From Spirochaetaceae bacterium (lineage in GTDB: Bacteria; Spirochaetota; Spirochaetia; SZUA-6; Bin103), in the NCBI GenBank assembly GCA_028821475.1, contig JAPPGB010000083.1, positions 1-64,000 on the forward strand: a stretch of 64,000 nucleotides of DNA. The letters are read 5' to 3'. Of this stretch, positions 1-64,000 are shown piece by piece. Under the pieces are notes generated by a model. It saw only the letters and a list, made by a program, of their open reading frames with translations, was not told the DNA's origin and made no database searches. Position numbers and translations under genes: made by a program. Position 1 is the first letter of the stretch. Every line of letters begins with the position of its first letter.

Positions 1-2
1 GC

Positions 3-785
3 TGCCGCGAGGCCGCCGCGGCCCCGCGGCACGTTTCCGCGGAAATTGCGCCGGGCAGCGAGGCGGCCTTGGCACCGGCGGCAGCGTTCCTGGACGGGGT
101 GGCGGAGCAAGTGTCCATCGAGCACGCGGAGAAACTACCGGCCACCGAGGCGACGCCCGACCGCGACCTGGCGGTTGCGCTGCCTGGCCGCGACGCCGGG
201 CAGGCGGTGATCGAACAAGCAGGGGGCATCCACGTCGGCAAGGAGGCAGCGCGCCGCGTCGCCTGCGATGCCGGCCTCGTGGAGCTGCGCCACGGCGCCG
301 ACGGCGAGGTGCTCGACGTGGGCCGCAGGACCCGCACCGTCCCGACCGCGCTGCGCCGTGCCCTGCAGAGCAGGGATCGCAACCAGTGCCAGTTCCCCGG
401 CTGCGAGTCCCGCCACTGCGACGCCCATCACGTCATGCACTGGGCCGACGGCGGGGAGACGCAGCTCTCCAACTTGGTTCTTGCGTGCAAATTCCACCAC
501 CGCGCGGTCCACGAGGAGGGGTTTCAGGTGGTCGCTGACGGCGCCGGGGGGTTCCTGTTCCTGCGCCCGAATGGCGAGCCGCTGCCGGCGGTGCCACCGG
601 CGCCGCGCTGGGAGGGTGTCGGGCCGCCGCTGGCGCCGACCCTGGAGCGCCTGGCGGCGGCCGGTATCAGCATCGGTCCGCACACCGCTACTCCCGAGTG
701 GTACGGCGAATCGTTGAACGTGGCGGGGGCGCTCGACGTGCTGTGGCAGCCGCCCGTGGCGGCGCCGCGCGGCGGCGTTCCCTGA
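3..785 (+). CDS. HNH endonuclease-domain protein (DUF222/13E12-like), 5' end outside window
   Basis: The reading frame is open to the left edge, so only the C-terminal part (about 260 residues) is visible. It carries a clear HNH nuclease block: a CQFPGC zinc-type motif, DAHHVMHW, then NLVLACKFHHRAVHE, preceded by the DVGRRTRTVP and LRRAL stretch typical of DUF222-HNH proteins. These proteins are common, often multicopy, in high-GC bacteria; their biological role is poorly known. The 40 residues after the HNH core are proline-rich and unconserved. It is followed by about 145 bp without recognisable features. An ATG at 69 exists but lies in the middle of conserved open sequence, so I do not take it as the start. 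Confidence in the family is high, in function low. Confidence 0.8.
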   Translation, partial: CREAAAAPRHVSAEIAPGSEAALAPAAAFLDGVAEQVSIEHAEKLPATEATPDRDLAVALPGRDAGQAVIEQAGGIHVGKEAARRVACDAGLVELRHGADGEVLDVGRRTRTVPTALRRALQSRDRNQCQFPGCESRHCDAHHVMHWADGGETQLSNLVLACKFHHRAVHEEGFQVVADGAGGFLFLRPNGEPLPAVPPAPRWEGVGPPLAPTLERLAAAGISIGPHTATPEWYGESLNVAGALDVLWQPPVAAPRGGVP

Positions 786-930
786 GGGACCTGCGACCTG
801 GCGGTGCAGCGCAGCGCGGATGAGCAGCGCGCCCGCAATGGAGACTGCCTCCAGGGATTTTCAGTCCTCATCAGCATGGGATCGCCCTGAGGGGTAGCGG
901 AGGGTGGGGGCGAGAGGTTAGGATAACGGT

Positions 931-1434
931 ATGGCTGATTCTGCGACCGGTGTCCCGGCGGACACGGTCTACCAATCGAATGTGCGCGTGGAGCGGATCA
1001 AGGGTCCGTTGCGCCGCGCTCATCTGCCGGCCGAGTCCGACCCGGTGCTGTTTGGCGTCCACTCCGAGATTGCCGAGCACTACGGGGTCGATCCCGAGGT
1101 TCACGAGCCGCACACCACGACGCTCGACTACGTGGTGGCGGCCGCCGGCGGGTGACTGACCGGCACGTTGGGAGGCGCGCTGGAAGCGCGCGACATACCC
1201 GCCGGTGAGGGCTACCTCACCGGCGACACGACCGGATACATAGGCAAGGAAGGCTCGGTACTGGTGATTCGGGCCGTGCACGTCGACTACCGCCTGCGGC
1301 TGTCTCCGGACAAGCGCGCCGCCGCCGAGCGCGCGCATCGGTTTCACGCCGACCGCTGCCCGGTGGCCGTTTCGCTGCGCGACAGCATCCGCTTCACCAC
1401 CGCCCTGCACCTGGAAGACCTGCCCGCCGATTAG
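931..1434 (+). CDS. OsmC/Ohr-like selenoprotein (in-frame UGA = Sec75)
   Basis: Reading through the TGA at 1153-1155 gives one 167-residue OsmC-family protein; the two halves are in the same frame and each alone is an incomplete OsmC fold. The UGA falls where OsmC/Ohr peroxidases have their catalytic cysteine (context VVAAAGG-U-LTGTLGGALEAR, in the central helix). The second conserved cysteine is kept as C143 in RCPVAVSLRDS, and the strand IRAVHVDYRLRL is the usual OsmC core. The likely role is thiol-dependent reduction of organic hydroperoxides, with Sec as the attacking residue. A 6-bp hairpin begins 19 nt after the UGA (see SECIS entry), and the window contains selC, selD, selA and selB. 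OsmC-like selenoproteins are known from marine metagenomes, so the family is not new, but this copy would be annotated as two hypothetical fragments. A sequencing error or nonsense mutation is the alternative. Confidence 0.85.
1175..1191 (+). promoter_or_regulatory. Candidate bacterial SECIS hairpin of the OsmC-like gene
   Basis: GCGCGC at 1175-1180 pairs perfectly with GCGCGC at 1186-1191, leaving a five-base loop UGGAA that contains the two guanines expected in bacterial SECIS apical loops. The loop starts 25 nt after the UGA at 1153-1155, inside the known bacterial spacing of about 16-37 nt. It lies within the coding sequence, as bacterial SECIS elements do. The stem alone could arise by chance in GC-rich DNA; position and context make it credible. 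Confidence 0.7.
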
Positions 1435-1463
1435 GGTCGGCGGCGGCAGGTGCTGCCCGCTGG

Positions 1464-2300
1464 ATGGACAAGGAAAGACGGCGTCAGCTCCTGCAGGACG
1501 GTTACTGCCTGGTGCCGGGTGTGTTGGACGCCGGCATGCTCGGCCGGCTCCGGGAGGCAACCGACCTGATGCTCGACGCGCAGACCGAGGAGCACAAGGC
1601 GCGCACCCGGTCGCAGGGCAGCATGTTCGGCTTTCCGCAGACCTCCGACCCGGTGTTCGCCGAACTGATCGCGTTGCCGGCGGCGCTGGCCGCGCTGGCG
1701 CGCCTCGGCTTCACGGACGTTACCTTTACCGACGCCTACCTCATCAGCAAGCCGCCGCACAGCCCGCAACTGTTCTGGCACTACGACTGGTTTGCGTGGG
1801 AGGAGCCGGAGATGTACGTGCCGGCGCCGCCGCAGGTGTTCTGCATGTACTACCTGACCGACACCTGCCGGGAGAACGGCTGCCTGCGCGTCATTCCGGG
1901 CTCGCACACGCACCACAACCCGCTGCACGACCTGATCGCCGAGCCGCACAGCGCCGCGCTCGGCAGAGCCGAGGACCTGGACCGGGCCGAGTTCGGTCAG
2001 CGGCCCGACGAGATCGACGTGCCGGTGCGGGCCGGCGAGTTGGTGGTCGGCGATGCCCGCCTGCTGCACGCCGCCCACCCCAACGGGAGCAACCGGCGCC
2101 GAACCGTGCTCACCCTCTGGTACCAGCCCGACTACTCGTCGCTGCCGGAGCGGGTGAAGGCACAGATGGTAGCCAAGACGCAGCCGCTGGGCGAAGCGTG
2201 GTCCGATGAGGGCAAGGCCATGGTCAGCGCCCTGCACCCGGTATACGACGGCCACGCCCCGCCCCACGGCCGCATGCTGCGCCCCAGGCAGTCGCCATGA
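1464..2300 (+). CDS. Phytanoyl-CoA dioxygenase (PhyH) family protein
   Basis: This 278-residue protein matches Fe(II)/2-oxoglutarate-dependent PhyH-type oxygenases. The iron-binding HxD is H106-Y-D108 (in FWHYDWFAW). The distal histidine is in LLHAAHPN near residue 202, followed by arginines R211-R213 that would hold 2-oxoglutarate. Start MDKERRRQLLQDGY fits the family N-terminus, where DGY/DGF precedes the first strand. Cytosolic, no signal peptide. The substrate cannot be deduced; bacterial PhyH proteins hydroxylate varied small molecules. It lies 29 bp downstream of the OsmC-like gene and could be co-transcribed with it, but there is no strong RBS to prove coupling. Confidence 0.85.
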   Translation: MDKERRRQLLQDGYCLVPGVLDAGMLGRLREATDLMLDAQTEEHKARTRSQGSMFGFPQTSDPVFAELIALPAALAALARLGFTDVTFTDAYLISKPPHSPQLFWHYDWFAWEEPEMYVPAPPQVFCMYYLTDTCRENGCLRVIPGSHTHHNPLHDLIAEPHSAALGRAEDLDRAEFGQRPDEIDVPVRAGELVVGDARLLHAAHPNGSNRRRTVLTLWYQPDYSSLPERVKAQMVAKTQPLGEAWSDEGKAMVSALHPVYDGHAPPHGRMLRPRQSP

Positions 2301-2329
2301 GCCGGCGCGGTCCCTGTTGACCGCCGGAG

Positions 2330-2354
2330 TATAATTGTACAACATTGCTGTACG
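2330..2354 (+). promoter_or_regulatory. Promoter -10 box and TGTACA operator of the YefM/YoeB module
   Basis: A perfect TATAAT (2330-2335) lies 32 bp before the antitoxin start. Overlapping and following it are TGTACA (2336-2341) and TGTACG (2349-2354), 13 bp centre to centre, with the first inside the 8-bp palindrome TTGTACAA (2335-2342). The E. coli yefM-yoeB operator is known to use paired TGTACA-core palindromes next to the promoter, so this looks like the autoregulatory site. No good -35 is seen at 17 bp. Confidence 0.65.
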
Positions 2355-2367
2355 GAACAAATCTGTG

Positions 2368-2652
2368 ATGATTTACGAAACGACCTACAGCAACGCGCGC
2401 GCCCACCTTGCGGCGCTGATGGACCAAGTGACGGACACCCGCGAGCCGGTCCTGATTCGCAGGCGCGGTGCGGAGCCGGTCGCGCTGGTCGCGGCCGATG
2501 AACTCGCCGGCTGGATGGAGACCGCCTACCTGCTTCGTTCGCCGAAGAACGCGCAACGCCTGACCGACGCCAACCGCCGTGCGGTCGCGGAGGAAGGCAC
2601 TCCTCTGACTGTCAAAGAACTACGCGAACGGCTCGGCCTCGACGGCGCGTGA
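2368..2652 (+). CDS. yefM: Type II antitoxin, YefM/Phd family
   Basis: The 94-residue protein begins MIYETTYSNARAHLAALMDQV, the N-terminal DNA-binding fold of YefM/Phd antitoxins, followed by EPVLIRRRGAEPVALVAADE and a C-terminal toxin-binding tail. An upstream in-frame TTG at 2335 lies inside the promoter/operator, so ATG 2368 is the better start. The stop overlaps the toxin start by 4 nt (GTGA), typical of translational coupling. It should neutralise the toxin and repress its own promoter through the TGTACA boxes. Confidence 0.9.
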   Translation: MIYETTYSNARAHLAALMDQVTDTREPVLIRRRGAEPVALVAADELAGWMETAYLLRSPKNAQRLTDANRRAVAEEGTPLTVKELRERLGLDGA

Positions 2653-2918
2653 CGGAGCGCCGCCGGGATGCGCTGTTCGACCGGAATTGCCTCGATGACC
2701 TGGTGTATTGGGTTCGCACCGACCGGAGGCAGGCGCTCCGCATCCTCAGACTGGTCGAAGCGGTAATCCGGGATCCCTTCGACGGCCCGGGCAAACCGGA
2801 GCCGCTCCGCGGGCAGCTTGCCGGCGCATGGTCGCGGCGCATCGATCAGGAACATCGCCTGGTCTATCGGGTCGAGGATCGTAGCGTGCGCTTCCTCGCG
2901 GCCCGCTACCATTACTGA
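2649..2918 (+). CDS. yoeB: Type II toxin, Txe/YoeB family mRNA interferase
   Basis: The 89-residue product has the YoeB/Txe pattern: DDLVYWVRTDRRQALRILRLVEAVIRDPFDG, then GKPEPLRGQLAGAWSRRIDQEHRLVYRV and a terminal RYHY. The Glu (KPEPL), Arg (SRRID, EHRLVYR) and terminal His-Tyr residues correspond to the catalytic set of this RelE-superfamily ribosome-dependent RNase. The GTG start overlaps the antitoxin stop by 4 nt. It appears intact. Confidence 0.88.
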   Translation: MTERRRDALFDRNCLDDLVYWVRTDRRQALRILRLVEAVIRDPFDGPGKPEPLRGQLAGAWSRRIDQEHRLVYRVEDRSVRFLAARYHY

Positions 2919-2972
2919 CCGCATCGCCGCCACCCTCGCCACGAACTATAATCAGGAACAGAAAGGACACGC

Positions 2973-4838
2973 ATGGACTACTCGATCACGCCGCTCGCCT
3001 TCACGGAGGTGGCCTTCGACGACCGCTTCTGGCTGCCGCGGCTCACCACCAACCGCGAGGTTACCATCCCGTACGATTTCCGCAAGTGCGAACAGACCGG
3101 CCGCATCGACAACTTCGCCAAGGCCGCCGGCCAAATGGCGGGGCCGCACGAGGGCATCTTCTTCAACGACTCCGACGTGTTCAAGGTGGTCGAGGGTGCC
3201 GCTTACTCGCTGAGCCTGCACCCCGACCCCGAACTCGACGCCTACCTGGACGGCCTGATCGCCAAGTTTGCCGGCGCGCAGGAGCAGGACGGCTACCTGT
3301 ACACCGCCCGCACCATCGACCCATCTGCGATGGAACCCGACCGGGAGGGCCTGACGCGCTGGTCCAACCTCAAGGTCAACCACGAACTGTACAACGTCGG
3401 CCACTTGTACGAAGCGGCCGTGGCGCACTACCAGGCCACCGGCAAGCGGGCGCTGCTCGAGGTCGCGGTGCGCAACGCGGATCTGATCGACCGCGTGTTC
3501 GGGCCCGGCAAACTGCGCGACGTGCCGGGCCACGAGGAGATCGAGATCGGCCTGGTAAAGCTGTACCGCGCCACCGGCGAGCGCCGCTACCTGGAACTCG
3601 CGAAGTTCTTCCTGGACCAGCGCGGCCAGCCGGACCGCGGCAACCTGCAGTCTGGCTTCGACAACCCCGGCTACATGCAGGACCATCTGCCGGTGACCGA
3701 GCAGCGCGAGGCGGTCGGTCACGCGGTACGGGCGGGCTACCTGTACAGCGGCATGGCCGACGTGGCGGCGCTGACCGGCGACCGGGCCTACATCGACGCG
3801 CTCGATGCCCTCTGGACCAACGTCGTGTCCAGGCGCATGTATCTGACCGGCGGCATCGGCTCCCGCCACCACGGCGAGGCGTTCGGCGACGACTACGAAC
3901 TGCCCAACGCCGAGGCCTACGCCGAGACCTGCGCCGCGATCGCCAACACGCTGTGGAACCACCGCATGTTCCTGCTGCACGGCGACGCCAGGTACCTGGA
4001 CGTGCTTGAGCGCACCCTCTACAACGGCTTTCTGGCCGGCATCTCGCTGTCCGGCGACACCTTTTTCTACGCCAACCCGTTGTCGTCCGACGGCCGGTGG
4101 CCGTTCAATGTCAGTACGGGCGCCGAGCGCTACCCGTGGTTCGATTGCTCCTGCTGCCCCACCAACGTGGTACGCCTGCTGCCCTCCCTTCCGGGCTACG
4201 TGTACGCGCATCGCGGCGGCGAGGTGTACGTCAACCTGTACGCCGCCGGCACGGCCACCATCCCCACGTCAGCGGGGTCCGTGACCCTGACGCAGGAGAC
4301 GGAATACCCGTGGTCGGGTGCGGTCCGGCTCACCGTTGACCCCGACCGGGAGGCCGAGTTCGCCCTGCGCCTGCGCGTACCCGGCTGGGCCCGGAACGAG
4401 CCCGTGCCCAGCGATCTGTATCGCTATCTGGACGCCGCCGGAGAGGCACCCTCCCTGCACGTGAATGGCGCCCTTACCGGCGTGGAACTGGACCGGGGGT
4501 TCGCCGTGGTTCGCCGCCGCTGGCGCCCGGGCGACACGGTCGAACTGGACCTGCCGATGCCGGTACGCCGCGTGGTGAGCCACCAGGCCGTGACGGACAA
4601 CCGCGGACGCGTCGCCGTCGAGCGCGGCCCGCTGGTGTACTGCGCCGAGGGGGCCGACAACGACGGCGAGGCGCTGGACCTCACCCTGCCTGACGGCGCC
4701 GCCCTCGGCGCCGCGCGCGATCCCGCCCTGCTCGGCGGCGTCACCACAATCCGCGGCGCCGGCATCACTCTGATCCCCTACTACGCCTGGTCGCACCGCG
4801 GCGCCGGCGAAATGAACGTCTGGCTGCAGCGGGCGTAG
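2973..4838 (+). CDS. Glycoside hydrolase family 127 (beta-L-arabinofuranosidase-like, DUF1680)
   Basis: A 621-residue protein, close to usual GH127 length. The zinc/nucleophile set of the family is recognisable: E318 and C320 in AYAETCAA, and the adjacent pair C394-C395 in DCSCCPTN, matching the Glu-Cys and Cys-Cys zinc ligands of the characterised Bifidobacterium enzyme, one of the paired cysteines being the nucleophile. N-terminal FDDRFWLPRL and the GIGSRHHGEAFGDDYELPN segment are also typical. RBS GAAAGGA lies just before the ATG. No signal peptide, so it likely acts on imported oligosaccharides, releasing terminal arabinofuranose; substrate is inferred from family. It precedes an ABC import locus by 220 bp, which may deliver its substrate. 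Confidence 0.85.
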   Translation: MDYSITPLAFTEVAFDDRFWLPRLTTNREVTIPYDFRKCEQTGRIDNFAKAAGQMAGPHEGIFFNDSDVFKVVEGAAYSLSLHPDPELDAYLDGLIAKFAGAQEQDGYLYTARTIDPSAMEPDREGLTRWSNLKVNHELYNVGHLYEAAVAHYQATGKRALLEVAVRNADLIDRVFGPGKLRDVPGHEEIEIGLVKLYRATGERRYLELAKFFLDQRGQPDRGNLQSGFDNPGYMQDHLPVTEQREAVGHAVRAGYLYSGMADVAALTGDRAYIDALDALWTNVVSRRMYLTGGIGSRHHGEAFGDDYELPNAEAYAETCAAIANTLWNHRMFLLHGDARYLDVLERTLYNGFLAGISLSGDTFFYANPLSSDGRWPFNVSTGAERYPWFDCSCCPTNVVRLLPSLPGYVYAHRGGEVYVNLYAAGTATIPTSAGSVTLTQETEYPWSGAVRLTVDPDREAEFALRLRVPGWARNEPVPSDLYRYLDAAGEAPSLHVNGALTGVELDRGFAVVRRRWRPGDTVELDLPMPVRRVVSHQAVTDNRGRVAVERGPLVYCAEGADNDGEALDLTLPDGAALGAARDPALLGGVTTIRGAGITLIPYYAWSHRGAGEMNVWLQRA

Positions 4839-5062
4839 ATTCACCGAGGCTGCGGGGCGGCGCCGGGCGCATGGGCGCCCCGCCTCGCGGTCAATCAGGC
4901 AGATCAGGCGAGGGCCGGCGCCAACCGGTAGAGGCGGTCCCTCCGCGCCACTCCGCCCCACCACGACGCAACTTTGACGGGAGTGGGGACCGGTGGTACG
5001 GTGGTACTGAATTGCAAAGCTGCGTAAGTGCGCCACGGCGCCGGCGGCGGGGAGGCAACGCG

Positions 5063-6862
5063 ATGAAGAATGTCTGGTGGGCCGTGACCCTGGCCCTGTG
5101 TCTGACCGCGACCGGCGCCTGGGCCGGCGGTGAGGACGAAACCGAGACCGCCACCGCCGAGACGCGCGAGATGGTGGAGGATCCAACGACCGGCAAGATG
5201 CTGCTCGCGCCGCGCTACGGCGGGTCGATCAGCTACGCGGTGGTCGGGTCGCCGCCGAGTTCCGACGTGTGGTTCACCCACCACTCCTACAATGCCATCA
5301 ACGGCGTCAACGAGGCTCTCGCCGTCGGCAACTGGGGAATCGACCGCGACGAGTTCGCCTTCGACACCGACGTCGTACCGGTGTCGGCGATGACCGGCCA
5401 ACTGGCCGAAAGCTGGACCATGCCCGACGATGTCACCGTGGTGTTCACCATCCGCGACAACGTGTTCTGGCGCGACCGGCCGCCGACCAACGGCCGCCAG
5501 CTCACCGCGCACGACATCGCCTACAACTGGCAACGCTACTTCGGGCTCGAGCAGTTCGCCGAGCAGGGGATTTCGCCCTCGCTGGGCGCAGGATACGAGG
5601 GCAGATACGAGTCGATTACCGCCACCGACGACCGCACCGTGGTGTTCAAGCTGACCCAGCCGCGGCTCGACCCGCTGTATGACATCTTCTTCCAGCTCAG
5701 CCGGTCGATCTACGCACCCGAGGTGATCGAGGAGCACGGCGACGTGCAGGACTGGCGCAACAACGTCGGCACCGGCCCGTTCGACCTGGTCGAGTGGGTC
5801 GAAGAGAGCCTGATGGTGTGGAACAGGATCGACGACTACTGGGGCTTCGACGAGAAGTTCCCGGACAATCGCCTGCCCTACATCGACGAGGTGCGCGGCA
5901 TCTTCATGAAAGAGCCGGCGGCCCGGCTCGCGGCGATCCGCACCCGGCAGGTCGATCACCTCGGCAGCCCCGGCAACACCCAGATCAACTCGATCGACGA
6001 CTTCAAGTCGCTGCGCGACAGCAACCCCGAGCTGCAGTTCTTCAAACGCGTGTTCCGCTGCGAGACCTGCATCGGGTTCAACATCGCCAACAAGCCGTTC
6101 GACGACATCAACGTGCGCCGCGCCATGCAGATGGCGTTCGACTTCGAGGCGATGAACGACGACTTCTTCGACGGCGAGGCCGACTGGGAGCCGGAAGGGC
6201 TGATCGGCCGCGGCAGCAAGGCGGGGTACTTCACCCCGTTCTCGGAGTGGCCCGAGGAGATCGCGCAATACTACCGATACGATCCGCAGCGCGCCGAGCA
6301 GATGCTCGACGAGGCCGGCTACCCGCGCGGCGACGACGGCATCCGGTTCCGGGTCCACTACGACGTCTGGGAGGGCCGACCGCTGCCGTTCTTCGACCTG
6401 CAGGTCGCCTACTGGCGCGACATCGGCGTCGAGGTGGAGGTGCGGCCGCACGACGGCGCCACCCTGGTTCCCCTGATTCAGAGCGGAGCTTACGAGGGCA
6501 TGTCGGGGCGCGAGTCGGGTTTCTTCACCGCCGATCCGCTCGGTCTGCTGCGTGCCCTGGCCTATACCGACGCCACCTGGAACGCCCCGGGAATCGATGA
6601 TCCGGAGCTGAACGCGCTGCTCGACGAGGCCGCCGCAAGTACCGACCTCGCGGAACACCAGCGGCTGGTCAAGCAGGCGGACCTCTACATCACCGCCAAC
6701 CAGTGGTACATGTGGTCGCACCGCATACCGCAGATCTTCGTGTTCCAGCCGTGGATCGTAGGCCACAGCGGCGAGTTGGCGATCGGCACCATGGAGCGCG
6801 GGCCGGTGATGATGGCGCGCCTCTGGATCGACCAGGAATTGAAAGACGAGTACGTCAAGTAA
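5063..6862 (+). CDS. ABC transporter solute-binding protein, family 5 (peptide/opine type), copy 1
   Basis: A 599-residue secreted protein. Signal peptide: MKNVWWAVTLALCLTATGAWA, then an acidic linker GGEDETETATAE. The SBP family 5 fold follows, with QLAESWTMPDD, FTIRDNVFWRDRPP and YRYDPQRAEQMLDEAGYP motifs. RBS GGGGAGG precedes ATG 5063; an in-frame start farther upstream would remove the signal peptide from the N-terminus. It binds an unknown ligand in the periplasm for the permeases at 8932-10881. A second copy follows directly, and 561 bp in the middle are identical between the two (see repeat entries), while the flanks differ at both DNA and protein level. Confidence 0.9.
   Translation: MKNVWWAVTLALCLTATGAWAGGEDETETATAETREMVEDPTTGKMLLAPRYGGSISYAVVGSPPSSDVWFTHHSYNAINGVNEALAVGNWGIDRDEFAFDTDVVPVSAMTGQLAESWTMPDDVTVVFTIRDNVFWRDRPPTNGRQLTAHDIAYNWQRYFGLEQFAEQGISPSLGAGYEGRYESITATDDRTVVFKLTQPRLDPLYDIFFQLSRSIYAPEVIEEHGDVQDWRNNVGTGPFDLVEWVEESLMVWNRIDDYWGFDEKFPDNRLPYIDEVRGIFMKEPAARLAAIRTRQVDHLGSPGNTQINSIDDFKSLRDSNPELQFFKRVFRCETCIGFNIANKPFDDINVRRAMQMAFDFEAMNDDFFDGEADWEPEGLIGRGSKAGYFTPFSEWPEEIAQYYRYDPQRAEQMLDEAGYPRGDDGIRFRVHYDVWEGRPLPFFDLQVAYWRDIGVEVEVRPHDGATLVPLIQSGAYEGMSGRESGFFTADPLGLLRALAYTDATWNAPGIDDPELNALLDEAAASTDLAEHQRLVKQADLYITANQWYMWSHRIPQIFVFQPWIVGHSGELAIGTMERGPVMMARLWIDQELKDEYVK
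5432..5992 (+). repeat. 561-bp direct repeat, copy 1, inside solute-binding protein genes
   Basis: Reading both genes side by side, bases 5432-5992 and 7399-7959 appear identical without a single difference. Immediately outside (5431 T versus C; 5993 A versus G) substitutions begin and continue at several percent. This sharp-edged identity inside diverged paralogues is the usual mark of gene conversion. Confidence 0.85.
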
Positions 6863-7026
6863 CGCGGCCTTCGGACGCATGACGAACGCAGCGGGATGGT
6901 CGCCCGGTGACCATCCCGCTGCGACGTTGGGAATACGCTGACGGTTCTGTTAGCATAAGCCGATACACACACGAACACGGGTGGCGGGAGGCAGTTCCGA
7001 GCCCGTAAACGAAGGAGGAGTCCCTC

Positions 7027-8829
7027 ATGACTTCAAGACTGTTGGTGCTGGCACTGGCGTTTGCGCTGGTGGCGGCTGCCGTTCCGTTTGCCGGCGGTGA
7101 GGAGGAAACCGAGACCACCTCCGCCGAGCCTCGCGAGATGGTGGAGGATCCCACCACCGGCAAGATGCTGCTGGCGCCGCGCTACGGTGGGTCGATCAGC
7201 TATGCCGCGGTCGGGTCGCCGCCGAGTTCCGACACCTGGTTCACCCACCACTCCAACAACGCCATCAATGGTGTCAACGAGAGTCTGGCCATCGGCGACT
7301 GGGGCATCGACCGGGACGTATTCGCCTACGACACCGATGTCATCCCGGTCTCGGTGATGACCGGTCAACTGGCCGAGAGCTGGACCATGCCCGACGACGT
7401 CACCGTGGTGTTCACCATCCGCGACAACGTGTTCTGGCGCGACCGGCCGCCGACCAACGGCCGCCAGCTCACCGCGCACGACATCGCCTACAACTGGCAA
7501 CGCTACTTCGGGCTCGAGCAGTTCGCCGAGCAGGGGATTTCGCCCTCGCTGGGCGCAGGATACGAGGGCAGATACGAGTCGATTACCGCCACCGACGACC
7601 GCACCGTGGTGTTCAAGCTGACCCAGCCGCGGCTCGACCCGCTGTATGACATCTTCTTCCAGCTCAGCCGGTCGATCTACGCACCCGAGGTGATCGAGGA
7701 GCACGGCGACGTGCAGGACTGGCGCAACAACGTCGGCACCGGCCCGTTCGACCTGGTCGAGTGGGTCGAAGAGAGCCTGATGGTGTGGAACAGGATCGAC
7801 GACTACTGGGGCTTCGACGAGAAGTTCCCGGACAATCGCCTGCCCTACATCGACGAGGTGCGCGGCATCTTCATGAAAGAGCCGGCGGCCCGGCTCGCGG
7901 CGATCCGCACCCGGCAGGTCGATCACCTCGGCAGCCCCGGCAACACCCAGATCAACTCGGTCGACGACTTCAATTCGCTGCGCGAAAGCAACCCCGAGTT
8001 GCAATTCTTCCGGCGCGTGTTCCGCTGCGAGACCTGCATTGGATTCAACATCGGCAACGAGCCGTTCGACGACATCAACGTACGCCGCGCCATGCAGATG
8101 GCGTTCGACCTTGAAGCCATGAACAACGACTTCTTCGACGGCCAGGCCGACTGGGTGCCGGAGGGGAGGATCGGCCGCGGCGCCAAGGCCGGGTACTTCA
8201 CCCCGTTCTCGGAGTGGCCCGAAGAGATCGCACAGTACTACCGCTACGATCCGGAGCGCGCCGAGCAGTTGCTCGACGAGGCCGGCTACCCGCGTGGGGA
8301 GGATGGCATCCGGTTCCGGACCCACTATGACGTGTGGGAGGGCCGCCCACTGCCGTTCTTTGACCTGCAGGTCGCCTACTGGCGCGACATCGGCGTCGAG
8401 GTGGAAGTGCGGCCGCACGATGGCGCCACCCTGGTACCCCTGATTCAGAGCAGGGCGTATCAGGGCATGTCGGGGCGCGAGTTGGGCACGTTTACCGGCA
8501 ATCCGCTCGGTTCGCTGCACGTTGTCGCCTATACCGACGCCACCTGGAACGCCCCCGGGATCGATGATGCGAAGATGAATGCGCTGCTCGACGCGGCCGC
8601 GGAAACCACCGACCTGGCGGAGCACCAGCGGCTGGTCAAGGAGGCGGACCTCCACTTGATCGCCAACCACTGGTACGGCTGGTCGCACCGGCTGCCGCAG
8701 ATCTTCGTGTTCCAGCCGTGGATCGTCGGCCACAGCGGCGAGTTGCAGCTCGGCAGCATGGAGCGCGGACCGGTGATGATGGCGCGCCTGTGGATCGACC
8801 AGGAGTTGAAGGACGAGTACGTCAAGTAA
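7027..8829 (+). CDS. ABC transporter solute-binding protein, family 5, copy 2
   Basis: A 600-residue paralogue of the preceding gene, with its own signal peptide (MTSRLLVLALAFALVAAAVPFAGG) and the same acidic linker and SBP_bac_5 fold. RBS AAGGAGGAG lies just before ATG 7027. Differences from copy 1 are concentrated in the mature N-terminus and the C-terminal lobe (for example QSRAYQGMSGRELGTFTGN versus QSGAYEGMSGRESGFFTAD), the half that closes over ligand, so the two may bind different molecules yet use the same permeases. It ends 102 bp before the permease genes. Confidence 0.9.
   Translation: MTSRLLVLALAFALVAAAVPFAGGEEETETTSAEPREMVEDPTTGKMLLAPRYGGSISYAAVGSPPSSDTWFTHHSNNAINGVNESLAIGDWGIDRDVFAYDTDVIPVSVMTGQLAESWTMPDDVTVVFTIRDNVFWRDRPPTNGRQLTAHDIAYNWQRYFGLEQFAEQGISPSLGAGYEGRYESITATDDRTVVFKLTQPRLDPLYDIFFQLSRSIYAPEVIEEHGDVQDWRNNVGTGPFDLVEWVEESLMVWNRIDDYWGFDEKFPDNRLPYIDEVRGIFMKEPAARLAAIRTRQVDHLGSPGNTQINSVDDFNSLRESNPELQFFRRVFRCETCIGFNIGNEPFDDINVRRAMQMAFDLEAMNNDFFDGQADWVPEGRIGRGAKAGYFTPFSEWPEEIAQYYRYDPERAEQLLDEAGYPRGEDGIRFRTHYDVWEGRPLPFFDLQVAYWRDIGVEVEVRPHDGATLVPLIQSRAYQGMSGRELGTFTGNPLGSLHVVAYTDATWNAPGIDDAKMNALLDAAAETTDLAEHQRLVKEADLHLIANHWYGWSHRLPQIFVFQPWIVGHSGELQLGSMERGPVMMARLWIDQELKDEYVK
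7399..7959 (+). repeat. 561-bp direct repeat, copy 2
   Basis: Partner of 5432-5992, in the same orientation 1967 bp downstream. Recombination between the copies would delete one binding-protein gene's worth of DNA and leave a chimeric but in-frame gene. Confidence 0.85.
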
Positions 8830-8931
8830 ACGCGTCGCCTTCAGGGGCATGACGCCGCGGTGGGATGACGGCAGGGCCGTCACTCCGCTGCGGCGTCGAT
8901 AGCTCAGTCGTAAGACGCGGAAGCGCACGCC

Positions 8932-9888
8932 GTGCGAGCCTATATCATCCGCAGACTGCTGCTGATCATCCCCACCCTGCTGATCCTGAGCGCGCTGGTG
9001 TTCCTGTCGGTGCGCTTCATTCCCGGCGACGTCATCGACGCGCTGGAGTCACGGATGGACTACCTGGCCGAGCCGCTCGACCGCGCCGCGCTGGAGCGGG
9101 TGCTCGGCCTCGACAAGCCGGTGCACGTGCAGTACCTGCTGTGGCTGCGCGGCATCTTCCTGCACGGCACGCTGGGCAACTCGCTGCTCGGCAAGGACAC
9201 CGTGGAAGCGAAGATCTGGACCCGCGCGGGGCCGACCTTCCAACTGGGCCTGATGTCCCTGGTCATCGGCATGGTGATCGCGCTGCCGGTGGGGGTGTAC
9301 TCGGCGATCCGCCAGGACACCGCGGCCGACTACGCGGGCCGCACCATCGCCGTGCTGGGGCTGGCGACGCCCAACTTCTGGCTCGCGATCATGGTGATCA
9401 TCTACCCGGCGCTGTGGTGGAACTGGGCGCCGCCGATCCTGATGGTCAAGTTCCTGGATGACCCGTGGGAGAGCCTGGGCGTGTTCCTGATCCCGAGCAT
9501 CATCCTGGGCACCGCGATGTCGGCCGGCACCATGCGCTTCACCAGGACGATGATGCTGGAGGTGCTGCGCCAGGACTACGTGCGCACCGCCTGGGCCAAG
9601 GGCCTGCGCGAGCGCCTGGTGATCGTCCGGCACGCCATCAAGAACGCCATGATCCCGGTGGTGTCCGCCATCGGGCTGTCGCTGCCGCTGCTGGTGGGCG
9701 GCTCGGTGATCATCGAGAACATCTTCAACCTGCCCGGCATGGGGCAGCTCATGCTGATCGCGCTGTCGGACCGGGACTACCCGATCGTGTCCGGAGTCAA
9801 CCTGTTCTTCGGGGTCGGCGTGGTGCTGATCAACCTGCTGATCGACCTGGTCTACGTCTACCTGGACCCGAGGATCCGCTACGCGTAG
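8932..9888 (+). CDS. ABC peptide-type transporter permease (DppB/OppB family)
   Basis: A 318-residue inner-membrane protein with the DppB layout: first helix in YIIRRLLLIIPTLLILSALVFLSVRFIPGD cut here into N-terminal RRLLLIIPTLLIL and FIPGD, a long periplasmic loop, then five further helices. The cytoplasmic coupling motif is EVLRQDYVRTAWAKGL, which contacts the ATPase. The C-terminal PRIRYA is typical. GTG start. It forms the channel with the next gene. Confidence 0.92.
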   Translation: MRAYIIRRLLLIIPTLLILSALVFLSVRFIPGDVIDALESRMDYLAEPLDRAALERVLGLDKPVHVQYLLWLRGIFLHGTLGNSLLGKDTVEAKIWTRAGPTFQLGLMSLVIGMVIALPVGVYSAIRQDTAADYAGRTIAVLGLATPNFWLAIMVIIYPALWWNWAPPILMVKFLDDPWESLGVFLIPSIILGTAMSAGTMRFTRTMMLEVLRQDYVRTAWAKGLRERLVIVRHAIKNAMIPVVSAIGLSLPLLVGGSVIIENIFNLPGMGQLMLIALSDRDYPIVSGVNLFFGVGVVLINLLIDLVYVYLDPRIRYA

Positions 9889-9897
9889 TGCGCCGGC

Positions 9898-10881
9898 ATG
9901 AGTGAGACCGGAACAGCGGCAACGCCGCCGGCGAGCCCGTCCGCAACGAGCATGGAGGCTCCGCGCCGGCGGTCGCCGTTCGCGCAGTTCTTCGCACGGT
10001 TGATCAGGGAGAAACCGCTCGGCGCGGTGAGCGGCGGGGTGGTCCTGGTCCTGATCGTGGTCAGCATCTTCGCGACGCAACTGGCGCCGTACGACATCCA
10101 CGAGGTCAACGCCAAGAACCGGCTCAAGGGGCCGTCGGCCGAGCACCTGCTGGGCACCGACCACGTCGGCCGCGACTTCTTCAGCCGGGTGCTGCTCGGC
10201 GCCCGCCTGTCGCTGTTCGTGGGCCTGAGCGCCACCGCGCTCAACGTGCTGGTGGCGCTGCTGATCGGCGGCGTGTCCGGCTACCTGGGCGGCAAGCTGG
10301 ACTTGATGATGCAGCGCTTCGTGGACGCCTGGATGGCCTTCCCCGGCCTGCTGCTGCTGCTCACCATCATGTCGATCGTGGGGCGCGGCCTGCCGCAGGT
10401 GATCATCGTGCTCGGCGTCAGCGGCGGCATCGTCGGCTCCCGCGTGGTGCGCGGCGCGGTGATCGGGGTCAAGGAAAACATCTACTTCCAGGCGGCCGAG
10501 GCGATCGGCACCCGCACCGGCAGCACCCTGCTGCGCCACGTAATCCCCAACATCGCGCCGATACTGGTGATCATCTTCAGCATCAACATCGGCGGCGTGA
10601 TCATCAGCGAGGCCTCCCTGAGCTTTCTCGGCTTCGGGCTGCCGATCGAGATACCGAGCTGGGGCGGGCTGTTGAGCCGCGAGGGACGCCGCTACATGGA
10701 GCAGGCGCCGCACCTGGCGCTGTGGCCGGGCCTGTGTCTCACCGTCACGGTATACGCCATGAACAACTTCGGCGATGCCGCTCGCGACCTGCTGGACCCG
10801 CGCCTGCGCGGCGGCGCCGGTACCAACTACGGAGGATTCCGCGGCAACCGGCGCGCCGCGGGCGCCCCGGCCGGCCGGTGA
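9898..10881 (+). CDS. ABC peptide-type transporter permease (DppC/OppC family)
   Basis: A 327-residue membrane protein with the OppC N-terminal domain (RLIREKPLGAVSGGVV), the HLLGTDHVGRDFFSRVLLGAR signature of the family split around the first periplasmic loop, and the coupling motif YFQAAEAIGTRT. It starts 9 bp after the upstream permease. No ATP-binding genes follow, so the importer must borrow ATPases encoded elsewhere. A second, broken relative of this gene lies at 16117-16390. Confidence 0.92.
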   Translation: MSETGTAATPPASPSATSMEAPRRRSPFAQFFARLIREKPLGAVSGGVVLVLIVVSIFATQLAPYDIHEVNAKNRLKGPSAEHLLGTDHVGRDFFSRVLLGARLSLFVGLSATALNVLVALLIGGVSGYLGGKLDLMMQRFVDAWMAFPGLLLLLTIMSIVGRGLPQVIIVLGVSGGIVGSRVVRGAVIGVKENIYFQAAEAIGTRTGSTLLRHVIPNIAPILVIIFSINIGGVIISEASLSFLGFGLPIEIPSWGGLLSREGRRYMEQAPHLALWPGLCLTVTVYAMNNFGDAARDLLDPRLRGGAGTNYGGFRGNRRAAGAPAGR

Positions 10882-11012
10882 GTGCCGGCAGCCGACCAGT
10901 TCACCACCTGATCACCGGCCGCCATCAGCCACCGCCGGCGCCCTCGCGCCCTACCCGCCCCCGAACGCTGCCCGCGTCCGTCCTGACTGCCGGCCACCGA
11001 TGGGCTCACGCC

Positions 11013-12737
11013 ATGACCGCCGGCCGGCACCGGCCACCACAGGCATGCCTACGCCCAAACCGCATCCGGGCGCTGGTGGCGGTTGTCCTGGCCGCCGCCG
11101 CTGTCGCGCCGGTCGCCGCGGAGGCGCCGGCCACGCGGTTCCGCGATGCCACGCCGGGCTCCGGCATCGCCTTCGAGAGCGGCATGCGCGGCATCGACGG
11201 CTTTGCGTTCGTGGACCTGATGGCCCGCACCAGCGCCGCCGCCGGCGACTACGACGGCGACGGCGACGTCGACCTGTTCATCGTGCGCGGCGACATCGGC
11301 CCCAACCTCCTGTACCGCAACGACGGCGGCCTGCGGTTCACGGACGTGGCGTCGGCGGCGGGACTCGCCTTCACCCGCCCGCCGGCGGACAACTACCGCC
11401 ACGCCGGGCCGACGTTCGCCGACATCGACGGCGACGGCGACCTTGACCTGTTCGTCGGCGGCCTGCAGGGCGACCCGTCCCGGCTGTACCGCAACGACGG
11501 CGACGGCACGTTCAGCGACGTGACCCGGCACTCCGGACTCGACGCCATGAGCGCCGAGCAGACCTTCTCGGCGGCGTTCGGCGACTACGACCTGGACGGC
11601 GACCTCGACCTGGCGCTGGCGCACTGGGGCACGGCGCGGCCCGCCATCCTGTACGTGCGCGAGACCTCCCGCGGCCTGTTCACCGAGCACCTGTGGCGCA
11701 ACGACAGCGACGCCCACGGCATCCGGTTCACCCGGGTCAGCGACGCGGCCGGCATCGCGGCCACCATCCTGACGCTGCCCGATCCCGAGGAGCCGTTTCC
11801 CGACGGCCACCCCTCCCTCGGCCGCGACTGGACCTTCACGCCCACCTTCGCCCGCATCGACGGCGACCGCTACCCCGACCTGCTGTTCGTGGCCGACTTC
11901 AACCGCTCACAGGTGTTCCTGAACAACCGCGACGGCACCTTCCGCAACGTCACCGACCCGGCCGTACTGATCGACGACCACGGCATGGGCTCGGCGGTGG
12001 CCGACTTCGACAACGACGGCGACCTCGACTGGTTCGTGACCAGCGTGTACTACGGCGGGCCCGGCGAAACGCCGGACCCGTTCCGCGGCAACCGCCTGTA
12101 CCGCAACGACAGCGGCGTGTTCGCCGACGCCACCGATGCCGCCGGCGTGGTGGACGGCGGCTGGGGCTGGGCTGCCTGCGCCATCGACTTCGACAACGAC
12201 GGCAACCTGGACATCTACCACACCAACGGCTGGATCAGCCTGGGCAGCTACGAGGCGGACTACACCGCGGACCGGTCGCGCGCCTTCGTGGGACGTGGCG
12301 ACGGCACCTTCACCGACCGCGCCACAGCGCTGGGGCTCGACGACAGCGAGTTCGGGCGCGGCGCGGTATGCGCCGACTTCGACAACGACGGCGACGTCGA
12401 CATCCTGCTGCTGCACGAGTCGGCGACCCTGTGGGAGAACCTGACCACCGGCGCCAACTACCTGCGCGTCCTGCTGCGCGGGATACCGCCCAACACCGAG
12501 GCGGTGGGCGCCCGCATCAGCGTGACCACCGCCACCGCAGCCGGGCCGCGCACCCGCATGCGCGAGCTGATCCTGGGCAGCAACTACCTGTCGCAGAACC
12601 CGCTGCTGCAGGTGTTCGGCCTCGGCGCCGCCACCGAGTGCGACGTCGAGGTGGAGTGGCCGGACGGCCGCCGCACCGCCCTGCGCGGCGTCTCAGCCGG
12701 CCAGACGCTGCACCTCACCCACCCCGCCCTCCTCTGA
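11013..12737 (+). CDS. Secreted FG-GAP/VCBS repeat protein with ASPIC/UnbV domain
   Basis: About 574 residues. After a hydrophobic export segment (ALVAVVLAAAAVAPVAA) come six or more calcium-binding integrin-like repeats, seen as DYDGDGDVDLF, DIDGDGDLDLF, DYDLDGDLDLA, DFDNDGDLDWF, DFDNDGNLDIY and DFDNDGDVDIL. These should form a beta-propeller. The last 100 residues are an ASPIC/UnbV domain (GARISV...EWPDGRRTALRGV). ATG 11013 puts the signal peptide near the N-terminus; frames starting earlier overlap the permease gene. Probably an extracellular or surface ligand-binding protein; the ligand is unknown. Confidence 0.85.
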   Translation: MTAGRHRPPQACLRPNRIRALVAVVLAAAAVAPVAAEAPATRFRDATPGSGIAFESGMRGIDGFAFVDLMARTSAAAGDYDGDGDVDLFIVRGDIGPNLLYRNDGGLRFTDVASAAGLAFTRPPADNYRHAGPTFADIDGDGDLDLFVGGLQGDPSRLYRNDGDGTFSDVTRHSGLDAMSAEQTFSAAFGDYDLDGDLDLALAHWGTARPAILYVRETSRGLFTEHLWRNDSDAHGIRFTRVSDAAGIAATILTLPDPEEPFPDGHPSLGRDWTFTPTFARIDGDRYPDLLFVADFNRSQVFLNNRDGTFRNVTDPAVLIDDHGMGSAVADFDNDGDLDWFVTSVYYGGPGETPDPFRGNRLYRNDSGVFADATDAAGVVDGGWGWAACAIDFDNDGNLDIYHTNGWISLGSYEADYTADRSRAFVGRGDGTFTDRATALGLDDSEFGRGAVCADFDNDGDVDILLLHESATLWENLTTGANYLRVLLRGIPPNTEAVGARISVTTATAAGPRTRMRELILGSNYLSQNPLLQVFGLGAATECDVEVEWPDGRRTALRGVSAGQTLHLTHPALL

Positions 12738-12778
12738 TCCACAATCCGCCGGCACGGTTGTCATCCTGACGCGGTGCG

Positions 12779-13075
12779 TCAGTCGGAGAGGCCCATGCAG
12801 AACGCGAGTGCTCGATTGAGACCGACCAGGTCGGCGCGGTCCAACCGTCCGATCCGGTCGCCGATCTTCCCACGTCGGACGGTCACCGGTTTGTCGGCCA
12901 TGATCTGCGACCTGCGGCGCAATCCGTTCAGCCCGGACGGATCGATGGTCACTCGAAGAGTCGGGCACGTCGCGGAGGCTGAGCGGAGGCTGCCGTGTCG
13001 GTTGACACGAACGCTGGCGCTGTGCCAGTCCTTGTGAGGGTCCTTGTCGTGATCTCGTGAGACCAGCACTTCCGC
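12779..13075 (-). pseudogene. Remnant of a MazF/PemK toxin gene
   Basis: On the minus strand, the frame ending at 12779 reads NGLRRRSQIMADKPVTVRRGKIGDR and IGRLDRADLVGLNRALAFCMGL, the C-terminal half of MazF/PemK mRNA interferases. Farther upstream VLVSRDHDKDPHK resembles the early VLVVS strand of the family, but the RGEVWLVD start region is missing and no antitoxin is adjacent. The piece overlaps the 5' end of the CoA-transferase gene. It fills most of the 320-bp gap between neighbouring genes. I read it as a decayed toxin. Confidence 0.65.
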
Positions 13076-15501
13076 TTCGATACATGAAGGTCGTCGACCT
13101 CGCCGGTGGCGCGGCCGCGTCCATCGGTCGAGACCTCGCGGCATTGGGCGCGCGGGTGGTGCGCGTTGAACCACGTGGCGGCCACCATGACCGGACGGCG
13201 GCGCCAGTCGTTGCCGGACTGAGCGTAGACTTCGCAATCCGCAACCTGGGCAAGACCAATGTCGAGCTTGATCTTGGCGATCCGGAGGATCGGACCGCAT
13301 TCCGGGCCTTGCTCGCCGAGGCGGATCTTCTCATCGAATCGACGCGCCCCGGGTCTGCCGAGGCCGCTCAATTGGGCGCGGTCCGCATCGCCGCACAGCA
13401 CCCGACGCTGGTCATCCTGTCCGTGAGCGACTTCGGGCAGACCGGTGCGTACGCCCGGTGGCAGGCGACGGCGCCGGTGCTCGATGCGCTCGGCGGCGGG
13501 CTGGCGCGCTCGGGACTTCCCGGGCGCCCGCCGCTCCTGCCGCCCGGCAACCTTGCGATTGAATGCGCACTCGCTCAGGCGGCGTACGTCGCTGTTCTGG
13601 GCTACGTCAACCGTCTGAAGAGCGGCCACGGTGACCACATTGATTTCTCGCTGATGAAGGGGGCGAGCCAGACGCTCGATCCGGCATTCGGCATCTACGG
13701 AAGCGCGACATCCGGTATCCCGCCGAGCGAAGCGCCCCGCGGCCGTCCGGAGGTCGGGTTCATGTATCCCATCGTGCCCTGCGCGGATGGTGCCGTGCGC
13801 ATTTGCGTACTCGCGCCGCGCCAATGGCAGGGCATGTTCCGATGGATGGGGAGCCCTCCCGAGTTTGCCGACCCCTCGTTCAATGACCTGGTCACGCGGT
13901 TCGACAATCCGGAGCTGATCCCGGCCATCGGACGTTTCTTTGCCGGCCAGACGCGCGCCGACCTGGAACGGCACGGCCAACGCGCCGGCGTGCCGATTGC
14001 GGCCGTGCTCGACGTCGACGAGGTGTTGCGAAGCGACCAGGTCATCGCGCGCCGAGCCTTGGTCCCGGTCGAAATCTCCCCCGGACACTCGGTGCCGGTG
14101 CCCAATGGCATGATCGAGATCGACGGGGCGCGCGCCGGCTGCCGTCCCGCGGATTCGGCTGCCCCACCCGCAACGCCTGCTCCGCGCAAACCGGAAGTGC
14201 CGCGCTGGCCGTTTGCGGGCGCGCGCCCGCTGTCGGGGCTCCGCGTGCTCGATCTCGGCGTGATCGTGGTCGGCGCCGAACAGTCGCGCCTGCTGGCCGA
14301 TCAAGGGGCTGACGTCATCAAGATCGAGAACAGCGCCTACCTGGACGGCACCAGGCGGAGCCGTGACGGCAGCCCCGTGTCGCTGCCATTCGCCGCCGGC
14401 CACCGCAACAAGCGCGGGCTGGGCCTCAATCTGCGTGACCAGAGAGGCAAACGGCTGTTCCTGAAGCTGGTGGCGCAGAGCGACGTGGTCATGACCAATT
14501 TCAGGCCCGGCACGATGGACTCGCTCGGGCTCGGCTCCGAGGTACTGAGGGCGGTCAATCCCGGCATTATCGTTGCCGACAGCTCAGCCTTCGGGCCGGA
14601 CGGGCCGTGGTCGAAGCGTCTTGGCTATGGGCCGCTGGTACGGGCATCCGCTGGCCTGACCAAGCAGTGGCGTTATCCAGGTGAAGTGGACGGCTTCGGC
14701 GATGCCTCGACCATCTACCCCGATCATGTTGCCGGTCGGGTGGCCGCCACCGGGGTTCTCGCCCTGCTGATCCGCAGGCTGCACACGGGTCGCGGCGGCA
14801 CAGTCAGCACCTCGCAGGCGGAAATCATCCTCAGCCATCAAGCCACCGACATCGCGGCTCGTGCGCTGAACGCCGCAGGCTCCGCGGGCGCGACGATCGC
14901 TGAACAGGTCGCCCACGACGCACCGTGGGGAGTGTTCCCGGCACTCGGCGATGACGAGTGGTGCGTGGTGACGGTGCGTTCCGACGAGGAGTGGCGGGCA
15001 CTGTGCTCGACCATGGGGCGGCCCGATCTCGGTGCCGAGCCCGAGCTTGCCACCAGGGCCGGGAGAGACCAGGCGCGGGCGCGCATCGACGCCCTGTTGA
15101 TCGATTGGCTTGCCACCCGTACCCCGCATGAGGCGATGGAGAGGTTGCAGGCGGCCGGCGTCCCCGCGGCCGCCATGCTCCGCGCGCAGGACGTCCCCGA
15201 TTTTCCGCTGTTCCAGGAGCAAGGATTCCACACCCGCGCCCGCCACCCGCTGTACCGCGAGCCGCTGCTGATGGAAACCGGCCCTGCCCGCTTTTCCCAC
15301 CTCCCCGAGCCGGCGCTGGAACCGGCTCCGGTGCTCGGTGAGCACACGCGGGATATCGCGCGCACGTTGTTGGGCCTGTCCGAGACGGAGATCGAAGAGT
15401 TGATCGAATCGGGGGTGCTCGAACAGGGGGTACCGCAGGTTCCTCCAGTCCGTAACGTCGCCGCCGGCAGCTTGTCTGATCACGCTGTCACGCGAAGTTG
15501 A
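13057..15501 (+). CDS. CoA-transferase family III (CaiB/BaiF), two-domain fusion
   Basis: At 814 residues it is twice the usual length of a CaiB/BaiF CoA-transferase (about 400) and contains two copies of the fold. Domain 1 runs from MKVVDLAGGAAASIGRDLAALGARVVRVE to about residue 350. Domain 2 begins near LSGLRVLDLGVIVVGAEQSRLLADQGADVIKIE, about residue 390. Domain 2 keeps the active-site region with the conserved aspartate-bearing SAFGPDGPW context, domain 1 has VSDFGQTGAYARW. The enzymes move CoA between carboxylic acids. Tandem forms are known in actinobacteria and proteobacteria. GTG 13057 or ATG 13084 are both possible starts. Its 3' end overlaps the convergent DUF5615 gene by 14 bp. Confidence 0.85.
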   Translation: MRPALPLRYMKVVDLAGGAAASIGRDLAALGARVVRVEPRGGHHDRTAAPVVAGLSVDFAIRNLGKTNVELDLGDPEDRTAFRALLAEADLLIESTRPGSAEAAQLGAVRIAAQHPTLVILSVSDFGQTGAYARWQATAPVLDALGGGLARSGLPGRPPLLPPGNLAIECALAQAAYVAVLGYVNRLKSGHGDHIDFSLMKGASQTLDPAFGIYGSATSGIPPSEAPRGRPEVGFMYPIVPCADGAVRICVLAPRQWQGMFRWMGSPPEFADPSFNDLVTRFDNPELIPAIGRFFAGQTRADLERHGQRAGVPIAAVLDVDEVLRSDQVIARRALVPVEISPGHSVPVPNGMIEIDGARAGCRPADSAAPPATPAPRKPEVPRWPFAGARPLSGLRVLDLGVIVVGAEQSRLLADQGADVIKIENSAYLDGTRRSRDGSPVSLPFAAGHRNKRGLGLNLRDQRGKRLFLKLVAQSDVVMTNFRPGTMDSLGLGSEVLRAVNPGIIVADSSAFGPDGPWSKRLGYGPLVRASAGLTKQWRYPGEVDGFGDASTIYPDHVAGRVAATGVLALLIRRLHTGRGGTVSTSQAEIILSHQATDIAARALNAAGSAGATIAEQVAHDAPWGVFPALGDDEWCVVTVRSDEEWRALCSTMGRPDLGAEPELATRAGRDQARARIDALLIDWLATRTPHEAMERLQAAGVPAAAMLRAQDVPDFPLFQEQGFHTRARHPLYREPLLMETGPARFSHLPEPALEPAPVLGEHTRDIARTLLGLSETEIEELIESGVLEQGVPQVPPVRNVAAGSLSDHAVTRS

Positions 15502-15808
15502 TGCTCGCGAGGATTCCACTGTCACCTGCCGCTTCAAGGAGACGCAGCAGAGCCGCACACTCCGCTGCCCTAGTCCTACGGCGTACGATTATTATGATAC
15601 CGGCGTGCGGCCGTTTGCTGGCCAACTCCAAGAAATCGTCCCGATTACACGTCAGCAGGACGAGCTCCCGTCGAGCAGCCAAAGCAAGAACTTGAACATC
15701 TTTTGCGTCGACTGGGAGAACCTCCCGCAGAAGGTTCACCTCATGACCCGCCCTGGCCAGCACTCCTGCGATGGTATCTGGAACGTCGTGATCGAGCAGG
15801 AACCTCAC
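15488..15808 (-). CDS. DUF5615 PIN-like protein, putative toxin
   Basis: A 106-residue protein beginning MRFLLDHDVPDTIAGVLARAGHEV, with LALAARRELVLLTCNRDDFLEL in the middle. This is the DUF5615 (Mut7-C/PIN-like) pattern with acidic residues D6, D8 and N/D in CNRDD as a likely metal site. Its start overlaps the end of the upstream DUF433 gene by 4 nt. DUF433-DUF5615 pairs are widely treated as toxin-antitoxin-like modules, with DUF5615 the presumed RNase; that role is from family context, not shown here. Confidence 0.85.
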   Translation of the reverse strand: MRFLLDHDVPDTIAGVLARAGHEVNLLREVLPVDAKDVQVLALAARRELVLLTCNRDDFLELASKRPHAGIIIIVRRRTRAAECAALLRLLEAAGDSGILASINFA

Positions 15809-16083
15809 TCCGGCCTTTCAATGTCAGCCATTTGTTCAGCTATCCAGAGGTCGATATCAGCCTTGTGGTCCTCATAATAGGCAAGGCACTCGAACACTTG
15901 GGCCCTGGAAACTGGCGGCAACTCCCTGGTTATTTCGTCGACCGTGGCCCCGCTGACGTACAGGCCCACAACGTCATGAACGCCGATACGGGTGGCTTCG
16001 ACTATCGGTCGTCCGGACCGAATCCCCTCAACGGCCACGATGTAGCGGTAGGTCTGTTCTATCACACACTGATAGTATGGCAT
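15805..16083 (-). CDS. DUF433 domain protein, putative antitoxin
   Basis: About 92 residues from the ATG at 16083. It contains the DUF433 core GRPIVEATRIGVHDVVGLYVSGATVDEI followed by a helix FECLAYYEDHKADIDLWIAEQ. DUF433 proteins have a winged-helix-like fold and pair with DUF5615. Another ATG at 16116 lies right at the junction with a broken permease gene, so the shorter form is preferred. Operon with the downstream toxin (4-nt overlap). Confidence 0.8.
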   Translation of the reverse strand: MPYYQCVIEQTYRYIVAVEGIRSGRPIVEATRIGVHDVVGLYVSGATVDEITRELPPVSRAQVFECLAYYEDHKADIDLWIAEQMADIERPE

Positions 16084-16116
16084 TCGGCGTCCGCGTACAA
16101 CGCGCGTCTCTCCCAT

Positions 16117-16390
16117 ACCGCCGGCAGGCCGAAGCCGAGGAAGCTCAGCGACGCCTCGGAGATGATCACGTTGCCCACGTTGATGCTGTAAACGATCAGC
16201 ACGGGCGCCGCGATGTTGGGCAGCACGTGGCGCAGCAGGGTGCCGCCCGTGGAGGTGCCGATTGCCTGCGCCGCCTGGAAGTAGGCGTTTTCCTTGACCC
16301 CGATCACCGCGCCGCGCACGATGCGCGACGCGGGAATGCCGCCGGCGACGCCGAGCACCACGATGATCTGCGGCACGCCGCGGCCGGCGA
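16117..16390 (-). pseudogene. Fragment of a second DppC-type permease
   Basis: The minus strand reads GRGVPQIIVVLGVAGGIPASRIVRG through VKENAYFQAAQAIGTSTGG to LSFLGFGLPA, about 90 codons of a DppC-family permease including the coupling motif. It breaks at both ends: beyond 16390 the frame runs into unrelated sequence and at 16117 it joins the DUF433 gene. It is clearly related to, but diverged from, the intact permease at 9898-10881, so it is not a recent copy of it. Confidence 0.8.
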
Positions 16391-16396
16391 GGTCTT

Positions 16397-16655
16397 GTAC
16401 TGGCCGATGGCGATGCGGCGGCTCGTGCGCGCGCCCGGCCAACGGCAGTGGCCGTGGGCGCAGGGACGGATCACCGCCGGCCACCTCCCCGACCTGCGCC
16501 GCCATCCGGCAGTCGGCAAGTATCTGCTCACCTTCCACGGCGCCACCCGCCGCGGCCGCCGCGAGCGCGCCCGCCACGGCGAGGCCAGCATCGCCATCGC
16601 CTGGAGCGACGACCTGATGCGCTGGTTCTGGCCGGGCCATCTCGGCCCGGCGTGA
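16397..16655 (+). pseudogene. C-terminal fragment of a glycosidase-like protein
   Basis: The plus frame ending at TGA 16653-16655 reads MAMRRLVRAPGQ, then AGHLPDLRRHPAVGKYLLTFHGATR and ASIAIAWSDDLMRWFWPG. The LLTFHG and IAWSDDL strands resemble blades of five-bladed beta-propeller glycosidases (GH32/GH43/GH117-like). No start or N-terminal domain exists; it abuts the permease fragment. Family level is tentative. Confidence 0.45.
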
Positions 16656-16865
16656 CTTGGCGCGGCAAGCCCGCCTTCCCGCTTGCTGCCGCCGAGTCGC
16701 ATCGCATCGCCACCATCGCCCCGCCACCCCACGCCACGCCAACGCCACCAACGCCATTCGACAGCAGCGATATCAGCGTCTTCCATACTCCGCCGGCTCC
16801 GCCGGCCCTCGCGTGTTGTGATCTGATTCAACACTGGCGTATGGTGAGCCTGGAGGATAGCTTAC

Positions 16866-17411
16866 ATGTCCCTGATCGAGCATCTGGAAACTGACAGGTG
16901 GGAAGAGTTCTTTCGAGGTGTTTTCGAGTACACACTCGAAGTCATGAAGCACGACCGCTTCCGTTCGGTCGGCAGTGCCGCGGACGATCTAAGAGGCTGG
17001 CTTGCCAGGGGCGGGGTCGCCAGGGTCCGGGAGCGTCTCGACGACCAGATGGAAATGCGCCGGTTCAGCGCCTCCCAAAAGGTTGCCGTCCGCGACTACC
17101 TTGAGCAATTGGTTCGAGAGAATCGTCGGGCGCTGCTGGACCTGAACGCCACCGGTGTCATCCCCGCGAGCGGGCAGGTGCAAACGGAAGCGCTCGGCGT
17201 GTCGGAGACCGACGTTCAGGATCTGCTCGACCGGATGCTCGCAGGTGAACGACCCTTCGAGGACTGGATGCATGCTCACGGACATTCCGATGAGGAGATT
17301 TCCGAAATCTACCAGCTGATCGACGACTGGTTGCTGCAGAAGGGAATCATCCCCGCACGCCCGCCTGACTGGCGGGAGCTGCGCAACGAGCAGGGGATCG
17401 ACTCCCCATGA
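16866..17411 (+). CDS. Hypothetical protein, 181 residues
   Basis: I do not recognise this family. It has a good RBS (GGAGG) 9 bp before ATG and normal codon use, so it is likely expressed. The product is acidic, soluble and mostly helical by composition, with segments RWEEFFRGVFEYTLEVMKHDRF, a basic-acidic helix ARVRERLDDQMEMRRF and a C-terminal DEEISEIYQLIDDWLLQKG. There is one cysteine-free sequence throughout and no membrane segment. It lies inside the TA-rich stretch between gene fragments and an orphan antitoxin, 66 bp upstream of the latter. Confidence 0.7.
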   Translation: MSLIEHLETDRWEEFFRGVFEYTLEVMKHDRFRSVGSAADDLRGWLARGGVARVRERLDDQMEMRRFSASQKVAVRDYLEQLVRENRRALLDLNATGVIPASGQVQTEALGVSETDVQDLLDRMLAGERPFEDWMHAHGHSDEEISEIYQLIDDWLLQKGIIPARPPDWRELRNEQGIDSP

Positions 17412-17477
17412 TTGCGCCAATCAGCTTGCGGAAGTGCGGGGCAGCACGTCGACCAACTCGGCCACGACGGTCGAACC

Positions 17478-17756
17478 ATGTCGGACAAGATCCTGAACAT
17501 ACATGAAGCCAAGACGCATCTTCCCGAGCATCTCGCGGGGCTCGGCGAGCGCGATCGCATCATTCTGTGTCGACGCAACCGGCCGATTGCCGAGATTCGT
17601 CCCCTGCCAGCCCCGCGCTCGACGCCCCGCCCGGTAGGCCTCGGCAAGGGGCTCGCATCCGTTCCGGAGAGCTTCTTTGCGCCGCTGCCGGATGAGTTGC
17701 TCGACCTGTTTGACGGCGGTGCCCAACCGGACGACCGCGCGCGTTGTCGAGGATGA
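17478..17756 (+). CDS. Orphan Phd-type antitoxin, copy 1 (3' end replaced)
   Basis: The first 88 residues (MSDKILNIHEAKTHLPEHLAGL ... LLDLFDGGAQPDDR) are nearly identical to the intact antitoxin at 18450-18713. After GACGACCG (about 17742) the sequence switches to a fragment of a dehydrogenase gene and ends ARCRG-stop instead of reaching a PIN toxin. The protein is therefore complete in its DNA-binding and most of its toxin-binding part but has lost its toxin. It could still bind the neighbouring operator or neutralise the toxin of copy 2. Confidence 0.75.
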   Translation: MSDKILNIHEAKTHLPEHLAGLGERDRIILCRRNRPIAEIRPLPAPRSTPRPVGLGKGLASVPESFFAPLPDELLDLFDGGAQPDDRARCRG

Positions 17757-17924
17757 TGCCGAAACGGCGTGTGGGGATGCTGCCGGCGTCCGCCACCGCC
17801 ACGTGCGGCTTCATCGATACGTTCGGAAGGCCCCACAGCTTGTGGCCGGCGGGCAGCGGCTCGTGCTCGTAGACGTCCAGCCCGGCGACCGCGAGCGCCT
17901 CCGGGGACACCCAGCCGTACACCG
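17743..17924 (-). pseudogene. Internally deleted fragment of a D-2-hydroxyacid dehydrogenase
   Basis: On the minus strand this reads VYGWVSPEALAVA joined directly to GLDVYEHEPLPAGHKLWG and VAVADAGSIPTRRFGIILDNAR. In the intact gene at 19932-20897 the same two parts are about 170 codons apart, so the copy lacks the NAD-binding core as well as both ends. It is fused on the left to an antitoxin gene and on the right to a PIN-toxin stub. Confidence 0.85.
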
Positions 17925-18249
17925 CGGTGGATGCATGCCGTGGAATCGATCAGGAATCCCAAGCGGGAGGTCCCTCGACCGACTCGCCGGCCAGGATGTC
18001 ACGCAAACCGCCGTCGAGCAGAACCGGGGCTCGATTGCGAAGATGTGCGATGCACTCCGATGCGCGGCGTGGCGCAACCGGAGGCGGCGCCATGACGCAG
18101 ACGTCGTTGCCCCGGCGATGGACGACGAAGCGGCCACCCTGCAACTCGATCCGGTCAAGCAGCTTCGAGAACGAACGGCTCGCCTCCGTTGCAGAGATCC
18201 GTTGCTCGCGTGCGTGCTCGGTCCGCGACCGGTTATCTGATCTATCCAT
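17925..18249 (-). repeat. Duplicated VapB-like antitoxin region, copy A, with 5' stub of toxin
   Basis: Nearly the same sequence as 19525-19862. It contains a full antitoxin gene (17950-18249) and only the first dozen codons (GFLIDSTACIH) of the PIN toxin before it runs into the dehydrogenase fragment at about 17924. Confidence 0.85.
17950..18249 (-). CDS. Orphan VapB/Phd-like antitoxin, copy A
   Basis: About 99 residues from ATG 18249: MDRSDNRSRTEHAREQRISATEASRSFSKLLDRIE region (shown in parts: RISATEASRSFSKLLDRIE, GGRFVVHRRGNDVCVMAPP), the Phd/YefM-like DNA-binding fold, then a C-terminal tail ending EGPPAWDS. It differs from copy B (19548-19862) at a few residues and lacks a GFGGD insert in the tail. 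Its toxin gene is reduced to a stub, so it is an orphan; it could act in trans on the copy B toxin or operator. Confidence 0.8.
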   Translation of the reverse strand: MDRSDNRSRTEHAREQRISATEASRSFSKLLDRIELQGGRFVVHRRGNDVCVMAPPPVAPRRASECIAHLRNRAPVLLDGGLRDILAGESVEGPPAWDS

Positions 18250-18449
18250 CCTTAATCTGATTTTGGCCCGACGCAGGAATAGTGTCAACGCCCCCTTGCG
18301 GGGCACGGGCGATCCGCCGTTCACGGAACTCGTCCATCGCCTGCCGAGTCAGCTCGGACGCCGTCCGATCCTGTGCCTTGGCGCTCGCGCCCGCCCCGCG
18401 ATGACCTCTGACCCTTGATACGACTTGAAACATGGTTTACTTTCGAACC

Positions 18450-18713
18450 ATGTCTGACAAGGTTCTGAACATACATGAGGCCAAGACGCATCTGTCCGAG
18501 CATCTCGCGGCCCTCGGCGAGCGCGATCGCATCATTCTGTGTCGACGCAACCGGCCGATTGCCGAGATTCGTCCCCTGCCGGCCCCGCGCTCGACGCCCC
18601 GCCCGGTAGGCCTCGGCAAGGGGCTCGCCACCATTCCCGAGAGCTTCTTTGCGCCGCTGCCGGATGAATTGCTCGACCTGTTTGACGGCGGTGCGCAACC
18701 GGACGACCGTTGA
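18450..18713 (+). CDS. Type II antitoxin, Phd family, copy 2
   Basis: An 87-residue antitoxin, MSDKVLNIHEAKTHLSEHL, with the short Phd-type N-terminal fold (NIHEAKTHLSEHLAAL, IILCRRNRPIAEIRPL) and a tail ending FFAPLPDELLDLFDGGAQPDDR, the usual toxin-wrapping tail of Phd partners of PIN toxins. The stop overlaps the toxin ATG by one base. It is the intact parent or sister of the orphan at 17478. Confidence 0.88.
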   Translation: MSDKVLNIHEAKTHLSEHLAALGERDRIILCRRNRPIAEIRPLPAPRSTPRPVGLGKGLATIPESFFAPLPDELLDLFDGGAQPDDR

Positions 18714-19099
18714 TGCGTCTGCTCCTGGATACCTGTACGTTCCTGTGGTTGGTCGATGACCATCCCAGTCTGAGCGCACGGGCACGGGATGCCATCGTGG
18801 ATCCGGACAACGACGTCTACTTGAGCGCCGCGTCGGCTTGGGAGATAGTCATCAAGCACGCGGCCGGGCGCCTGCAGTTGACCCTCCCGGTAGATGACTA
18901 CATTCCCCGGCAACGAGAGCTGCACGGTATTGAGCGGCTGCCGATTACCGAAGATGCCACGCTGGTCTTGGCCAAGCTGCCCGCCCGCCACCGGGATCCT
19001 TTCGACCGCATCCTGGTTGCCCAGGCGATCATGGATGCCTGCTCTCTGGTTACGCCGGACCCGCTCATCAAGGGCTACCCGGTGCCGATCCTCTGGTAG
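18713..19099 (+). CDS. PIN-domain toxin (VapC-like) partnered with Phd antitoxin
   Basis: A 128-residue PIN nuclease: MRLLLDTCTFLWLVDDHPSLS with the first acidic residue D6, SAASAWEIVIKHAAGRL with the conserved Glu, and RHRDPFDRILVAQAIMD with the later aspartates. This is the PIN subfamily that commonly pairs with Phd-type antitoxins, cutting specific RNAs. ATG 18713 is chosen because it is coupled to the antitoxin stop. It looks intact. Confidence 0.9.
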   Translation: MRLLLDTCTFLWLVDDHPSLSARARDAIVDPDNDVYLSAASAWEIVIKHAAGRLQLTLPVDDYIPRQRELHGIERLPITEDATLVLAKLPARHRDPFDRILVAQAIMDACSLVTPDPLIKGYPVPILW

Positions 19100-19143
19100 C
19101 GTCAGCTCTGGCGTTCAGCGGCAGCGAGTTACCGCGTCGACGC

Positions 19144-19560
19144 TTACGTGAACCGGTGCACCGTGAGCCCGGCGACGCGGTCGAAGTGGCGGGCGTCCCC
19201 GGTGACGATCGCGTCGCCGCGGGACAGCGCGGTCGCCGCAATGAGCAGGTCCGATGTCGGGATCCTCTGTCCCGCGGCGCTCAGTTGCGCATCGATCCGA
19301 CCCACCACGCGCGCGACCGTGAGGGTGACGGGGAGCACCGGAATCGCCCCCAGCAGAGCCTCGATGAATTCCTCGCGTCTTGCTCGCCGCGACGGGTGGT
19401 CGGCGCGCCAGCAGCCGTGAAACAGCTCCGCCGCGCTCATCACCGACACCCACAGTTCGGCATTGCCCCAGCGCTCCATGATCTCGGCGACGAGTTGCTC
19501 CGGCGTGCGGCGGTTGCGTTCGGCGTGGATGCATGCCGTGGAATCGATCAGGAATCCCAA
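19144..19560 (-). CDS. vapC: PIN-domain toxin, VapC family
   Basis: A 138-residue PIN nuclease read from TTG 19560: GFLIDSTACIHAERNRRTPE (first Asp D6 in the usual position), SVMSAAELFHGCWRAD with the conserved Glu, and PTSDLLIAATALSRGDAIVTGDARHF with the C-terminal aspartates. The start overlaps the antitoxin 3' end by 13 nt, so coupling is expected. The TTG start is inferred because no ATG or GTG occurs near the first strand. Probable tRNA or rRNA endonuclease by family. Confidence 0.85.
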   Translation of the reverse strand: MGFLIDSTACIHAERNRRTPEQLVAEIMERWGNAELWVSVMSAAELFHGCWRADHPSRRARREEFIEALLGAIPVLPVTLTVARVVGRIDAQLSAAGQRIPTSDLLIAATALSRGDAIVTGDARHFDRVAGLTVHRFT

Positions 19561-19862
19561 GCGGGAGGCTCCTCGACCGCCTCGCCGGCCAGGATGTCGC
19601 GCAGGTCGCCGCCGAAACCACCGTCGAGCAGGACACCGGATCGGTTGCGAAGATGTGCGATGCACTCCGAGGCGCGGCGCGGCGCAACCGGAGGCGGCGC
19701 CATGACGCAAACGTCATTGCCCCGGCGATGGACGACGAAGCGGCCACCCTGCAATTCGATCCGGTCAAGCAGCTTCGAGAACGAGCGGCTCGCCTCGGTT
19801 GCAGAGATCCGTTGCTCGCGAGCAATTGCCGCACGCGACTGGTAATCTGATTTATCGCGCAC
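19525..19862 (-). repeat. Duplicated VapB-like antitoxin region, copy B
   Basis: Partner of 17925-18249, same orientation, about 1.6 kb apart. Here the antitoxin is followed by a complete PIN toxin, so this copy is the intact one. Confidence 0.85.
19548..19862 (-). CDS. vapB: VapB/Phd-like antitoxin, copy B
   Basis: A 104-residue protein from GTG 19862, with SDYQSRAAIAREQRISATEA, SFSKLLDRIELQGGRFVVHR and VCVMAPPPVAPRRASE, then a tail with GGFGGDLRDILAGEAVEE that probably clamps the PIN toxin. It precedes and overlaps the toxin gene. Sequences upstream (TATCAGATCTGTGCGCGATAAAT region) are AT-richer than surroundings and may hold the promoter. The gene is convergent with neither neighbour; it is divergent from nothing within 70 bp of the dehydrogenase stop. 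Confidence 0.85.
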   Translation of the reverse strand: MRDKSDYQSRAAIAREQRISATEASRSFSKLLDRIELQGGRFVVHRRGNDVCVMAPPPVAPRRASECIAHLRNRSGVLLDGGFGGDLRDILAGEAVEEPPAWDS

Positions 19863-19931
19863 AGATCTGATACTATCGCACCGTCAGGGCGCGCGTCAAA
19901 TCGGGCTGATGCGCTCACCGGGTTGCTGTGG

Positions 19932-20897
19932 CTAATACCACCTGGTCTTGTCCACGACGTTGGTCAGGGGTTGGCCGGCGAGGAAGCGGCGCGCGTTGTC
20001 GAGGATGATCCGGAAGCGGCGGTCGGGGATGTTGCCGGCGTCCGCCACCGCCACGTGCGGCGTCATCAGCACGTTCGGGAGGCCCCACAGCTTGTGATCG
20101 GCGGGCAGCGGCTCGTGCTCGTAGACATCCAGGCCGGCGCCCGCGATCTGGCCTGATTCGACGGCGTCGGCGAGGTCGTCGATCCTGCACACCATGCCGC
20201 GCCCGATGTTGATGAAGTACGCGGTCGGCTTCATCAGCCTGAACCGGGCGGCGTCGAACGTGAACTCGGTCTGGGGCGTGTGCGGGACGGTGGTGATGAC
20301 GAAGTCGGCGCGCGGCAGGAGGTCGTCCAGCTCGTCCGGGGCGTGCAACTCCACGTACGGCAGGTCGTGCTCCGGGCGCGGCTCGATGCCGATCACGGTC
20401 ATGCCCAGCTCGTGGCACAACCTGGCGGTCTCGTGGCCGATGCCCCCTACCCCGTTGATCAGCGCGGTGGCCTCGCCGAGGTAGACGTAGGGCGTCTTGC
20501 GGGCGTCCTTGTCCCACGCGCGGTTGCGCTGCGCGTCCAGGTACCACGGCAGGCCGCGGGACAGCGCCAGCACGAACATCAGGATGTGGTGCGAGATGTG
20601 GTCGGAGTAGATGCCGCGCGGGTTGCAGATGACCAGCGGGTGTTCGATCAACTCCCGGTAGTAGTAGCCGTAGAACGGCCCGGCGTCCGGGTTCTGCACC
20701 CAGGCGAGCTTCTCGGCGACGGCCAGGGCGGCCGGGGACACCCAACCGTAGACCGCATCGGCGTCACGGATCGCCTCCAGCGCCTCCTCGTCGGTCTCGG
20801 GCGAGGTTACGTGAAACTCGGGAACAGCCTCTGCCAAGCGGGCGGCGAGCATCCGCCGCCCGTCGTCCTGCGGCGGCATGAATACGAACTTCGGCAC
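19932..20897 (-). CDS. D-2-hydroxyacid dehydrogenase
   Basis: A 321-residue NAD-dependent oxidoreductase. NAD-binding motif GVGGIGHETARLCHELG, then NIGRGMV with the substrate-binding Arg, LDVYEHEPLP with the catalytic Glu, and TPHVA with the catalytic His. The start is GTG 20897, set by a perfect AAAGGAGG eight bases upstream; the longer frame adds 24 unconserved residues. It reduces 2-keto acids or oxidises D-2-hydroxy acids; substrate unknown. A deleted copy of this gene lies at 17743-17924. Confidence 0.88.
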   Translation of the reverse strand: MPKFVFMPPQDDGRRMLAARLAEAVPEFHVTSPETDEEALEAIRDADAVYGWVSPAALAVAEKLAWVQNPDAGPFYGYYYRELIEHPLVICNPRGIYSDHISHHILMFVLALSRGLPWYLDAQRNRAWDKDARKTPYVYLGEATALINGVGGIGHETARLCHELGMTVIGIEPRPEHDLPYVELHAPDELDDLLPRADFVITTVPHTPQTEFTFDAARFRLMKPTAYFINIGRGMVCRIDDLADAVESGQIAGAGLDVYEHEPLPADHKLWGLPNVLMTPHVAVADAGNIPDRRFRIILDNARRFLAGQPLTNVVDKTRWY

Positions 20898-21003
20898 GTA
20901 TGGAGCCTCCTTTCGCGGGTACCGTAGCCCGTTTCCGGGAAACGCACACGCTCGCGGGGGCCTCACCAACGACCCGGCAGCCGGTTTGGCAGGCGCCGGT
21001 ACC

Positions 21004-22047
21004 CTACTTCCGTTCCAGTTCCAGGAGGCGCTGCTTGCGCCACAGGCCGCCGCCGTAGCCGGTCAGGGCGCCATTGCCGCCGACCACCCGGTGGCAGGGA
21101 ATGACGACGGCGATCGGGTTGGCGCCGACCGCGCGGCCCACCGGACGGGCGGCGCGCGGTCGCCCGATCTCGGCGGCGACACGTCCGTAACTCCAGGTGT
21201 CGCCGTGGGGGATCCGCAGCAACGTGTCCCACACCAGCCGCTGCAGCTCGGTGCCGGCTGGTCGCAGGGGCAGCTCGAAACAGCGCCGCCCGCCGGCGAA
21301 GTACTCGGCGATCTGCTCCGCGGCCCGGTCGATCGGCGGTTCCCGGCCCGGCACCAGGGTGGCATCCAGACGCTTGCACACGCGGCGGAGTTGCCCTGCG
21401 AGGCGGTTCGGATCGGCGAACTCGGCCAGACACAGCGTGCCGCCGACGGCACCGAGCATCATCACGCCCAGCGGAGTGTCCACCGGAGCCACCGCCAGCA
21501 GCGTGGAGCCGCCCGTGGCGCCGGGCGAAGTCCCGACCAGGTTGCGGATCGCGTCGCTGAACCCGCTCAGCGACTCGTAGCCGTGGTCGAAGGCGGCGTC
21601 CGTGACCGGCACACCCTGCTGCAGGTCGCCCACCGCCGCCGCCAGCCGCCGGGCGCGGGCGTAACCGTGGAAGGTCATCCCGAAGCGCCGCCGGAACCAG
21701 CGCCGCACCGCCTCCGGGCGCAGTCCGGCCGCGGCCAGGTCGGCATCGGTCCAGCGCCGCCGCGGATCACGCTCCAGGTCGGCGAGCAGCGCGGACAGCC
21801 ATGCCGGCGCCGCGCCGCCCGGATCGAGCGGGCGGCAGCGCAGGCAGGGGCGGTAGCCGGCGGCCAGCGCCGTGCCGGCGGTGGCGAAGAACTCCACGTT
21901 GCGCGGCTCCGGCTTGCGCGCCGGGCAGGAGCAGCGGCAGAAGATGCCGGTGGTGCGCACGGCGGCCACGAACAGGCCGTCGTAGCTGCCGTCCCGGCTG
22001 TTGAACGCCGCGAGCATCTCGTCGCGCGGCGGCATCGCCTCAACCAT
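21004..22047 (-). CDS. ada: Ada-type DNA alkylation repair protein / methylated-DNA cysteine methyltransferase
   Basis: A 347-residue Ada protein with three parts. The N-terminal zinc/methyl-acceptor domain has C37, C41, C68 and C71 (FCRCSC ... CLRC), the first being the likely methylphosphotriester acceptor. An AraC-type helix-turn-helix follows (DLAAAGLRPEAVRRWFRRRFG to about residue 165). The C-terminal O6-methylguanine methyltransferase has C318 in IPCHRVVG. It both repairs DNA and activates transcription after self-methylation. It is transcribed away from the sel cassette across a 136-bp gap. Confidence 0.92.
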   Translation of the reverse strand: MVEAMPPRDEMLAAFNSRDGSYDGLFVAAVRTTGIFCRCSCPARKPEPRNVEFFATAGTALAAGYRPCLRCRPLDPGGAAPAWLSALLADLERDPRRRWTDADLAAAGLRPEAVRRWFRRRFGMTFHGYARARRLAAAVGDLQQGVPVTDAAFDHGYESLSGFSDAIRNLVGTSPGATGGSTLLAVAPVDTPLGVMMLGAVGGTLCLAEFADPNRLAGQLRRVCKRLDATLVPGREPPIDRAAEQIAEYFAGGRRCFELPLRPAGTELQRLVWDTLLRIPHGDTWSYGRVAAEIGRPRAARPVGRAVGANPIAVVIPCHRVVGGNGALTGYGGGLWRKQRLLELERK

Positions 22048-22183
22048 GCGTCAACCGTAATCCGGCCGCAATCGGGTGACCACCGCAAAATGAACGCCGA
22101 ACCCGCTGCTCGGCGCCGGCCCCGGTATGCGGGCGCGGCTGGTTGAGTTACCCTGGATCAAGCGGCGCGACGCTCAGTTTCCG

Positions 22184-22279
22184 GGAGAGTGATGGGTGCC
22201 TGGTGGTCCCCGCGGTCTTCAAAACCGTTGTCGACCCTGCCGATGCAGGGCGAGGTGGGTTCGATTCCTACCCTCTCCG
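22184..22279 (+). tRNA. selC: tRNA-Sec (anticodon UCA)
   Basis: A 96-nt tRNA. Acceptor GGAGAG pairs with CUCUCC. The anticodon loop CUUCAAA (22217-22223) carries UCA at 22219-22221 on a stem GCGGU/ACCGU. The very long variable arm has stem CCCUGC/GCAGGG with loop CGAU. The T loop is UUCGAUU on stem GUGGG/CCUAC. The extended acceptor and long variable arm are diagnostic for selenocysteine tRNA. Discriminator G; CCA is not encoded. A U-C mismatch lies at the base of the acceptor stem. It decodes UGA with SelB, and ends only 31 bp before selD. Confidence 0.93.
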
Positions 22280-22310
22280 CTCATACTTTGCAACGAAGGG
22301 GGTGGTCGAG

Positions 22311-23375
22311 TTGACGCGCGAAGAGATCTTTCGGCTCACGGCGCTGTCGTCGTGCGCCGGGTGAGCGGCCAAGCTCAGCCAGCAGGCACTGGCCCAGGTC
22401 CTGGGCCAGCTTCCCGCGATCGACCATCCCAACGTGCTGATCGGTTCGGCTGCCGGCGACGACGCAGGAGTGTACCGGCTCGACGCCGAGCGGGCGCTGG
22501 TGCAGACGGTGGATTTCTTCACGCCGGTGGTCGACGACGGCTACACCTACGGGCGCATCGCCGCCGCCAACGCGCTGTCCGATGTGTACGCGATGGGCGG
22601 TCGGCCGCTGTCGGCCCTCAACGTGCTCGGCTTTCCCCCCGACCAGGTGCCCGACTCGGTGATCGCGGCGATTTTGCGCGGCGGCGCGGATACGGCGCAT
22701 GGTGCCGGGTGTGCGGTGATCGGTGGACATACGGTTCGCAACCCGGAGCCGATCTACGGCATGGCGGTGACCGGACTGGTACATCCGGAACGGTTGCTCG
22801 CCAAGGACGCGGCGCGGGCGGGGGATCTGCTGATGCTTACCAAGCCGCTGGGAACGGGCATTGTCACCACGGCCCTGAAGCGCGCTGCCGCGCCTGCGCG
22901 GGCGGTGGAGCGGGCCGTGGCCGCCATGACGCAACTCAATGCGGCCGGTCCTGATCTCGCCGCATCCGGGTTGGTTGCGGCCACTGACGTCACCGGCTTC
23001 GGGCTGACCGGGCACCTCGCCGACCTGTGCGCGGCCAGCTCATGTGGCGCGGAGCTGTGGTACGACCGCGTGCCGGCGCTGGATGCCTCGCTCCCGGAGC
23101 TGATCGCGAACGGCTGCATTCCCGGCGGCACCGCGGACAACCTGTCCGCTGCCGACGACTCGGTCGACTGGGGTACCTGCCCGGAGCCGACCCGGGTCCT
23201 GCTCGCCGATGCACAGACCAGCGGCGGGCTGCTGTTGTGCGTCCCCGAGGCGCGGCACGAAGCAGTGTGCGCCGTGCTGGCCGCCCACCATGCCGTGCAA
23301 GCGATCGTGGGACGCGTGACGAGCGCCGCGAGCGTACCCGTTGTCGTCACCGCCGGGCCTGCTCGCAGGCATTGA
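22311..23375 (+). CDS. selD: Selenide, water dikinase, itself a selenoprotein (Sec18)
   Basis: Read through TGA 22362-22364 this is a 354-residue SelD, the usual length (E. coli 347). It makes selenophosphate from selenide and ATP. Context SSCAG-U-AAKLSQQALAQ aligns with GAGCGCKIS of E. coli SelD, so Sec replaces the catalytic Cys17. Later GSAAGDDAGVY, DVYAMGGRPL and ATDVTGFGL are the ATP- and metal-binding motifs. TTG 22311 is chosen because AAGGGGG lies eight bases before it; GTG 22302 overlaps that RBS. A perfect 8-bp hairpin follows the UGA. Without read-through the gene would look like a short 5' ORF plus a SelD lacking its active site. It needs the Sec machinery it supplies. Confidence 0.93.
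22389..22409 (+). promoter_or_regulatory. SECIS hairpin of selD
   Basis: CUGGCCCA (22389-22396) pairs perfectly with UGGGCCAG (22402-22409) around the loop GGUCC, which carries the GGU expected by SelB. The loop begins 32 nt after the UGA, within the bacterial range. It is inside the coding sequence. Confidence 0.85.
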
Positions 23376-23647
23376 CGCCGTCACCGACGCAGGCGGTCCG
23401 CTCGGACAACCGCGGGGAGCCACTGCTTGCGGCCCGGCGTGCTGACCAGTCTCGGCTTCGCGCGCTCGCCACGGGGCAACCGTCACGATGGCCGCTTGCG
23501 GCCTCGCTTCCTGATCAGCGTCCGCTTCGCGCACGTGTTGCGGACCGGCGGCCGCCTGTACCGCCATCTGAGGTCGCGTGGTGGGCCCCGCCAAGCGACT
23601 CGCGATCCGTGCCACGATGCCGCGGATGTGGCAGTATCGGCCGCGCG

Positions 23648-25114
23648 ATGAGCAGCTCAAGCGGCGGTCCGCCGCGCACGGACGACCGCAACGAAGCAGG
23701 CGTGCGCCCTGCCCGCCGCAACCCGTTCGAGTCGATTCCGCCTGTCAGTCGACTGGTCGACGGACTCGCCGATCTGAGCCTCCCCCGCCGGTTGTGCGTG
23801 GATCTGGTGCGGCACGAACTCGACCTGGTCCGAGCCACCGATCCGGTTCCCTCGCGCCCGCTGATCGAGGCGCGCGTGCGCGGCACCGCGATGCGGTTGG
23901 CGGCTGCACGCCTGCGCCGCGTGATCAACGCCACCGGGGTGCTCCTGCATACCAATCTGGGCCGCGCTCCGCTGGGCGACGCCACCGGCGCGCTGGCTGC
24001 GGCCACCGGTGGCTACAGCAACCTGGAGCTGGATCTGATCGCCGGCACGCGCGGCAGCCGGGGACACTACGTGGAGCGCGCCCTGGCCGCGCTGTGCGAA
24101 TCCGAAGCCGCTACCGTGGTAAACAACTGCGCCGCCGCCCTGCTGCTGGCGGCGAGCGCCGCGACAGGCGATCCGGCGCGCCGCGAGGTGATCGTATCAC
24201 GCGGCGAGCTGATCCAAATCGGCGGCGGGTTCCGCATACCCGATATCCTCACCGCGGCCGGCGCGCGGCTGCGAGAAGTCGGCACCACCAACCAGACCAC
24301 GCGACGCGACTACGCGGCCGCGTGCGGTGCCGGCACCGCCGCCCTGCTCTCGGTGCACCGCAGCAACTTCGTCATGGAAGGGTTCGTGGCCGCACCGCGG
24401 CTCGGCGAGTTGCGGGAAGTGGCCGCGGACGCAGGCGTTCCGCTGATAGCTGACCTCGGCAGCGGCGCGGTGACGCGCACCGACGGTGTCGACGGCCTGC
24501 CGCGCGAGCCGCGCCCGCAGGATGTGCTGACAGCCGGGGCGACGCTGGTGTGCTTCAGCGGCGACAAGCTCCTCGGCGGCCCGCAGGCGGGGGTGATCGC
24601 CGGCAGGGCGGAGTGGATCGGCCGCCTGAAGGCGCATCCGCTGTTCCGCGCGCTGCGCCTCGACAAGGTGGCGCTGGCGCTGTTGCAGCAGACGGTGGAC
24701 TGCCACCTGGACGACGCCGGGACGGTTCCGCTCGAGCAAATGCTGCACGTCCCGGTCGCCGCGCTGCAGGCACGCGCACAGGCGGTCGTGCGGCGTCTTC
24801 CCCGTTCCCTGCCGGCGGCCGCTACCGATTGCACGAGCCGTCTCGGCGGCGGCACCCTGCCGGCGGCTATCCTGCCGTCAGCCGGCATCGGCATTGCGCT
24901 GCCCGGCGGCAGCGCCGACGCCTTCGCCGCCGCGCTGCGCCGTGCCACGCCGCCGGTGATCGGTCACATCCACCGCGACCGGGTCGTGCTTGACCTGCGC
25001 ACCGTGCCGCCGCACGACGACGAGCCGCTGACCGCGGCCATTGCCGCCGCCGCCGGGATGCTCGCGTCGCCCATGCCGGACGGCGCAACGGCCAGCGGTT
25101 CGGTCCCGCGATGA
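23648..25114 (+). CDS. selA: L-seryl-tRNA(Sec) selenium transferase
   Basis: A 488-residue PLP enzyme converting Ser-tRNA-Sec to Sec-tRNA-Sec with selenophosphate. Visible marks: INATGVLLHTNLGRAPL near residue 94, GGYSNLELDL, and the PLP lysine K307 in CFSGDKLLGGPQAG. ATG 23648 gives the normal N-terminus; the open frame extends upstream through selD-overlapping sequence that is not conserved. It is 272 bp after selD, and its stop overlaps the selB start (ATGA), so selA and selB are coupled. The 272-bp gap itself shows no feature I can name. Confidence 0.95.
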   Translation: MSSSSGGPPRTDDRNEAGVRPARRNPFESIPPVSRLVDGLADLSLPRRLCVDLVRHELDLVRATDPVPSRPLIEARVRGTAMRLAAARLRRVINATGVLLHTNLGRAPLGDATGALAAATGGYSNLELDLIAGTRGSRGHYVERALAALCESEAATVVNNCAAALLLAASAATGDPARREVIVSRGELIQIGGGFRIPDILTAAGARLREVGTTNQTTRRDYAAACGAGTAALLSVHRSNFVMEGFVAAPRLGELREVAADAGVPLIADLGSGAVTRTDGVDGLPREPRPQDVLTAGATLVCFSGDKLLGGPQAGVIAGRAEWIGRLKAHPLFRALRLDKVALALLQQTVDCHLDDAGTVPLEQMLHVPVAALQARAQAVVRRLPRSLPAAATDCTSRLGGGTLPAAILPSAGIGIALPGGSADAFAAALRRATPPVIGHIHRDRVVLDLRTVPPHDDEPLTAAIAAAAGMLASPMPDGATASGSVPR

Positions 25115-27069
25115 CGGTACGCAATTTCATCGCCACTACCGCCGGCCATATCGACCACGGCAAGAGCTCCCTGGTGCAGGCACTCACCGGCACCGATCCC
25201 GACCGGCTGCCGGAGGAGAAGCGGCGCGGCATTACCATCGAACTCGGTTTCGCGTACCTGGAACTGCCGATACCCGGCCGCGACCTGACCCTGCGCGTCG
25301 GGATCGTGGACGTGCCCGGGCACGAGGACTTCGTCAAGAACATGGTCGCCGGCGTGGGCGCCGCGGACGTCGCCCTGCTCGTGGTCGCCGCCAATGAAGG
25401 CTGGATGCCGCAGACCGAGGAGCACCTGCAGATCGTCGAGTACCTCGGCGCACGCTCCGGCGTGATCGTCCTCACCAAGGCGGACCTGATCCGGGATCCG
25501 GCGCCGGCGGTGGCCGAGATCCGCTCCGCGGTGGCCGGCAGCGGCTTCGCGGACTTCCCGATCGTGCCGGTTTCGGTGGTCGACGGCACCGGTATCGGTG
25601 CGCTGCGCACGGCGGTCGCCGCGCAGTTGCAGGCGCTGCCTCCGGGGCCGCCCGCCGGCACACCGCGCCTCGCCGTGGATCGGGCATTCGCCGTGGCCGG
25701 CGCCGGCACGGTGGTAACCGGCACGCTCTCCGGCGGCGCCCTGCGGCGCGGCCAGGAGGTGGAGGCTTGGCCGGGCGGGGCACGCGCCCGCATCCGCGGC
25801 GTGGAGAGCTTCAACCGATCCGCCGACCGTGCCGGCCCCGCCACCCGCGTCGCGCTGAATCTCGCCCCCACCGGCTCCTCGCGCGCGGCTCGCCCCCCAC
25901 GTCGGGGCGACCTGATCACCCCGCCGGACAGCGTGACCGCAACCGCATACGTCGATGCGCGGGTCGCGTGCAGCTCGCGAGGCCGCTCCGAACGCACCGC
26001 CCCGCTGCTGCGCGACGGAGTCCGCGTGCGCGTGCATCACGGCACCGCCAACGTACCCGGCACCGTCCGCCTGCAGGCGGACCCCGCCCGCGGCGGCCTG
26101 CAGCCCGGCGCGTCCGTCCTGGCACGGATTCACCTGGACGAGCCGCGCGCCCTGCTGATCGGCGACCGCTTCGTGCTGCGCGACTGGTCGCAGCGCCACA
26201 CCCTGGCCGGCGGCGTGATACTCGATCCGGCGCCGCACCGGCCGTTGCGCGACCCTGTGCAGCGCGCGCAGTTGCAGGCCATCGGCGACGCCCCGCGGCA
26301 GGTCGCGTCGATCCTCCCGGCACGCGCAGCAAGCAGCGGCATGGTGGCGCTGGCGGAGTTCGCAAGACTGGTACCGGCTGCCTCAGCCGAGCTGGAGCGT
26401 ACGGCGAACACTCTCGCAGCGGAGGGTCGGCTGCGGGTCTTCGACCGGTTCGCCGCCAACGCCGAGTGGTTTGACGGCCAAGTGGCGGCCGCCGCGAAAG
26501 CTATCGATGCTGAACTGCGCGATCATCCCGAGCGCCCCGGGGTTCCGGTTACCGCACTGCACACTGTAGTCGCGCCACCGTCGGCTGGCCTCCCCCGCCG
26601 CGCGGCCGGCGCCCTGCGCGATGCCGTTCTGGCCGCGTTGGCGGAACGCGGCTATCGCCGCTCGGGAGCGCTGATCCGCCCGCCCGGTCACGCGGCGGCA
26701 CTCCCTCCGCACCTCTCGCACGCGGCGAAAGCCATGCGCGCCACCCTGGCCGCCGCGCCCCTGGCACCACCGAGTCGCAGTCAACTTGCCGCGAATCGCG
26801 CCGGCCAGGCAGTACTCGATTACCTTGTCAACTCGGGGGAGTTGGTGCAGCTCGACCAGGACGTGGTACTGCCCGCTGATGCATACGAACAGGCGCGCGA
26901 GGTCGTCGTTGCCTACCTGCGCCGTCACCAGGCCGCCACGACCAGTGCGCTGCGTACGGCAGTGGGCACCAATCGCCGCGTCATCATCCCGCTGCTTGAA
27001 CGGCTCGACCGCGACGGCATAACGCTGCGCGCCGGCAGCGAGCGACGCCTCACGACCCCCGGCACGTAA
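25111..27069 (+). CDS. selB: Selenocysteine-specific elongation factor
   Basis: A 652-residue translational GTPase that carries Sec-tRNA-Sec to UGA codons marked by SECIS hairpins. G-motifs: AGHIDHGKSSL (P-loop), EEKRRGITIELGF (switch I), DVPGHEDFVKNM (switch II) and LTKADLI. EF-Tu-like domains II and III follow, and the C-terminal 250 residues form winged helices that bind SECIS RNA, including YLRRHQAATTSALRTAVG. ATG overlaps the selA stop by 4 nt. It ends 81 bp from a convergent toxin gene. Confidence 0.95.
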   Translation: MTVRNFIATTAGHIDHGKSSLVQALTGTDPDRLPEEKRRGITIELGFAYLELPIPGRDLTLRVGIVDVPGHEDFVKNMVAGVGAADVALLVVAANEGWMPQTEEHLQIVEYLGARSGVIVLTKADLIRDPAPAVAEIRSAVAGSGFADFPIVPVSVVDGTGIGALRTAVAAQLQALPPGPPAGTPRLAVDRAFAVAGAGTVVTGTLSGGALRRGQEVEAWPGGARARIRGVESFNRSADRAGPATRVALNLAPTGSSRAARPPRRGDLITPPDSVTATAYVDARVACSSRGRSERTAPLLRDGVRVRVHHGTANVPGTVRLQADPARGGLQPGASVLARIHLDEPRALLIGDRFVLRDWSQRHTLAGGVILDPAPHRPLRDPVQRAQLQAIGDAPRQVASILPARAASSGMVALAEFARLVPAASAELERTANTLAAEGRLRVFDRFAANAEWFDGQVAAAAKAIDAELRDHPERPGVPVTALHTVVAPPSAGLPRRAAGALRDAVLAALAERGYRRSGALIRPPGHAAALPPHLSHAAKAMRATLAAAPLAPPSRSQLAANRAGQAVLDYLVNSGELVQLDQDVVLPADAYEQAREVVVAYLRRHQAATTSALRTAVGTNRRVIIPLLERLDRDGITLRAGSERRLTTPGT

Positions 27070-27150
27070 CGGCTGCCGTCGAGCGGCCCGATCTCGGTGT
27101 CTCGGTAGGCTGCCCCGCGGCGCCTGCGGCGCCCTGCACAGTCACGGACG

Positions 27151-27453
27151 TCAGGCGTCGCGAGCGCCGTGCCGGATGTGAAGCACGTGAACCGTCCTTC
27201 CCTTCACCGTGAAGAACACCTTCCACGGTGTACCTGTGCCAACCAGCACTTGGCGGATGTCCACGTCGAACGCTTCGCTTTCGGCAGCCAAGGGGTGCGC
27301 TTCGGGGAGCGTGTCGAGGCTCAGGATCTTGTCGCGCACCGCTGCCAGCCATCGATCGGCGTAGTCGGGATTCCGCGTGGACAACCATGCGTGCGCTTCG
27401 CGGATGTTGGCGGCGGCGAGTGGAGCGACGATGACGTCGTAGCGCCGCATCAC
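27151..27453 (-). CDS. Type II toxin, RelE/ParE family
   Basis: A 100-residue protein: YDVIVAPLAAANIREAHAWL, NPDYADRWLAAVRDKILSLDTLPEAHPLA, IRQVLVGTGTPWKVFFTV and VHVLHIRHGARDA. This is the RelE/ParE fold of plasmid-stabilisation toxins, with the terminal HIRHGAR strand. The start overlaps the antitoxin stop by 4 nt. Whether it cuts mRNA or poisons gyrase cannot be told from sequence. Confidence 0.88.
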   Translation of the reverse strand: MMRRYDVIVAPLAAANIREAHAWLSTRNPDYADRWLAAVRDKILSLDTLPEAHPLAAESEAFDVDIRQVLVGTGTPWKVFFTVKGRTVHVLHIRHGARDA

Positions 27454-27734
27454 TCGGCGGCGTTCCGGGTGTCAAACTCCTCGAAGAAAGTCTGGGCGCG
27501 AATTCCGCGTCCTGCGCGGGCCTGATCGAGCCCCTTGCGGATGCCGACGACCGCGGCGGCGTAATCGAGTTGATCCTGAACCTCCTGCCACGCCTGCGCG
27601 TCCATGACGACCAGCGCCGGTCTGCCGTTCACGGTCAGCACGGAGGGTCGGCCCGTGTCCTTGAGGCGAGTCAGAAAGCGCGCGGTGTCGCGCTTGAACT
27701 CGGTCAGCGGGCGAATGTCCTTGGTGATGTCCAT
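27450..27734 (-). CDS. Type II antitoxin, Phd/YefM family
   Basis: A 94-residue partner of the RelE/ParE toxin: MDITKDIRPLTEFKRDTARFL with TGRPSVLTVNGRPALVVMDAQAW, the Phd/YefM DNA-binding core, then an alanine-rich helix YAAAVVGIRKGLDQARAG. An AT-rich pseudo-palindrome just upstream (about 27762-27781) could be its operator. It is 66 bp from the end of the SulP gene and transcribed in the same direction, but with its own probable promoter. Confidence 0.87.
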   Translation of the reverse strand: MDITKDIRPLTEFKRDTARFLTRLKDTGRPSVLTVNGRPALVVMDAQAWQEVQDQLDYAAAVVGIRKGLDQARAGRGIRAQTFFEEFDTRNAAE

Positions 27735-27799
27735 GGCACCTCTCTCAGCATCTCATTCGATGCGTATGATATGCGATATCCATGCTGATGCCAAGGCCG

Positions 27800-29443
27800 T
27801 CAGTCGTGCAGGAGGTGCGCGGCGGCGTGCTTCGCTTGCTCCAGGTCGGCGGCAAACGACTCTTCCGGCAGGCGGTCGAAGATGCCCAGGGCGGTGAGGG
27901 CGTTCTTCATCTCGGCCGAAAGGCCGGCGACGATGCAGCCCTTGTCCTGGTCGAGGACGCTGCCGTTGATCAGTTCCTCCATCGCCATCGCGGCGTTGTC
28001 GTCCATCGCCTCGGTCTCGCTGAAATCGAAGATCACCACCTGGTGGTCGGCCAGATCCGGACTGATGACCCGTACGATCTCGCGGGCGGACGCGATCGAG
28101 TAACGGCCGCGCAGGGAGAGCAGCCCGACGCGGGCGTGGAATGGATCGGCGCTGGCGGGCAGGCGATCGTCGCCGAACAGGACCATGTCCAGGAGCGGTG
28201 TGGACACGGTCTGATTGATCTCTCCGCGCTGCGAGCGCATCGCGTGCGCCATTCCGGCGACGAAGAAGCCGACCGCGATGGCGGAGATTACGTCCACAAA
28301 CGTGGACAGCGCCGCGGTAAGCAGCGTCACTATGCCGATCTCCGGAGACAGCTTCGGAATGCGGCGCAGAAAGCGCACCTCCATCATGTCCCAGCCGACC
28401 TTGATCAGGATGCCGGCGAACGCGGCGTTGGGAATCCACGCCAGGGTGTTGCCGAGGCCGAGCAGCACGGCCAGCAGGACCGCGGCGCATACCACTCCGG
28501 TCAACGGCGTGCGTCCGCCCGACCGGGCGGCCAGCAGCGAACAGGGCGCCGACGCCGCACCGGGCAGCGCGCCGATCAGCCCGGCCGCGATGTTGCCCAC
28601 GCCCAGCCCGAACAGCTCCCGGTTGGGCTTGTGGTTGCGCCCCGCGATCGGGTCGATGATCAGCGCCGTCAGCAGGTTGTAGATCGAGCTGAGGAACGCC
28701 AGGATCAGGGCGGGCTGGACTGCGTCCACCAGCACCGACGTGGTGAGCACCGGCGCCTGCAGCGCCGGAATGCCGATCTCGGGCTCGCCGATGCGGGTTG
28801 CCGCATCGAACAACAGCGCGCCGGCAACCGTCGCCACGATCAGCGCGACCAGGGCGTTGGGCACCACGCGGTGCAGCTTCGCCGGCCACAGCATGAACAC
28901 CAGCAGCGAGATGGTGGCCACGGCGAACGCGTCGACGTTGAGGTTGGCCACCGCCCGCGGCCAGGAGGCGATGATGGCGGCCACCCCGATGCCGGGCTCC
29001 ACCGGCGCACCGAGAAACCACAGCGTCTGGGTCATGCAGATGTAGCCGCCCACGCCCACGAATACCCCGCGCACCACCGAGAACGGCAGCCAGTTGATGA
29101 ACCGGCCGAGACGCAGCGCCCCGAACACGATCTGCATCAAGCCGGCCATCATCACGATCGTGAACGCTTCCGCCATGCTGTCGGCGTAGGTGCCGATGAT
29201 CACCGCCGTGAAGATGGCCACGATCGCGCTGGGGCCGGAGATCATCGGGGCGGCGCCGCCGAGCACCGCCGTGAGGAAGCCGACCGCGATCGCCCCGTAG
29301 AACGCTGCCACCGGCCCGAGTCCGGACAGCACGCCGAACCCGAGCGCCACCGGCACCATCATCACCGCCGACACGATGCCGCCGAACACGTCCCCTTTCA
29401 GATCGCCCAGCCCGTACGAGTGGGGTCGACTCTCGCTACGCAT
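27800..29443 (-). CDS. SulP family anion transporter with STAS domain
   Basis: A 547-residue membrane carrier with 10 or more hydrophobic helices in residues 20-400 and a cytoplasmic STAS domain at about 430-540 (LSLRGRYSIASAREIVRV, HQVVIFDFSETEAMDDNAAMAMEEL split around the nucleotide-binding loop). SulP proteins carry sulfate, bicarbonate or other anions. N-terminal LKGDVFGGIVSAVMMVPVALGFG is typical. It is divergent from a sulfatase gene across 119 bp, which suggests, without proving, export or uptake of sulfate. Confidence 0.9.
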   Translation of the reverse strand: MRSESRPHSYGLGDLKGDVFGGIVSAVMMVPVALGFGVLSGLGPVAAFYGAIAVGFLTAVLGGAAPMISGPSAIVAIFTAVIIGTYADSMAEAFTIVMMAGLMQIVFGALRLGRFINWLPFSVVRGVFVGVGGYICMTQTLWFLGAPVEPGIGVAAIIASWPRAVANLNVDAFAVATISLLVFMLWPAKLHRVVPNALVALIVATVAGALLFDAATRIGEPEIGIPALQAPVLTTSVLVDAVQPALILAFLSSIYNLLTALIIDPIAGRNHKPNRELFGLGVGNIAAGLIGALPGAASAPCSLLAARSGGRTPLTGVVCAAVLLAVLLGLGNTLAWIPNAAFAGILIKVGWDMMEVRFLRRIPKLSPEIGIVTLLTAALSTFVDVISAIAVGFFVAGMAHAMRSQRGEINQTVSTPLLDMVLFGDDRLPASADPFHARVGLLSLRGRYSIASAREIVRVISPDLADHQVVIFDFSETEAMDDNAAMAMEELINGSVLDQDKGCIVAGLSAEMKNALTALGIFDRLPEESFAADLEQAKHAAAHLLHD

Positions 29444-29562
29444 GGCGCTGGCATCATCGCCTGCTTTGCCCCGTTCGGCAAAACCGGCGAAGTGGCTGTC
29501 GCATGCATGGTGCGCGACCGCGCGCGCTGAGTCGAATGCCCGAGTTGAGGTACTCTTATCGC

Positions 29563-31059
29563 ATGAGCCGGCCCAATATCATCCTGATCATCACCGACCA
29601 GCAGCGCTACGAAACAATCCGAGCGCTCGGTTTTCCCCATGTCTACACCCCGCACCTCGACGCCCTGGTGCGCGACGGGGTCTCGTTCAGTCAATGCCAC
29701 GTCACGGCGCCTTCGTGCGGACCGTCGCGCGCGAGCCTGTTCACCGGCTACTTCCCGCACAATGCCGGCGCGCAGCGCAACAACGATCCATGGCCGCGCA
29801 CCTGGGTGGAGGACCTGCGTGCGGCCGGATACTACTGCGTCAACGTCGGCAAGATGCACGCCACCCCGTACACCGCGATGCACGGCTTTCACGAGCGGTT
29901 CGTGGTCGAGAACAAGCAGCGCCGCTACGGCGAGCCGCTGTGGAGCGGCAACCCGCACGTGTTCGACGACGAGTGGGACAAGGCATTGGCCGCGCACGGC
30001 CTGGACCGCCCGGAGAAGCCGTTCTACCGCGCCTGGCCGGACGTGGCCGAGCGCCAGGGCGCCTACGAGTGGCCCCTGGCGGAGAAGCTGCACCCGGACG
30101 TGTTCGTCGGCGACCTGGCGCTGCGCTGGATCGACAACGCACCAGAGGTGCCCGGCGAGCCGCTGTTCCTGGAGATCGGCTTTCCCGGCCCGCACCCGCC
30201 GTACGATCCGGTCGAGTCATACGCGCGGCCGTACCTGGAGCGGGAGTTGCCGATTCTGGAAGCCACCGCCGATGAACTGGCGGCCCAGCCGGCGACGCTC
30301 GCCGCGCTGCGGGCGCGCATGGCGGAGCTGTTCGCCGACTCCATCGCGTTCGACCCGCTGGCCCCGCCCGAGCAGCGGCGCCGGCAGCGCGCCTACTACC
30401 TGGCCAACGTCACCATGATCGACCGGCAGGTAGGCCGGATCATGACCCGCCTGCGCGAGCGCGGGTTTCTGGACGATGCGGTGGTGATCTTCACCTCCGA
30501 CCACGGCGACAGCCTCGGCGACCACGGCCTGGTGGAAAAGTGGAACATGTACGATTCCAGCGTCCGGGTGCCCCTGGTGGTGTCGGCGCCGGGCCGGTTT
30601 GCCGGCGGCCGCACCGTCGACGCCCTCACCCAGTGGTTCGACATCGGCCCCACCGTGCTGGAGCTGGCCGGCCTGCAACCGCCGGAGCGGATGGAGGCGC
30701 AATCCCTGCTGCCGCACCTGCAGGGTGTTCCCGATGCGCCGTCCCGGCGCTATGTGTACAGCGAGCATGTTCCCGACGTGATGCTGCAGCAGGTCGATCA
30801 CCTGCTGATGATCCGCGACCGGCGCCACAAGCTGGTGCAGTACCTCGGCACCGGCGAGGGTCAGTTGTTCGACCTGGAGCAGGATCCGGACGAGCTGTGC
30901 AACCTGTGGGACAGCCGCGGCCACAGCGAGATTCGTGCGACGCTCGAGCGCGAGTTGCAGCACTGGTTCGTGACCAGCACCACGGCCGCCGCCGGCTGGC
31001 AGCAGTCCCCCGCGGCAGGCAACGAACGGCTCCCGTCGGCGACCCGCTCGTCCTCCTGA
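29563..31059 (+). CDS. Type I sulfatase (arylsulfatase-like)
   Basis: A 498-residue sulfatase. The formylglycine motif is C52-G-P-S-R in SCGPSRASLFTG, so it needs post-translational conversion of C52. Metal-binding ITDQQ at the N-terminus and TSDHGDSLGDHGL downstream are present. No signal peptide, so it should act in the cytosol. ATG 29563 places IILIITDQQ correctly; an ATG at 29536 would add nine residues. It cleaves sulfate esters of unknown substrates, probably glycans given other genes here. No sulfatase-maturing enzyme is seen in the window. Confidence 0.9.
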   Translation: MSRPNIILIITDQQRYETIRALGFPHVYTPHLDALVRDGVSFSQCHVTAPSCGPSRASLFTGYFPHNAGAQRNNDPWPRTWVEDLRAAGYYCVNVGKMHATPYTAMHGFHERFVVENKQRRYGEPLWSGNPHVFDDEWDKALAAHGLDRPEKPFYRAWPDVAERQGAYEWPLAEKLHPDVFVGDLALRWIDNAPEVPGEPLFLEIGFPGPHPPYDPVESYARPYLERELPILEATADELAAQPATLAALRARMAELFADSIAFDPLAPPEQRRRQRAYYLANVTMIDRQVGRIMTRLRERGFLDDAVVIFTSDHGDSLGDHGLVEKWNMYDSSVRVPLVVSAPGRFAGGRTVDALTQWFDIGPTVLELAGLQPPERMEAQSLLPHLQGVPDAPSRRYVYSEHVPDVMLQQVDHLLMIRDRRHKLVQYLGTGEGQLFDLEQDPDELCNLWDSRGHSEIRATLERELQHWFVTSTTAAAGWQQSPAAGNERLPSATRSSS

Positions 31060-31162
31060 GTCGGGAACATTTTTCTCACTCATGTCGGTGGCGTGCACAA
31101 TTCGCTCGGGGCGCCGTGCCGCGAGCTGCCAAGAGCCGCGGCTGAGGCGAGGTTTCCGTACT

Positions 31163-31178
31163 TGGCACACTCTCTGCT
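31163..31178 (+). promoter_or_regulatory. Sigma-54 (RpoN) promoter
   Basis: TGGCACACTCTCTGCT matches the -24/-12 consensus TGGCACGNNNNTTGCW at 11 of 12 informative positions or nearly so, with the GG and GC doublets exactly 10 bp apart. It lies 71 bp before the PDZ-protein start, and the operon-like genes downstream include an NtrC-type sigma-54 activator. I could not pick out an upstream activator site with confidence. Confidence 0.75.
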
Positions 31179-31248
31179 TATACGTGGTATCCCGCGATGG
31201 AAGGACCATCGCAACCAAGCACTACCGCAACAGCGGAGGAGGAGTACC

Positions 31249-31788
31249 TTGAGTATTCGCAAGTACAAGAAGAGCGTGATCGCCGGATGCGCGGCCGTGG
31301 CCGCGGCGCTCGTCGTCCTGCCGGCAGCCGCCCGAACCTGGCACGGGATGTGGAGCAACGACGCCGAAACCGGCGCCCTGGTGGCCTCCGTGGACCCGGA
31401 CGGCCCGGCGGCGCGCGCCGGCCTGCAGCGCGGCGACATCATTCTCGACGTCGACGGCGCCTCGATCGACAACCACCGCGACTTCCTCGAGGCGATCAAC
31501 GACAACGGTGTCGACGACACCCTGAAGCTGGCGCTGCGACGCGGCAACGAGTCGGTGTCCCTCAACCTGACGGTCGGCGAGAACGCACGCGGCCCCTACC
31601 TCGGCCTGCTGCTCGTGCCCGGCGGCGCCGGGGCGTTCGAGGCGGAGACCTTCGGCGACCTGCGGGAGCGGCGTTCGCGCGGCAACCGTGCATGGCGCGG
31701 CGGCTGGCAGCGCGGCATGCCCCGGCAGCAGGATCAGGGCACGCTGCAACAGCAGAACACGGCGACGGCGGGCGGCGGCTCGATATAG
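31249..31788 (+). CDS. Exported PDZ-domain protein
   Basis: A 179-residue protein from TTG 31249, preceded by a strong GGAGGAGGAG. Signal peptide: KKSVIAGCAAVAAALVVLPAAA. A single PDZ domain follows at about residues 40-110 (ASVDPDGPAARAGLQRGDIIL, VDGASIDNHRDFLEAI). The C-terminal 50 residues are Arg-, Gly- and Gln-rich. PDZ domains of this sort bind exposed C-termini of misfolded envelope proteins. There is no protease domain. Position behind a sigma-54 promoter and before a kinase-regulator pair suggests an envelope-stress sensor or effector, similar in layout to zraP-zraSR; the sequence is unrelated to ZraP. Confidence 0.8.
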   Translation: MSIRKYKKSVIAGCAAVAAALVVLPAAARTWHGMWSNDAETGALVASVDPDGPAARAGLQRGDIILDVDGASIDNHRDFLEAINDNGVDDTLKLALRRGNESVSLNLTVGENARGPYLGLLLVPGGAGAFEAETFGDLRERRSRGNRAWRGGWQRGMPRQQDQGTLQQQNTATAGGGSI

Positions 31789-31872
31789 CCCGACCTGACC
31801 TGCAACATGCCCGGGGATGGCGGCGGCTGCCGGCGCCATCCCCGGTTTCGTGTGCGCGGCATTCGTGCTTGA

Positions 31873-33132
31873 ATGGCGGTTGAGCGACACACCATGAGAC
31901 AGCCGACACGGGGCGCACTGCTCGGCTTCGGCATAGCGCTGGCCGCGTTTGCCGCGGTCAGCCTGCTGGCCACCCTTTCCCTGCGCGGCGAGCGCGAGCG
32001 CAACCGGCTGCTGGCGCAGTACGAGGCGGAACGGATCGCCTCGGGGCTGTTCCTGATCGTCGCCCAGGCCGCCGCCGGCGCCGAGGTCGACACCTCGCTC
32101 ACCGACTCGATCATCCGCGCCGCCACCTACGACGCCGCCGGCCGCGTCGAGCCGATCCGCATCGGCGCCGTGCCGCCGAGCATCGATCCTCAACTCCTGC
32201 AGCCGGGCGAGGATCGCTTCGACTACGACCCGGCGCAGCGCACCCTTACGCTCTATCGCCGCCGCTGGCTGCCCGACAACATGCGCGCCCGCGGCGCCGG
32301 CCGCCGCGGCGGGAGACGCCCGGGCGGCCACGAGTACGTACTCCTGGAGATGGATGCGACCGGCTACTTCCGCACCGACCGCCGGCTGCTCGCCGCCCAG
32401 ATCGGAAGCCCCTTTCTGATCGCGGCGGTGGTGGGCGGCGGCGCCGTGCTGATGCGCAACAATGCACGCTTCCGGCGCCGCCTCGATGCCCAGCGCCAGC
32501 TCGTGGAACTGGGCGAAGCGGCGCGCACGCTGACCCACGAGATCAAGAATCCGCTCAGCGCCATCCGCCTCAAGACCGCCATCCTGCGCCGCACCGCGGG
32601 CGGCGATGCTACGGCCGACCTGCAGGTAATCGATGACGAAGTAAGCCGCCTGGCGGTGCTCGCCGACCGGGTGAGCGAGTTCATTCGAGATCCGGGCGGC
32701 AACCGCGGACCGATCGACCTCGGGCCACTGCTCGACGCCCTGACCGAACGCCATCCGGCGCTCGAGGTCCAGCGTCCCGATGCCCCGCTGACCGTGCGCT
32801 TCGATCGCGAGCGGCTGCGCTCGGTGCTCGACAACCTGGTACTCAATGCCATCGAGAGCACGGTGGATTCGGCGCCCGTCGAGGTGGTTGCGGAGGCGAC
32901 CGCCCGCAACGTGAGCGTGCGCATCCTCGACCGCGGCGCCGGCATCGCCGCAAGCCAGCGCGAGCGCGTGTTCGATCCCTTCTTCACCACCAAGCCGAAG
33001 GGCTCCGGCATCGGGCTGGCGATCTGCAGGCGATTCGTGCACGCCGCCGGCGGCACCCTGGAGTTGCGCCCACGCGCCGGCGGCGGCACCGAGGCGGTAG
33101 TCACCTTGCTGCGGCAGCGGGCGGCCCCATGA
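31873..33132 (+). CDS. Sensor histidine kinase
   Basis: A 419-residue membrane kinase. First helix at about 14-36, a periplasmic sensor region of about 140 residues, second helix at about 178-195, then HisKA with H222 in LTHEIKNPLSAI, and HATPase boxes DNLVLNAIEST, DRGAGIA and KGSGIGLAICRRF. NtrB/ZraS-like. The stop overlaps the regulator start (ATGA). The sensor region is Arg- and Gly-rich with no known fold visible. Confidence 0.93.
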   Translation: MAVERHTMRQPTRGALLGFGIALAAFAAVSLLATLSLRGERERNRLLAQYEAERIASGLFLIVAQAAAGAEVDTSLTDSIIRAATYDAAGRVEPIRIGAVPPSIDPQLLQPGEDRFDYDPAQRTLTLYRRRWLPDNMRARGAGRRGGRRPGGHEYVLLEMDATGYFRTDRRLLAAQIGSPFLIAAVVGGGAVLMRNNARFRRRLDAQRQLVELGEAARTLTHEIKNPLSAIRLKTAILRRTAGGDATADLQVIDDEVSRLAVLADRVSEFIRDPGGNRGPIDLGPLLDALTERHPALEVQRPDAPLTVRFDRERLRSVLDNLVLNAIESTVDSAPVEVVAEATARNVSVRILDRGAGIAASQRERVFDPFFTTKPKGSGIGLAICRRFVHAAGGTLELRPRAGGGTEAVVTLLRQRAAP

Positions 33133-34457
33133 GAGTGCTGGTGGCCGACGACGAACGCAATATCCGCGAGTCGCTGCGCCGGTTTCTGGAGTTGGAAGGC
33201 AACGAGGTGGTCACCGCCGACAACGGCCTCGCCGCCCAGCGGCGCATGCAGGAGGCGCCGTTCGGCGCCGCCATCGTCGATCTGAAGATGCCGGGCATGG
33301 ACGGCCTGGAACTGCTGCGCTGGATCCGCGGCGAGCGGCCGCGGCTGCCGGTGATCATGATCTCCGCCTACGGCGAGGTGACCGACGCCGTCACCGCCAT
33401 GAAGCTGGGCGCGCACGACTACGTGGTGAAGCCGTTCGATCCCGAGGAACTGGTGCTGCGGCTCGCCAAGCTGGTGGAAGCCCAGGCGTTGCGCGACCAC
33501 GCCGAGGTGGCCAGCCGCGGCACCGCCGACTCGCCGCCGGAGCTCGGCGACAGCCCGCCCATGACAGCCATCGCCGAGCTGGTGCGCAAGGTCGCGCCCA
33601 CCCCCGCCACGGTGCTGATCACCGGCGAGAGCGGCACCGGCAAGGAAGTGGTGGCGCGCACGCTACATCGCCACTCGCGGCGCGCCGGACCGTTCATCCC
33701 GGTCAACTGCGGCGGCATCCCCGATGCCCTGCTGGAGAGCGAGCTGTTCGGCTATGAGCGCGGTGCGTTCACCGGCGCCGCGCAGCGCAAGGTCGGCATG
33801 TTCGAGCTGGCGGCCGCGGGCACCCTGTTTCTGGATGAAATCGGCGAGATGCCGGGACCGTTGCAGGTAAAGCTGCTGCGCGCCGTGCAGGACCGCCGCA
33901 TCCAGCGCCTGGGCGCCACCGCGCCGATTCCGGTCGAGACCCGCCTGGTCGCCGCCACCAACCGCAACCTGGAGCAGGAGGTAGCGGCGGGACGGTTCCG
34001 CGAAGACCTGTACTACCGCCTCAACGTGGTGCGCGTGCAGGTGCCGCCGCTCCGCGAACGGCTCACCGACCTGCCGCCGTTGGTGGGCCGTATTCTGGCG
34101 CGCCTCAACCAGACCATGGGCCGGCAGGTACAGGGCCTCACCCCGGCGGCTCTCACCGCGCTCGGCGGGTACCCGTTTCCCGGCAACGTACGCGAACTGG
34201 AGAATATCCTGGAGCGCGCGGTGATCTTCAGCGAGGGTCCGACCATCGAGGCCGCGGATCTCGACCTCGGCGAAACGGGCAGAACGCCGCCGGAGAGCGC
34301 GTCCGGGCGCACCGCCGGCACGCTGAAGGAGAACGAGCGCGCCCTGATCGCGGCCGCTCTCGCCCGCTGGGAGGGCAATCGCACGCGCGCCGCCGCCGAA
34401 CTGGGCATCACCCGGCGTACGCTGTTCAACAAGCTGCGCCAATACGGCATCGACTGA
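33129..34457 (+). CDS. NtrC-family sigma-54-dependent response regulator
   Basis: A 442-residue regulator. Receiver domain with phospho-acceptor D51 ([13 protein letters not shown]) and K101. AAA+ domain with Walker A GESGTGKE (about 166-173) and GAFTGA at 212-217, the loop that touches sigma-54. Fis-type helix-turn-helix at the end ([20 protein letters not shown]). It should activate sigma-54 promoters after phosphorylation by the upstream kinase, and the candidate promoter at 31163 implies positive autoregulation of the locus. Confidence 0.95.
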
Positions 34458-34468
34458 CCACGCGCGGG

Positions 34469-34497
34469 AAAAAAAGGGCCGCCCTGACGGGCGGCCC
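34469..34497 (-). terminator. Intrinsic terminator facing left
   Basis: GGGCCGCCC (34476-34484) pairs with GGGCGGCCC (34489-34497) around a 4-nt loop, and seven A residues (34469-34475) lie on its left. On the minus strand this is a 9-bp GC hairpin followed by seven U, a textbook intrinsic terminator. No leftward gene reaches it. For the rightward regulator gene it is a hairpin without a U tract. Confidence 0.75.
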
Positions 34498-34507
34498 GCG
34501 CAAGTTA

Positions 34508-34531
34508 GTCCGAGTGATCCCTCACTCGGAC
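34508..34531. other. Second perfect hairpin next to the terminator
   Basis: GTCCGAGTGA (34508-34517) pairs with TCACTCGGAC (34522-34531) around loop TCCC: a 10-bp perfect inverted repeat 10 bp from the terminator hairpin. The rest of the 330-bp gap 34458-34787 shows nothing else I can name. Together the two could be the 3' part of a small minus-strand RNA, or remains of a gene end. Confidence 0.55.
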
Positions 34532-34787
34532 ACGTATCTCACACAAACTACAACTACCTCCTCAACATGAAAGTCTCGTTGGCATGGACCGCCGCTTGTG
34601 AGGCGGCCCGACCCGGGGTGCCGTCAACGACGCCATGCCCAGGCCCAGTCACGGGCAACGTGCAGGGTCCAAGCATGCCGCACTGCCGCCACGGCTGTCA
34701 ATCCCTTTTCCGAACCAATGCGCCGCTCCGATTGACAAACGCCCGCATCCGTCATCTCCTACCGCGAAACGAGGAGCGGCCCGCATC

Positions 34788-35630
34788 ATGCAACTTGGCA
34801 TATTCGCCTACACGTTCGTGCGCCCCACCGTCGAACAGGTATTCGACGCGGTGCGCGCGCACGGCATGGCGCACACGGAGTGGAACTACATTGCGATCGA
34901 GCAGCAGGAGGTTCCCGACGAGATCGATCCCGCGTTTGCCGAGCGCGTGCGCGCCGCCGCCGCCGAACGCGGCATCTCCGTCGACTCGATCGCCGGTTAC
35001 ACCAACCTGGTCGATCCCGACCCGGAACGCCGGCGGGCCGGCCTGCGGCGGCTGTGCGGGCTGATCCGCGGCGCCCGCGCGCACGGCGCCGGCAAGGTCG
35101 CGCTGTGCACCGGCAGCCGCGATGCCGGCAGCATGTGGCGCTGGCACGACGGCAACGACGCCGCCGATGCGTGGGCCGACCTGCTCGCCTCGCTCGGCGA
35201 GTGCATCCGGGCCGCCGAGGAGGCCGACGTGACGCTGGTATTCGAGCCGGAGGTGAACAACGTCGTGCACACCGCCCAAAGGGCGCGCCGGCTGCTGGAC
35301 GAGATCCGGTCTCCCCGGCTCAAGGTGGTGTTCGACGGCGCCAACATCTACCACAAGGGAGAGCTGGCGCGCCAGCGGGACATGCTCACCGAGGCGGTCG
35401 ACCTGCTCGGCGCCGACATCGCGCTCGCGCATGCCAAGGACATAGAGGAGGACGGCGACGCCGGACACGCGGCCGCCGGTACCGGCAAGCTCGACTTCGG
35501 CCACTACCTGGGCGAATTGCAACGGTCGGGCTACGCCGGGCCACTGCTGATTCACGGCCTCGAGGAGCACCAGGTGCCGGACAGCGTGCGTTTTCTGCGC
35601 GCCCACCTGGAGGGCGGCCGGCAGTGCTGA
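34788..35630 (+). CDS. Sugar phosphate isomerase/epimerase-like TIM-barrel protein, 1
   Basis: A 280-residue xylose-isomerase-like (AP-endonuclease-2 family) TIM barrel. Metal-site residues are seen in LVFEPEVNN, LKVVFDGANIYH and ALAHAKDIEED. RBS GAGGAG precedes ATG 34788. Such enzymes isomerise or epimerise keto-sugars or act on inositol-type substrates; the exact reaction is unknown. It overlaps the next TIM-barrel gene by 7 nt, so both are co-translated. Confidence 0.85.
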   Translation: MQLGIFAYTFVRPTVEQVFDAVRAHGMAHTEWNYIAIEQQEVPDEIDPAFAERVRAAAAERGISVDSIAGYTNLVDPDPERRRAGLRRLCGLIRGARAHGAGKVALCTGSRDAGSMWRWHDGNDAADAWADLLASLGECIRAAEEADVTLVFEPEVNNVVHTAQRARRLLDEIRSPRLKVVFDGANIYHKGELARQRDMLTEAVDLLGADIALAHAKDIEEDGDAGHAAAGTGKLDFGHYLGELQRSGYAGPLLIHGLEEHQVPDSVRFLRAHLEGGRQC

Positions 35631-36490
35631 TCAACCTCGATACCGTGCAGGGCGGACTCGGCCGCATCCCGTTGGCCATGTTGCTGCCGCTGGCGCGCAG
35701 GTGCGGCTTCGACACGGTGACCTTTCCGCTGTGGGAGGTCGCCACCAGCCAGCAGGCCCGGGATGCCGCGAATCGGATACGCGATCACGGCTTGCAGTGG
35801 GCGCTGATGCCGATGGACATCGACATCATGCGCGAGTGCTCCGACGACGAATACGCCGCCGACCTGGCACGGCTGCAGCGCCAGATGGACCTGGCGCAGG
35901 CGGCCGGGGTGCGGCGTTACTACAACCACGTATGGCCGGGCAGCAACGAACGGGCGCGCGCCGAGAATTTCGCCTGGTGCGTCGAACGGTTCGGCAAGGT
36001 GTTCGAGGCGGCGAGCGCCCGCGGCATCAAGGCGGGGCTGGAGTTCCTGGGGCCGAGACCGCTGTGCGACTCGTTCCGCTACCCGTTCATCCGCGGCTTG
36101 CGGGAGATGCTCACCCTGGCCGATGCGATCGCGCCCGCCGTGGCGGTGCAGTTTGACACCTACCACTGGTTTACCTCCGGCACGACGCTCGAAGAGGTCC
36201 GCTTGCTCGGCTCCGGCGACCGCGTGGTCGGCGTACACCTCAACGACGGCTGGCCGGGCCGCTCGCGTGACGAGCAGCAGGACCTGGAGCGCGAGTTGCC
36301 GCTCACCACCGGGGTGATCGACAGCGTGGCGCCGGTGCGCGTGCTGCACGAGTTGGGTTACGACGGACCGGTGTGGGTGGAGCCGTTCGAGCCGGCTGCC
36401 ACGCGGCTGCGGGAGATGCCGCTGGAGCGGGCGCTGCAGACGCTCTCCGGCAGCGCGGCCGAGGTGCTGCGCCGCGCCGGCGTGCGCTGA
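35624..36490 (+). CDS. Sugar phosphate isomerase/epimerase-like TIM-barrel protein, 2
   Basis: A 288-residue TIM-barrel protein of the same superfamily but not closely similar to its neighbour. Likely metal-binding residues are in AGLEFLGPR, VAVQFDTYHW, VVGVHLNDGW and VWVEPFEP. GTG 35624 lies inside the end of the upstream gene. The pair may handle two steps on one sugar or cyclitol. It is followed by a hexosaminidase 96 bp downstream. Confidence 0.85.
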   Translation: MLINLDTVQGGLGRIPLAMLLPLARRCGFDTVTFPLWEVATSQQARDAANRIRDHGLQWALMPMDIDIMRECSDDEYAADLARLQRQMDLAQAAGVRRYYNHVWPGSNERARAENFAWCVERFGKVFEAASARGIKAGLEFLGPRPLCDSFRYPFIRGLREMLTLADAIAPAVAVQFDTYHWFTSGTTLEEVRLLGSGDRVVGVHLNDGWPGRSRDEQQDLERELPLTTGVIDSVAPVRVLHELGYDGPVWVEPFEPAATRLREMPLERALQTLSGSAAEVLRRAGVR

Positions 36491-36586
36491 CCCGCACAAA
36501 CGCGGCGGCGTGCCGCCGGGGGCGGCATTGAGCTGGCCGGTTTGCCGCTCACCGGGTAGGATCGGCGGCATGCAACGAGGAGCGCC

Positions 36587-38122
36587 GTGCACGGCATGAA
36601 CACACCCGCGATCGTTCCGCTTCCGGTTGCCGTCGACACCGCGTCCGGCACGATGCCGATCACCGCGAACACCGCGCTGCGGGCCGACCGGGACAGCGCC
36701 GCGGCGGCCCGCCTGCTGGCCGGTTGGCTGCCGCCCGTGGACGGACAGCCGCGCCCGGTCAGCGCGCTGCGGCCGTCCGCGCGGGCCGGCTCGATCACAT
36801 TGACCACCGATGCCGCCCGCGCCGACCTGCGCGACGAGGGCTACGCGCTGTCGGTCACGCCGCGGCGCGCCACGGTCACCGGTGCGACGCCGCGCGGCGT
36901 GCTGTGGGGAACGCAGACGCTGCGCCAGCTCGTGGGCCCGCCGGAGCGCGCCGCCACGCTGCCGGTGGTCGAGATTGTCGACCGTCCGCGGTTTCGCTGG
37001 CGCGGCCTGCACCTGGACGTGGCACGCCACTTCTTCCCGGTGCCCTTCATCGAGCGGCTGCTCGACCTGATGGCGCTGTACAAGCTCAACACCTTCCACT
37101 GGCACCTGACTGACGACCAGGGCTGGCGGATCGAGATCCGTTCCCGACCGCGGCTCACCGAGGTGGGCGCGCGGCGCGCCGCCACGCCCCTGCCGCATGA
37201 CCGAACGCGCTCCGACGGCACCCCCTGCGCCGGCCACTACACCCGGGAGGAGGTGCGCCGGGTGGTTGCCTACGCGGCCGAAAAGGGCGTGACCGTGGTG
37301 CCCGAGATCGAGATGCCCGGGCACGCGCAGGCGGCGCTGGCCAGCTACCCGGAGCTGGGCTGCACCGGCTCCGGCTACGAGGTGGCCACCACCTGGGGCA
37401 TCAAGAACGACGTGCTGTGCGCCGGCCGCGAGACCACCTTCGCGTTCCTGCAGGAGGTGCTGGAGGAGGTGCTGGAGCTGTTTCCCAGCCCGTACATCCA
37501 CGTCGGCGGCGACGAGTGCCCGAAACAGGCGTGGCGCGCCTGCGCCCACTGCCGGGCGCGGATCGCGCACGAGCGGCTGGCCGGCGAGGACGAGCTGCAG
37601 AGCTGGTTCATGCGCCGCATGTCCGGCTGGCTGGCGCACCGTGGCCGGCGCCTGGTGGGCTGGGACGAGATCCTGGAGGGCGGGCTGGCGCCCGGGGCCA
37701 CGGTGATGAGCTGGCGCGGCAGCGCCGGCGGCGTGGCGGCCGCGCGGGCCGGCCACGACGTGGTGATGTCGCCCAACACGCACTGCTACTTCGACTACTA
37801 CCAGTCGGAGGACACCGCCGCCGAACCGCCGGCGATCGGCGGCCACCTGCCGCTGGAGCGGGTGTATTCGTTCGAGCCGGTGCCGCCGGCGCTGGCCGAG
37901 CACGCCGGCCGCGTGCTCGGGGTGCAGGGCAACATCTGGACCGAGTACATCCCTGGCGAGTCACACGTCCAATACATGGCGTTCCCGCGCGCCCTTGCGC
38001 TGGCCGAGGTGGCCTGGACCCCGGCGGAGTTGCGCTCGCCGGCCGGCTTTCACGAACGCCTGGCCGCGCACCGCCCGCTGCTGGACGCGCTCGGCGTTCA
38101 CTACCGCCCGTGGAGCCGCTGA
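36587..38122 (+). CDS. Beta-N-acetylhexosaminidase, GH20
   Basis: About 511 residues with an N-terminal GH20b domain and a catalytic TIM barrel. The catalytic pair is D309-E310 in HVGGDECPK, and FRWRGLHLDVARHFF, FHWHLTDDQGW and PEIEMPGHAQAA are family signatures. No signal peptide, so it would act on imported chito- or glycan oligosaccharides. GTG 36587 follows GAGGAG closely; ATG 36596 is the alternative start, differing by three residues. Confidence 0.93.
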   Translation: MHGMNTPAIVPLPVAVDTASGTMPITANTALRADRDSAAAARLLAGWLPPVDGQPRPVSALRPSARAGSITLTTDAARADLRDEGYALSVTPRRATVTGATPRGVLWGTQTLRQLVGPPERAATLPVVEIVDRPRFRWRGLHLDVARHFFPVPFIERLLDLMALYKLNTFHWHLTDDQGWRIEIRSRPRLTEVGARRAATPLPHDRTRSDGTPCAGHYTREEVRRVVAYAAEKGVTVVPEIEMPGHAQAALASYPELGCTGSGYEVATTWGIKNDVLCAGRETTFAFLQEVLEEVLELFPSPYIHVGGDECPKQAWRACAHCRARIAHERLAGEDELQSWFMRRMSGWLAHRGRRLVGWDEILEGGLAPGATVMSWRGSAGGVAAARAGHDVVMSPNTHCYFDYYQSEDTAAEPPAIGGHLPLERVYSFEPVPPALAEHAGRVLGVQGNIWTEYIPGESHVQYMAFPRALALAEVAWTPAELRSPAGFHERLAAHRPLLDALGVHYRPWSR

Positions 38123-38220
38123 CGCGCCGGACCCGCTGCACGCGTATACCACCGAGGCAGCGGCACGCGTTGCGCGTTCGCCGCTGCTGACCAGAACCCC
38201 GGACCAGGCGGCCCGGCCCG

Positions 38221-39282
38221 CTACACCGCCGCCGGGGCGGCTTCCCGGACGGCGGCGAGTGCCTGCTCGACGGCCCGCAGCGTGGCGCCTATGTCGTCGC
38301 GCTCGATGCCGTAGTGGGTGACCATGCGCAACTCCGAGTCGCCCGGGTTGATCAGCACGCCGCGCGCGTGCAACTCGTGGGCGACCCGGTTACCGGTCCC
38401 GGCCGGAACGCCGAAATAGACGATATTGGTCTGGATCATTGCCGGATCCACGCGGACACCCTCGATCTGCGCGAGGCCTCCGGCCAGCAACCGGGCGTGG
38501 TGATGGTCGTCGGCCAGGCGCTCGATCATGGTGTCCAGCGCCACCAGGCCGGCCGCCGCCAGCACCCCTACCTGGCGCATGCCGGCGCCCAGGACCTTGC
38601 GCCAGCGGGTCGCCTCGTCGATGAAGTCGCGGCCGCCGCACACCACGCTGCCCACGGGACACGCCAGGCCCTTCGACAGGCACACCGTCACCGAATCCGC
38701 CGCCGCGGCCAACTCCGCGGCCGGCGTTTGCAGGGCCACGGCCGCGTTGAACAGCCGCGCCCCGTCCAGGTGCACGCCGAGGCCGGCAGCGCGCGCCGCG
38801 CCGGTCATGGCCGCGATCTGTGCCGTGTCCAGCGCCCGCCCGGAACTGGCGTTGTGCGTGTTCTCGATGCACAGCAGGCGGGTGCGCGGGCAGTGGTAGT
38901 CGTCCGGCTTCACCGCCGCGGCGATCGCCTGCGGCGCCAACTCGCCGTACGCGTTGGTCGGCAGCGGGAACAGCACCACGCCGCCGAGCACCGACGTCCC
39001 GCCGGCCTCGTGCTCGAAGATGTGGGACTGATCGCCGAGCAGGATTTCTTCGCCGCGCCGCGTCTGCGCCAGCACCGACACCAGGTTGCCCTGCGTGCCG
39101 GAGGCAACGAACAGGCCCGCCTCCTTGCCGAGCAGCGCTGCCATCCGCTCCTGCAGGAGGTTCACGGTGGGATCGTCGCCGTACACGTCGTCGCCGAGTT
39201 CGGCGTCGTACATGGCGCGCCGCATCTCTCGGCTCGGGTGGGTCACGGTATCGCTGCGCAGGTCAATCATCGCACCCCGCAT
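38221..39282 (-). CDS. Low-specificity L-threonine aldolase
   Basis: A 353-residue PLP enzyme splitting threonine or allo-threonine to glycine and acetaldehyde. Marks: IDLRSDTVTHPSREMRRAM, GDDVYGDDPTVN, the IENTHNASSGRAL block, HLDGARLFNAA, and the PLP lysine in CLSKGLACPVGSV. M5 is an equally plausible start. It converges on the GH20 gene with a 98-bp gap in which I see nothing. Confidence 0.92.
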   Translation of the reverse strand: MRGAMIDLRSDTVTHPSREMRRAMYDAELGDDVYGDDPTVNLLQERMAALLGKEAGLFVASGTQGNLVSVLAQTRRGEEILLGDQSHIFEHEAGGTSVLGGVVLFPLPTNAYGELAPQAIAAAVKPDDYHCPRTRLLCIENTHNASSGRALDTAQIAAMTGAARAAGLGVHLDGARLFNAAVALQTPAAELAAAADSVTVCLSKGLACPVGSVVCGGRDFIDEATRWRKVLGAGMRQVGVLAAAGLVALDTMIERLADDHHHARLLAGGLAQIEGVRVDPAMIQTNIVYFGVPAGTGNRVAHELHARGVLINPGDSELRMVTHYGIERDDIGATLRAVEQALAAVREAAPAAV

Positions 39283-39346
39283 TGTGGCGCGCGGTGGCTC
39301 CCTCCGGCAACAGCGGGGCGCGACAACCGCCGCCCACGCGACGGCG

Positions 39347-40135
39347 CTACGCGGAGGCGCCGGAGTAGCGCTTCAGTCCGAGCCGCCACAGGAGACGCGA
39401 AGCGGCCAGAGTGAACAGCGCCACGGCCAGCGCCAGCGCCACGCGCCCGGCGGTCAGCCGCCCCACCGCCGCCTCGGCCGGCACCGTAACCGCAATCGCC
39501 ACCGGTACGATGAAGGTGAGGATGAAGCGCAGCCACTGCGGGTAGATGCCGATCGGCCAGCGGGCGGCCTGGTACACGTCGCCGAAGATCGCGAAGATGT
39601 TCTCGATGCGCAGGAACCAGAACGACACCGACGCCATCACCAGGAAGAAGCTGTAGATAATGGCGGCGCCGGCCAGCAGCATCAGCAGGAAGCCGGCGGC
39701 ATCGGCGAATCCGACCGCGCCGCCGCGGCGCACCAGCGCCACCGCCAGCACCACCACGCCAAGCGCCACGTCGACCAGTTTCCACACCCGGATGTCCGCG
39801 ATGCTGGTCAGGAACTGCGCATCGGCCGGCTTGGTCAGCGTGTAGTCGAGCGTCCCCAGCCGGACATCCTCCATCAGCGCCGCCATGCCCGGCTCGATCA
39901 CCCCGCCCATGGCGGCGCTCATCAGCAGGTACACGCCCAGCACCGCCAGCACCTCGTCCTGCCCCCACCCGCCCAGGCTCTCGGTGTGGCCGAACACCAC
40001 CAGCAGGCCACCGATCGCCGCGCCCACCGCCACCGCCGACTGCAGCATCTGCAGGTACAGGTTGGCCCGGTACGCGAACTCGTTGAGCAGGCCGATCTTG
40101 AAGAACGTCCAGGCGATGCGCAACGCGTGCATCAT
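39347..40135 (-). CDS. ABC-2 type exporter permease subunit, 1
   Basis: A 262-residue membrane protein with six hydrophobic helices, of the DUF990-like ABC-2 permease group (FKIGLLNEFAYRANLYLQML at the N-terminus, LDYTLTKPADAQF in the first cytoplasmic segment). It forms, with the next two minus-strand genes, a complete exporter: ATPase, permease, permease. Substrate unknown. Last gene of that operon. Confidence 0.85.
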   Translation of the reverse strand: MMHALRIAWTFFKIGLLNEFAYRANLYLQMLQSAVAVGAAIGGLLVVFGHTESLGGWGQDEVLAVLGVYLLMSAAMGGVIEPGMAALMEDVRLGTLDYTLTKPADAQFLTSIADIRVWKLVDVALGVVVLAVALVRRGGAVGFADAAGFLLMLLAGAAIIYSFFLVMASVSFWFLRIENIFAIFGDVYQAARWPIGIYPQWLRFILTFIVPVAIAVTVPAEAAVGRLTAGRVALALAVALFTLAASRLLWRLGLKRYSGASA

Positions 40136-40175
40136 TGGTTACCGCCCACCGGGTACATGTTCACGTCCAAACCCG

Positions 40176-40967
40176 TCACGTCCCTACCGCCGTGAACTTG
40201 CGCACGCCCAGCCGCCACACCACCTGCACCAGCGCCACCCCTACCACCAACCACAGCGCCTGCATCCCGAAGCCGGTCACGATGGTCGCGTTGTCGAGCC
40301 GGTTCAGGTACAACTCCACCGGAAACCACACCGTCCAGCGGAACGGCAGGTACCAGCTCAACCGTTCCAGCCACGCCGGCATCAGGTCAAGCGGCGCCAG
40401 CCGCCCGGAGAAGAACAGCACCAGCATGAAGTAGATCTGGTTGAGCGCCGCCGTGCGCGTGGTCCAGAACCCGGACAGCGCGAACGTCCAATCCACGAAC
40501 ATGCGAATGCAGTAGGCGCCGACCAGCGCCGCCGTGCCGAGCGCCATCGCGCCCGGCCGAAACCGGAACGCCGGATCGAACAGCACGCTGAGCAGGATGG
40601 CAACCGGCACCAGGATGGCCAGCGTCAGGACCTTGTAGCCGATGTTGTCGGCGATGTCGCTGTGGATGGGGTGGATCGGCTTGAGCAGCATCGCGGCCAG
40701 CTCGCCGTTGCGGATGCGCCACTCGAATTCGAAGATGATCCAGGTGAAGGTGAGCTGATTGACGATCATCAGCACGATGAAGTAGGCCGCGAAGTCGGCC
40801 GCCCCGTATCCGCCCACCTCGCCGCGGGCGACGGCCACGGTGGTCCACACCACCAGAAACACGGTCGGCTCGACGATCCGGTTGATCATCCAGATCGCCA
40901 TTGCCACCCGGTACTGAAACTGCAGCGCCAAGGAAGTCTTGAGATATACCCAGTAGATGGCCAGCAC
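40176..40967 (-). CDS. ABC-2 type exporter permease subunit, 2
   Basis: About 263 residues from GTG 40967, which begins just 10 bp after the ATPase stop. Six hydrophobic helices, with RIRNGELAAMLLKPIHPIH, the counterpart of the LDYTLTKP segment in the partner subunit. A longer frame would start inside the ATPase gene. Paired heterodimeric ABC-2 permeases of this kind are common in antibiotic or lipid exporters. Confidence 0.85.
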   Translation of the reverse strand: MLAIYWVYLKTSLALQFQYRVAMAIWMINRIVEPTVFLVVWTTVAVARGEVGGYGAADFAAYFIVLMIVNQLTFTWIIFEFEWRIRNGELAAMLLKPIHPIHSDIADNIGYKVLTLAILVPVAILLSVLFDPAFRFRPGAMALGTAALVGAYCIRMFVDWTFALSGFWTTRTAALNQIYFMLVLFFSGRLAPLDLMPAWLERLSWYLPFRWTVWFPVELYLNRLDNATIVTGFGMQALWLVVGVALVQVVWRLGVRKFTAVGT

Positions 40968-40977
40968 GCGGCGTCGT

Positions 40978-41976
40978 CTACGCCTTCGCGCGCCGCCCGG
41001 AACGGTCAAGGCCGCCGGCAAACACCTGCGCGATCACGTCCTCGATCGGTGGATCCTCCACCGTGAGGTCGATCACCGGCAGGTCGGCGAGCAGGCGCCC
41101 GGTGACCCGCGCCGTGTCCTTCTTCGGCACCCGCAGCGTGTGGCGCAGCCCCTCGCTGGCGACCACCTCGCCGTAGCGTGCCAGGTCGGCGCCCTCCCGT
41201 CCCACCTCCACCACCACCGTCTTGAGCGGCGAGAATCGCGCCACCAGCTCGGCGAGCGCACCGTCGAACAGGATGCGCCCCTCATCGATCACGATGATGC
41301 GGTTGCACAGCGCCTCGACGTCGGCCATGTAGTGGCTGGTAAGCAGCACGGTGGTGTGGTGCAGCCGGTTGTGCTCGGCGAGAAACGCACGGATGCGGCG
41401 CTGCATGGTCACGTCCAGGCCGATGGTCGGCTCGTCCAGGAACAGCACCTCGGGGCGATGCACCAGCGCGACCGCGATCTCGCACTTCATGCGCTCGCCG
41501 AGCGACAAGTTACGCGCCGGCCGCTCCAGCAGCTCGCCCAGCTCCAGCAGCTCGGTGAGTTCGCCCAGGGTACGCCGGTAGGCGGCGGCGGGCACGCGGT
41601 ACACCACCCGGTTGCGCTCCAGGGAGTCGATCACCGGTATGTCCCAGATGAGCTGGTTGCGCTGCCCCATCACCAGCGTGATGCGGCTCAGGAAGGCGCG
41701 CTCGCGCCGGGACGGCACGTGACCGAGCACCGCGGCGTGCCCGGCGGTCGGGAACAGCAGGCCGGAGAGCATCTTCAGGGTGGTGGTCTTGCCGGCGCCG
41801 TTGGGACCCACGAAGCCGACGAACTCACCCGGCCTGAGACCGAACGACACCTCCGTCACTGCCGGCACCGAGCGGGTGCGGCGCGCGAACAGGCTGCGTG
41901 CCGCCGCGGCCAGGCCCGCCTCCCGCTCCGGAACGACGTACGTCTTGGTCAGTTCCCGTACATCTACCGCGAACAT
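40978..41976 (-). CDS. ABC-2 type exporter ATP-binding protein
   Basis: A 332-residue ATPase. Walker A VGPNGAGKTTT, signature LSLGERMKCE, Walker B VLFLDEPTIGLD and H-loop LTSHYM are all intact. A C-terminal 90-residue extension is typical of ABC-2 ATPases. ATG 41976 gives a normal N-terminus (MFAVDVRELTKTY). The Q-loop segment MGQRNQLIWD resembles the DUF990-linked subgroup. First gene of the exporter operon. Confidence 0.92.
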   Translation of the reverse strand: MFAVDVRELTKTYVVPEREAGLAAAARSLFARRTRSVPAVTEVSFGLRPGEFVGFVGPNGAGKTTTLKMLSGLLFPTAGHAAVLGHVPSRRERAFLSRITLVMGQRNQLIWDIPVIDSLERNRVVYRVPAAAYRRTLGELTELLELGELLERPARNLSLGERMKCEIAVALVHRPEVLFLDEPTIGLDVTMQRRIRAFLAEHNRLHHTTVLLTSHYMADVEALCNRIIVIDEGRILFDGALAELVARFSPLKTVVVEVGREGADLARYGEVVASEGLRHTLRVPKKDTARVTGRLLADLPVIDLTVEDPPIEDVIAQVFAGGLDRSGRRAKA

Positions 41977-41996
41977 CGGCGGTGCCGCGGCAGCGG

Positions 41997-43268
41997 CTAC
42001 AGGGCGGCGCGCAGCAGCGCGCGGATGTCCCGTACCAGCGCGCTGTAGCGGGTGGTCCCGGGCGGCAGCCGATTGGTCTCCAGGCGGCGGCCATTGACGA
42101 ACACGGTGGGGGTTCCCTGGACGCCGGCCTGCACCGCCTCGTCGATGTCGCGCCTGATGTGCCGGGCGGTGTCTTCGCTCTGCAGGTCGGCCAGGAATGC
42201 CTCGACATCGTCGATGCCGGCCTCCTCGGCGTTGGCCAGCACGCGTGCCGGAGCGTGGTTCTGGAAGTGCTCGTACAGCAGCAGGTGGAAGTCCAGGAAA
42301 CGATCCTGCTTGTGGGCGGCGTAGGCGGCCGCCGCTGCCACGCAGGAAGAGCTGACCTGCTCGCGGCCCATGTAGGGGTTGCAGGTGGCATCGAGGGGGA
42401 AGAACTTGAACACCACGCGCACGTCGTCGGGGAAGTCCTCGGCCAGCTTCAGTGCCTCGGGATCGAAGCTGCGGCAGTGGGAGCAATTGTAGTCGCCGAA
42501 CACCACCACCTGGACCGGCGCGTCGGCGGGACCGACGCCCGGCGACTGGGCGAGCGTGAACCGTTGCGTAGTGCGGCTCAGGTAGAGCGAGGTGGCGCCG
42601 AGGCCGCCGGCGGAGGAACTGGCCGACCGGCCGGCGAGGCCGATGGCGCTGGTCTCCAGGGCCAGCGTGGCGCCGGCCGCCACCACGCCTCCGGCAGCCA
42701 GGGCCAGAGCCGCCGAGCCGAACGCGGTTCCCGGACCGCGTGCCTGGCGTCCTCCGCCGGCCGCGGCGCCGGCCCGGCCGCGGCGCCACAGCAGCACCGC
42801 GAACAGCGCGAAGGTCACCAACTGCAGTGCCGCACAATACAGGCACAGCGCCCGGATAACCACTGCGGCGATCACCAGCAGCGCCAGCGCCACGACCGTG
42901 GACAGCCCGCTCAGGGCGGTCGCGACATCCAGGTTCACCGCCGCCAGGCGGCGGAACGGGCGCAGCAGTGGCAGCGCCAGCAGGACGCCCATCGCCCCGT
43001 ACACGGCCAACGCCACGGCCGAAATCGGAACCCCCGCGACGGCCGCGAACCGCGATTCGCTGACCCGGTCGCAGTCCACGTAATTGGAAATGCTGCAACC
43101 GCTCACCTGGCCGGCCACGACGTGCTGGAAGTAGTTGTTGGTCAGAACAACGGTCAACACGAGTCCGGCAACGACCAGCAACAAGGCTATCCATGCCAGA
43201 GGATCCCCGGCTCTCGCGGGCGGCGATGCCGACCGGCTGCGTAATGAACTGTTGGGGCGCTGCGCCAT
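41997..43268 (-). CDS. VKOR-DsbA fusion, disulfide-bond-forming membrane protein
   Basis: A 423-residue fusion. The N-terminal vitamin-K-epoxide-reductase domain has helices in residues 23-160, loop cysteines C58 and C66 (GCSISNYVDCDRV) and the quinone-side pair C142-LY-C145. After a linker and one more hydrophobic segment, a DsbA-like thioredoxin domain carries C262-SH-C265 and the cis-proline loop GTPTVFVNG. It should oxidise exported proteins and pass electrons to quinone, replacing DsbA and DsbB in one chain. It sits 20 bp upstream of the exporter operon in the same direction. Confidence 0.9.
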   Translation of the reverse strand: MAQRPNSSLRSRSASPPARAGDPLAWIALLLVVAGLVLTVVLTNNYFQHVVAGQVSGCSISNYVDCDRVSESRFAAVAGVPISAVALAVYGAMGVLLALPLLRPFRRLAAVNLDVATALSGLSTVVALALLVIAAVVIRALCLYCAALQLVTFALFAVLLWRRGRAGAAAGGGRQARGPGTAFGSAALALAAGGVVAAGATLALETSAIGLAGRSASSSAGGLGATSLYLSRTTQRFTLAQSPGVGPADAPVQVVVFGDYNCSHCRSFDPEALKLAEDFPDDVRVVFKFFPLDATCNPYMGREQVSSSCVAAAAAYAAHKQDRFLDFHLLLYEHFQNHAPARVLANAEEAGIDDVEAFLADLQSEDTARHIRRDIDEAVQAGVQGTPTVFVNGRRLETNRLPPGTTRYSALVRDIRALLRAAL

Positions 43269-43575
43269 TGGCTAACAAGGTCGCAGCCTGGCCGAGCCGC
43301 GTCAAGACAGTCAAGGTAGGGGCGACGGAACGCATGCAAACAAACCTGTCCGCTTGCTTGACGGACGCTCATGCTACGCTCACACTACCAACCAACGACG
43401 CGGCGCCGGGTTGGTCGGCGGCGGATCGGAACGGCGGGTTTATGTGGGTTGAATATGAACAGTTTGCCTTTTGTCATGCGCGGGCGCGGTCACTCCGGCC
43501 CATGCAGGACGACACGGGGCCGATACGGCAGCGATGTGGGTGGACCACACTCTCGGGACAGGGCAGTTCTGACTG
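43269..43575. other. Intergenic region without recognised feature
   Basis: About 307 bp between divergent genes. It is somewhat less GC-rich than average and must contain the promoter of the VKOR-DsbA gene, with TTGACT/TTGACG-like boxes on the minus strand, but I could not fix a convincing -35/-10 pair. No coding frame with family features was seen. Confidence 0.4.
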
Positions 43576-43806
43576 ATGCCGCGCGCTGACCGGGGGGCAA
43601 GAAATGTCAACACGAGGGTACGCGACCTGGTGGCCGATCTCGAAGCGGCGGTAGACGATGCGGAATTGATCGTCGACCAGCACCTGCTCGACCGGATCAC
43701 CAATCTCAACCAGGTGTTCGCGACGCTGCACCGGCAGGGCCCGCAGCGGCTGCGCCAAGCGCGCTCCGCCACTTCCCGCCGGCGGACCAAGCGGGACGCA
43801 AGCTGA
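43576..43806 (+). CDS. Small hypothetical protein, 76 residues
   Basis: Not recognised. The frame VRDLVADLEAAVDDAELIVD and LLDRITNLNQVFATL suggests amphipathic helices, followed by a basic tail RRRTKRDAS. It could be a small helical or nucleic-acid-associated protein. The start is weakly supported (ATG 43576 without strong RBS). It precedes the GltS-like gene by 81 bp in the same direction. Confidence 0.4.
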   Translation: MPRADRGARNVNTRVRDLVADLEAAVDDAELIVDQHLLDRITNLNQVFATLHRQGPQRLRQARSATSRRRTKRDAS

Positions 43807-43887
43807 CCGGCCGAGGGCGGCTCGCAGTTATCCCGTCGCCGCGGTGACGCTGCAAGCGGGCCTGCCGCCGCTGCCGGGTTCACGGCC

Positions 43888-45309
43888 GTGAACTTCGCCT
43901 GGGAGCTGTTCATCGACCTCGGGATCATCGCGGCCGCGCTGGTCATCGCCACGCTGCTGCGCGCCTGGGTCCGGGTTTTCCAATCCTTCCTCATCCCCAA
44001 CGCGATCATCGCCGGCCTGTTGCTGCTGCCGTTCTACAACTGGGTCGCACCGTTCCTCGGCATCGGCCGCGACGGGCTGCAGAACCTGGTCTTCCACCTG
44101 CTCAACCTCACCTTCATCGCCATCGCGTTGCGTCCGAGCCCGCCGCGGCAACGGTCCACGGCCGTCCTGGGCACCGCCACGGTGATCATCTCGCAGTTCG
44201 CCCTGCAGGGCCTGTTCGGTCTGGGCCTGACCTTCCTGTTCATCGTGCTGCCGATGCTGCCGGCGCTGTTTCCGAGCTACGGGTTCCTGGTCACGCTCGG
44301 CTACGTGCTGGGGCCGGGGCAGGCATTTTCGATCGGCCTGAGCTGGCAGCCGCTGGGGTTTGCCGACGCGGCGAGCCTGGGGCTGATCTTCGGCGCCATC
44401 GGGTTCCTGGTGGCGTGCTTCGGCGGCCTGTCGCTGATCAATCTCGGCATGCGCCGCGGCTACCTCAAGCTGGACGCGAAGGAGATCCGCGCCCGGCGTT
44501 CCGAGTCGGGGCTGATTGCGCCGGGCGAACGGCGGCCGGTCGGCCTGCGGCAGACCACGCGCAGCGAAGCGATCGACACGCTCTCGCTCATGCTGGCGGC
44601 GGTGTTCGGCGTCTACCTGCTCACCTACCTGCTGCTGCGCGGCCTCACCGGCGTGCTGATGCCGCTCGGCGGCGCGGTGGCCCAGATCGCCGAGGGATTG
44701 TGGGGCATAGCCTTCGTATTCGGCCTGCTGGTGGCCCTGCTGCTGAAGGCGGTGCTGCGCGCGACCGGGTGGGATCACCTGTTGGAGGAGCGCGGCCTGA
44801 CGCGGATCAGCGGCGGCGCGGTGGACTTCATGGTGGCCGCGGCTCTCGGCGCCATTGCGATCAGCGTGGTGCGCACCAACTGGCTGCCGATCGTGGTGTT
44901 TGCGCTGCTGATGGCCGCGCTGGCCGGGCTGTCGATCATGTGGCTCGGGTCGCGCCTGTTCGCGGACGACTTCGCGTTCGAGCGCGTGGTGCTGTTCTGG
45001 GGCACGCTGACCGGAACGCTGAGCACCGGGCTGGCGCTGCTGCGCGCGGTGGACCCGGAGTTCAAGACGCCGGCCGCCTCCGACTACCTGTACGCCTCCG
45101 CGCTCACCTTCTTCCTCGTGCTGCCGCTGATCCTGGTGTCGGGGTTCCCGGCGCTCGCGTACGCCAACGGCAACCGCACGCTCTACCTGGTCACGGTGGC
45201 GGTGCTGCTGCTGTACGTGGCGCTGGTCGCGGGCGCCCACGCGCTGCTGTGCCGGCGGGCCGGGCGGCGCGGGTTCGCCGACATCACGCGCTTGTGGACC
45301 TCCGGATAG
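43888..45309 (+). CDS. Sodium/glutamate symporter-like membrane protein (GltS family)
   Basis: A 473-residue carrier with about 12 hydrophobic segments. N-terminal LFIDLGIIAAALVIATLLR, LIPNAIIAGLLLLP and YGFLVTLGYVLGPGQAFSIG resemble GltS, in which GPGQA is a conserved motif in the substrate-binding re-entrant region. It is longer than E. coli GltS (about 400), with a central cytoplasmic loop (KEIRARRSESGLIAPGERR). Ion coupling and substrate are not evident. GTG start. Confidence 0.75.
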   Translation: MNFAWELFIDLGIIAAALVIATLLRAWVRVFQSFLIPNAIIAGLLLLPFYNWVAPFLGIGRDGLQNLVFHLLNLTFIAIALRPSPPRQRSTAVLGTATVIISQFALQGLFGLGLTFLFIVLPMLPALFPSYGFLVTLGYVLGPGQAFSIGLSWQPLGFADAASLGLIFGAIGFLVACFGGLSLINLGMRRGYLKLDAKEIRARRSESGLIAPGERRPVGLRQTTRSEAIDTLSLMLAAVFGVYLLTYLLLRGLTGVLMPLGGAVAQIAEGLWGIAFVFGLLVALLLKAVLRATGWDHLLEERGLTRISGGAVDFMVAAALGAIAISVVRTNWLPIVVFALLMAALAGLSIMWLGSRLFADDFAFERVVLFWGTLTGTLSTGLALLRAVDPEFKTPAASDYLYASALTFFLVLPLILVSGFPALAYANGNRTLYLVTVAVLLLYVALVAGAHALLCRRAGRRGFADITRLWTSG

Positions 45310-45351
45310 CGGGCAGACCGCCGCTGCCGGTGCAGCGGGCTGCCGTGCGTC

Positions 45352-45726
45352 TCATCCCCCCGCGCGCTTCGCCGGCCAGCCGCGGGCGGCAAGCTCCGCC
45401 ACCAGCAGGTCGCGATGGTCACCCTGGATTTCGATGGTCCCGTTGCGCGCCGTGCCCCCGGAGCCGCAGCGGCGCTTCAGTTCGCTGGCCAGTTCCGATA
45501 ATTCCCGCGCACTCAGAGGCAGCCCGGTAATCACGGTCACCCCGCTGCCCTTGCGGCCCTTGGTCTGCCGTCCGACCCGCACCGGCCCCGGCGCCCGCGG
45601 GCGCCGCGTACGCCGGTCGCCCGCACACGCGCAGCGCGCCACCGGGCGCCCACAGGCGGGGCACAGCCGGCCTTCGTCGCTGGAGTAAACAAAGCCGCCG
45701 CCGCCGCGACGGCGGGCGCGACTCAT
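45352..45726 (-). CDS. yciH: SUI1/eIF1-like translation factor (YciH family)
   Basis: A 124-residue protein. After an N-terminal zinc-ribbon-like part (CPACGRPVARCAC) comes the SUI1 fold: VTVITGLPLSARELSELAS, LKRRCGSGGTARNGTIEIQGDH and LVAELAARGW. In bacteria YciH influences fidelity of initiation, discriminating against poor start codons. It is 16 bp from the end of the PhyH-HEAT gene in the same direction and may be co-transcribed. Confidence 0.9.
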   Translation of the reverse strand: MSRARRRGGGGFVYSSDEGRLCPACGRPVARCACAGDRRTRRPRAPGPVRVGRQTKGRKGSGVTVITGLPLSARELSELASELKRRCGSGGTARNGTIEIQGDHRDLLVAELAARGWPAKRAGG

Positions 45727-45742
45727 CGCAGCACCGGACCCG

Positions 45743-47554
45743 CTACACCGCGGTGACCGGAGCGTCGCCGCGCTGACGTTGGAACACCTTCATCAGCTTC
45801 TCGAAGAACTGCTTGCGGTCCGCCTCGGTCACCACGCGCGACGAGAACCAGCGCGTCCAACTCAGCGCGTCGGCCAGGTGGCCGAGCGCCTCGGCCGTGC
45901 CGATGCGGCGCAGCTGCTCGCCGGCGAACGCGGCCACGTAGGGCTCCCGGTCGTTGACCGCGCGCGCGAGCGCGGCCGTCGCCTCCGGAGTGCGCGCGTC
46001 TACGCGGATCAACGCCTGTACCGCCACGTTGCGCAACTGCGTGCGGGAAATACCGACCTCGAACAACGGTTCGCCGCCATCCTCGCTGTCGAGCACCGGA
46101 ATCAGCGCGTCGATGATCGGCGCCGCCGGCGTGCCGATCATGCCGAGGGCGGAGATGGCGTGAAACCGTACCGGAGCGGTATCTTCGCGCACCGCCCGGA
46201 TCAGGGCGCCAACCGCGCCGGCGGCAGCCGGTCCCATCTCGCCGAGGCCGTAGGCCGCGCTGGCACGCACGTGCTCGGCCGGATCGCCGAGCGCCTCCAT
46301 CAGCGGAGCCGCCGCGGGCACTCCGATGGTGGCCAATGCGTCGGCCACGTGGTTGATGTTGAGCACCTGGTTGCGATCGAAGTAGTCGGCGCCCTCCTGC
46401 AGCATCGCCAGCAGGTGCGGAACGGCCTCCTCGCCGGCGGCGCCGAGCGCGTACAGGGCGTTCAGCCGCACCGGCTCGAAGGTGTCGCGCAGCGCGCCGC
46501 ACAGCGGCTCCGCCACTTTCTCGGCAACCCCGTCATCACGCGCGGCCGCGAAGCCAAGCGCGTTCGCCGCGCCTGCCCGTTCCAGGTCGTCACCCGAAGC
46601 GAGCGCCGCGAGCTGGTCCTGCACCGCACCGGAGTCCGCGCCGGGGCCGCGCGCGAAGCGGTCCGCGCTGCCGCGCAGCCAGTTCCAGATCGAGCTCCAC
46701 ACAATCTCGTTGTCGGGAGCGCTGTCGGGCAGCGCGGGCGGCTGCCAGTGCACGGTGGTCGAATTCCAGCTCGGAGCGGTCGGGTTGCGGGTGCGCATGA
46801 ACACGAACTTGTGGCCGTAACGCATCCGCTCCATCAGGTTGGCGAGCACCGAGTGTCCGACGTCGAAGTGCATGATCGAGACGGTGCCCATGGGACAGGA
46901 CAACGGCAGCAGCTCGCGGTAGACGTAGCTGTCCGGCAGCAGCAGCGAGCCGCCGGACCCGGTCTCGGGAACGGGAATCTTCGAGTCCTTGTTCGGGAAT
47001 TGCAGGTCGATGTCGTGCGTGAGCACGTTGTGGTACTGGGAGCGCGGAATCACCGCGGTCGGTCCCTGGTCCTGCGGGCAATCCTGCGGATAGTAGAAGA
47101 TGATCGCCCAGCGCGGCACGCGATGGCGCGGCTTGGCGCCGTTGGCGTGGCCGTCCTTGTGCGGGATCATGGTCAGCCGCGGACCGCTATCGCCATCGGC
47201 GCCGTTGCCGCCGGCGCCGTTGCCGCCGTTGCCGGCGGCGGGGTAGTTGGGGTGGCAATGCCGGTGCGGGTGCAGCAGGTAATTCGGGCCGAGAATGCTG
47301 GTCAGCGCGCCTACCACCTCCGGCGCTTCGAGTACGTGGCGCAATTCGGGAATCATCGGTACGATGTTGTTCTGTGGATTGCGGTCGAAGTCCTTGCGCG
47401 GGTCGCTGGTGCCCGCGAACAGGCTTTCGGAGCGGTTGAAAATCGCTTCATGGACCGTGTCCGGCAGGTGGGTCTGCACCTGGACGTAACCATCCACGAT
47501 GAAGCCGCGCATCTGCTCGTCCGTCAGGAGATAGCGGGGATCGATCTTGTTCAT
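45743..47554 (-). CDS. PhyH dioxygenase fused to HEAT repeats
   Basis: A 603-residue protein, about twice the PhyH length. Residues 1-280 are a PhyH-type Fe(II)/2-oxoglutarate oxygenase with H132-K-D134 (MIPHKDGHANG) and the distal H234 in DVGHSVLAN. A Gly/Asn-rich insert lies at 108-124. Residues from about 320 on are HEAT-like repeats (LNALYALGAAGEEAVPHLLAML, HVRASAAYGLGEMGPAAAGAV, RFHAISALGMIGTPAAPII). HEAT arrays are protein-interaction scaffolds, so this oxygenase may act on a protein or within a complex. Divergent from a dehydrogenase 87 bp away. Confidence 0.88.
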   Translation of the reverse strand: MNKIDPRYLLTDEQMRGFIVDGYVQVQTHLPDTVHEAIFNRSESLFAGTSDPRKDFDRNPQNNIVPMIPELRHVLEAPEVVGALTSILGPNYLLHPHRHCHPNYPAAGNGGNGAGGNGADGDSGPRLTMIPHKDGHANGAKPRHRVPRWAIIFYYPQDCPQDQGPTAVIPRSQYHNVLTHDIDLQFPNKDSKIPVPETGSGGSLLLPDSYVYRELLPLSCPMGTVSIMHFDVGHSVLANLMERMRYGHKFVFMRTRNPTAPSWNSTTVHWQPPALPDSAPDNEIVWSSIWNWLRGSADRFARGPGADSGAVQDQLAALASGDDLERAGAANALGFAAARDDGVAEKVAEPLCGALRDTFEPVRLNALYALGAAGEEAVPHLLAMLQEGADYFDRNQVLNINHVADALATIGVPAAAPLMEALGDPAEHVRASAAYGLGEMGPAAAGAVGALIRAVREDTAPVRFHAISALGMIGTPAAPIIDALIPVLDSEDGGEPLFEVGISRTQLRNVAVQALIRVDARTPEATAALARAVNDREPYVAAFAGEQLRRIGTAEALGHLADALSWTRWFSSRVVTEADRKQFFEKLMKVFQRQRGDAPVTAV

Positions 47555-47641
47555 AGCACCACCGAGGATAGCAAATCACCGGCCATTGCGGCGACCGGCA
47601 CCCACGCGGCGCGCGCACCCGCCACCACGGAGAGACATGTC

Positions 47642-48658
47642 ATGGAAACCCGCATCTACGTTACTCGCCACCTGCGCAACCCGGAGTTCGCTTCCGCCGC
47701 CCGCTCGGCAGGATTGCAGCAACTCGCCACGCTGGCCCGGGTCGAGGATCAGCCGGCCGCGTTGACCGCCGAGCACGCCGCCGGCGTGGTGGCGGTCATC
47801 GCCGATTCGGCGCCGTTTCACGACAGTTTCTACGCCGCGGCCGACGAGCTGCGCGTGGTGGCGCGCTGGGGCGTCGGCTTCGACCAGGTAAACGTGGCCG
47901 CGGCCACCCGCCACGGCGTGCTGGTTACCATCACCCCGGTGCACATGGACACGGTCGCGGAGTACACCATCGGGCAGTGGCTGGCGACCATGAAGCGCAC
48001 CTACACGCTGAATCGCAACGCGCATGCCGGCGACACGCGCGTGCTGCGCTGCTACGACGTGCGCGGCTCCACGCTCGGCCTGTACGGATTCGGGCGCATC
48101 GGCCAGGAGGTGGCGCAGCGCGCGCTGCCGCTGCTCGGTCCCGGCGGGCGCCTGCTGGTGTACGACACCCGTCCCGACATCGAGGAGCTGGCGCTGCACC
48201 GCGGGGTGGTGGCGGTGTCATCACCGGAGGCGCTGTTTCGCGTATCCGACACGATCTCGCTGCACGTGTCGGGAGACGCCACCATCGTCGGCGCCGACCT
48301 GCTGGCGCAGATGCAACCGCACGCATCGCTGATCAATCCCTCGCGCGGCAACCTGGTCGACGATGCTGCCGTGCACGCGGCGATAGAGGACGGCACGCTG
48401 CACTACTACGTGGTGGACGACCCGTTGAACGGCTCGCGCGCCATCCACCATCACCATCCGCGCATTATCGCCACCAACCACAGCGCCGGCATCACCGTCG
48501 AGTCGTCGGCACGCCTCGACCAGGCGACCTTCGACCAGGTGAGCGCGGCCGTCGCCGGGCGCCGCCCGGCGTACATTCTCAATCCGGAGGCGCTCGACCA
48601 TCCGCGGGTAACCGGCTGGCTCGCCGCCGCCGGTGCACCCGATATCGAACAGGAGTAA
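47642..48658 (+). CDS. D-2-hydroxyacid dehydrogenase family protein
   Basis: A 338-residue protein. NAD-binding LGLYGFGRIGQEVAQRALP; INPSRGNLVDDAAVH with the substrate Arg; TNHSAGITVES with the catalytic His. The usual catalytic Glu (DVF.xEP) is replaced by Asp in YYVVDDPL, a conservative change that may alter activity. It starts 88 bp after the divergent PhyH-HEAT gene and is followed 5 bp later by a fuconate-dehydratase-like gene, so the two likely act in one sugar-acid pathway. Not closely similar to the enzyme at 19932. Confidence 0.85.
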   Translation: METRIYVTRHLRNPEFASAARSAGLQQLATLARVEDQPAALTAEHAAGVVAVIADSAPFHDSFYAAADELRVVARWGVGFDQVNVAAATRHGVLVTITPVHMDTVAEYTIGQWLATMKRTYTLNRNAHAGDTRVLRCYDVRGSTLGLYGFGRIGQEVAQRALPLLGPGGRLLVYDTRPDIEELALHRGVVAVSSPEALFRVSDTISLHVSGDATIVGADLLAQMQPHASLINPSRGNLVDDAAVHAAIEDGTLHYYVVDDPLNGSRAIHHHHPRIIATNHSAGITVESSARLDQATFDQVSAAVAGRRPAYILNPEALDHPRVTGWLAAAGAPDIEQE

Positions 48659-48663
48659 CCCCC

Positions 48664-49974
48664 ATGATCACCATTACCGGGCTCGACGCCCGCGACATTC
48701 GCTTTCCCACCTCCGACAACCTGGATGGTTCCGACGCCGTACACACCGATCCCGACTACTCGGCCGCCTATGTCACCCTGAGCACCAGCGAGGACGGCTT
48801 GCAGGGCCACGGCATCACGTTCACGCTCGGCCGCGGCACCGAGATCTGCATCACCGCCATTCACTCCCTGCAGCACCTCGTGGTGGGCCGCCGGATGGAG
48901 GAGATCGCCGCCGACATGGGCGGGTTCTGGCGCACCCTGACCAACGACAGCCAACTGCGCTGGATCGGCCCCGAGAAGGGGGCAATCCACATGGCCACGG
49001 CCGCCATCGTCAACGCGGTATGGGATCTGTACGCCAAGTGGCAAGGCAAGCCGTTGTGGCGCCTGCTGGCGGAGATGAGTCCGGAGGAACTGGTCGCGTG
49101 CGTGGACTTCCGCTACCTGAGCGAGGCGCTGACCCGCGACCAGGCGCTCGACCTGCTGCGCCGCCACGCGCCCGGCAAGGCGCAGCGCACGGCGCAGTTG
49201 CGTGAAATCGGTCTGCCCTCCTATACCTCTTCGGCGGGCTGGCTCGGCTACAGCGAGCGCAAGGTTCGCGCCCTGTGCCGGGAGTACCGCGCCGCCGGCT
49301 GGCGCGCTTTCAAGATGAAGGTGGGCTCGGACGACGAGCAGAACGTGGCCCGGGCGGCGGTGCTCCGCGAGGAGATCGGCCCCGACTGCCACCTCATGAT
49401 GGACGCCAACCAGGTGTGGGACGTGCCCGAGGCGATCGCCCACATGGAGCCGCTGGCGCGGTTCGACCCGTTGTGGATCGAGGAGCCCACCAATCCCGAC
49501 GATGCCATCGGGCACGGCGCGATTGCCAAGGCGATCGCGCCGATCGGCGTGGCGACCGGCGAGCACTGTCCCAACCGGGTGGTGTTCAAGCAGTTGATGC
49601 AGGCCGGCGGCCTCGCCTTCTGCCAGATCGACGCCTGCCGGCTCGGCGGCGTGAACGAAGTGCTGGCCGTGCTGCTGCTGGCCGCCCGGTTCGGCATCCC
49701 GGTGTGCCCGCATGCCGGCGGCGTCGGGCTGTGCGAATACGTGCAGCACCTGTCGGCGTTCAACTACGTGGCGGTGGCGCCGAGCCTGGACGGCGTCATG
49801 ATCGAGTACTCCGACCACCTGCACGAGCACTTCATCCACCCGGTGGTGGTGCGCGACGCCCGCTATCTGCTGCCCGAGGCGCCCGGCTACAGCATCACCA
49901 TGAAGCCGGACTCGCTCGCTCGCTACGAGTTCCCGTCCGGCGCGGAGTGGGTTGGACGCCGCGGGCGCGCCTGA
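48664..49974 (+). CDS. L-fuconate dehydratase-like enolase-superfamily enzyme
   Basis: A 436-residue protein matching L-fuconate dehydratase in length and features. FPTSDNLDGSDAVHTDPDYS and GHGITFTLGRGTE are typical of that family. The catalytic KxK is in FKMKVG, metal ligands in MMDANQVW, WIEEPTNPDD and GEHCPN, and the C-terminal His in CPHAGGVGLCEYVQHL. It dehydrates L-fuconate to 2-keto-3-deoxy-L-fuconate in the non-phosphorylated fucose pathway. Abuts the convergent short-chain dehydrogenase (SDR) gene with zero spacing. Confidence 0.88.
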   Translation: MITITGLDARDIRFPTSDNLDGSDAVHTDPDYSAAYVTLSTSEDGLQGHGITFTLGRGTEICITAIHSLQHLVVGRRMEEIAADMGGFWRTLTNDSQLRWIGPEKGAIHMATAAIVNAVWDLYAKWQGKPLWRLLAEMSPEELVACVDFRYLSEALTRDQALDLLRRHAPGKAQRTAQLREIGLPSYTSSAGWLGYSERKVRALCREYRAAGWRAFKMKVGSDDEQNVARAAVLREEIGPDCHLMMDANQVWDVPEAIAHMEPLARFDPLWIEEPTNPDDAIGHGAIAKAIAPIGVATGEHCPNRVVFKQLMQAGGLAFCQIDACRLGGVNEVLAVLLLAARFGIPVCPHAGGVGLCEYVQHLSAFNYVAVAPSLDGVMIEYSDHLHEHFIHPVVVRDARYLLPEAPGYSITMKPDSLARYEFPSGAEWVGRRGRA

Positions 49975-50733
49975 TCAACTGGTAAACAGGGAGCCTCGCA
50001 GGTAGCGCGCCTCGTCGGAGGCGAGAAAGGCGAACACCGGGGCGACTCCGTCCGCCGGAACCAGGCTGCGCATCTCCCGCTCGAACCCGGCCCGGTCGCC
50101 GTCCTGTTCCAGCACCGCGCGCAACTGCGCCACCTTGAGCGGCGTCTCGACCGAGCCCGGACACACGTCGTGCACGCGGATGCCGTGCGGCGCCAGCCGT
50201 TGCGCCAGCACCAGGCTCAGGCCGTGCGTCGCCCCCTTGCTCGAACCGTAGGCGAAGGATGAGCTGCCGCCGGTGACGCCCGCTCCCGAGCTGCACAGCA
50301 CGATGACACCGGACCCGGCCGCGATCATCGGCCCGGCAACCTGCTTGCTGACCAGGTAGGATCCCTTCAGGTTGACGTCGATCACCTCGTCCCACACCGC
50401 ATCCGGGAACGACGGCAACTCCGCCGCGGCACCCTGCAGGATGCCGGCCAGGTGCAGCAGCACGTCGACGCCGCCGCCGAACCAGTCCAGCGCCTGACTC
50501 AGCGCGGCCGCGACCTGTCCGCCGTCGCGTACGTCGGCATGCCAGTAGCGGGCACGGCCGCCCGACCGGCATATCTCGTCGACGATCGACCGGCCATCGC
50601 CGTCGTTGATGTCCAGAGCCGCCACCCGAGCGCCCTCCGCCGCCGTCAGCCGCGCGGTGGCGCGGCCGATTCCGGTCGCCGCGCCGGTTACGATGATCCT
50701 CTTGTTTGCAAGACGCACGGTTACCCCTATCAC
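49975..50733 (-). CDS. Short-chain dehydrogenase/reductase
   Basis: A 252-residue SDR. Cofactor motif TGAATGIGRATA, LDIND at the NAD-binding acidic position, the LHLAGIL strand, the catalytic Ser in VLCSSGAGVTGGSS and the Tyr/Lys pair in FAYGSSKGA (YxxxK). C-terminal PGSVETPLK is usual. NAD rather than NADP is suggested by the acidic D after strand 2. Substrate unknown; given neighbouring genes it could oxidise a sugar in the fucose-type pathway (fucose or 2-keto-3-deoxyfuconate dehydrogenase). Confidence 0.88.
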   Translation of the reverse strand: MIGVTVRLANKRIIVTGAATGIGRATARLTAAEGARVAALDINDGDGRSIVDEICRSGGRARYWHADVRDGGQVAAALSQALDWFGGGVDVLLHLAGILQGAAAELPSFPDAVWDEVIDVNLKGSYLVSKQVAGPMIAAGSGVIVLCSSGAGVTGGSSSFAYGSSKGATHGLSLVLAQRLAPHGIRVHDVCPGSVETPLKVAQLRAVLEQDGDRAGFEREMRSLVPADGVAPVFAFLASDEARYLRGSLFTS

Positions 50734-50816
50734 GTTTGCGCCGCGCCCAACCAGCCCCGCCCCGGCAGTCGGCCGGCGACCGACACCGCGGCGGGACGGT
50801 GGTATAGGATGGCGCC

Positions 50817-51746
50817 ATGCGCCTCGGGCTGTTCCTGATCCTGCCGCAACCTCCGGGCACGTCGCAGCGGCAGGTGTTCGCCACCGCGCTGGAGGACGCC
50901 GCCGCGGCGGAGCGGCTGGGCTTCGACAGCGTCTGGGTCACCGAGCATCACGGCTCGGCCTACGGGCTGAGCGCGGCACCGTCGGTGGTTGCGGCGGCCA
51001 TTGCCGCTCGCACCGCGCGCGTCGCGGTCGGCTACGCCGTCAACGTCACGCCGCTGCACGCGCCGGTCCGGCTGGCGGAAGAGATCGCCACCGTCGATCA
51101 GATCTCCGGCGGGCGGGTGATCGCCGGCTTCGGTCCCGGCTACTCGCCGGTGGAATTCCACACCATGGGCGCCGACTTCGCGTCGCGCCACCGCGCCCAT
51201 CAGGACGTGATAGACACCGTGGTCGACCGGTGGCTCACCGGCGGCGGCGTGCGCCCCCTGCAGGTCCCGCATCCGCCGGTTGCGGTAACCGGCGCCACGC
51301 CGGAGGCCGCCTCGTGGGCGGCGCGCCGCGGCTACGACCTGCTCACGCTCGGCGACGAGGAGCACAGCGCGCGCCTGCGCCGAGCATACCGGCGGGACGC
51401 GCAATTGGGCGCCGCCGGCGCCCGGGCGGGCCGCTTCTGCCTGTTGCGCAGCATCTGCGCCGTGACGCCGCACACCACGGCCGACCCGCCGCCGGTGCGC
51501 GACGCGATCCGCTGGACGCTAGAGCACCGCAACCGGATGGTGGCGCAGCCGCCGCCAAGCGAAGCGCAGGTAGACGAATACCTGCGTCAACGGGCACTGA
51601 TCGGTCCCGTGGACGCGCTGCGCCGCGGCCTGAGACGCCTTGCGGCCGCCGGGGTCGACGAACTGCTGTGCTGGTGCCGGTGGGGGATGCTCGGCGACCG
51701 CACGGTACGCGCCACCATGCAGGCGCTCGCCGGCCGCGCGGCATAA
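50817..51746 (+). CDS. LLM-class flavin-dependent oxidoreductase (luciferase-like)
   Basis: A 309-residue TIM barrel with the LLM pattern: RLGLFLILPQPP, AERLGFDSVWVTEHH, TPLHAPVRLAEEIATVDQISGGR and VIAGFGPGYSPVEF. Uses FMN or F420-type cofactors to oxidise small substrates. It is divergent from the SDR gene across 83 bp. The substrate cannot be inferred. Confidence 0.87.
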   Translation: MRLGLFLILPQPPGTSQRQVFATALEDAAAAERLGFDSVWVTEHHGSAYGLSAAPSVVAAAIAARTARVAVGYAVNVTPLHAPVRLAEEIATVDQISGGRVIAGFGPGYSPVEFHTMGADFASRHRAHQDVIDTVVDRWLTGGGVRPLQVPHPPVAVTGATPEAASWAARRGYDLLTLGDEEHSARLRRAYRRDAQLGAAGARAGRFCLLRSICAVTPHTTADPPPVRDAIRWTLEHRNRMVAQPPPSEAQVDEYLRQRALIGPVDALRRGLRRLAAAGVDELLCWCRWGMLGDRTVRATMQALAGRAA

Positions 51747-51812
51747 ACGAAGTATACCCGCAATCGGCCGCCATCCCTTGCCATGTACCCAACATGGTGC
51801 CACCTTATAGTC

Positions 51813-52553
51813 GTGCATCGGTTGCCGCTTGCCGCCCTGTTCCGGAGCATCGCCGCCGCCGTGGGGCTGGTGCTTTCCCTCTCGACCCTGCTGGGATGCG
51901 ATCCGGACAGTTGGCGCCCGTTGACCATGGCCCAGCGCGCGGAGCGGCGCCTCGACTTCGTGGTGCATGCCGAAGACAGCGAGGTGCTGGTGCGGGAATT
52001 CGAGGCGTTTCTCCGCGATCCGCAGCCGCCTCCACCGGATGACCGCCCGATGACGTGGCGCGACCTGCGCGTGCTGCTGAACTCGTGGCGCGATCCCGCC
52101 GCACAGCAGACCGACAGCTACTTCCGCCTTTCCCTGCAGCGCACCGAAGAGAAAGGCGCCGAGACGGTGATCAAACCGGTACGCGGCGATCAATTCCCGA
52201 TCAAGGTGCTCTACTTCCGCGACGAGACGTTCTTCCTGCTGGACCAGGTGCAGGAACGCCACATCCTGTTCCGCTGCCTGCTGCCCGACCGGGAGGTGAT
52301 TGCGGCCGGCTCCCGCCTGCCGTGGAACCCGCGCATCAACAGTTCCAATGACGAGGTGGAGACGACCATCCGCGTGTATGCGTTCTGGGGGTTCGACAGC
52401 CCCGACCGCAGCACCAGGATGAACCGCCAGCACCTCGCCGACTGCCTGGAACTGTTTTCCGACCGCAGCCAACGCTTGCGCCGCAAGATCGGCGAAAACG
52501 AGGTGGAGCGGGTGCAGCAGGTGCACGATCTGTTCTTCCAGGTCACGCGCTGA
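51813..52553 (+). CDS. Putative lipoprotein, unknown function
   Basis: Not recognised. GTG 51813 gives a lipoprotein signal: a hydrophobic stretch LFRSIAAAVGLVLSLS, then the lipobox TLLGC, so the mature protein of about 215 residues should be anchored in a membrane. An ATG at 51783 is a longer alternative. The mature part is soluble with FRLSLQRTEEKGAETVIKP, KVLYFRDETFFLLDQVQER and an acidic-basic helical C-terminus. It is 36-66 bp after the flavin oxidoreductase gene and convergent with the next gene. Confidence 0.7.
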   Translation: MHRLPLAALFRSIAAAVGLVLSLSTLLGCDPDSWRPLTMAQRAERRLDFVVHAEDSEVLVREFEAFLRDPQPPPPDDRPMTWRDLRVLLNSWRDPAAQQTDSYFRLSLQRTEEKGAETVIKPVRGDQFPIKVLYFRDETFFLLDQVQERHILFRCLLPDREVIAAGSRLPWNPRINSSNDEVETTIRVYAFWGFDSPDRSTRMNRQHLADCLELFSDRSQRLRRKIGENEVERVQQVHDLFFQVTR

Positions 52554-52572
52554 ACCGGCGGCCGGCAGACAG

Positions 52573-54132
52573 TCAGCAGCCCATCAGTTCCGCGATCCGT
52601 TCGCCGATCGCCATGCAGGTGTAGTTGGTATTGGCGCGCACGCAGTCGGGCATGATCGACGCGTCGGCCACGCGCAGCCCCGGCACGCCGTATACCCGGC
52701 CGTGCGCATCGACTACCGCCGCCCGGTTGTCGGCGGCGCCCATCCGGCAGGTGGAAGAACTGTGGTGGCTGGTCGCCACCGTCCGCGTCAGCCAGTCGTC
52801 GAGGGCGGCGTCGCAACGCAGTTCCTCGTCGGCGGGGCTGATGCGCTGTGCCGCCAGCGGGCGGAAGCCGGAGTGCTCCAGCAGTTGGGCAGCGATGCGA
52901 ACGCCCTCCCGGAGCCGTTCACGGTCGGACGCTTCGGCAAGGTAGTTGTAGTCCAGCACGGGCAGCACGGCGGGATCGGCCGATCGCAGGCAGACGCTGC
53001 CGCTGCCGGCGGCCAGGTAGAGCTGCGGCACCACGGAGAACCCCACCGGCGCCGACGTCGATGGCCGGTAGTGGCCCTCCCGGGTGGCGAATCCGGCGAC
53101 GATGGTCAGCATGTCGTTGCGCAGCGGCGAACCGGCCGCGGTGTAGCTCAGACCCACCTGGATGCGCGGCTCCGCGCCCGATTGCCGATGCGCCGCGCCC
53201 GTGCGCACCACGACGCTGACTTGCGGATGATCGCGCAGGTTGGCGCCCACGCCGGGCAGGTCCTGAACCGGGCGCACGCCGGCCGCGCGCAACTGGTCCG
53301 TCGGTCCGATGCCGGAGCGCAGCAGCAGGTGGGGCGAGCCGATTGCGCCGCCGCACAGCACCGTCTCGGCGGCGAGGATGCGCTCGCCCGCCGCCTCCAC
53401 GCCGATCGCCCGGCCCCGGTCGAGCAGCAGCGTATCGACGCGGCACTCCGCGCGGATGGTCAGGTTGGGCCGCCCGCGTGCCGGGGCAAGGTAGCCGAGC
53501 GCGGCGCTCCAGCGGATGCCGCCGGGATTGTTCATCGGCAGCGGCCCCACGCCGGCCGCACCGGGTGCGTTGTGGTCCGCGCACTCGGCGTAGCCGGCCG
53601 CCAGGCATGCGTCCCGGAACGCGCGCTGATCGGGCAGCAGTTCGCGGTCCTTGAAGCGGCGCACCGGGATCGGCCCGTCCCGGCCATGGTAGGGATCGTC
53701 GAAGTCCGGGTCCGCCTCAACGCGCCGCAGGCTCGGCAGCAGTTCCTCGAAGCTCCATCCCGGACAGCCGTCGGCGGCCCAGGAGTCGTAGTCTTCCGGC
53801 ACGCCGCGCAGGAAGATCTGCGCATTGATGGCGCTCGACCCTCCCACCACCTTGCCGCGCGGTACGAACATGGCGGGCTGACGGCTCGTGGCGCGCGCCC
53901 GGTAGCCCCAGCCGAACGCGGTATCCAACCCGAATGCCCGCGCCCACAGGTCGCGGTCACGCCCGTAGCCGTAGCGGATCTCGTCCGGCAGCCTCCCGTC
54001 GGGGAAGTCGGGGCCCGCCTCCAGGAGCAGCACGCGGCGACCCCGATCCTCGCTGAGCCGCGCCGCCAGCACCGCCCCGGACGCCCCGGCGCCGACGATG
54101 ATTACGTCGTAGCCCTCTGTACGCTGCGCCAC
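52573..54132 (-). CDS. GMC family FAD-dependent oxidoreductase
   Basis: About 519 residues. FAD-binding IIVGAGASGAVLAARLSE, LLLEAGPDF, the GMC signature GKVVGGSSAINAQIFLRG, and GGAIGSPHLLLRSGIGP. The catalytic His is in TSHHSSSTCRMG and the second conserved residue is Asn in CVRANTNYTCMAIGE. This is the choline/glucose/alcohol oxidase superfamily; substrate unknown. Several GTG starts are possible (54132, 54141) and an ATG at 54210 would overlap the neighbour's promoter; none has a strong RBS. Confidence 0.9.
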   Translation of the reverse strand: MAQRTEGYDVIIVGAGASGAVLAARLSEDRGRRVLLLEAGPDFPDGRLPDEIRYGYGRDRDLWARAFGLDTAFGWGYRARATSRQPAMFVPRGKVVGGSSAINAQIFLRGVPEDYDSWAADGCPGWSFEELLPSLRRVEADPDFDDPYHGRDGPIPVRRFKDRELLPDQRAFRDACLAAGYAECADHNAPGAAGVGPLPMNNPGGIRWSAALGYLAPARGRPNLTIRAECRVDTLLLDRGRAIGVEAAGERILAAETVLCGGAIGSPHLLLRSGIGPTDQLRAAGVRPVQDLPGVGANLRDHPQVSVVVRTGAAHRQSGAEPRIQVGLSYTAAGSPLRNDMLTIVAGFATREGHYRPSTSAPVGFSVVPQLYLAAGSGSVCLRSADPAVLPVLDYNYLAEASDRERLREGVRIAAQLLEHSGFRPLAAQRISPADEELRCDAALDDWLTRTVATSHHSSSTCRMGAADNRAAVVDAHGRVYGVPGLRVADASIMPDCVRANTNYTCMAIGERIAELMGC

Positions 54133-54283
54133 GCTGCACACGATACACGCAGCGCCGCCGTTGCACCATCTCCGCCGGCCGCTTCCCGGAACGCCCGCCC
54201 GCGCGGTCATTGTCGCTCTGCCGGAGCGGCCCTTATATTCGCGACGCCCTTACCCCACTCGATTACGGAGCACAACCAAAGCT

Positions 54284-55369
54284 ATGTCCGAAACCATCAA
54301 ATTGGCAGTTATCCCCGGCGACGGCACCGGCCCCGAGGTCACCGCCGAGGCGTGCAAGGTGCTGGAGGCGGTCGCCCCCCTGGAAGGCGTCACCTTCGAG
54401 CGGGTCGACTTCGACTACGGCGGCGACCGCTATCTGGCCACCGGCGAGGTGATCACCGAACGGCAGATCGACGAGCTGCGACAGTTCGACGCGATCTACC
54501 TGGGAGCCATCGGGCACCCGGAGGTGGCGCCGGGCATCCTGGAGAAGGGCCTGTTGCTGTCGATTCGCTTCCAGCTCGACCAGTACATCAACCTGCGCCC
54601 GGTCAAGCTCTATCCCGGCGTGGACTGCCCGCTCAAGGACAAGGGACCGGAGCACATCCGCTTCGACGTGATCCGCGAGAACACCGAGGACCTGTACTGC
54701 GGCGCCGGCGGCTTTCTGCGCAAGCACACCGCGCAGGAGATCGCCACCCAGGAGATGATCGCCACCCGTTTCGGCGCCGACCGCTGCCTGCGCTGGGCAT
54801 TCGAGCACTGCCGGCGCCGCAACGACCGCAAGCAGCTTACCCTGGTGCACAAGACCAACGTGCTCACGTTCGCGGCCAACCTGTGGGAGCGCGCCTTCCA
54901 CGAGGTGGGCGAAGCGGAGTTCCCGGACATCACGCGCGACTACAACCACATCGACGCCGCCTGCATGTGGTTCGTCAAGAACCCCGAGTACTACGACACC
55001 ATCGTGGTGCCGAACATGTTCGGCGACATCATCACCGATCTCGGGGCGATGATTCAGGGCGGACTCGGCGTGTCCGCCGGCGGCAACATCAACCCCGACC
55101 CCGGCGGCTGCAGCATGTTCGAGTGCATGGGCGGCTCGGCCCCCAAGTACACGGGCAGGAACGTGATCAATCCGATCGCCGCCATCGCCGCCATGGGCAT
55201 GCTGCTGGGCGTGATCGGCGAGCAGAAGGGCCTCGACAACCTGGTGCGCGCCGGGCAGCGGGTGGATGCCGCCATCGGCAAGACCACCCCCAGGATGAGC
55301 AGCATGTCCGCCGGCCGGATGGGCCACTCCACCAGCGCGATCGGGGACCTGGTAGCAGCGTCGCTGTAA
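54284..55369 (+). CDS. Isocitrate/isopropylmalate dehydrogenase family protein
   Basis: A 361-residue beta-decarboxylating dehydrogenase. KLAVIPGDGTGPEV at the N-terminus, RFDVIRENTEDLYCG with the substrate arginine, VHKTNVL with the catalytic Lys, and VPNMFGDIITDLGAMIQGG with the metal-binding aspartates. The GDIITDL region and LGAIG resemble 3-isopropylmalate dehydrogenase (LeuB) more than isocitrate dehydrogenase, but no leu genes are adjacent, so tartrate/isocitrate-like activity is also possible. Confidence 0.9.
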   Translation: MSETIKLAVIPGDGTGPEVTAEACKVLEAVAPLEGVTFERVDFDYGGDRYLATGEVITERQIDELRQFDAIYLGAIGHPEVAPGILEKGLLLSIRFQLDQYINLRPVKLYPGVDCPLKDKGPEHIRFDVIRENTEDLYCGAGGFLRKHTAQEIATQEMIATRFGADRCLRWAFEHCRRRNDRKQLTLVHKTNVLTFAANLWERAFHEVGEAEFPDITRDYNHIDAACMWFVKNPEYYDTIVVPNMFGDIITDLGAMIQGGLGVSAGGNINPDPGGCSMFECMGGSAPKYTGRNVINPIAAIAAMGMLLGVIGEQKGLDNLVRAGQRVDAAIGKTTPRMSSMSAGRMGHSTSAIGDLVAASL

Positions 55370-55379
55370 CCGGGTGCTG

Positions 55380-56504
55380 ATGCCCGATTCCGGTCGATCC
55401 GACTCGTCGCTGCAGTCCCTGCCGGTTCCGCCGCCGGTGCGTCCCATGCTGGCCAAGCGGGTGGACGGCATCCCGGACGGCGACCGGTGGCTGTTCGAGC
55501 CGAAGTGGGACGGGTTCCGCACCCTGGTATTTCGCAACGGGGATGAGTTGCTGCTGCAGAGCCGCGACCTCAAGCCGATGAACCGCTACTTCCCCGAGTT
55601 GGCGGCGCCGCTGCTGGCACAGCTTCCGGAGCGCTGCGCGGTCGACGGCGAGCTGGTCATCGCGGGTGCCGACGGACTGGAGTTCGAGACCCTGCAGGCG
55701 CGCATCCATCCGGCCGCGTCGCGCGTGGCGATGCTGGCCGACAAGACGCCCGCGTCCCTGGTGGTGTGGGATCTGCTGTGCCACGACCGACTCGACCTGA
55801 CCGAGGCGCCGTTCCGCGCACGCCGCGAGCGGCTGGAACGCCTGCTCGCGGCGGCCCGCCCACCGCTGCACGTCACGCCGATCACGGCCGTCCGCGGCGA
55901 GGCGGAGGACTGGTTCCGGCGCTTCGAAGGCGCCGGCCTGGACGGTGTCATGGCCAAGGATCCCGACGGCGCATACCTGGCGGGAAAGCGCCCCATGCTG
56001 AAGGTCAAGCACCGCCGCACCGCCGACTGCGTGGTGGCCGGACTGCGCTGGCATCGCGGAGCGCCCGAGGAACGCGTCGGCTCGTTGCTGCTCGGGCTGT
56101 ATGACGATCAGCGCCGGCTGCACCATATCGGCGTGGTCGGGAGCTTTACCGCGGTCCGCCGGCGCGCGCTCGTGGAGGAGCTGCGTCCTTACCGGACGGC
56201 GGATGAAGACCATCCGTGGCAAGGCTGGACCGGCGCCGGCGCGCAGCGCAGACCGGGCGCGGTGAGCCGCTGGAGCACCGGCAAGGACCTGAGCTGGGTG
56301 CCGTTGCGCCCGCAACTGGTGGTAGAGGTGAGCTACGATCACATGCACCTGAGCCCACGCCAGGGCGTGCGGCAGGGCAGCCGCCTGCGCCACACTGCCC
56401 AGTTCCTCCGCTGGCGCCCGGACAAGAACCCGGCCGAGTGCACCTACGACCAGCTCGAAGTCACCGCACCCTACGAGTTGCAGCGCATCTTCGGCACCGC
56501 CTGA
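55380..56504 (+). CDS. ATP-dependent DNA ligase (LigC/LigD-like ligase domains only)
   Basis: A 374-residue ligase. The adenylated lysine is K42 in EPKWDGFR, followed by RAVDGELVIAG-type motif III (CAVDGELVI), GLDGVMAKDPDGAYLAGKR and LKVKHRRTADCVV (motif V), then an OB-fold domain. There is no polymerase or phosphoesterase domain, so it is a stand-alone repair ligase. No ku gene is nearby. GTG 55374 is an alternative start; ATG 55380 lies 10 bp after the previous stop. Confidence 0.9.
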   Translation: MPDSGRSDSSLQSLPVPPPVRPMLAKRVDGIPDGDRWLFEPKWDGFRTLVFRNGDELLLQSRDLKPMNRYFPELAAPLLAQLPERCAVDGELVIAGADGLEFETLQARIHPAASRVAMLADKTPASLVVWDLLCHDRLDLTEAPFRARRERLERLLAAARPPLHVTPITAVRGEAEDWFRRFEGAGLDGVMAKDPDGAYLAGKRPMLKVKHRRTADCVVAGLRWHRGAPEERVGSLLLGLYDDQRRLHHIGVVGSFTAVRRRALVEELRPYRTADEDHPWQGWTGAGAQRRPGAVSRWSTGKDLSWVPLRPQLVVEVSYDHMHLSPRQGVRQGSRLRHTAQFLRWRPDKNPAECTYDQLEVTAPYELQRIFGTA

Positions 56505-56548
56505 GCGGCCTGGTCACCGATACACTCAAGCCAGCCACGCCTACTCGC

Positions 56549-58054
56549 CTACTCCGGCTCCGCGAGCCAGCGCTCGATCTTGGCGCCGATGTCGATGTCG
56601 CACCAGCCGGCCGCGGACTCGGCAGCCGTGTCGGAATGCACGCGACGGATCGGCTCCGCCCTGATCCGCTCGCGGCTCCGGTACACGAACAGGCACCCAC
56701 CGCGTGGTTCCCGCGCGTCGTCGCTGTTGTCGAGGACGACGTACCGGTATGCCCCGGTGCTGAACAGGTAGTAGAGCGCGGCGCGGCCGCCCACCTCCTG
56801 GATCACTCTGCCGTCGCCCAACAACAGGTCGGGGTCGTCATCCGGTGAGGTTTCCACCTGCCAGGAAGCATAGCGCGGCATGCTGTCGAGCTGGTCGATT
56901 CTGATGCGGTGCGAAGCGCCGACCCACTCCAGGAGGCGAGTGTCCCGCGGCTCCGACTCGCCGCCGCGCATCTCCTCCGCCTGCCCGCCTGCGGCGACGA
57001 GGGACGGGTTGCCGGACAGATCGAGAACAAGATCGACGCGCCCGCGCAGCGACGCCGGAACGACACCTTCGAGGTCGTTGTCGGCAAGGTTCATCACCTC
57101 GAGCCGGGTCAGGTCGCGGACCATGACGGGCGGGATTCCGCCGTCCAGCTTGTTGGCGGACAGGTCCAGCGCTTCCAGGCTGGCGAGTCCGGCCAATCGG
57201 TCCGGTATCGGTCCGCTGAGCACGTTGCCCGCGAGATCGAGCCGCTCAAGGTCGGACAAACTGCCGAGATCGGCCGGAATCGGCCCGCTCAGCCGATTGT
57301 AACTGAGGTCGAGGCTCTCCAACTCGGCCAGGCGGCCAATGGCGCCGGGAATGTTCCCACTCAGCTTGTTGCCGGACAGGGACAGTGTCTGCAGGTCGGC
57401 GAGTGCGCCCAGTTCGCCCGGAATGACTCCGCTCAGCTCGTTGTAGCGCAGGTCGAGCACCTCCAGGTCGGCAAGGCCGCCCAGTTCGGGCGGTATGCTC
57501 CCGGTCAGCGCGTTGCCGGCGAGATCCAGCGTCTCCAGGTCGGCGAGGAGTCCCAACTCGCCCGGGATCGCTCCGCTCAACTCGTTGTGGGAGAGGTCCA
57601 GCAGCTCGAGGTCGGACAGGGCGGCCAGCGCAGCGGGGATGCGGCCGCTGAGCCGGTTGTGGGCGAGGTCGAGCCGCTCCAGCTCGGAGAGGCGGCCCAG
57701 CTCCACCGGGATGCCGCCCTCCAGCCGCTGCCACGGCAGCGACACGTGGGCCACGCGCATGACCGACGCATCCACCGTGACGCCGTCCCACTCGGCGAGC
57801 CGCAGTTGCGGGCTCCAGTTCAGCCCGCCACCGCCGCTCCACCGTTCGCTCGCCGCCAGCAGCGCCGAGCAATCCGCCAGCAGACCGGGATTGCCGTGCG
57901 GATCGGCAACCGCCAGCCCGGTCGCGCAGTCAGCGTCGGCGGTGCCGATCGATGCCCCGGCGAGCAGCAAGCCGCCGGCGGCTGCCCACGCCCGCAGGAC
58001 GCCGGCGCAGCCGCGGTACCGGGAACTGCTCCGCTTCCGAGATCGGGCTCCCAT
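56549..58054 (-). CDS. Exported leucine-rich-repeat protein
   Basis: About 501 residues from ATG 58054 (the frame continues upstream to 58174). A hydrophobic export segment AWAAAGGLLLAGASIGTADA is followed by an N-terminal cap with C/W residues. Then come about nine 24-residue plant-type leucine-rich repeats of the form LExLDLxxNxLSGxIPxELGxLxD (about 57020-57725). A C-terminal 150-residue domain with YYLFSTGAYRYVVLDNS and a C-W-C region follows. Probably a surface adhesin or ligand-binding protein. The plant-type repeat consensus, nearly uniform, suggests recent repeat expansion or transfer. Confidence 0.88.
   Translation of the reverse strand: MGARSRKRSSSRYRGCAGVLRAWAAAGGLLLAGASIGTADADCATGLAVADPHGNPGLLADCSALLAASERWSGGGGLNWSPQLRLAEWDGVTVDASVMRVAHVSLPWQRLEGGIPVELGRLSELERLDLAHNRLSGRIPAALAALSDLELLDLSHNELSGAIPGELGLLADLETLDLAGNALTGSIPPELGGLADLEVLDLRYNELSGVIPGELGALADLQTLSLSGNKLSGNIPGAIGRLAELESLDLSYNRLSGPIPADLGSLSDLERLDLAGNVLSGPIPDRLAGLASLEALDLSANKLDGGIPPVMVRDLTRLEVMNLADNDLEGVVPASLRGRVDLVLDLSGNPSLVAAGGQAEEMRGGESEPRDTRLLEWVGASHRIRIDQLDSMPRYASWQVETSPDDDPDLLLGDGRVIQEVGGRAALYYLFSTGAYRYVVLDNSDDAREPRGGCLFVYRSRERIRAEPIRRVHSDTAAESAAGWCDIDIGAKIERWLAEPE
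57020..57725 (-). repeat. Tandem 72-bp repeats encoding plant-type LRRs
   Basis: Within the LRR gene, about nine units of 72 bp encode the recurring LDL..N.LSG.IP pattern. Units are similar but not identical in DNA. Boundaries are approximate. Confidence 0.8.
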
Positions 58055-58209
58055 TGCCTGAACCGTGCCCGAGAACGTGCATAAACGCAACGTGCGGGAA
58101 CGCTGCCGCACCTGCGAACCGGTCGCCGCCTGCGTGGTGTAGTCGGCGCCGGCGGCGGTGTCGCCGGCGCGCACACAATCGGCGGTGAGTGGTATAGACT
58201 CGGGCCGGT

Positions 58210-58365
58210 ATGAACAGCCCCAAGGTAGTGGCGATCGGAGCGGGCAGCTATTTCTTCGCCCACCCCGTCATCTGGAACATGGTCAACAGCCCGATCCTGC
58301 GCGGCGGTACGCTGGCGCTGGTGGACACGCAGCGCGACGGGTTGCGGGCCGAATGGTACCGGTAG
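58210..58365 (+). pseudogene. N-terminal stub of a GH4 family glycosidase
   Basis: MNSPKVVAIGAGSYFFAHPV and SPILRGGTLALVDTQRDGL are the NAD-binding start of GH4 (alpha-glucosidase/galacturonidase) enzymes, normally about 430-470 residues. After 51 codons the frame hits TAG (58363-58365) and the following DNA has no GH4 continuation. It is a truncated relic left of the nucleotidase gene. Confidence 0.75.
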
Positions 58366-58403
58366 CGCGCCACGTGAGGGCCTGATCCGAGCGGCCCGGT
58401 CGC

Positions 58404-58991
58404 ATGCCGAACAACAGCCACTTCTTTGCCTACCTGTCGCGGATGAAGTTCATCCACCGGTGGGGCCTGATGCGCAACACCCAGGTCGAGAACATCCAGG
58501 AACACAGCCTGCAGGTGGCGATGATCGCGCATGCGCTTGCGCTGATCCGCAACCGCCTGTTCGCCGGCAGCCTCGATCCCGAGCGGGTCATGGTGCTGGC
58601 CGTGTTTCACGAGGTAAGCGAGGTGATTACCGGCGACTTCCCGAGCCCGTTGAAGTACTTCAACCCGGAAATCAGCCGCGCCTACTCGCACATCGAGCAG
58701 GTCGCGAGCCGCAAGCTGTGGGACATGATTCCGCGCGAGCTGCAGCCCGATTACCGCTCGGTGCTGTTCCGGGAGGCGGGCGACGCGGACGCCTGGGAGC
58801 TGGTGAAAGCCGCCGACAAGGTCAGCGCCTACACCAAGTGCCTGGAAGAGCTGAAGGCCGGCAACCAGGAGTTCGCCAAGGCCAAGGACAGTCTGGAGCG
58901 GGAGATCGCGGATCTGGGACAGCCCGAGGTCGACTACTTCATGCGCGAGTTCGTGCACAGCTTCACCCTCGCCCTCGACGAACTGAACTGA
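58404..58991 (+). CDS. 5'-deoxynucleotidase YfbR-like, HD superfamily, with HD changed to HE
   Basis: A 195-residue protein very like E. coli YfbR along its whole length: NSHFFAYLSRMKFIHRWGLMRN, VENIQEHSLQVAMIAHALA, SEVITGDFPSPLKYFN and the KAADKVSAYTKCLEEL helix. Active-site R19, H34, H69 and D near 138 are present, but the second metal ligand, Asp69 in E. coli (HDASE), is Glu70 here (HEVSE). YfbR removes phosphate from dNMPs. The change could tune metal or substrate choice. Frame and spacing look normal. Confidence 0.88.
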   Translation: MPNNSHFFAYLSRMKFIHRWGLMRNTQVENIQEHSLQVAMIAHALALIRNRLFAGSLDPERVMVLAVFHEVSEVITGDFPSPLKYFNPEISRAYSHIEQVASRKLWDMIPRELQPDYRSVLFREAGDADAWELVKAADKVSAYTKCLEELKAGNQEFAKAKDSLEREIADLGQPEVDYFMREFVHSFTLALDELN

Positions 58992-59067
58992 CTGCGGGCG
59001 GATTGCGAGTCTGGGAAGCCGGCCGGCGCTATGCAAAACGCGACGCACGTGAGACCGTGACGCCGGC

Positions 59068-59946
59068 ATGCTGGTGGAGTTTCAACGCAAGCGGATGGAG
59101 TTGCCGAGTGCGCGGTTCGGCTATCTGCGCGACAGCACCGATGCGCTGCATGACGTTGCGGAGTTGCGCCGGCGCATCGCCGCGGACGGCTACCTGTGGA
59201 TCCGTGGACTGATCGACCGCGACGCGGTGCTGGAGGCGCGCCGCGGGGTGCTGGAGCGCCTGCGGGAGCGGGACGCGCTGGTCGCCGGAACGCCGCTGAT
59301 GGAGGGGGTGATGCCGCGCGCCGGCCGGAGCATCGGCGTAGGCCGTGCCGCCCACCGCCCGGAGGTGCTGCGCGTGCTCGAAGGGCCGGAGCTGGAGTCG
59401 TTCTACCGCCGCTTCTACGGCGAGGAGCCGGCCACCTTCGGGTTCAAGTGGCTGCGGGCGGTGGGCAACGAGCAGTTCACCGGGTCGCACATGGACGTGG
59501 TGTACATGGGCCGCGGCAGCGAGCGCGTGAACACGGTGTGGATCCCGTTCGGCGACATCCCGATCGCGCAGGGCACGCTGGCCGTGTGCGACGCGTCGCA
59601 CCGCCTGGACAGCTTCGCCCGCATACGAGAGACCTACGGCCGCACCGACGTGGACCGCGACCGCACCGAGGGCTGGTTCAGCGAGGATCCGGAGGAGATC
59701 TCGGACCGGTTCGGCGGCCGCTGGCTCACCGCCGACGTGCGCGCCGGCGACGTCGTCACCTTCGGGCTGTACACCCTGCACGGCTCCACCACCAACACCA
59801 CCAACCGCTTCCGGATCAGTTGCGATGTGCGCTTTCAGCCCGCCTCCGAGCCGATGGACGAACGCTGGGCCGGACGCTCCCCCGGCGGCCACTACGCGAG
59901 CGCGCTCGTCCCCATGGCCCAGTCGCGCAAACGCTGGGGCCTGTAG
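59068..59946 (+). CDS. Phytanoyl-CoA dioxygenase (PhyH) family protein
   Basis: A 292-residue PhyH-type oxygenase. Iron site H141-M-D143 in GSHMDVVYMG and distal H238 in YTLHGSTTNTTNRFRI, with an arginine following for 2-oxoglutarate. DGYLWIRGLID at about residue 40 is the typical N-terminal strand. Substrate unknown. It is the first of the PhyH/sulfatase cluster that runs to the window end; the next gene is convergent and only 34 bp away. Confidence 0.85.
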   Translation: MLVEFQRKRMELPSARFGYLRDSTDALHDVAELRRRIAADGYLWIRGLIDRDAVLEARRGVLERLRERDALVAGTPLMEGVMPRAGRSIGVGRAAHRPEVLRVLEGPELESFYRRFYGEEPATFGFKWLRAVGNEQFTGSHMDVVYMGRGSERVNTVWIPFGDIPIAQGTLAVCDASHRLDSFARIRETYGRTDVDRDRTEGWFSEDPEEISDRFGGRWLTADVRAGDVVTFGLYTLHGSTTNTTNRFRISCDVRFQPASEPMDERWAGRSPGGHYASALVPMAQSRKRWGL

Positions 59947-59980
59947 GACCGTCAACGCCGGCAGGCCGCACCGCGCGGCG

Positions 59981-61420
59981 CTACATCTCGCGCAGCTTGC
60001 GGTTCAGCCATTCGACCATCGGCCCCACCCGCGTGCCGGTGTGCTCGACCATGGTGCCGGGCAGCGGCTGGCCGATCAGACCTTCAAGTTCGGCGCGGCA
60101 GCCGGCGACCACTCCGGGGTGCTCGGCGGCGACGTTGCGGCGCTCCTCCGGGTCGCGGCTCAGGTCGAACAGCTCGTCGCCCTCCTCGTCCTCGTAGCCG
60201 ACCGCCGTGCAGTAGTTCCAGCGGTCGTCGCGCACGCTCGCCCGACCGCGCGCACCTCCGACGGTCCCCATCTCGGCCCAGCCGGTGATGATCCGTTCCC
60301 GGATCGCGGCCTTCTCGCCGGTCACCAGCGGCCACAGGTCCTCGCCGTCGGTCCAGCCGCAGGGGATCTCCAGCAGCGACAGGATGGTCGGCATCAGGTC
60401 GTGGTTCTGCACCAGCGCGGTGACGTCGCGGTCCGCCGGCCCGCCGGGATGGCGCACGCACAGGTTCAACTGGGTATTGAACGGATGCAGTTGTTTCGCC
60501 GACTTGCCGAAGCCGCCCCGGTCGCGAAGCTGCGTGCCGTGGTCGGTCAGGAAGATCACCAGCGTGTCGTCGAACAGCCGCAACTCGTCGAGCTTGTTCA
60601 GCAGCACGCCCACCCACTTGTCCACGAACGTGACCTCGCCCAGGTAGAGCGCCTCGATGCGGCGCAGCTCTTCCTCGGCGGGGTTGCCGCCTTCCCATAC
60701 CGCCGGCGGCACGATGAAGTCCTTGCCGTCGTAGCCGGGGCAGTAGAGGTCGGCGTATGCCTTGGGGGGATCGAACGGCTCGTGCGGGTCGAAGCTGTCG
60801 ATCCACAGGAAGAACGGCGCCATGGTGTGGTTGTCCTGCAGCCAGTCGCACGCGGCGCGGAACACGCGCGCGCAACTGTAGTCATCCTCCGACGTGCGGT
60901 GACGCTGGTTGAGCAGGTAGTTGACCAGGGATGCGTGGCGCGGCCAGTCGATCGGCTCGCGCACGTGGCGGCGCAGTTGCTCCTCGATCAGCCGCGGGTC
61001 GCCGCTCTTCCAGTTGTCCGTTTCCTGCCCGCGGACAAAGTCGAGGTGGGCGAAGCCGCGCGAGAAGTTCACCGTCGGCTTGAACATGTGATAGGTGTCG
61101 GCGATCAGCGCGGTGAGGTAGCCACGCGCGAGCAGCACCTCGGCGAGGGTTTCCTGGCCGGGCGGGATCTTGTGCCACCCGGGCAGGTGGGGCCACAGTC
61201 CGCGGCGGTCGTGGTGGTAGCGGAACGGGAAGCTGCGCTGGCCGGTGAACAGTCCGCGCCGTATCTGCAGGGTGGGCTGGCACTCGCCGAAAGCGCGCGT
61301 GAACCGGACGCTGCCGGCGGCGAACTCATCGAGATTGGGTGTTTGCGCGTGGCTGTAACGCCTGCCTTCGCCGACGATGTCGGCACGAAAGGTGTCGAGG
61401 CAGATGCATACGACGTTCAT
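59981..61420 (-). CDS. Sulfatase-superfamily protein with Thr at the formylglycine position
   Basis: A 479-residue alkaline-phosphatase-superfamily protein with sulfatase-like layout: metal-binding CLDTFRADIVGEG, YTAL-type core, FLTDHGTQLRDRGGF and a C-terminal DLSRDPEERRNVA. In ordinary sulfatases the segment is C/S-x-P-x-R before xSxxTG. Here the same place reads T50-L-Q-I-R54-RGLFTG, so the nucleophile position is Thr, and the Cys three residues earlier (C47) is out of register. Thr nucleophiles occur in phosphodiesterase members of the superfamily. Probably not a formylglycine sulfatase, or inactive. Confidence 0.85.
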   Translation of the reverse strand: MNVVCICLDTFRADIVGEGRRYSHAQTPNLDEFAAGSVRFTRAFGECQPTLQIRRGLFTGQRSFPFRYHHDRRGLWPHLPGWHKIPPGQETLAEVLLARGYLTALIADTYHMFKPTVNFSRGFAHLDFVRGQETDNWKSGDPRLIEEQLRRHVREPIDWPRHASLVNYLLNQRHRTSEDDYSCARVFRAACDWLQDNHTMAPFFLWIDSFDPHEPFDPPKAYADLYCPGYDGKDFIVPPAVWEGGNPAEEELRRIEALYLGEVTFVDKWVGVLLNKLDELRLFDDTLVIFLTDHGTQLRDRGGFGKSAKQLHPFNTQLNLCVRHPGGPADRDVTALVQNHDLMPTILSLLEIPCGWTDGEDLWPLVTGEKAAIRERIITGWAEMGTVGGARGRASVRDDRWNYCTAVGYEDEEGDELFDLSRDPEERRNVAAEHPGVVAGCRAELEGLIGQPLPGTMVEHTGTRVGPMVEWLNRKLREM

Positions 61421-61474
61421 GCCCTCAAGACGCTAAGCGAGACCGCGGGCAGGGTCAACGCGGACGAACCCGGG

Positions 61475-62311
61475 TTACGACAGCAGCGGTTCCTCGCCGC
61501 GGCGCTCGCGGTAGCCGGCCACCATGAGGTTGGAGACCCCGGTGTTTCTGCCGTTGCTCTGGCCGTTGTGCGGGTGCCGGTAGCCGACCCGCACCATGCG
61601 CCGGGTGCGGTCGGTGGCGTTGATGTAGGAGCCGTGCACGGTGTAGTAGCTGAACACCACCACGTCGCCGCGCCTGGCGGGCACCGCGACCGAGTCGGCG
61701 AGCCGGTACCGGTCGGTGGGCAGGTGCGGCGCCGACGGCTCCTCGTCGGTGCCCGTGATGTGCGGCAGCGGCCCCTGCTTGTGCGAGCCGGCCAGGAAGC
61801 GGATCTCGCCGTTGTCGTGGCAGGTGTCGTCCAGGTGCACCAGCACGTCGGCGTAGCGGCCGTCGTCGTGCGGGTAGAATGGGTGGTCCTGGTGCATCGG
61901 AAACGGCTGGCCTCCGGGCGGCTTGTTGTGCATCACCGAGTGGTGCAGCTCGATGTCGGGCCCCAGGAGCTGCACCAGGCACGCCACCAGCTTCGGATTG
62001 GTCACCGCCGCCAGCCACGGCTGCGAGTAGCAGTGCAACTCGTGCATCGCCTCCAGGCTCGCCTTCTTCTCGGTCTCCTCGTCCATGTAGACCTTGCGCC
62101 AGGGGCCGCTCCAGCGCTTGTCCACGGTCGCCCACTCGCGCGCCAGCCGGTCGAGGTCGTCCGCCTGCGCCTGGCTCTCGGCGGGCGTGAACACCTGTTC
62201 GATCCGCAGATAGCCGTGCTCGTGGTAGAACGCCACGGCCGCCTGGGTCAGCGGTCCGGTACCGACGGCGGCGCCATTCGTGGTCGCGCTGACCAGCGTA
62301 TCCGTTGCCAT
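61475..62311 (-). CDS. Phytanoyl-CoA dioxygenase (PhyH) family protein
   Basis: About 278 residues from ATG 62311. Iron site H140-Q-D142 in PMHQDHPFYPH, distal H226 in YTVHGSYINATDRTRRM, with arginines after it. GYLRIEQVF is the N-terminal strand. The middle segment has LHHSVMHNKPPGGQPF, common in bacterial PhyH proteins acting on small hydroxylated compounds. It sits 54 bp from the atypical sulfatase, same strand, so they may share a transcript; the sulfatase at 62395 is divergent. Confidence 0.87.
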   Translation of the reverse strand: MATDTLVSATTNGAAVGTGPLTQAAVAFYHEHGYLRIEQVFTPAESQAQADDLDRLAREWATVDKRWSGPWRKVYMDEETEKKASLEAMHELHCYSQPWLAAVTNPKLVACLVQLLGPDIELHHSVMHNKPPGGQPFPMHQDHPFYPHDDGRYADVLVHLDDTCHDNGEIRFLAGSHKQGPLPHITGTDEEPSAPHLPTDRYRLADSVAVPARRGDVVVFSYYTVHGSYINATDRTRRMVRVGYRHPHNGQSNGRNTGVSNLMVAGYRERRGEEPLLS

Positions 62312-62394
62312 GCCTGCCACCCTATCGCGCTGCCCGCTGCTCGGCAACCGCCGGCGATGGCGCGGCTGGCCGCGGCGGTCCTATGATGCGCGCC

Positions 62395-63906
62395 ATGACG
62401 GCCCGCGCACGCAACATCCTCCTCATCACGTCCGACCAGCAGCACTGGAACACCCTGGGATGCCGCAACGGCGAGATACGCACGCCCAACCTCGACCGCC
62501 TGGCGGCGCAGGGCACGCTGTTCAGCCGCGCCTACTGCCCCAACCCCACCTGCACGCCGACGCGCGCCTCGATCATCACCGGCAAGTACCCGAGCCAGCA
62601 CGGCGCCTGGTCGCTGGGCACCAAGCTGCTGGAGTCGGAGCACACCGTCGGCGAGGATCTGCAGGCCGCGGGCGTGCGCACCGCGCTGGTCGGCAAGGCG
62701 CACTTCCAGCCGCTGGCGGGGACTGCCGAGTTCCCGTCCCTGGAAGCCTACCCCACGCTGCAGGACCTGGCGTTCTGGCGGCGCTTCCACGGCCCGTTCT
62801 ACGGCTTCGAGCACGTCGAGCTGGCCCGCAACCACACCGACGAGGCGCACGTCGGCCAGCACTACGCGCTGTGGATGGAAGACCACGGGCTGACCGGCTG
62901 GCGCGACTACTTCCGCCCGCCCACCGGCACCAACGACCGCCAGCAGCGCACCTGGGAGATCCCCGAACGCTACCACTACGGGACCTGGATCGCCGAACGC
63001 TCCTGCGACCTGCTGCAGGGTTACGCGCAGAGCGGGGAGCGGTTCTTCCTGTGGGCCAGCTTCTTCGACCCGCACCCCAAGTACCTCGTTCCCGAGCCGT
63101 GGGACCGGATGTACGACCCGGGCGCGGTGACCGTGCCGGCGATGGTGCCCGGTGAGCACGACGCCAACCCGCCGCACTTCCGGCTCACCCAGACCGCGGA
63201 TCCCGATTTCTCACCGTGGCGGGAGAGCGGCCGCGGCCTGCACGGCTTCACATCGCACCTGCACGACCGGGAGGAACTGGCCAGGGACATCGCCTGCTAC
63301 TACGGGATGGTGAGCCTGATGGACCGCCAGATTGGACGCATCCTGGACCGCCTGGACGAGCTCGGACTGGCCGGCGACACGCTGGTGGTGTTCACCTCCG
63401 ACCACGGCCACCTGTTCGGCCAGCACGGCCTCACCGCCAAGGGCCCGTTCCACTACGAGGACCTGGTGCGGGTGCCGCTGATCGTGGCGCAGCCGGGCCG
63501 CGTCCCGGCCGGCCGCCGCTCCCCCGCCCTGCAATCGCTGGTCGACTTCGCGCCGTCGTTCCTGTCGGCGGCCGGGATTCCCGTCCCGACCGCGATGACC
63601 GGCGTAGACCAGACAGACGTCTGGTACGGCGAACGAGAGAGCCTGCGCGACCACGTCCTGGTCGAGAACCGCCACGAGCCCACCACCATCCACCTGCGCA
63701 CCTTCATCGACGAGCGCTACAAGCTGACCGTCTACTACAACCGCGACTACGGCGAGCTGTTCGACCTGGCCGCCGACCCGCACGAGGTCCGCAACCTGTG
63801 GAACGTACCGGCGGCGCGCGAACTGAAGAACGACCTGATCCGCAAGCTGCTGCACGCGGAGCTGGGCCGGGAACCGCTGCCGATGCCGCGCATCGCCGGC
63901 GCGTAG
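62395..63906 (+). CDS. Type I sulfatase (arylsulfatase-like)
   Basis: A 503-residue sulfatase. Formylglycine site C53-T-P-T-R in NPTCTPTRASIITG; metal-binding ILLITSDQQHW at the N-terminus and FTSDHGHLFGQHGL downstream. No signal peptide. ATG 62395 gives the standard N-terminus; ATGs at 62383 and 62386 would add a few residues. It is divergent from the PhyH gene across 83 bp. A sulfatase-maturation enzyme is needed for activity and is not in this window. Confidence 0.9.
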   Translation: MTARARNILLITSDQQHWNTLGCRNGEIRTPNLDRLAAQGTLFSRAYCPNPTCTPTRASIITGKYPSQHGAWSLGTKLLESEHTVGEDLQAAGVRTALVGKAHFQPLAGTAEFPSLEAYPTLQDLAFWRRFHGPFYGFEHVELARNHTDEAHVGQHYALWMEDHGLTGWRDYFRPPTGTNDRQQRTWEIPERYHYGTWIAERSCDLLQGYAQSGERFFLWASFFDPHPKYLVPEPWDRMYDPGAVTVPAMVPGEHDANPPHFRLTQTADPDFSPWRESGRGLHGFTSHLHDREELARDIACYYGMVSLMDRQIGRILDRLDELGLAGDTLVVFTSDHGHLFGQHGLTAKGPFHYEDLVRVPLIVAQPGRVPAGRRSPALQSLVDFAPSFLSAAGIPVPTAMTGVDQTDVWYGERESLRDHVLVENRHEPTTIHLRTFIDERYKLTVYYNRDYGELFDLAADPHEVRNLWNVPAARELKNDLIRKLLHAELGREPLPMPRIAGA

Positions 63907-63933
63907 ACCGCTCCGGTATCCGGCGCGGCGCCG

Positions 63934-64000
63934 TCAGCCATCGCCGCCGTACACGTCGCGGGCGCGCTGTTCGCTGACCAGGCCCTCTTCCACGTCGTGC
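63934..64000 (-). CDS. 3' end of a hydantoinase B/oxoprolinase-like gene (partial)
   Basis: Only about 21 C-terminal residues are inside the window: VEEGLVSEQRARDVYGGDG then stop. The V..GLVS...A..VYG ending is typical for HyuB/N-methylhydantoinase B subunits. The gene continues beyond the right edge on the minus strand, converging with the sulfatase. Assignment rests on a short motif only. Confidence 0.5.
   Translation of the reverse strand, partial: HDVEEGLVSEQRARDVYGGDG

Follow-up and report, generated by a model that had tools for sequence, protein, structure and literature searches.

A predicted selenocysteine-containing OsmC-family protein in a Spirochaetaceae genome and its relatives in at least seven phyla

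The gene at positions 931–1434 of the window (the whole stretch of 64,000 nucleotides that was analysed, from contig JAPPGB010000083.1 of Spirochaetaceae bacterium, GCA_028821475.1) is predicted to encode a redox protein of the OsmC family that contains selenocysteine (Sec). Judged by sequence comparison, we put the probability of this reading at roughly 0.9. Insertion of Sec at the in-frame TGA (U75), as postulated in the first-pass annotation, is close to certain on the same grounds; comparison with relatives supports it by a conserved UGA, by the equivalence of UGA and Cys at this site and by a hairpin that is conserved as RNA. Whether organic hydroperoxides are the substrate is, by analogy with known family members, an evenly balanced question. 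OsmC-like selenoproteins as such are already known, while the new element is a broad clade within the family in which nearly all members carry Sec.

The TGA is the sole break in the frame. Both halves lie in the same frame and together yield a product of 167 residues with U75 (Table 1). The Pfam model OsmC (PF02566) matches residues 61–157 of the read-through product, across the TGA, with an E-value of 9e-10 and a score of 39.3 bits (gathering score 27.5). This bears out the initial description of the locus as two same-frame OsmC halves split by a TGA at the catalytic cysteine. Searches with the NCBIfam models yielded no match to the 167-residue protein at E-values up to 0.01, so annotation pipelines probably split the gene into two fragments or miss it. 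Close to the osmC-like gene, the window features a PhyH-family dioxygenase gene (1464–2300), followed by a Phd/YefM antitoxin and YoeB toxin pair (2335–2915).

Table 1 Features of the osmC-like gene and of the Sec machinery in the window
Feature	Position	Strand	Evidence
osmC-like selenoprotein gene (predicted)	931..1434	+	167 codons read through; ATG 931; stop TAG 1432–1434
Arg28 codon, candidate activating Arg (putative role)	1012..1014	+	kept in 127 of 128 rows
Asp66 codon, candidate acidic active-site residue (putative role)	1126..1128	+	kept in 130 of 130 rows
In-frame TGA, predicted Sec codon (U75) at the peroxidatic Cys position of the OsmC family	1153..1155	+	TGA in relatives, Cys in distant homologues
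Bacterial SECIS hairpin (predicted)	1175..1191	+	stem 1175–1181 with 1185–1191; loop GGA 1182–1184 (G1182-G1183-A1184)
Cys143 codon (TGC), likely resolving Cys	1357..1359	+	Cys in all 124 TGA rows that can be read; counterpart in the OsmC CPV motif
tRNA-Sec gene, anticodon TCA	22183..22279	+	Rfam RF01852, 61.9 bits; ARAGORN
selD (selenophosphate synthetase), own in-frame TGA 22362–22364	22332..23252	+	TIGR00476, 359.8 bits, 1 TGA; translation
SelA domain (within ORF 23027–25114)	23921..25006	+	PF03841, E = 1.4e-108
selB, Sec-specific elongation factor	25111..27069	+	PF25461, PF09107, GTP_EFTU; TIGR00475, 255.5 bits

An AlphaFold model of the protein (pLDDT 89), for which Foldseek returned structures of YhfA, Ohr and OsmC as top matches, indicates that the 167-residue protein has the OsmC fold. 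In a profile comparison, U75 aligned with C59 of Escherichia coli OsmC, with the Cys of the GGC motif of YhfA and with the Cys of solved OsmC proteins; the UGA thus lines up with Cys in OsmC homologues. The second cysteine of OsmC, which is part of the CPV motif, corresponds to C143, and retention of this putative resolving residue, already pointed out in the first-pass annotation, holds for every readable TGA-bearing row of the alignment of relatives (124/124). For locus L140, which shows X at this position, a second UGA was considered and dismissed, since the codon is TGN with an ambiguous base. Also conserved are Arg28 (127 of 128 rows), Asp66, located nine residues before U75 (130/130), and Gly78-Thr79 (131 of 131 TGA rows), the latter being part of the motif ULTGT in the window.

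The thiol peroxidases Ohr and OsmC (e.g. Xylella Ohr and E. coli OsmC) share with the predicted Sec protein the fold, a nucleophile in the central helix and a resolving Cys in a CPV-type motif. The Sec protein differs from them in that Sec replaces the peroxidatic Cys, and its identity to solved members is only about 8–19% in structural alignments. In Ohr, the peroxidatic Cys is activated by Arg and Glu and is converted to a sulfenic acid, which is resolved by the second Cys; recycling is carried out by lipoylated proteins (PMC5962072). The catalytic Glu of Ohr is found 10 residues before the Cys (published numbering) and Asp66 nine before U75, an offset that counts against a firm assignment of the Ohr triad; Arg28 and Asp66 are candidates for its Arg and Glu.

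In the proposed mechanism, SelB and Sec-tRNA(Sec) would decode UGA 1153–1155 as Sec under the guidance of the hairpin located 19 nt downstream, yielding an OsmC-family protein in which Sec75 occupies the position of the peroxidatic Cys. The Sec residue would most likely be the selenolate nucleophile that attacks a hydroperoxide or a similar oxidant. The selenenic acid formed would then be resolved by Cys143 to a selenenylsulfide, which a dithiol donor would recycle. The alignments support the predicted nucleophilic and resolving positions (Sec75 and Cys143), while we infer by analogy how Sec75 is activated, that it cycles with Cys143, and which substrate and reductant take part.

A Sec-containing OsmC-family protein that acts on something other than hydroperoxides, be it an oxidant of another kind, an electrophile or a protein thiol, is a serious rival, since the activity of YhfA-type proteins is not established (PMC5962072). 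YhfA (COG1765), which has a Cys without an in-frame UGA, unlike the Sec protein, and carries a GGC motif at the site, is the closest solved structure by fold (1ml8) and the best structural match to the model, and in the profile comparison, too, its alignment is better than that of OsmC. The Arg/Glu triad of Ohr is without a clear equivalent in the Sec protein, and no conserved neighbour gene of the loci found in the first scan hints at a substrate. However, Sec in the peroxidatic and Cys in the resolving position, together with the near-invariant Arg28, suit a peroxidase cycle, and those Ohr and OsmC proteins that have been characterised act as thiol peroxidases (PMC5962072). Weighing both sides, we regard such a non-peroxidase role as quite possible, at slightly under even odds.

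A first scan of the contigs of 84,980 species genomes yielded 30 loci, all of which carry TGA at exactly the codon of residue 75. The genomes that hold these loci are labelled as Spirochaetaceae, Desulfobacterales, Chloroflexi/Anaerolineae/SAR202, Gemmatimonadetes, Poribacteria, Acidobacteria and several Actinomycetota. A normal stop follows 87–95 codons past the TGA, except in the copy of Rubrobacter marinus; locus L024 runs to the contig end. Among 61 genomes around the source genome, the gene is present in the source genome and one congener only. Profile searches identified TGA-bearing copies in 35 of 400 genomes of Chloroflexota, 22 of 247 of Desulfobacterota, 23 of 247 of Acidobacteriota and 26 of 39 of Rubrobacteria (carrier genomes tallied by hand from tables). 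Over all 143 loci, a few of which overlap, the codon of residue 75 is TGA in 131, TGC or TGT in 11 and TGG in one; distinct 60-base windows gave 127 TGA, 10 Cys and one Trp.

Of the 11 loci with Cys, ten encode distant OsmC proteins that fall outside the Sec clade. Inside the clade, only L091 (TGC) and L090 (TGG), both from Chloroflexota (G469 and G393, respectively), depart from TGA, and hairpin pairing is broken in both. L091 is likely a Sec-to-Cys replacement. L090, which in addition has an N-terminal frameshift, is likely a decaying copy. In the complete genome of the cultured strain Rubrobacter marinus SCSIO 52915 (L032/L100), the coding sequence is distributed over three frames while TGA and hairpin are preserved, which we read as assembly indels or early decay; intact copies were found in other Rubrobacteria genomes.

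Compared to the copy of the congener (L003), 8 synonymous and 3 nonsynonymous changes were found upstream of the TGA (dN/dS 0.019/0.148) and 15 synonymous and 3 nonsynonymous changes downstream (dN/dS 0.016/0.219). These values indicate that purifying selection acts on both flanks of the TGA. That the TGA is a true stop, or arose through a sequencing error or through mutation in a pseudogene, leaving the two halves as remnants, is an extremely improbable explanation. It would account for the few decayed copies (the three-frame copy of R. marinus and the frameshifted L090 with TGG), but the same TGA occurs in more than 100 independent genomes, selection is purifying downstream of it and conservation at the RNA level extends past it. 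We ruled out this explanation based on the conserved TGA and downstream half: relatives retain both, where the first-pass annotation would have taken a normal stop or frameshift as evidence against a selenoprotein.

Folding of the RNA downstream of the UGA yielded the hairpin proposed in the first-pass annotation, with the predicted GG-containing loop (GGA) and spacing of 19 nt between UGA and stem. The stem, given there as 6 bp, is however 7 bp long, with U-A or U-G as the last pair. The folding energy was calculated to be −12.8 kcal/mol, with z = −3.1 for a 31-nt segment. For a 51-nt segment (z = −0.3), the minimum free energy is not significant, so the SECIS assignment rests on conservation.

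Among the 52 members of subfamily A, the entropy of the stem codons at +7, +8, +9 and +11 is 0.25, 0.14, 0.14 and 0.00 bits, respectively, compared to about 1.0–1.9 bits for other conserved codons of the block that specify Ala, Leu or Gly. Codon usage in the stem is accordingly narrow (GGC 46/48, GCG 51/52, CTG 51/52, GCG 51/51). The Glu codon at +10 switches freely between GAA and GAG, either of which can pair with U29; at +12, Arg is encoded by CGC or CGT in 51 of 52 members, and both of these codons pair with G23. In 74 sequences, pairing is kept in 96.9% of cells and 13 double changes were counted against 1.4 in shuffles, while the covariation score is 0.244 (0.183 for shuffled and at most 0.080 for slid alignments). 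Column pair 27–35 was observed as GC, AU, CG and GU. Frozen synonymous sites and compensatory changes, both read from sequence comparison, indicate that the hairpin is under RNA-level selection. Subfamily D (L102–L119, L135 and L136; Desulfobacterota and two Acidobacteriota, mostly with the motif UMMGT) retains a hairpin downstream of the UGA, the register of which differs from that of the main group.

All Sec factors assigned to the window at first reading were found: SelA, SelB, SelD and tRNA-Sec (Table 1). The in-frame TGA in selD, in the context SSCAGU, indicates that selenophosphate synthetase is also a selenoprotein in the source genome. With ordinary selenoproteins that depend on a bacterial SECIS, such as SelD and formate dehydrogenase, the OsmC-like protein has in common the UGA, a downstream hairpin with a G in the apical loop and SelA/B/C/D, whereas the protein family is different.

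A tRNA-Sec gene scoring above 60 bits was detected in 23 of 31 carrier genomes. Of the remaining eight, four encode SelB above the cut-off and two a partial SelB; neither tRNA-Sec above the cut-off nor SelB was found in the MAGs G082 and G087. No tRNA-Sec match was obtained for about a quarter of the Rubrobacteria carriers. These missing factors may fit incomplete MAGs. In Acidobacteriota, tRNA-Sec was present in 22 of 23 carriers and in 128 of 224 non-carriers (p = 1.7e-4, with no correction for phylogeny). In Rubrobacteria, most genomes harbour tRNA-Sec, carriers and non-carriers alike, and co-occurrence there is therefore uninformative. A reassigned UGA that codes for a standard amino acid, for instance Trp, could draw on the UGA read as sense in the osmC-like gene and on the TGG of one relative, but was ruled out as a similarly negligible alternative: Cys occupies the site in homologues from outside the clade, neighbouring genes, e.g. 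the PhyH-family gene, stop at TGA, tRNA-Sec and SelB are present, and the TGG copy is frameshifted with a broken hairpin.

The Sec clade spans at least seven phyla (Chloroflexota, Acidobacteriota, Desulfobacterota, Actinomycetota, Gemmatimonadota, Poribacteria and Spirochaetota). In a maximum-likelihood tree of 124 proteins (a quick search with long branches, so that fine detail is uncertain), it is set apart from the Cys outgroup with an SH-aLRT value of 98, and three state changes at the site suffice. TGA is the state in subfamilies B, C and D, each of which forms one side of a branch. The main clade mixes phyla, and by path the Chloroflexota rows are nearest to the spirochaete pair, which suggests horizontal transfer. 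None of the relatives was found on plasmids or viral contigs, giving no sign of a mobile carrier. Clustering of the flanking ORFs of the first-scan loci revealed no neighbour gene recurring in more than three loci.

The first-pass annotation correctly stated that OsmC-like selenoproteins had been described from marine metagenomes: three sequences from the Sargasso Sea in 2005 (PMC1088965) and five from the GOS dataset in 2008 (PMC2398784), with the motif UxxT. Reviews from 2022 and 2026 list the protein with one accession each (PMC9312934, PMC13188914). Like the marine type, the present proteins belong to the OsmC superfamily (COG1765/PF02566), with a predicted Sec in the redox motif and a bacterial SECIS downstream. 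Their motif U-[LM]-x-G-T, with G at +3 in 131 of 131 TGA rows, does not fit UxxT. The marine reports also give Cys homologues, 10 for the Sargasso Sea and 161 for GOS (PMC1088965, PMC2398784), whereas the present clade has one Cys version among more than 100 members. Its distribution over at least seven phyla includes Rubrobacteria, and it is set apart from the marine type by the published motif, with possible overlap. If the published marine sequences belong inside the Sec clade, the novelty lies in the extent of the clade. When 64 Gemmatimonadota genomes were screened with PF02566 for the UxxT type, TGA was detected only in two known carriers of the present type.

Nearly all selenoproteins are outnumbered by their own Cys versions (PMC13188914). 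A clade in which Sec is almost always retained is unusual and allows the benefit of Sec over Cys to be tested. We give about equal weight for and against an ancient OsmC clade with Sec as ancestral and standing state, spread of a single standalone gene across phyla, a shift of the SECIS register between subfamilies and very rare reversion to Cys. If true, it would represent a Sec-dependent detoxification enzyme unrelated to the selenoperoxidases with thioredoxin fold. The protein is a candidate selenoperoxidase without the thioredoxin fold, and its gene is present in many Rubrobacteria. Two TGA-bearing OsmC paralogues per genome were observed in G078 (L020, L097), G088 (L030, L098), G814, G407 and G1015.
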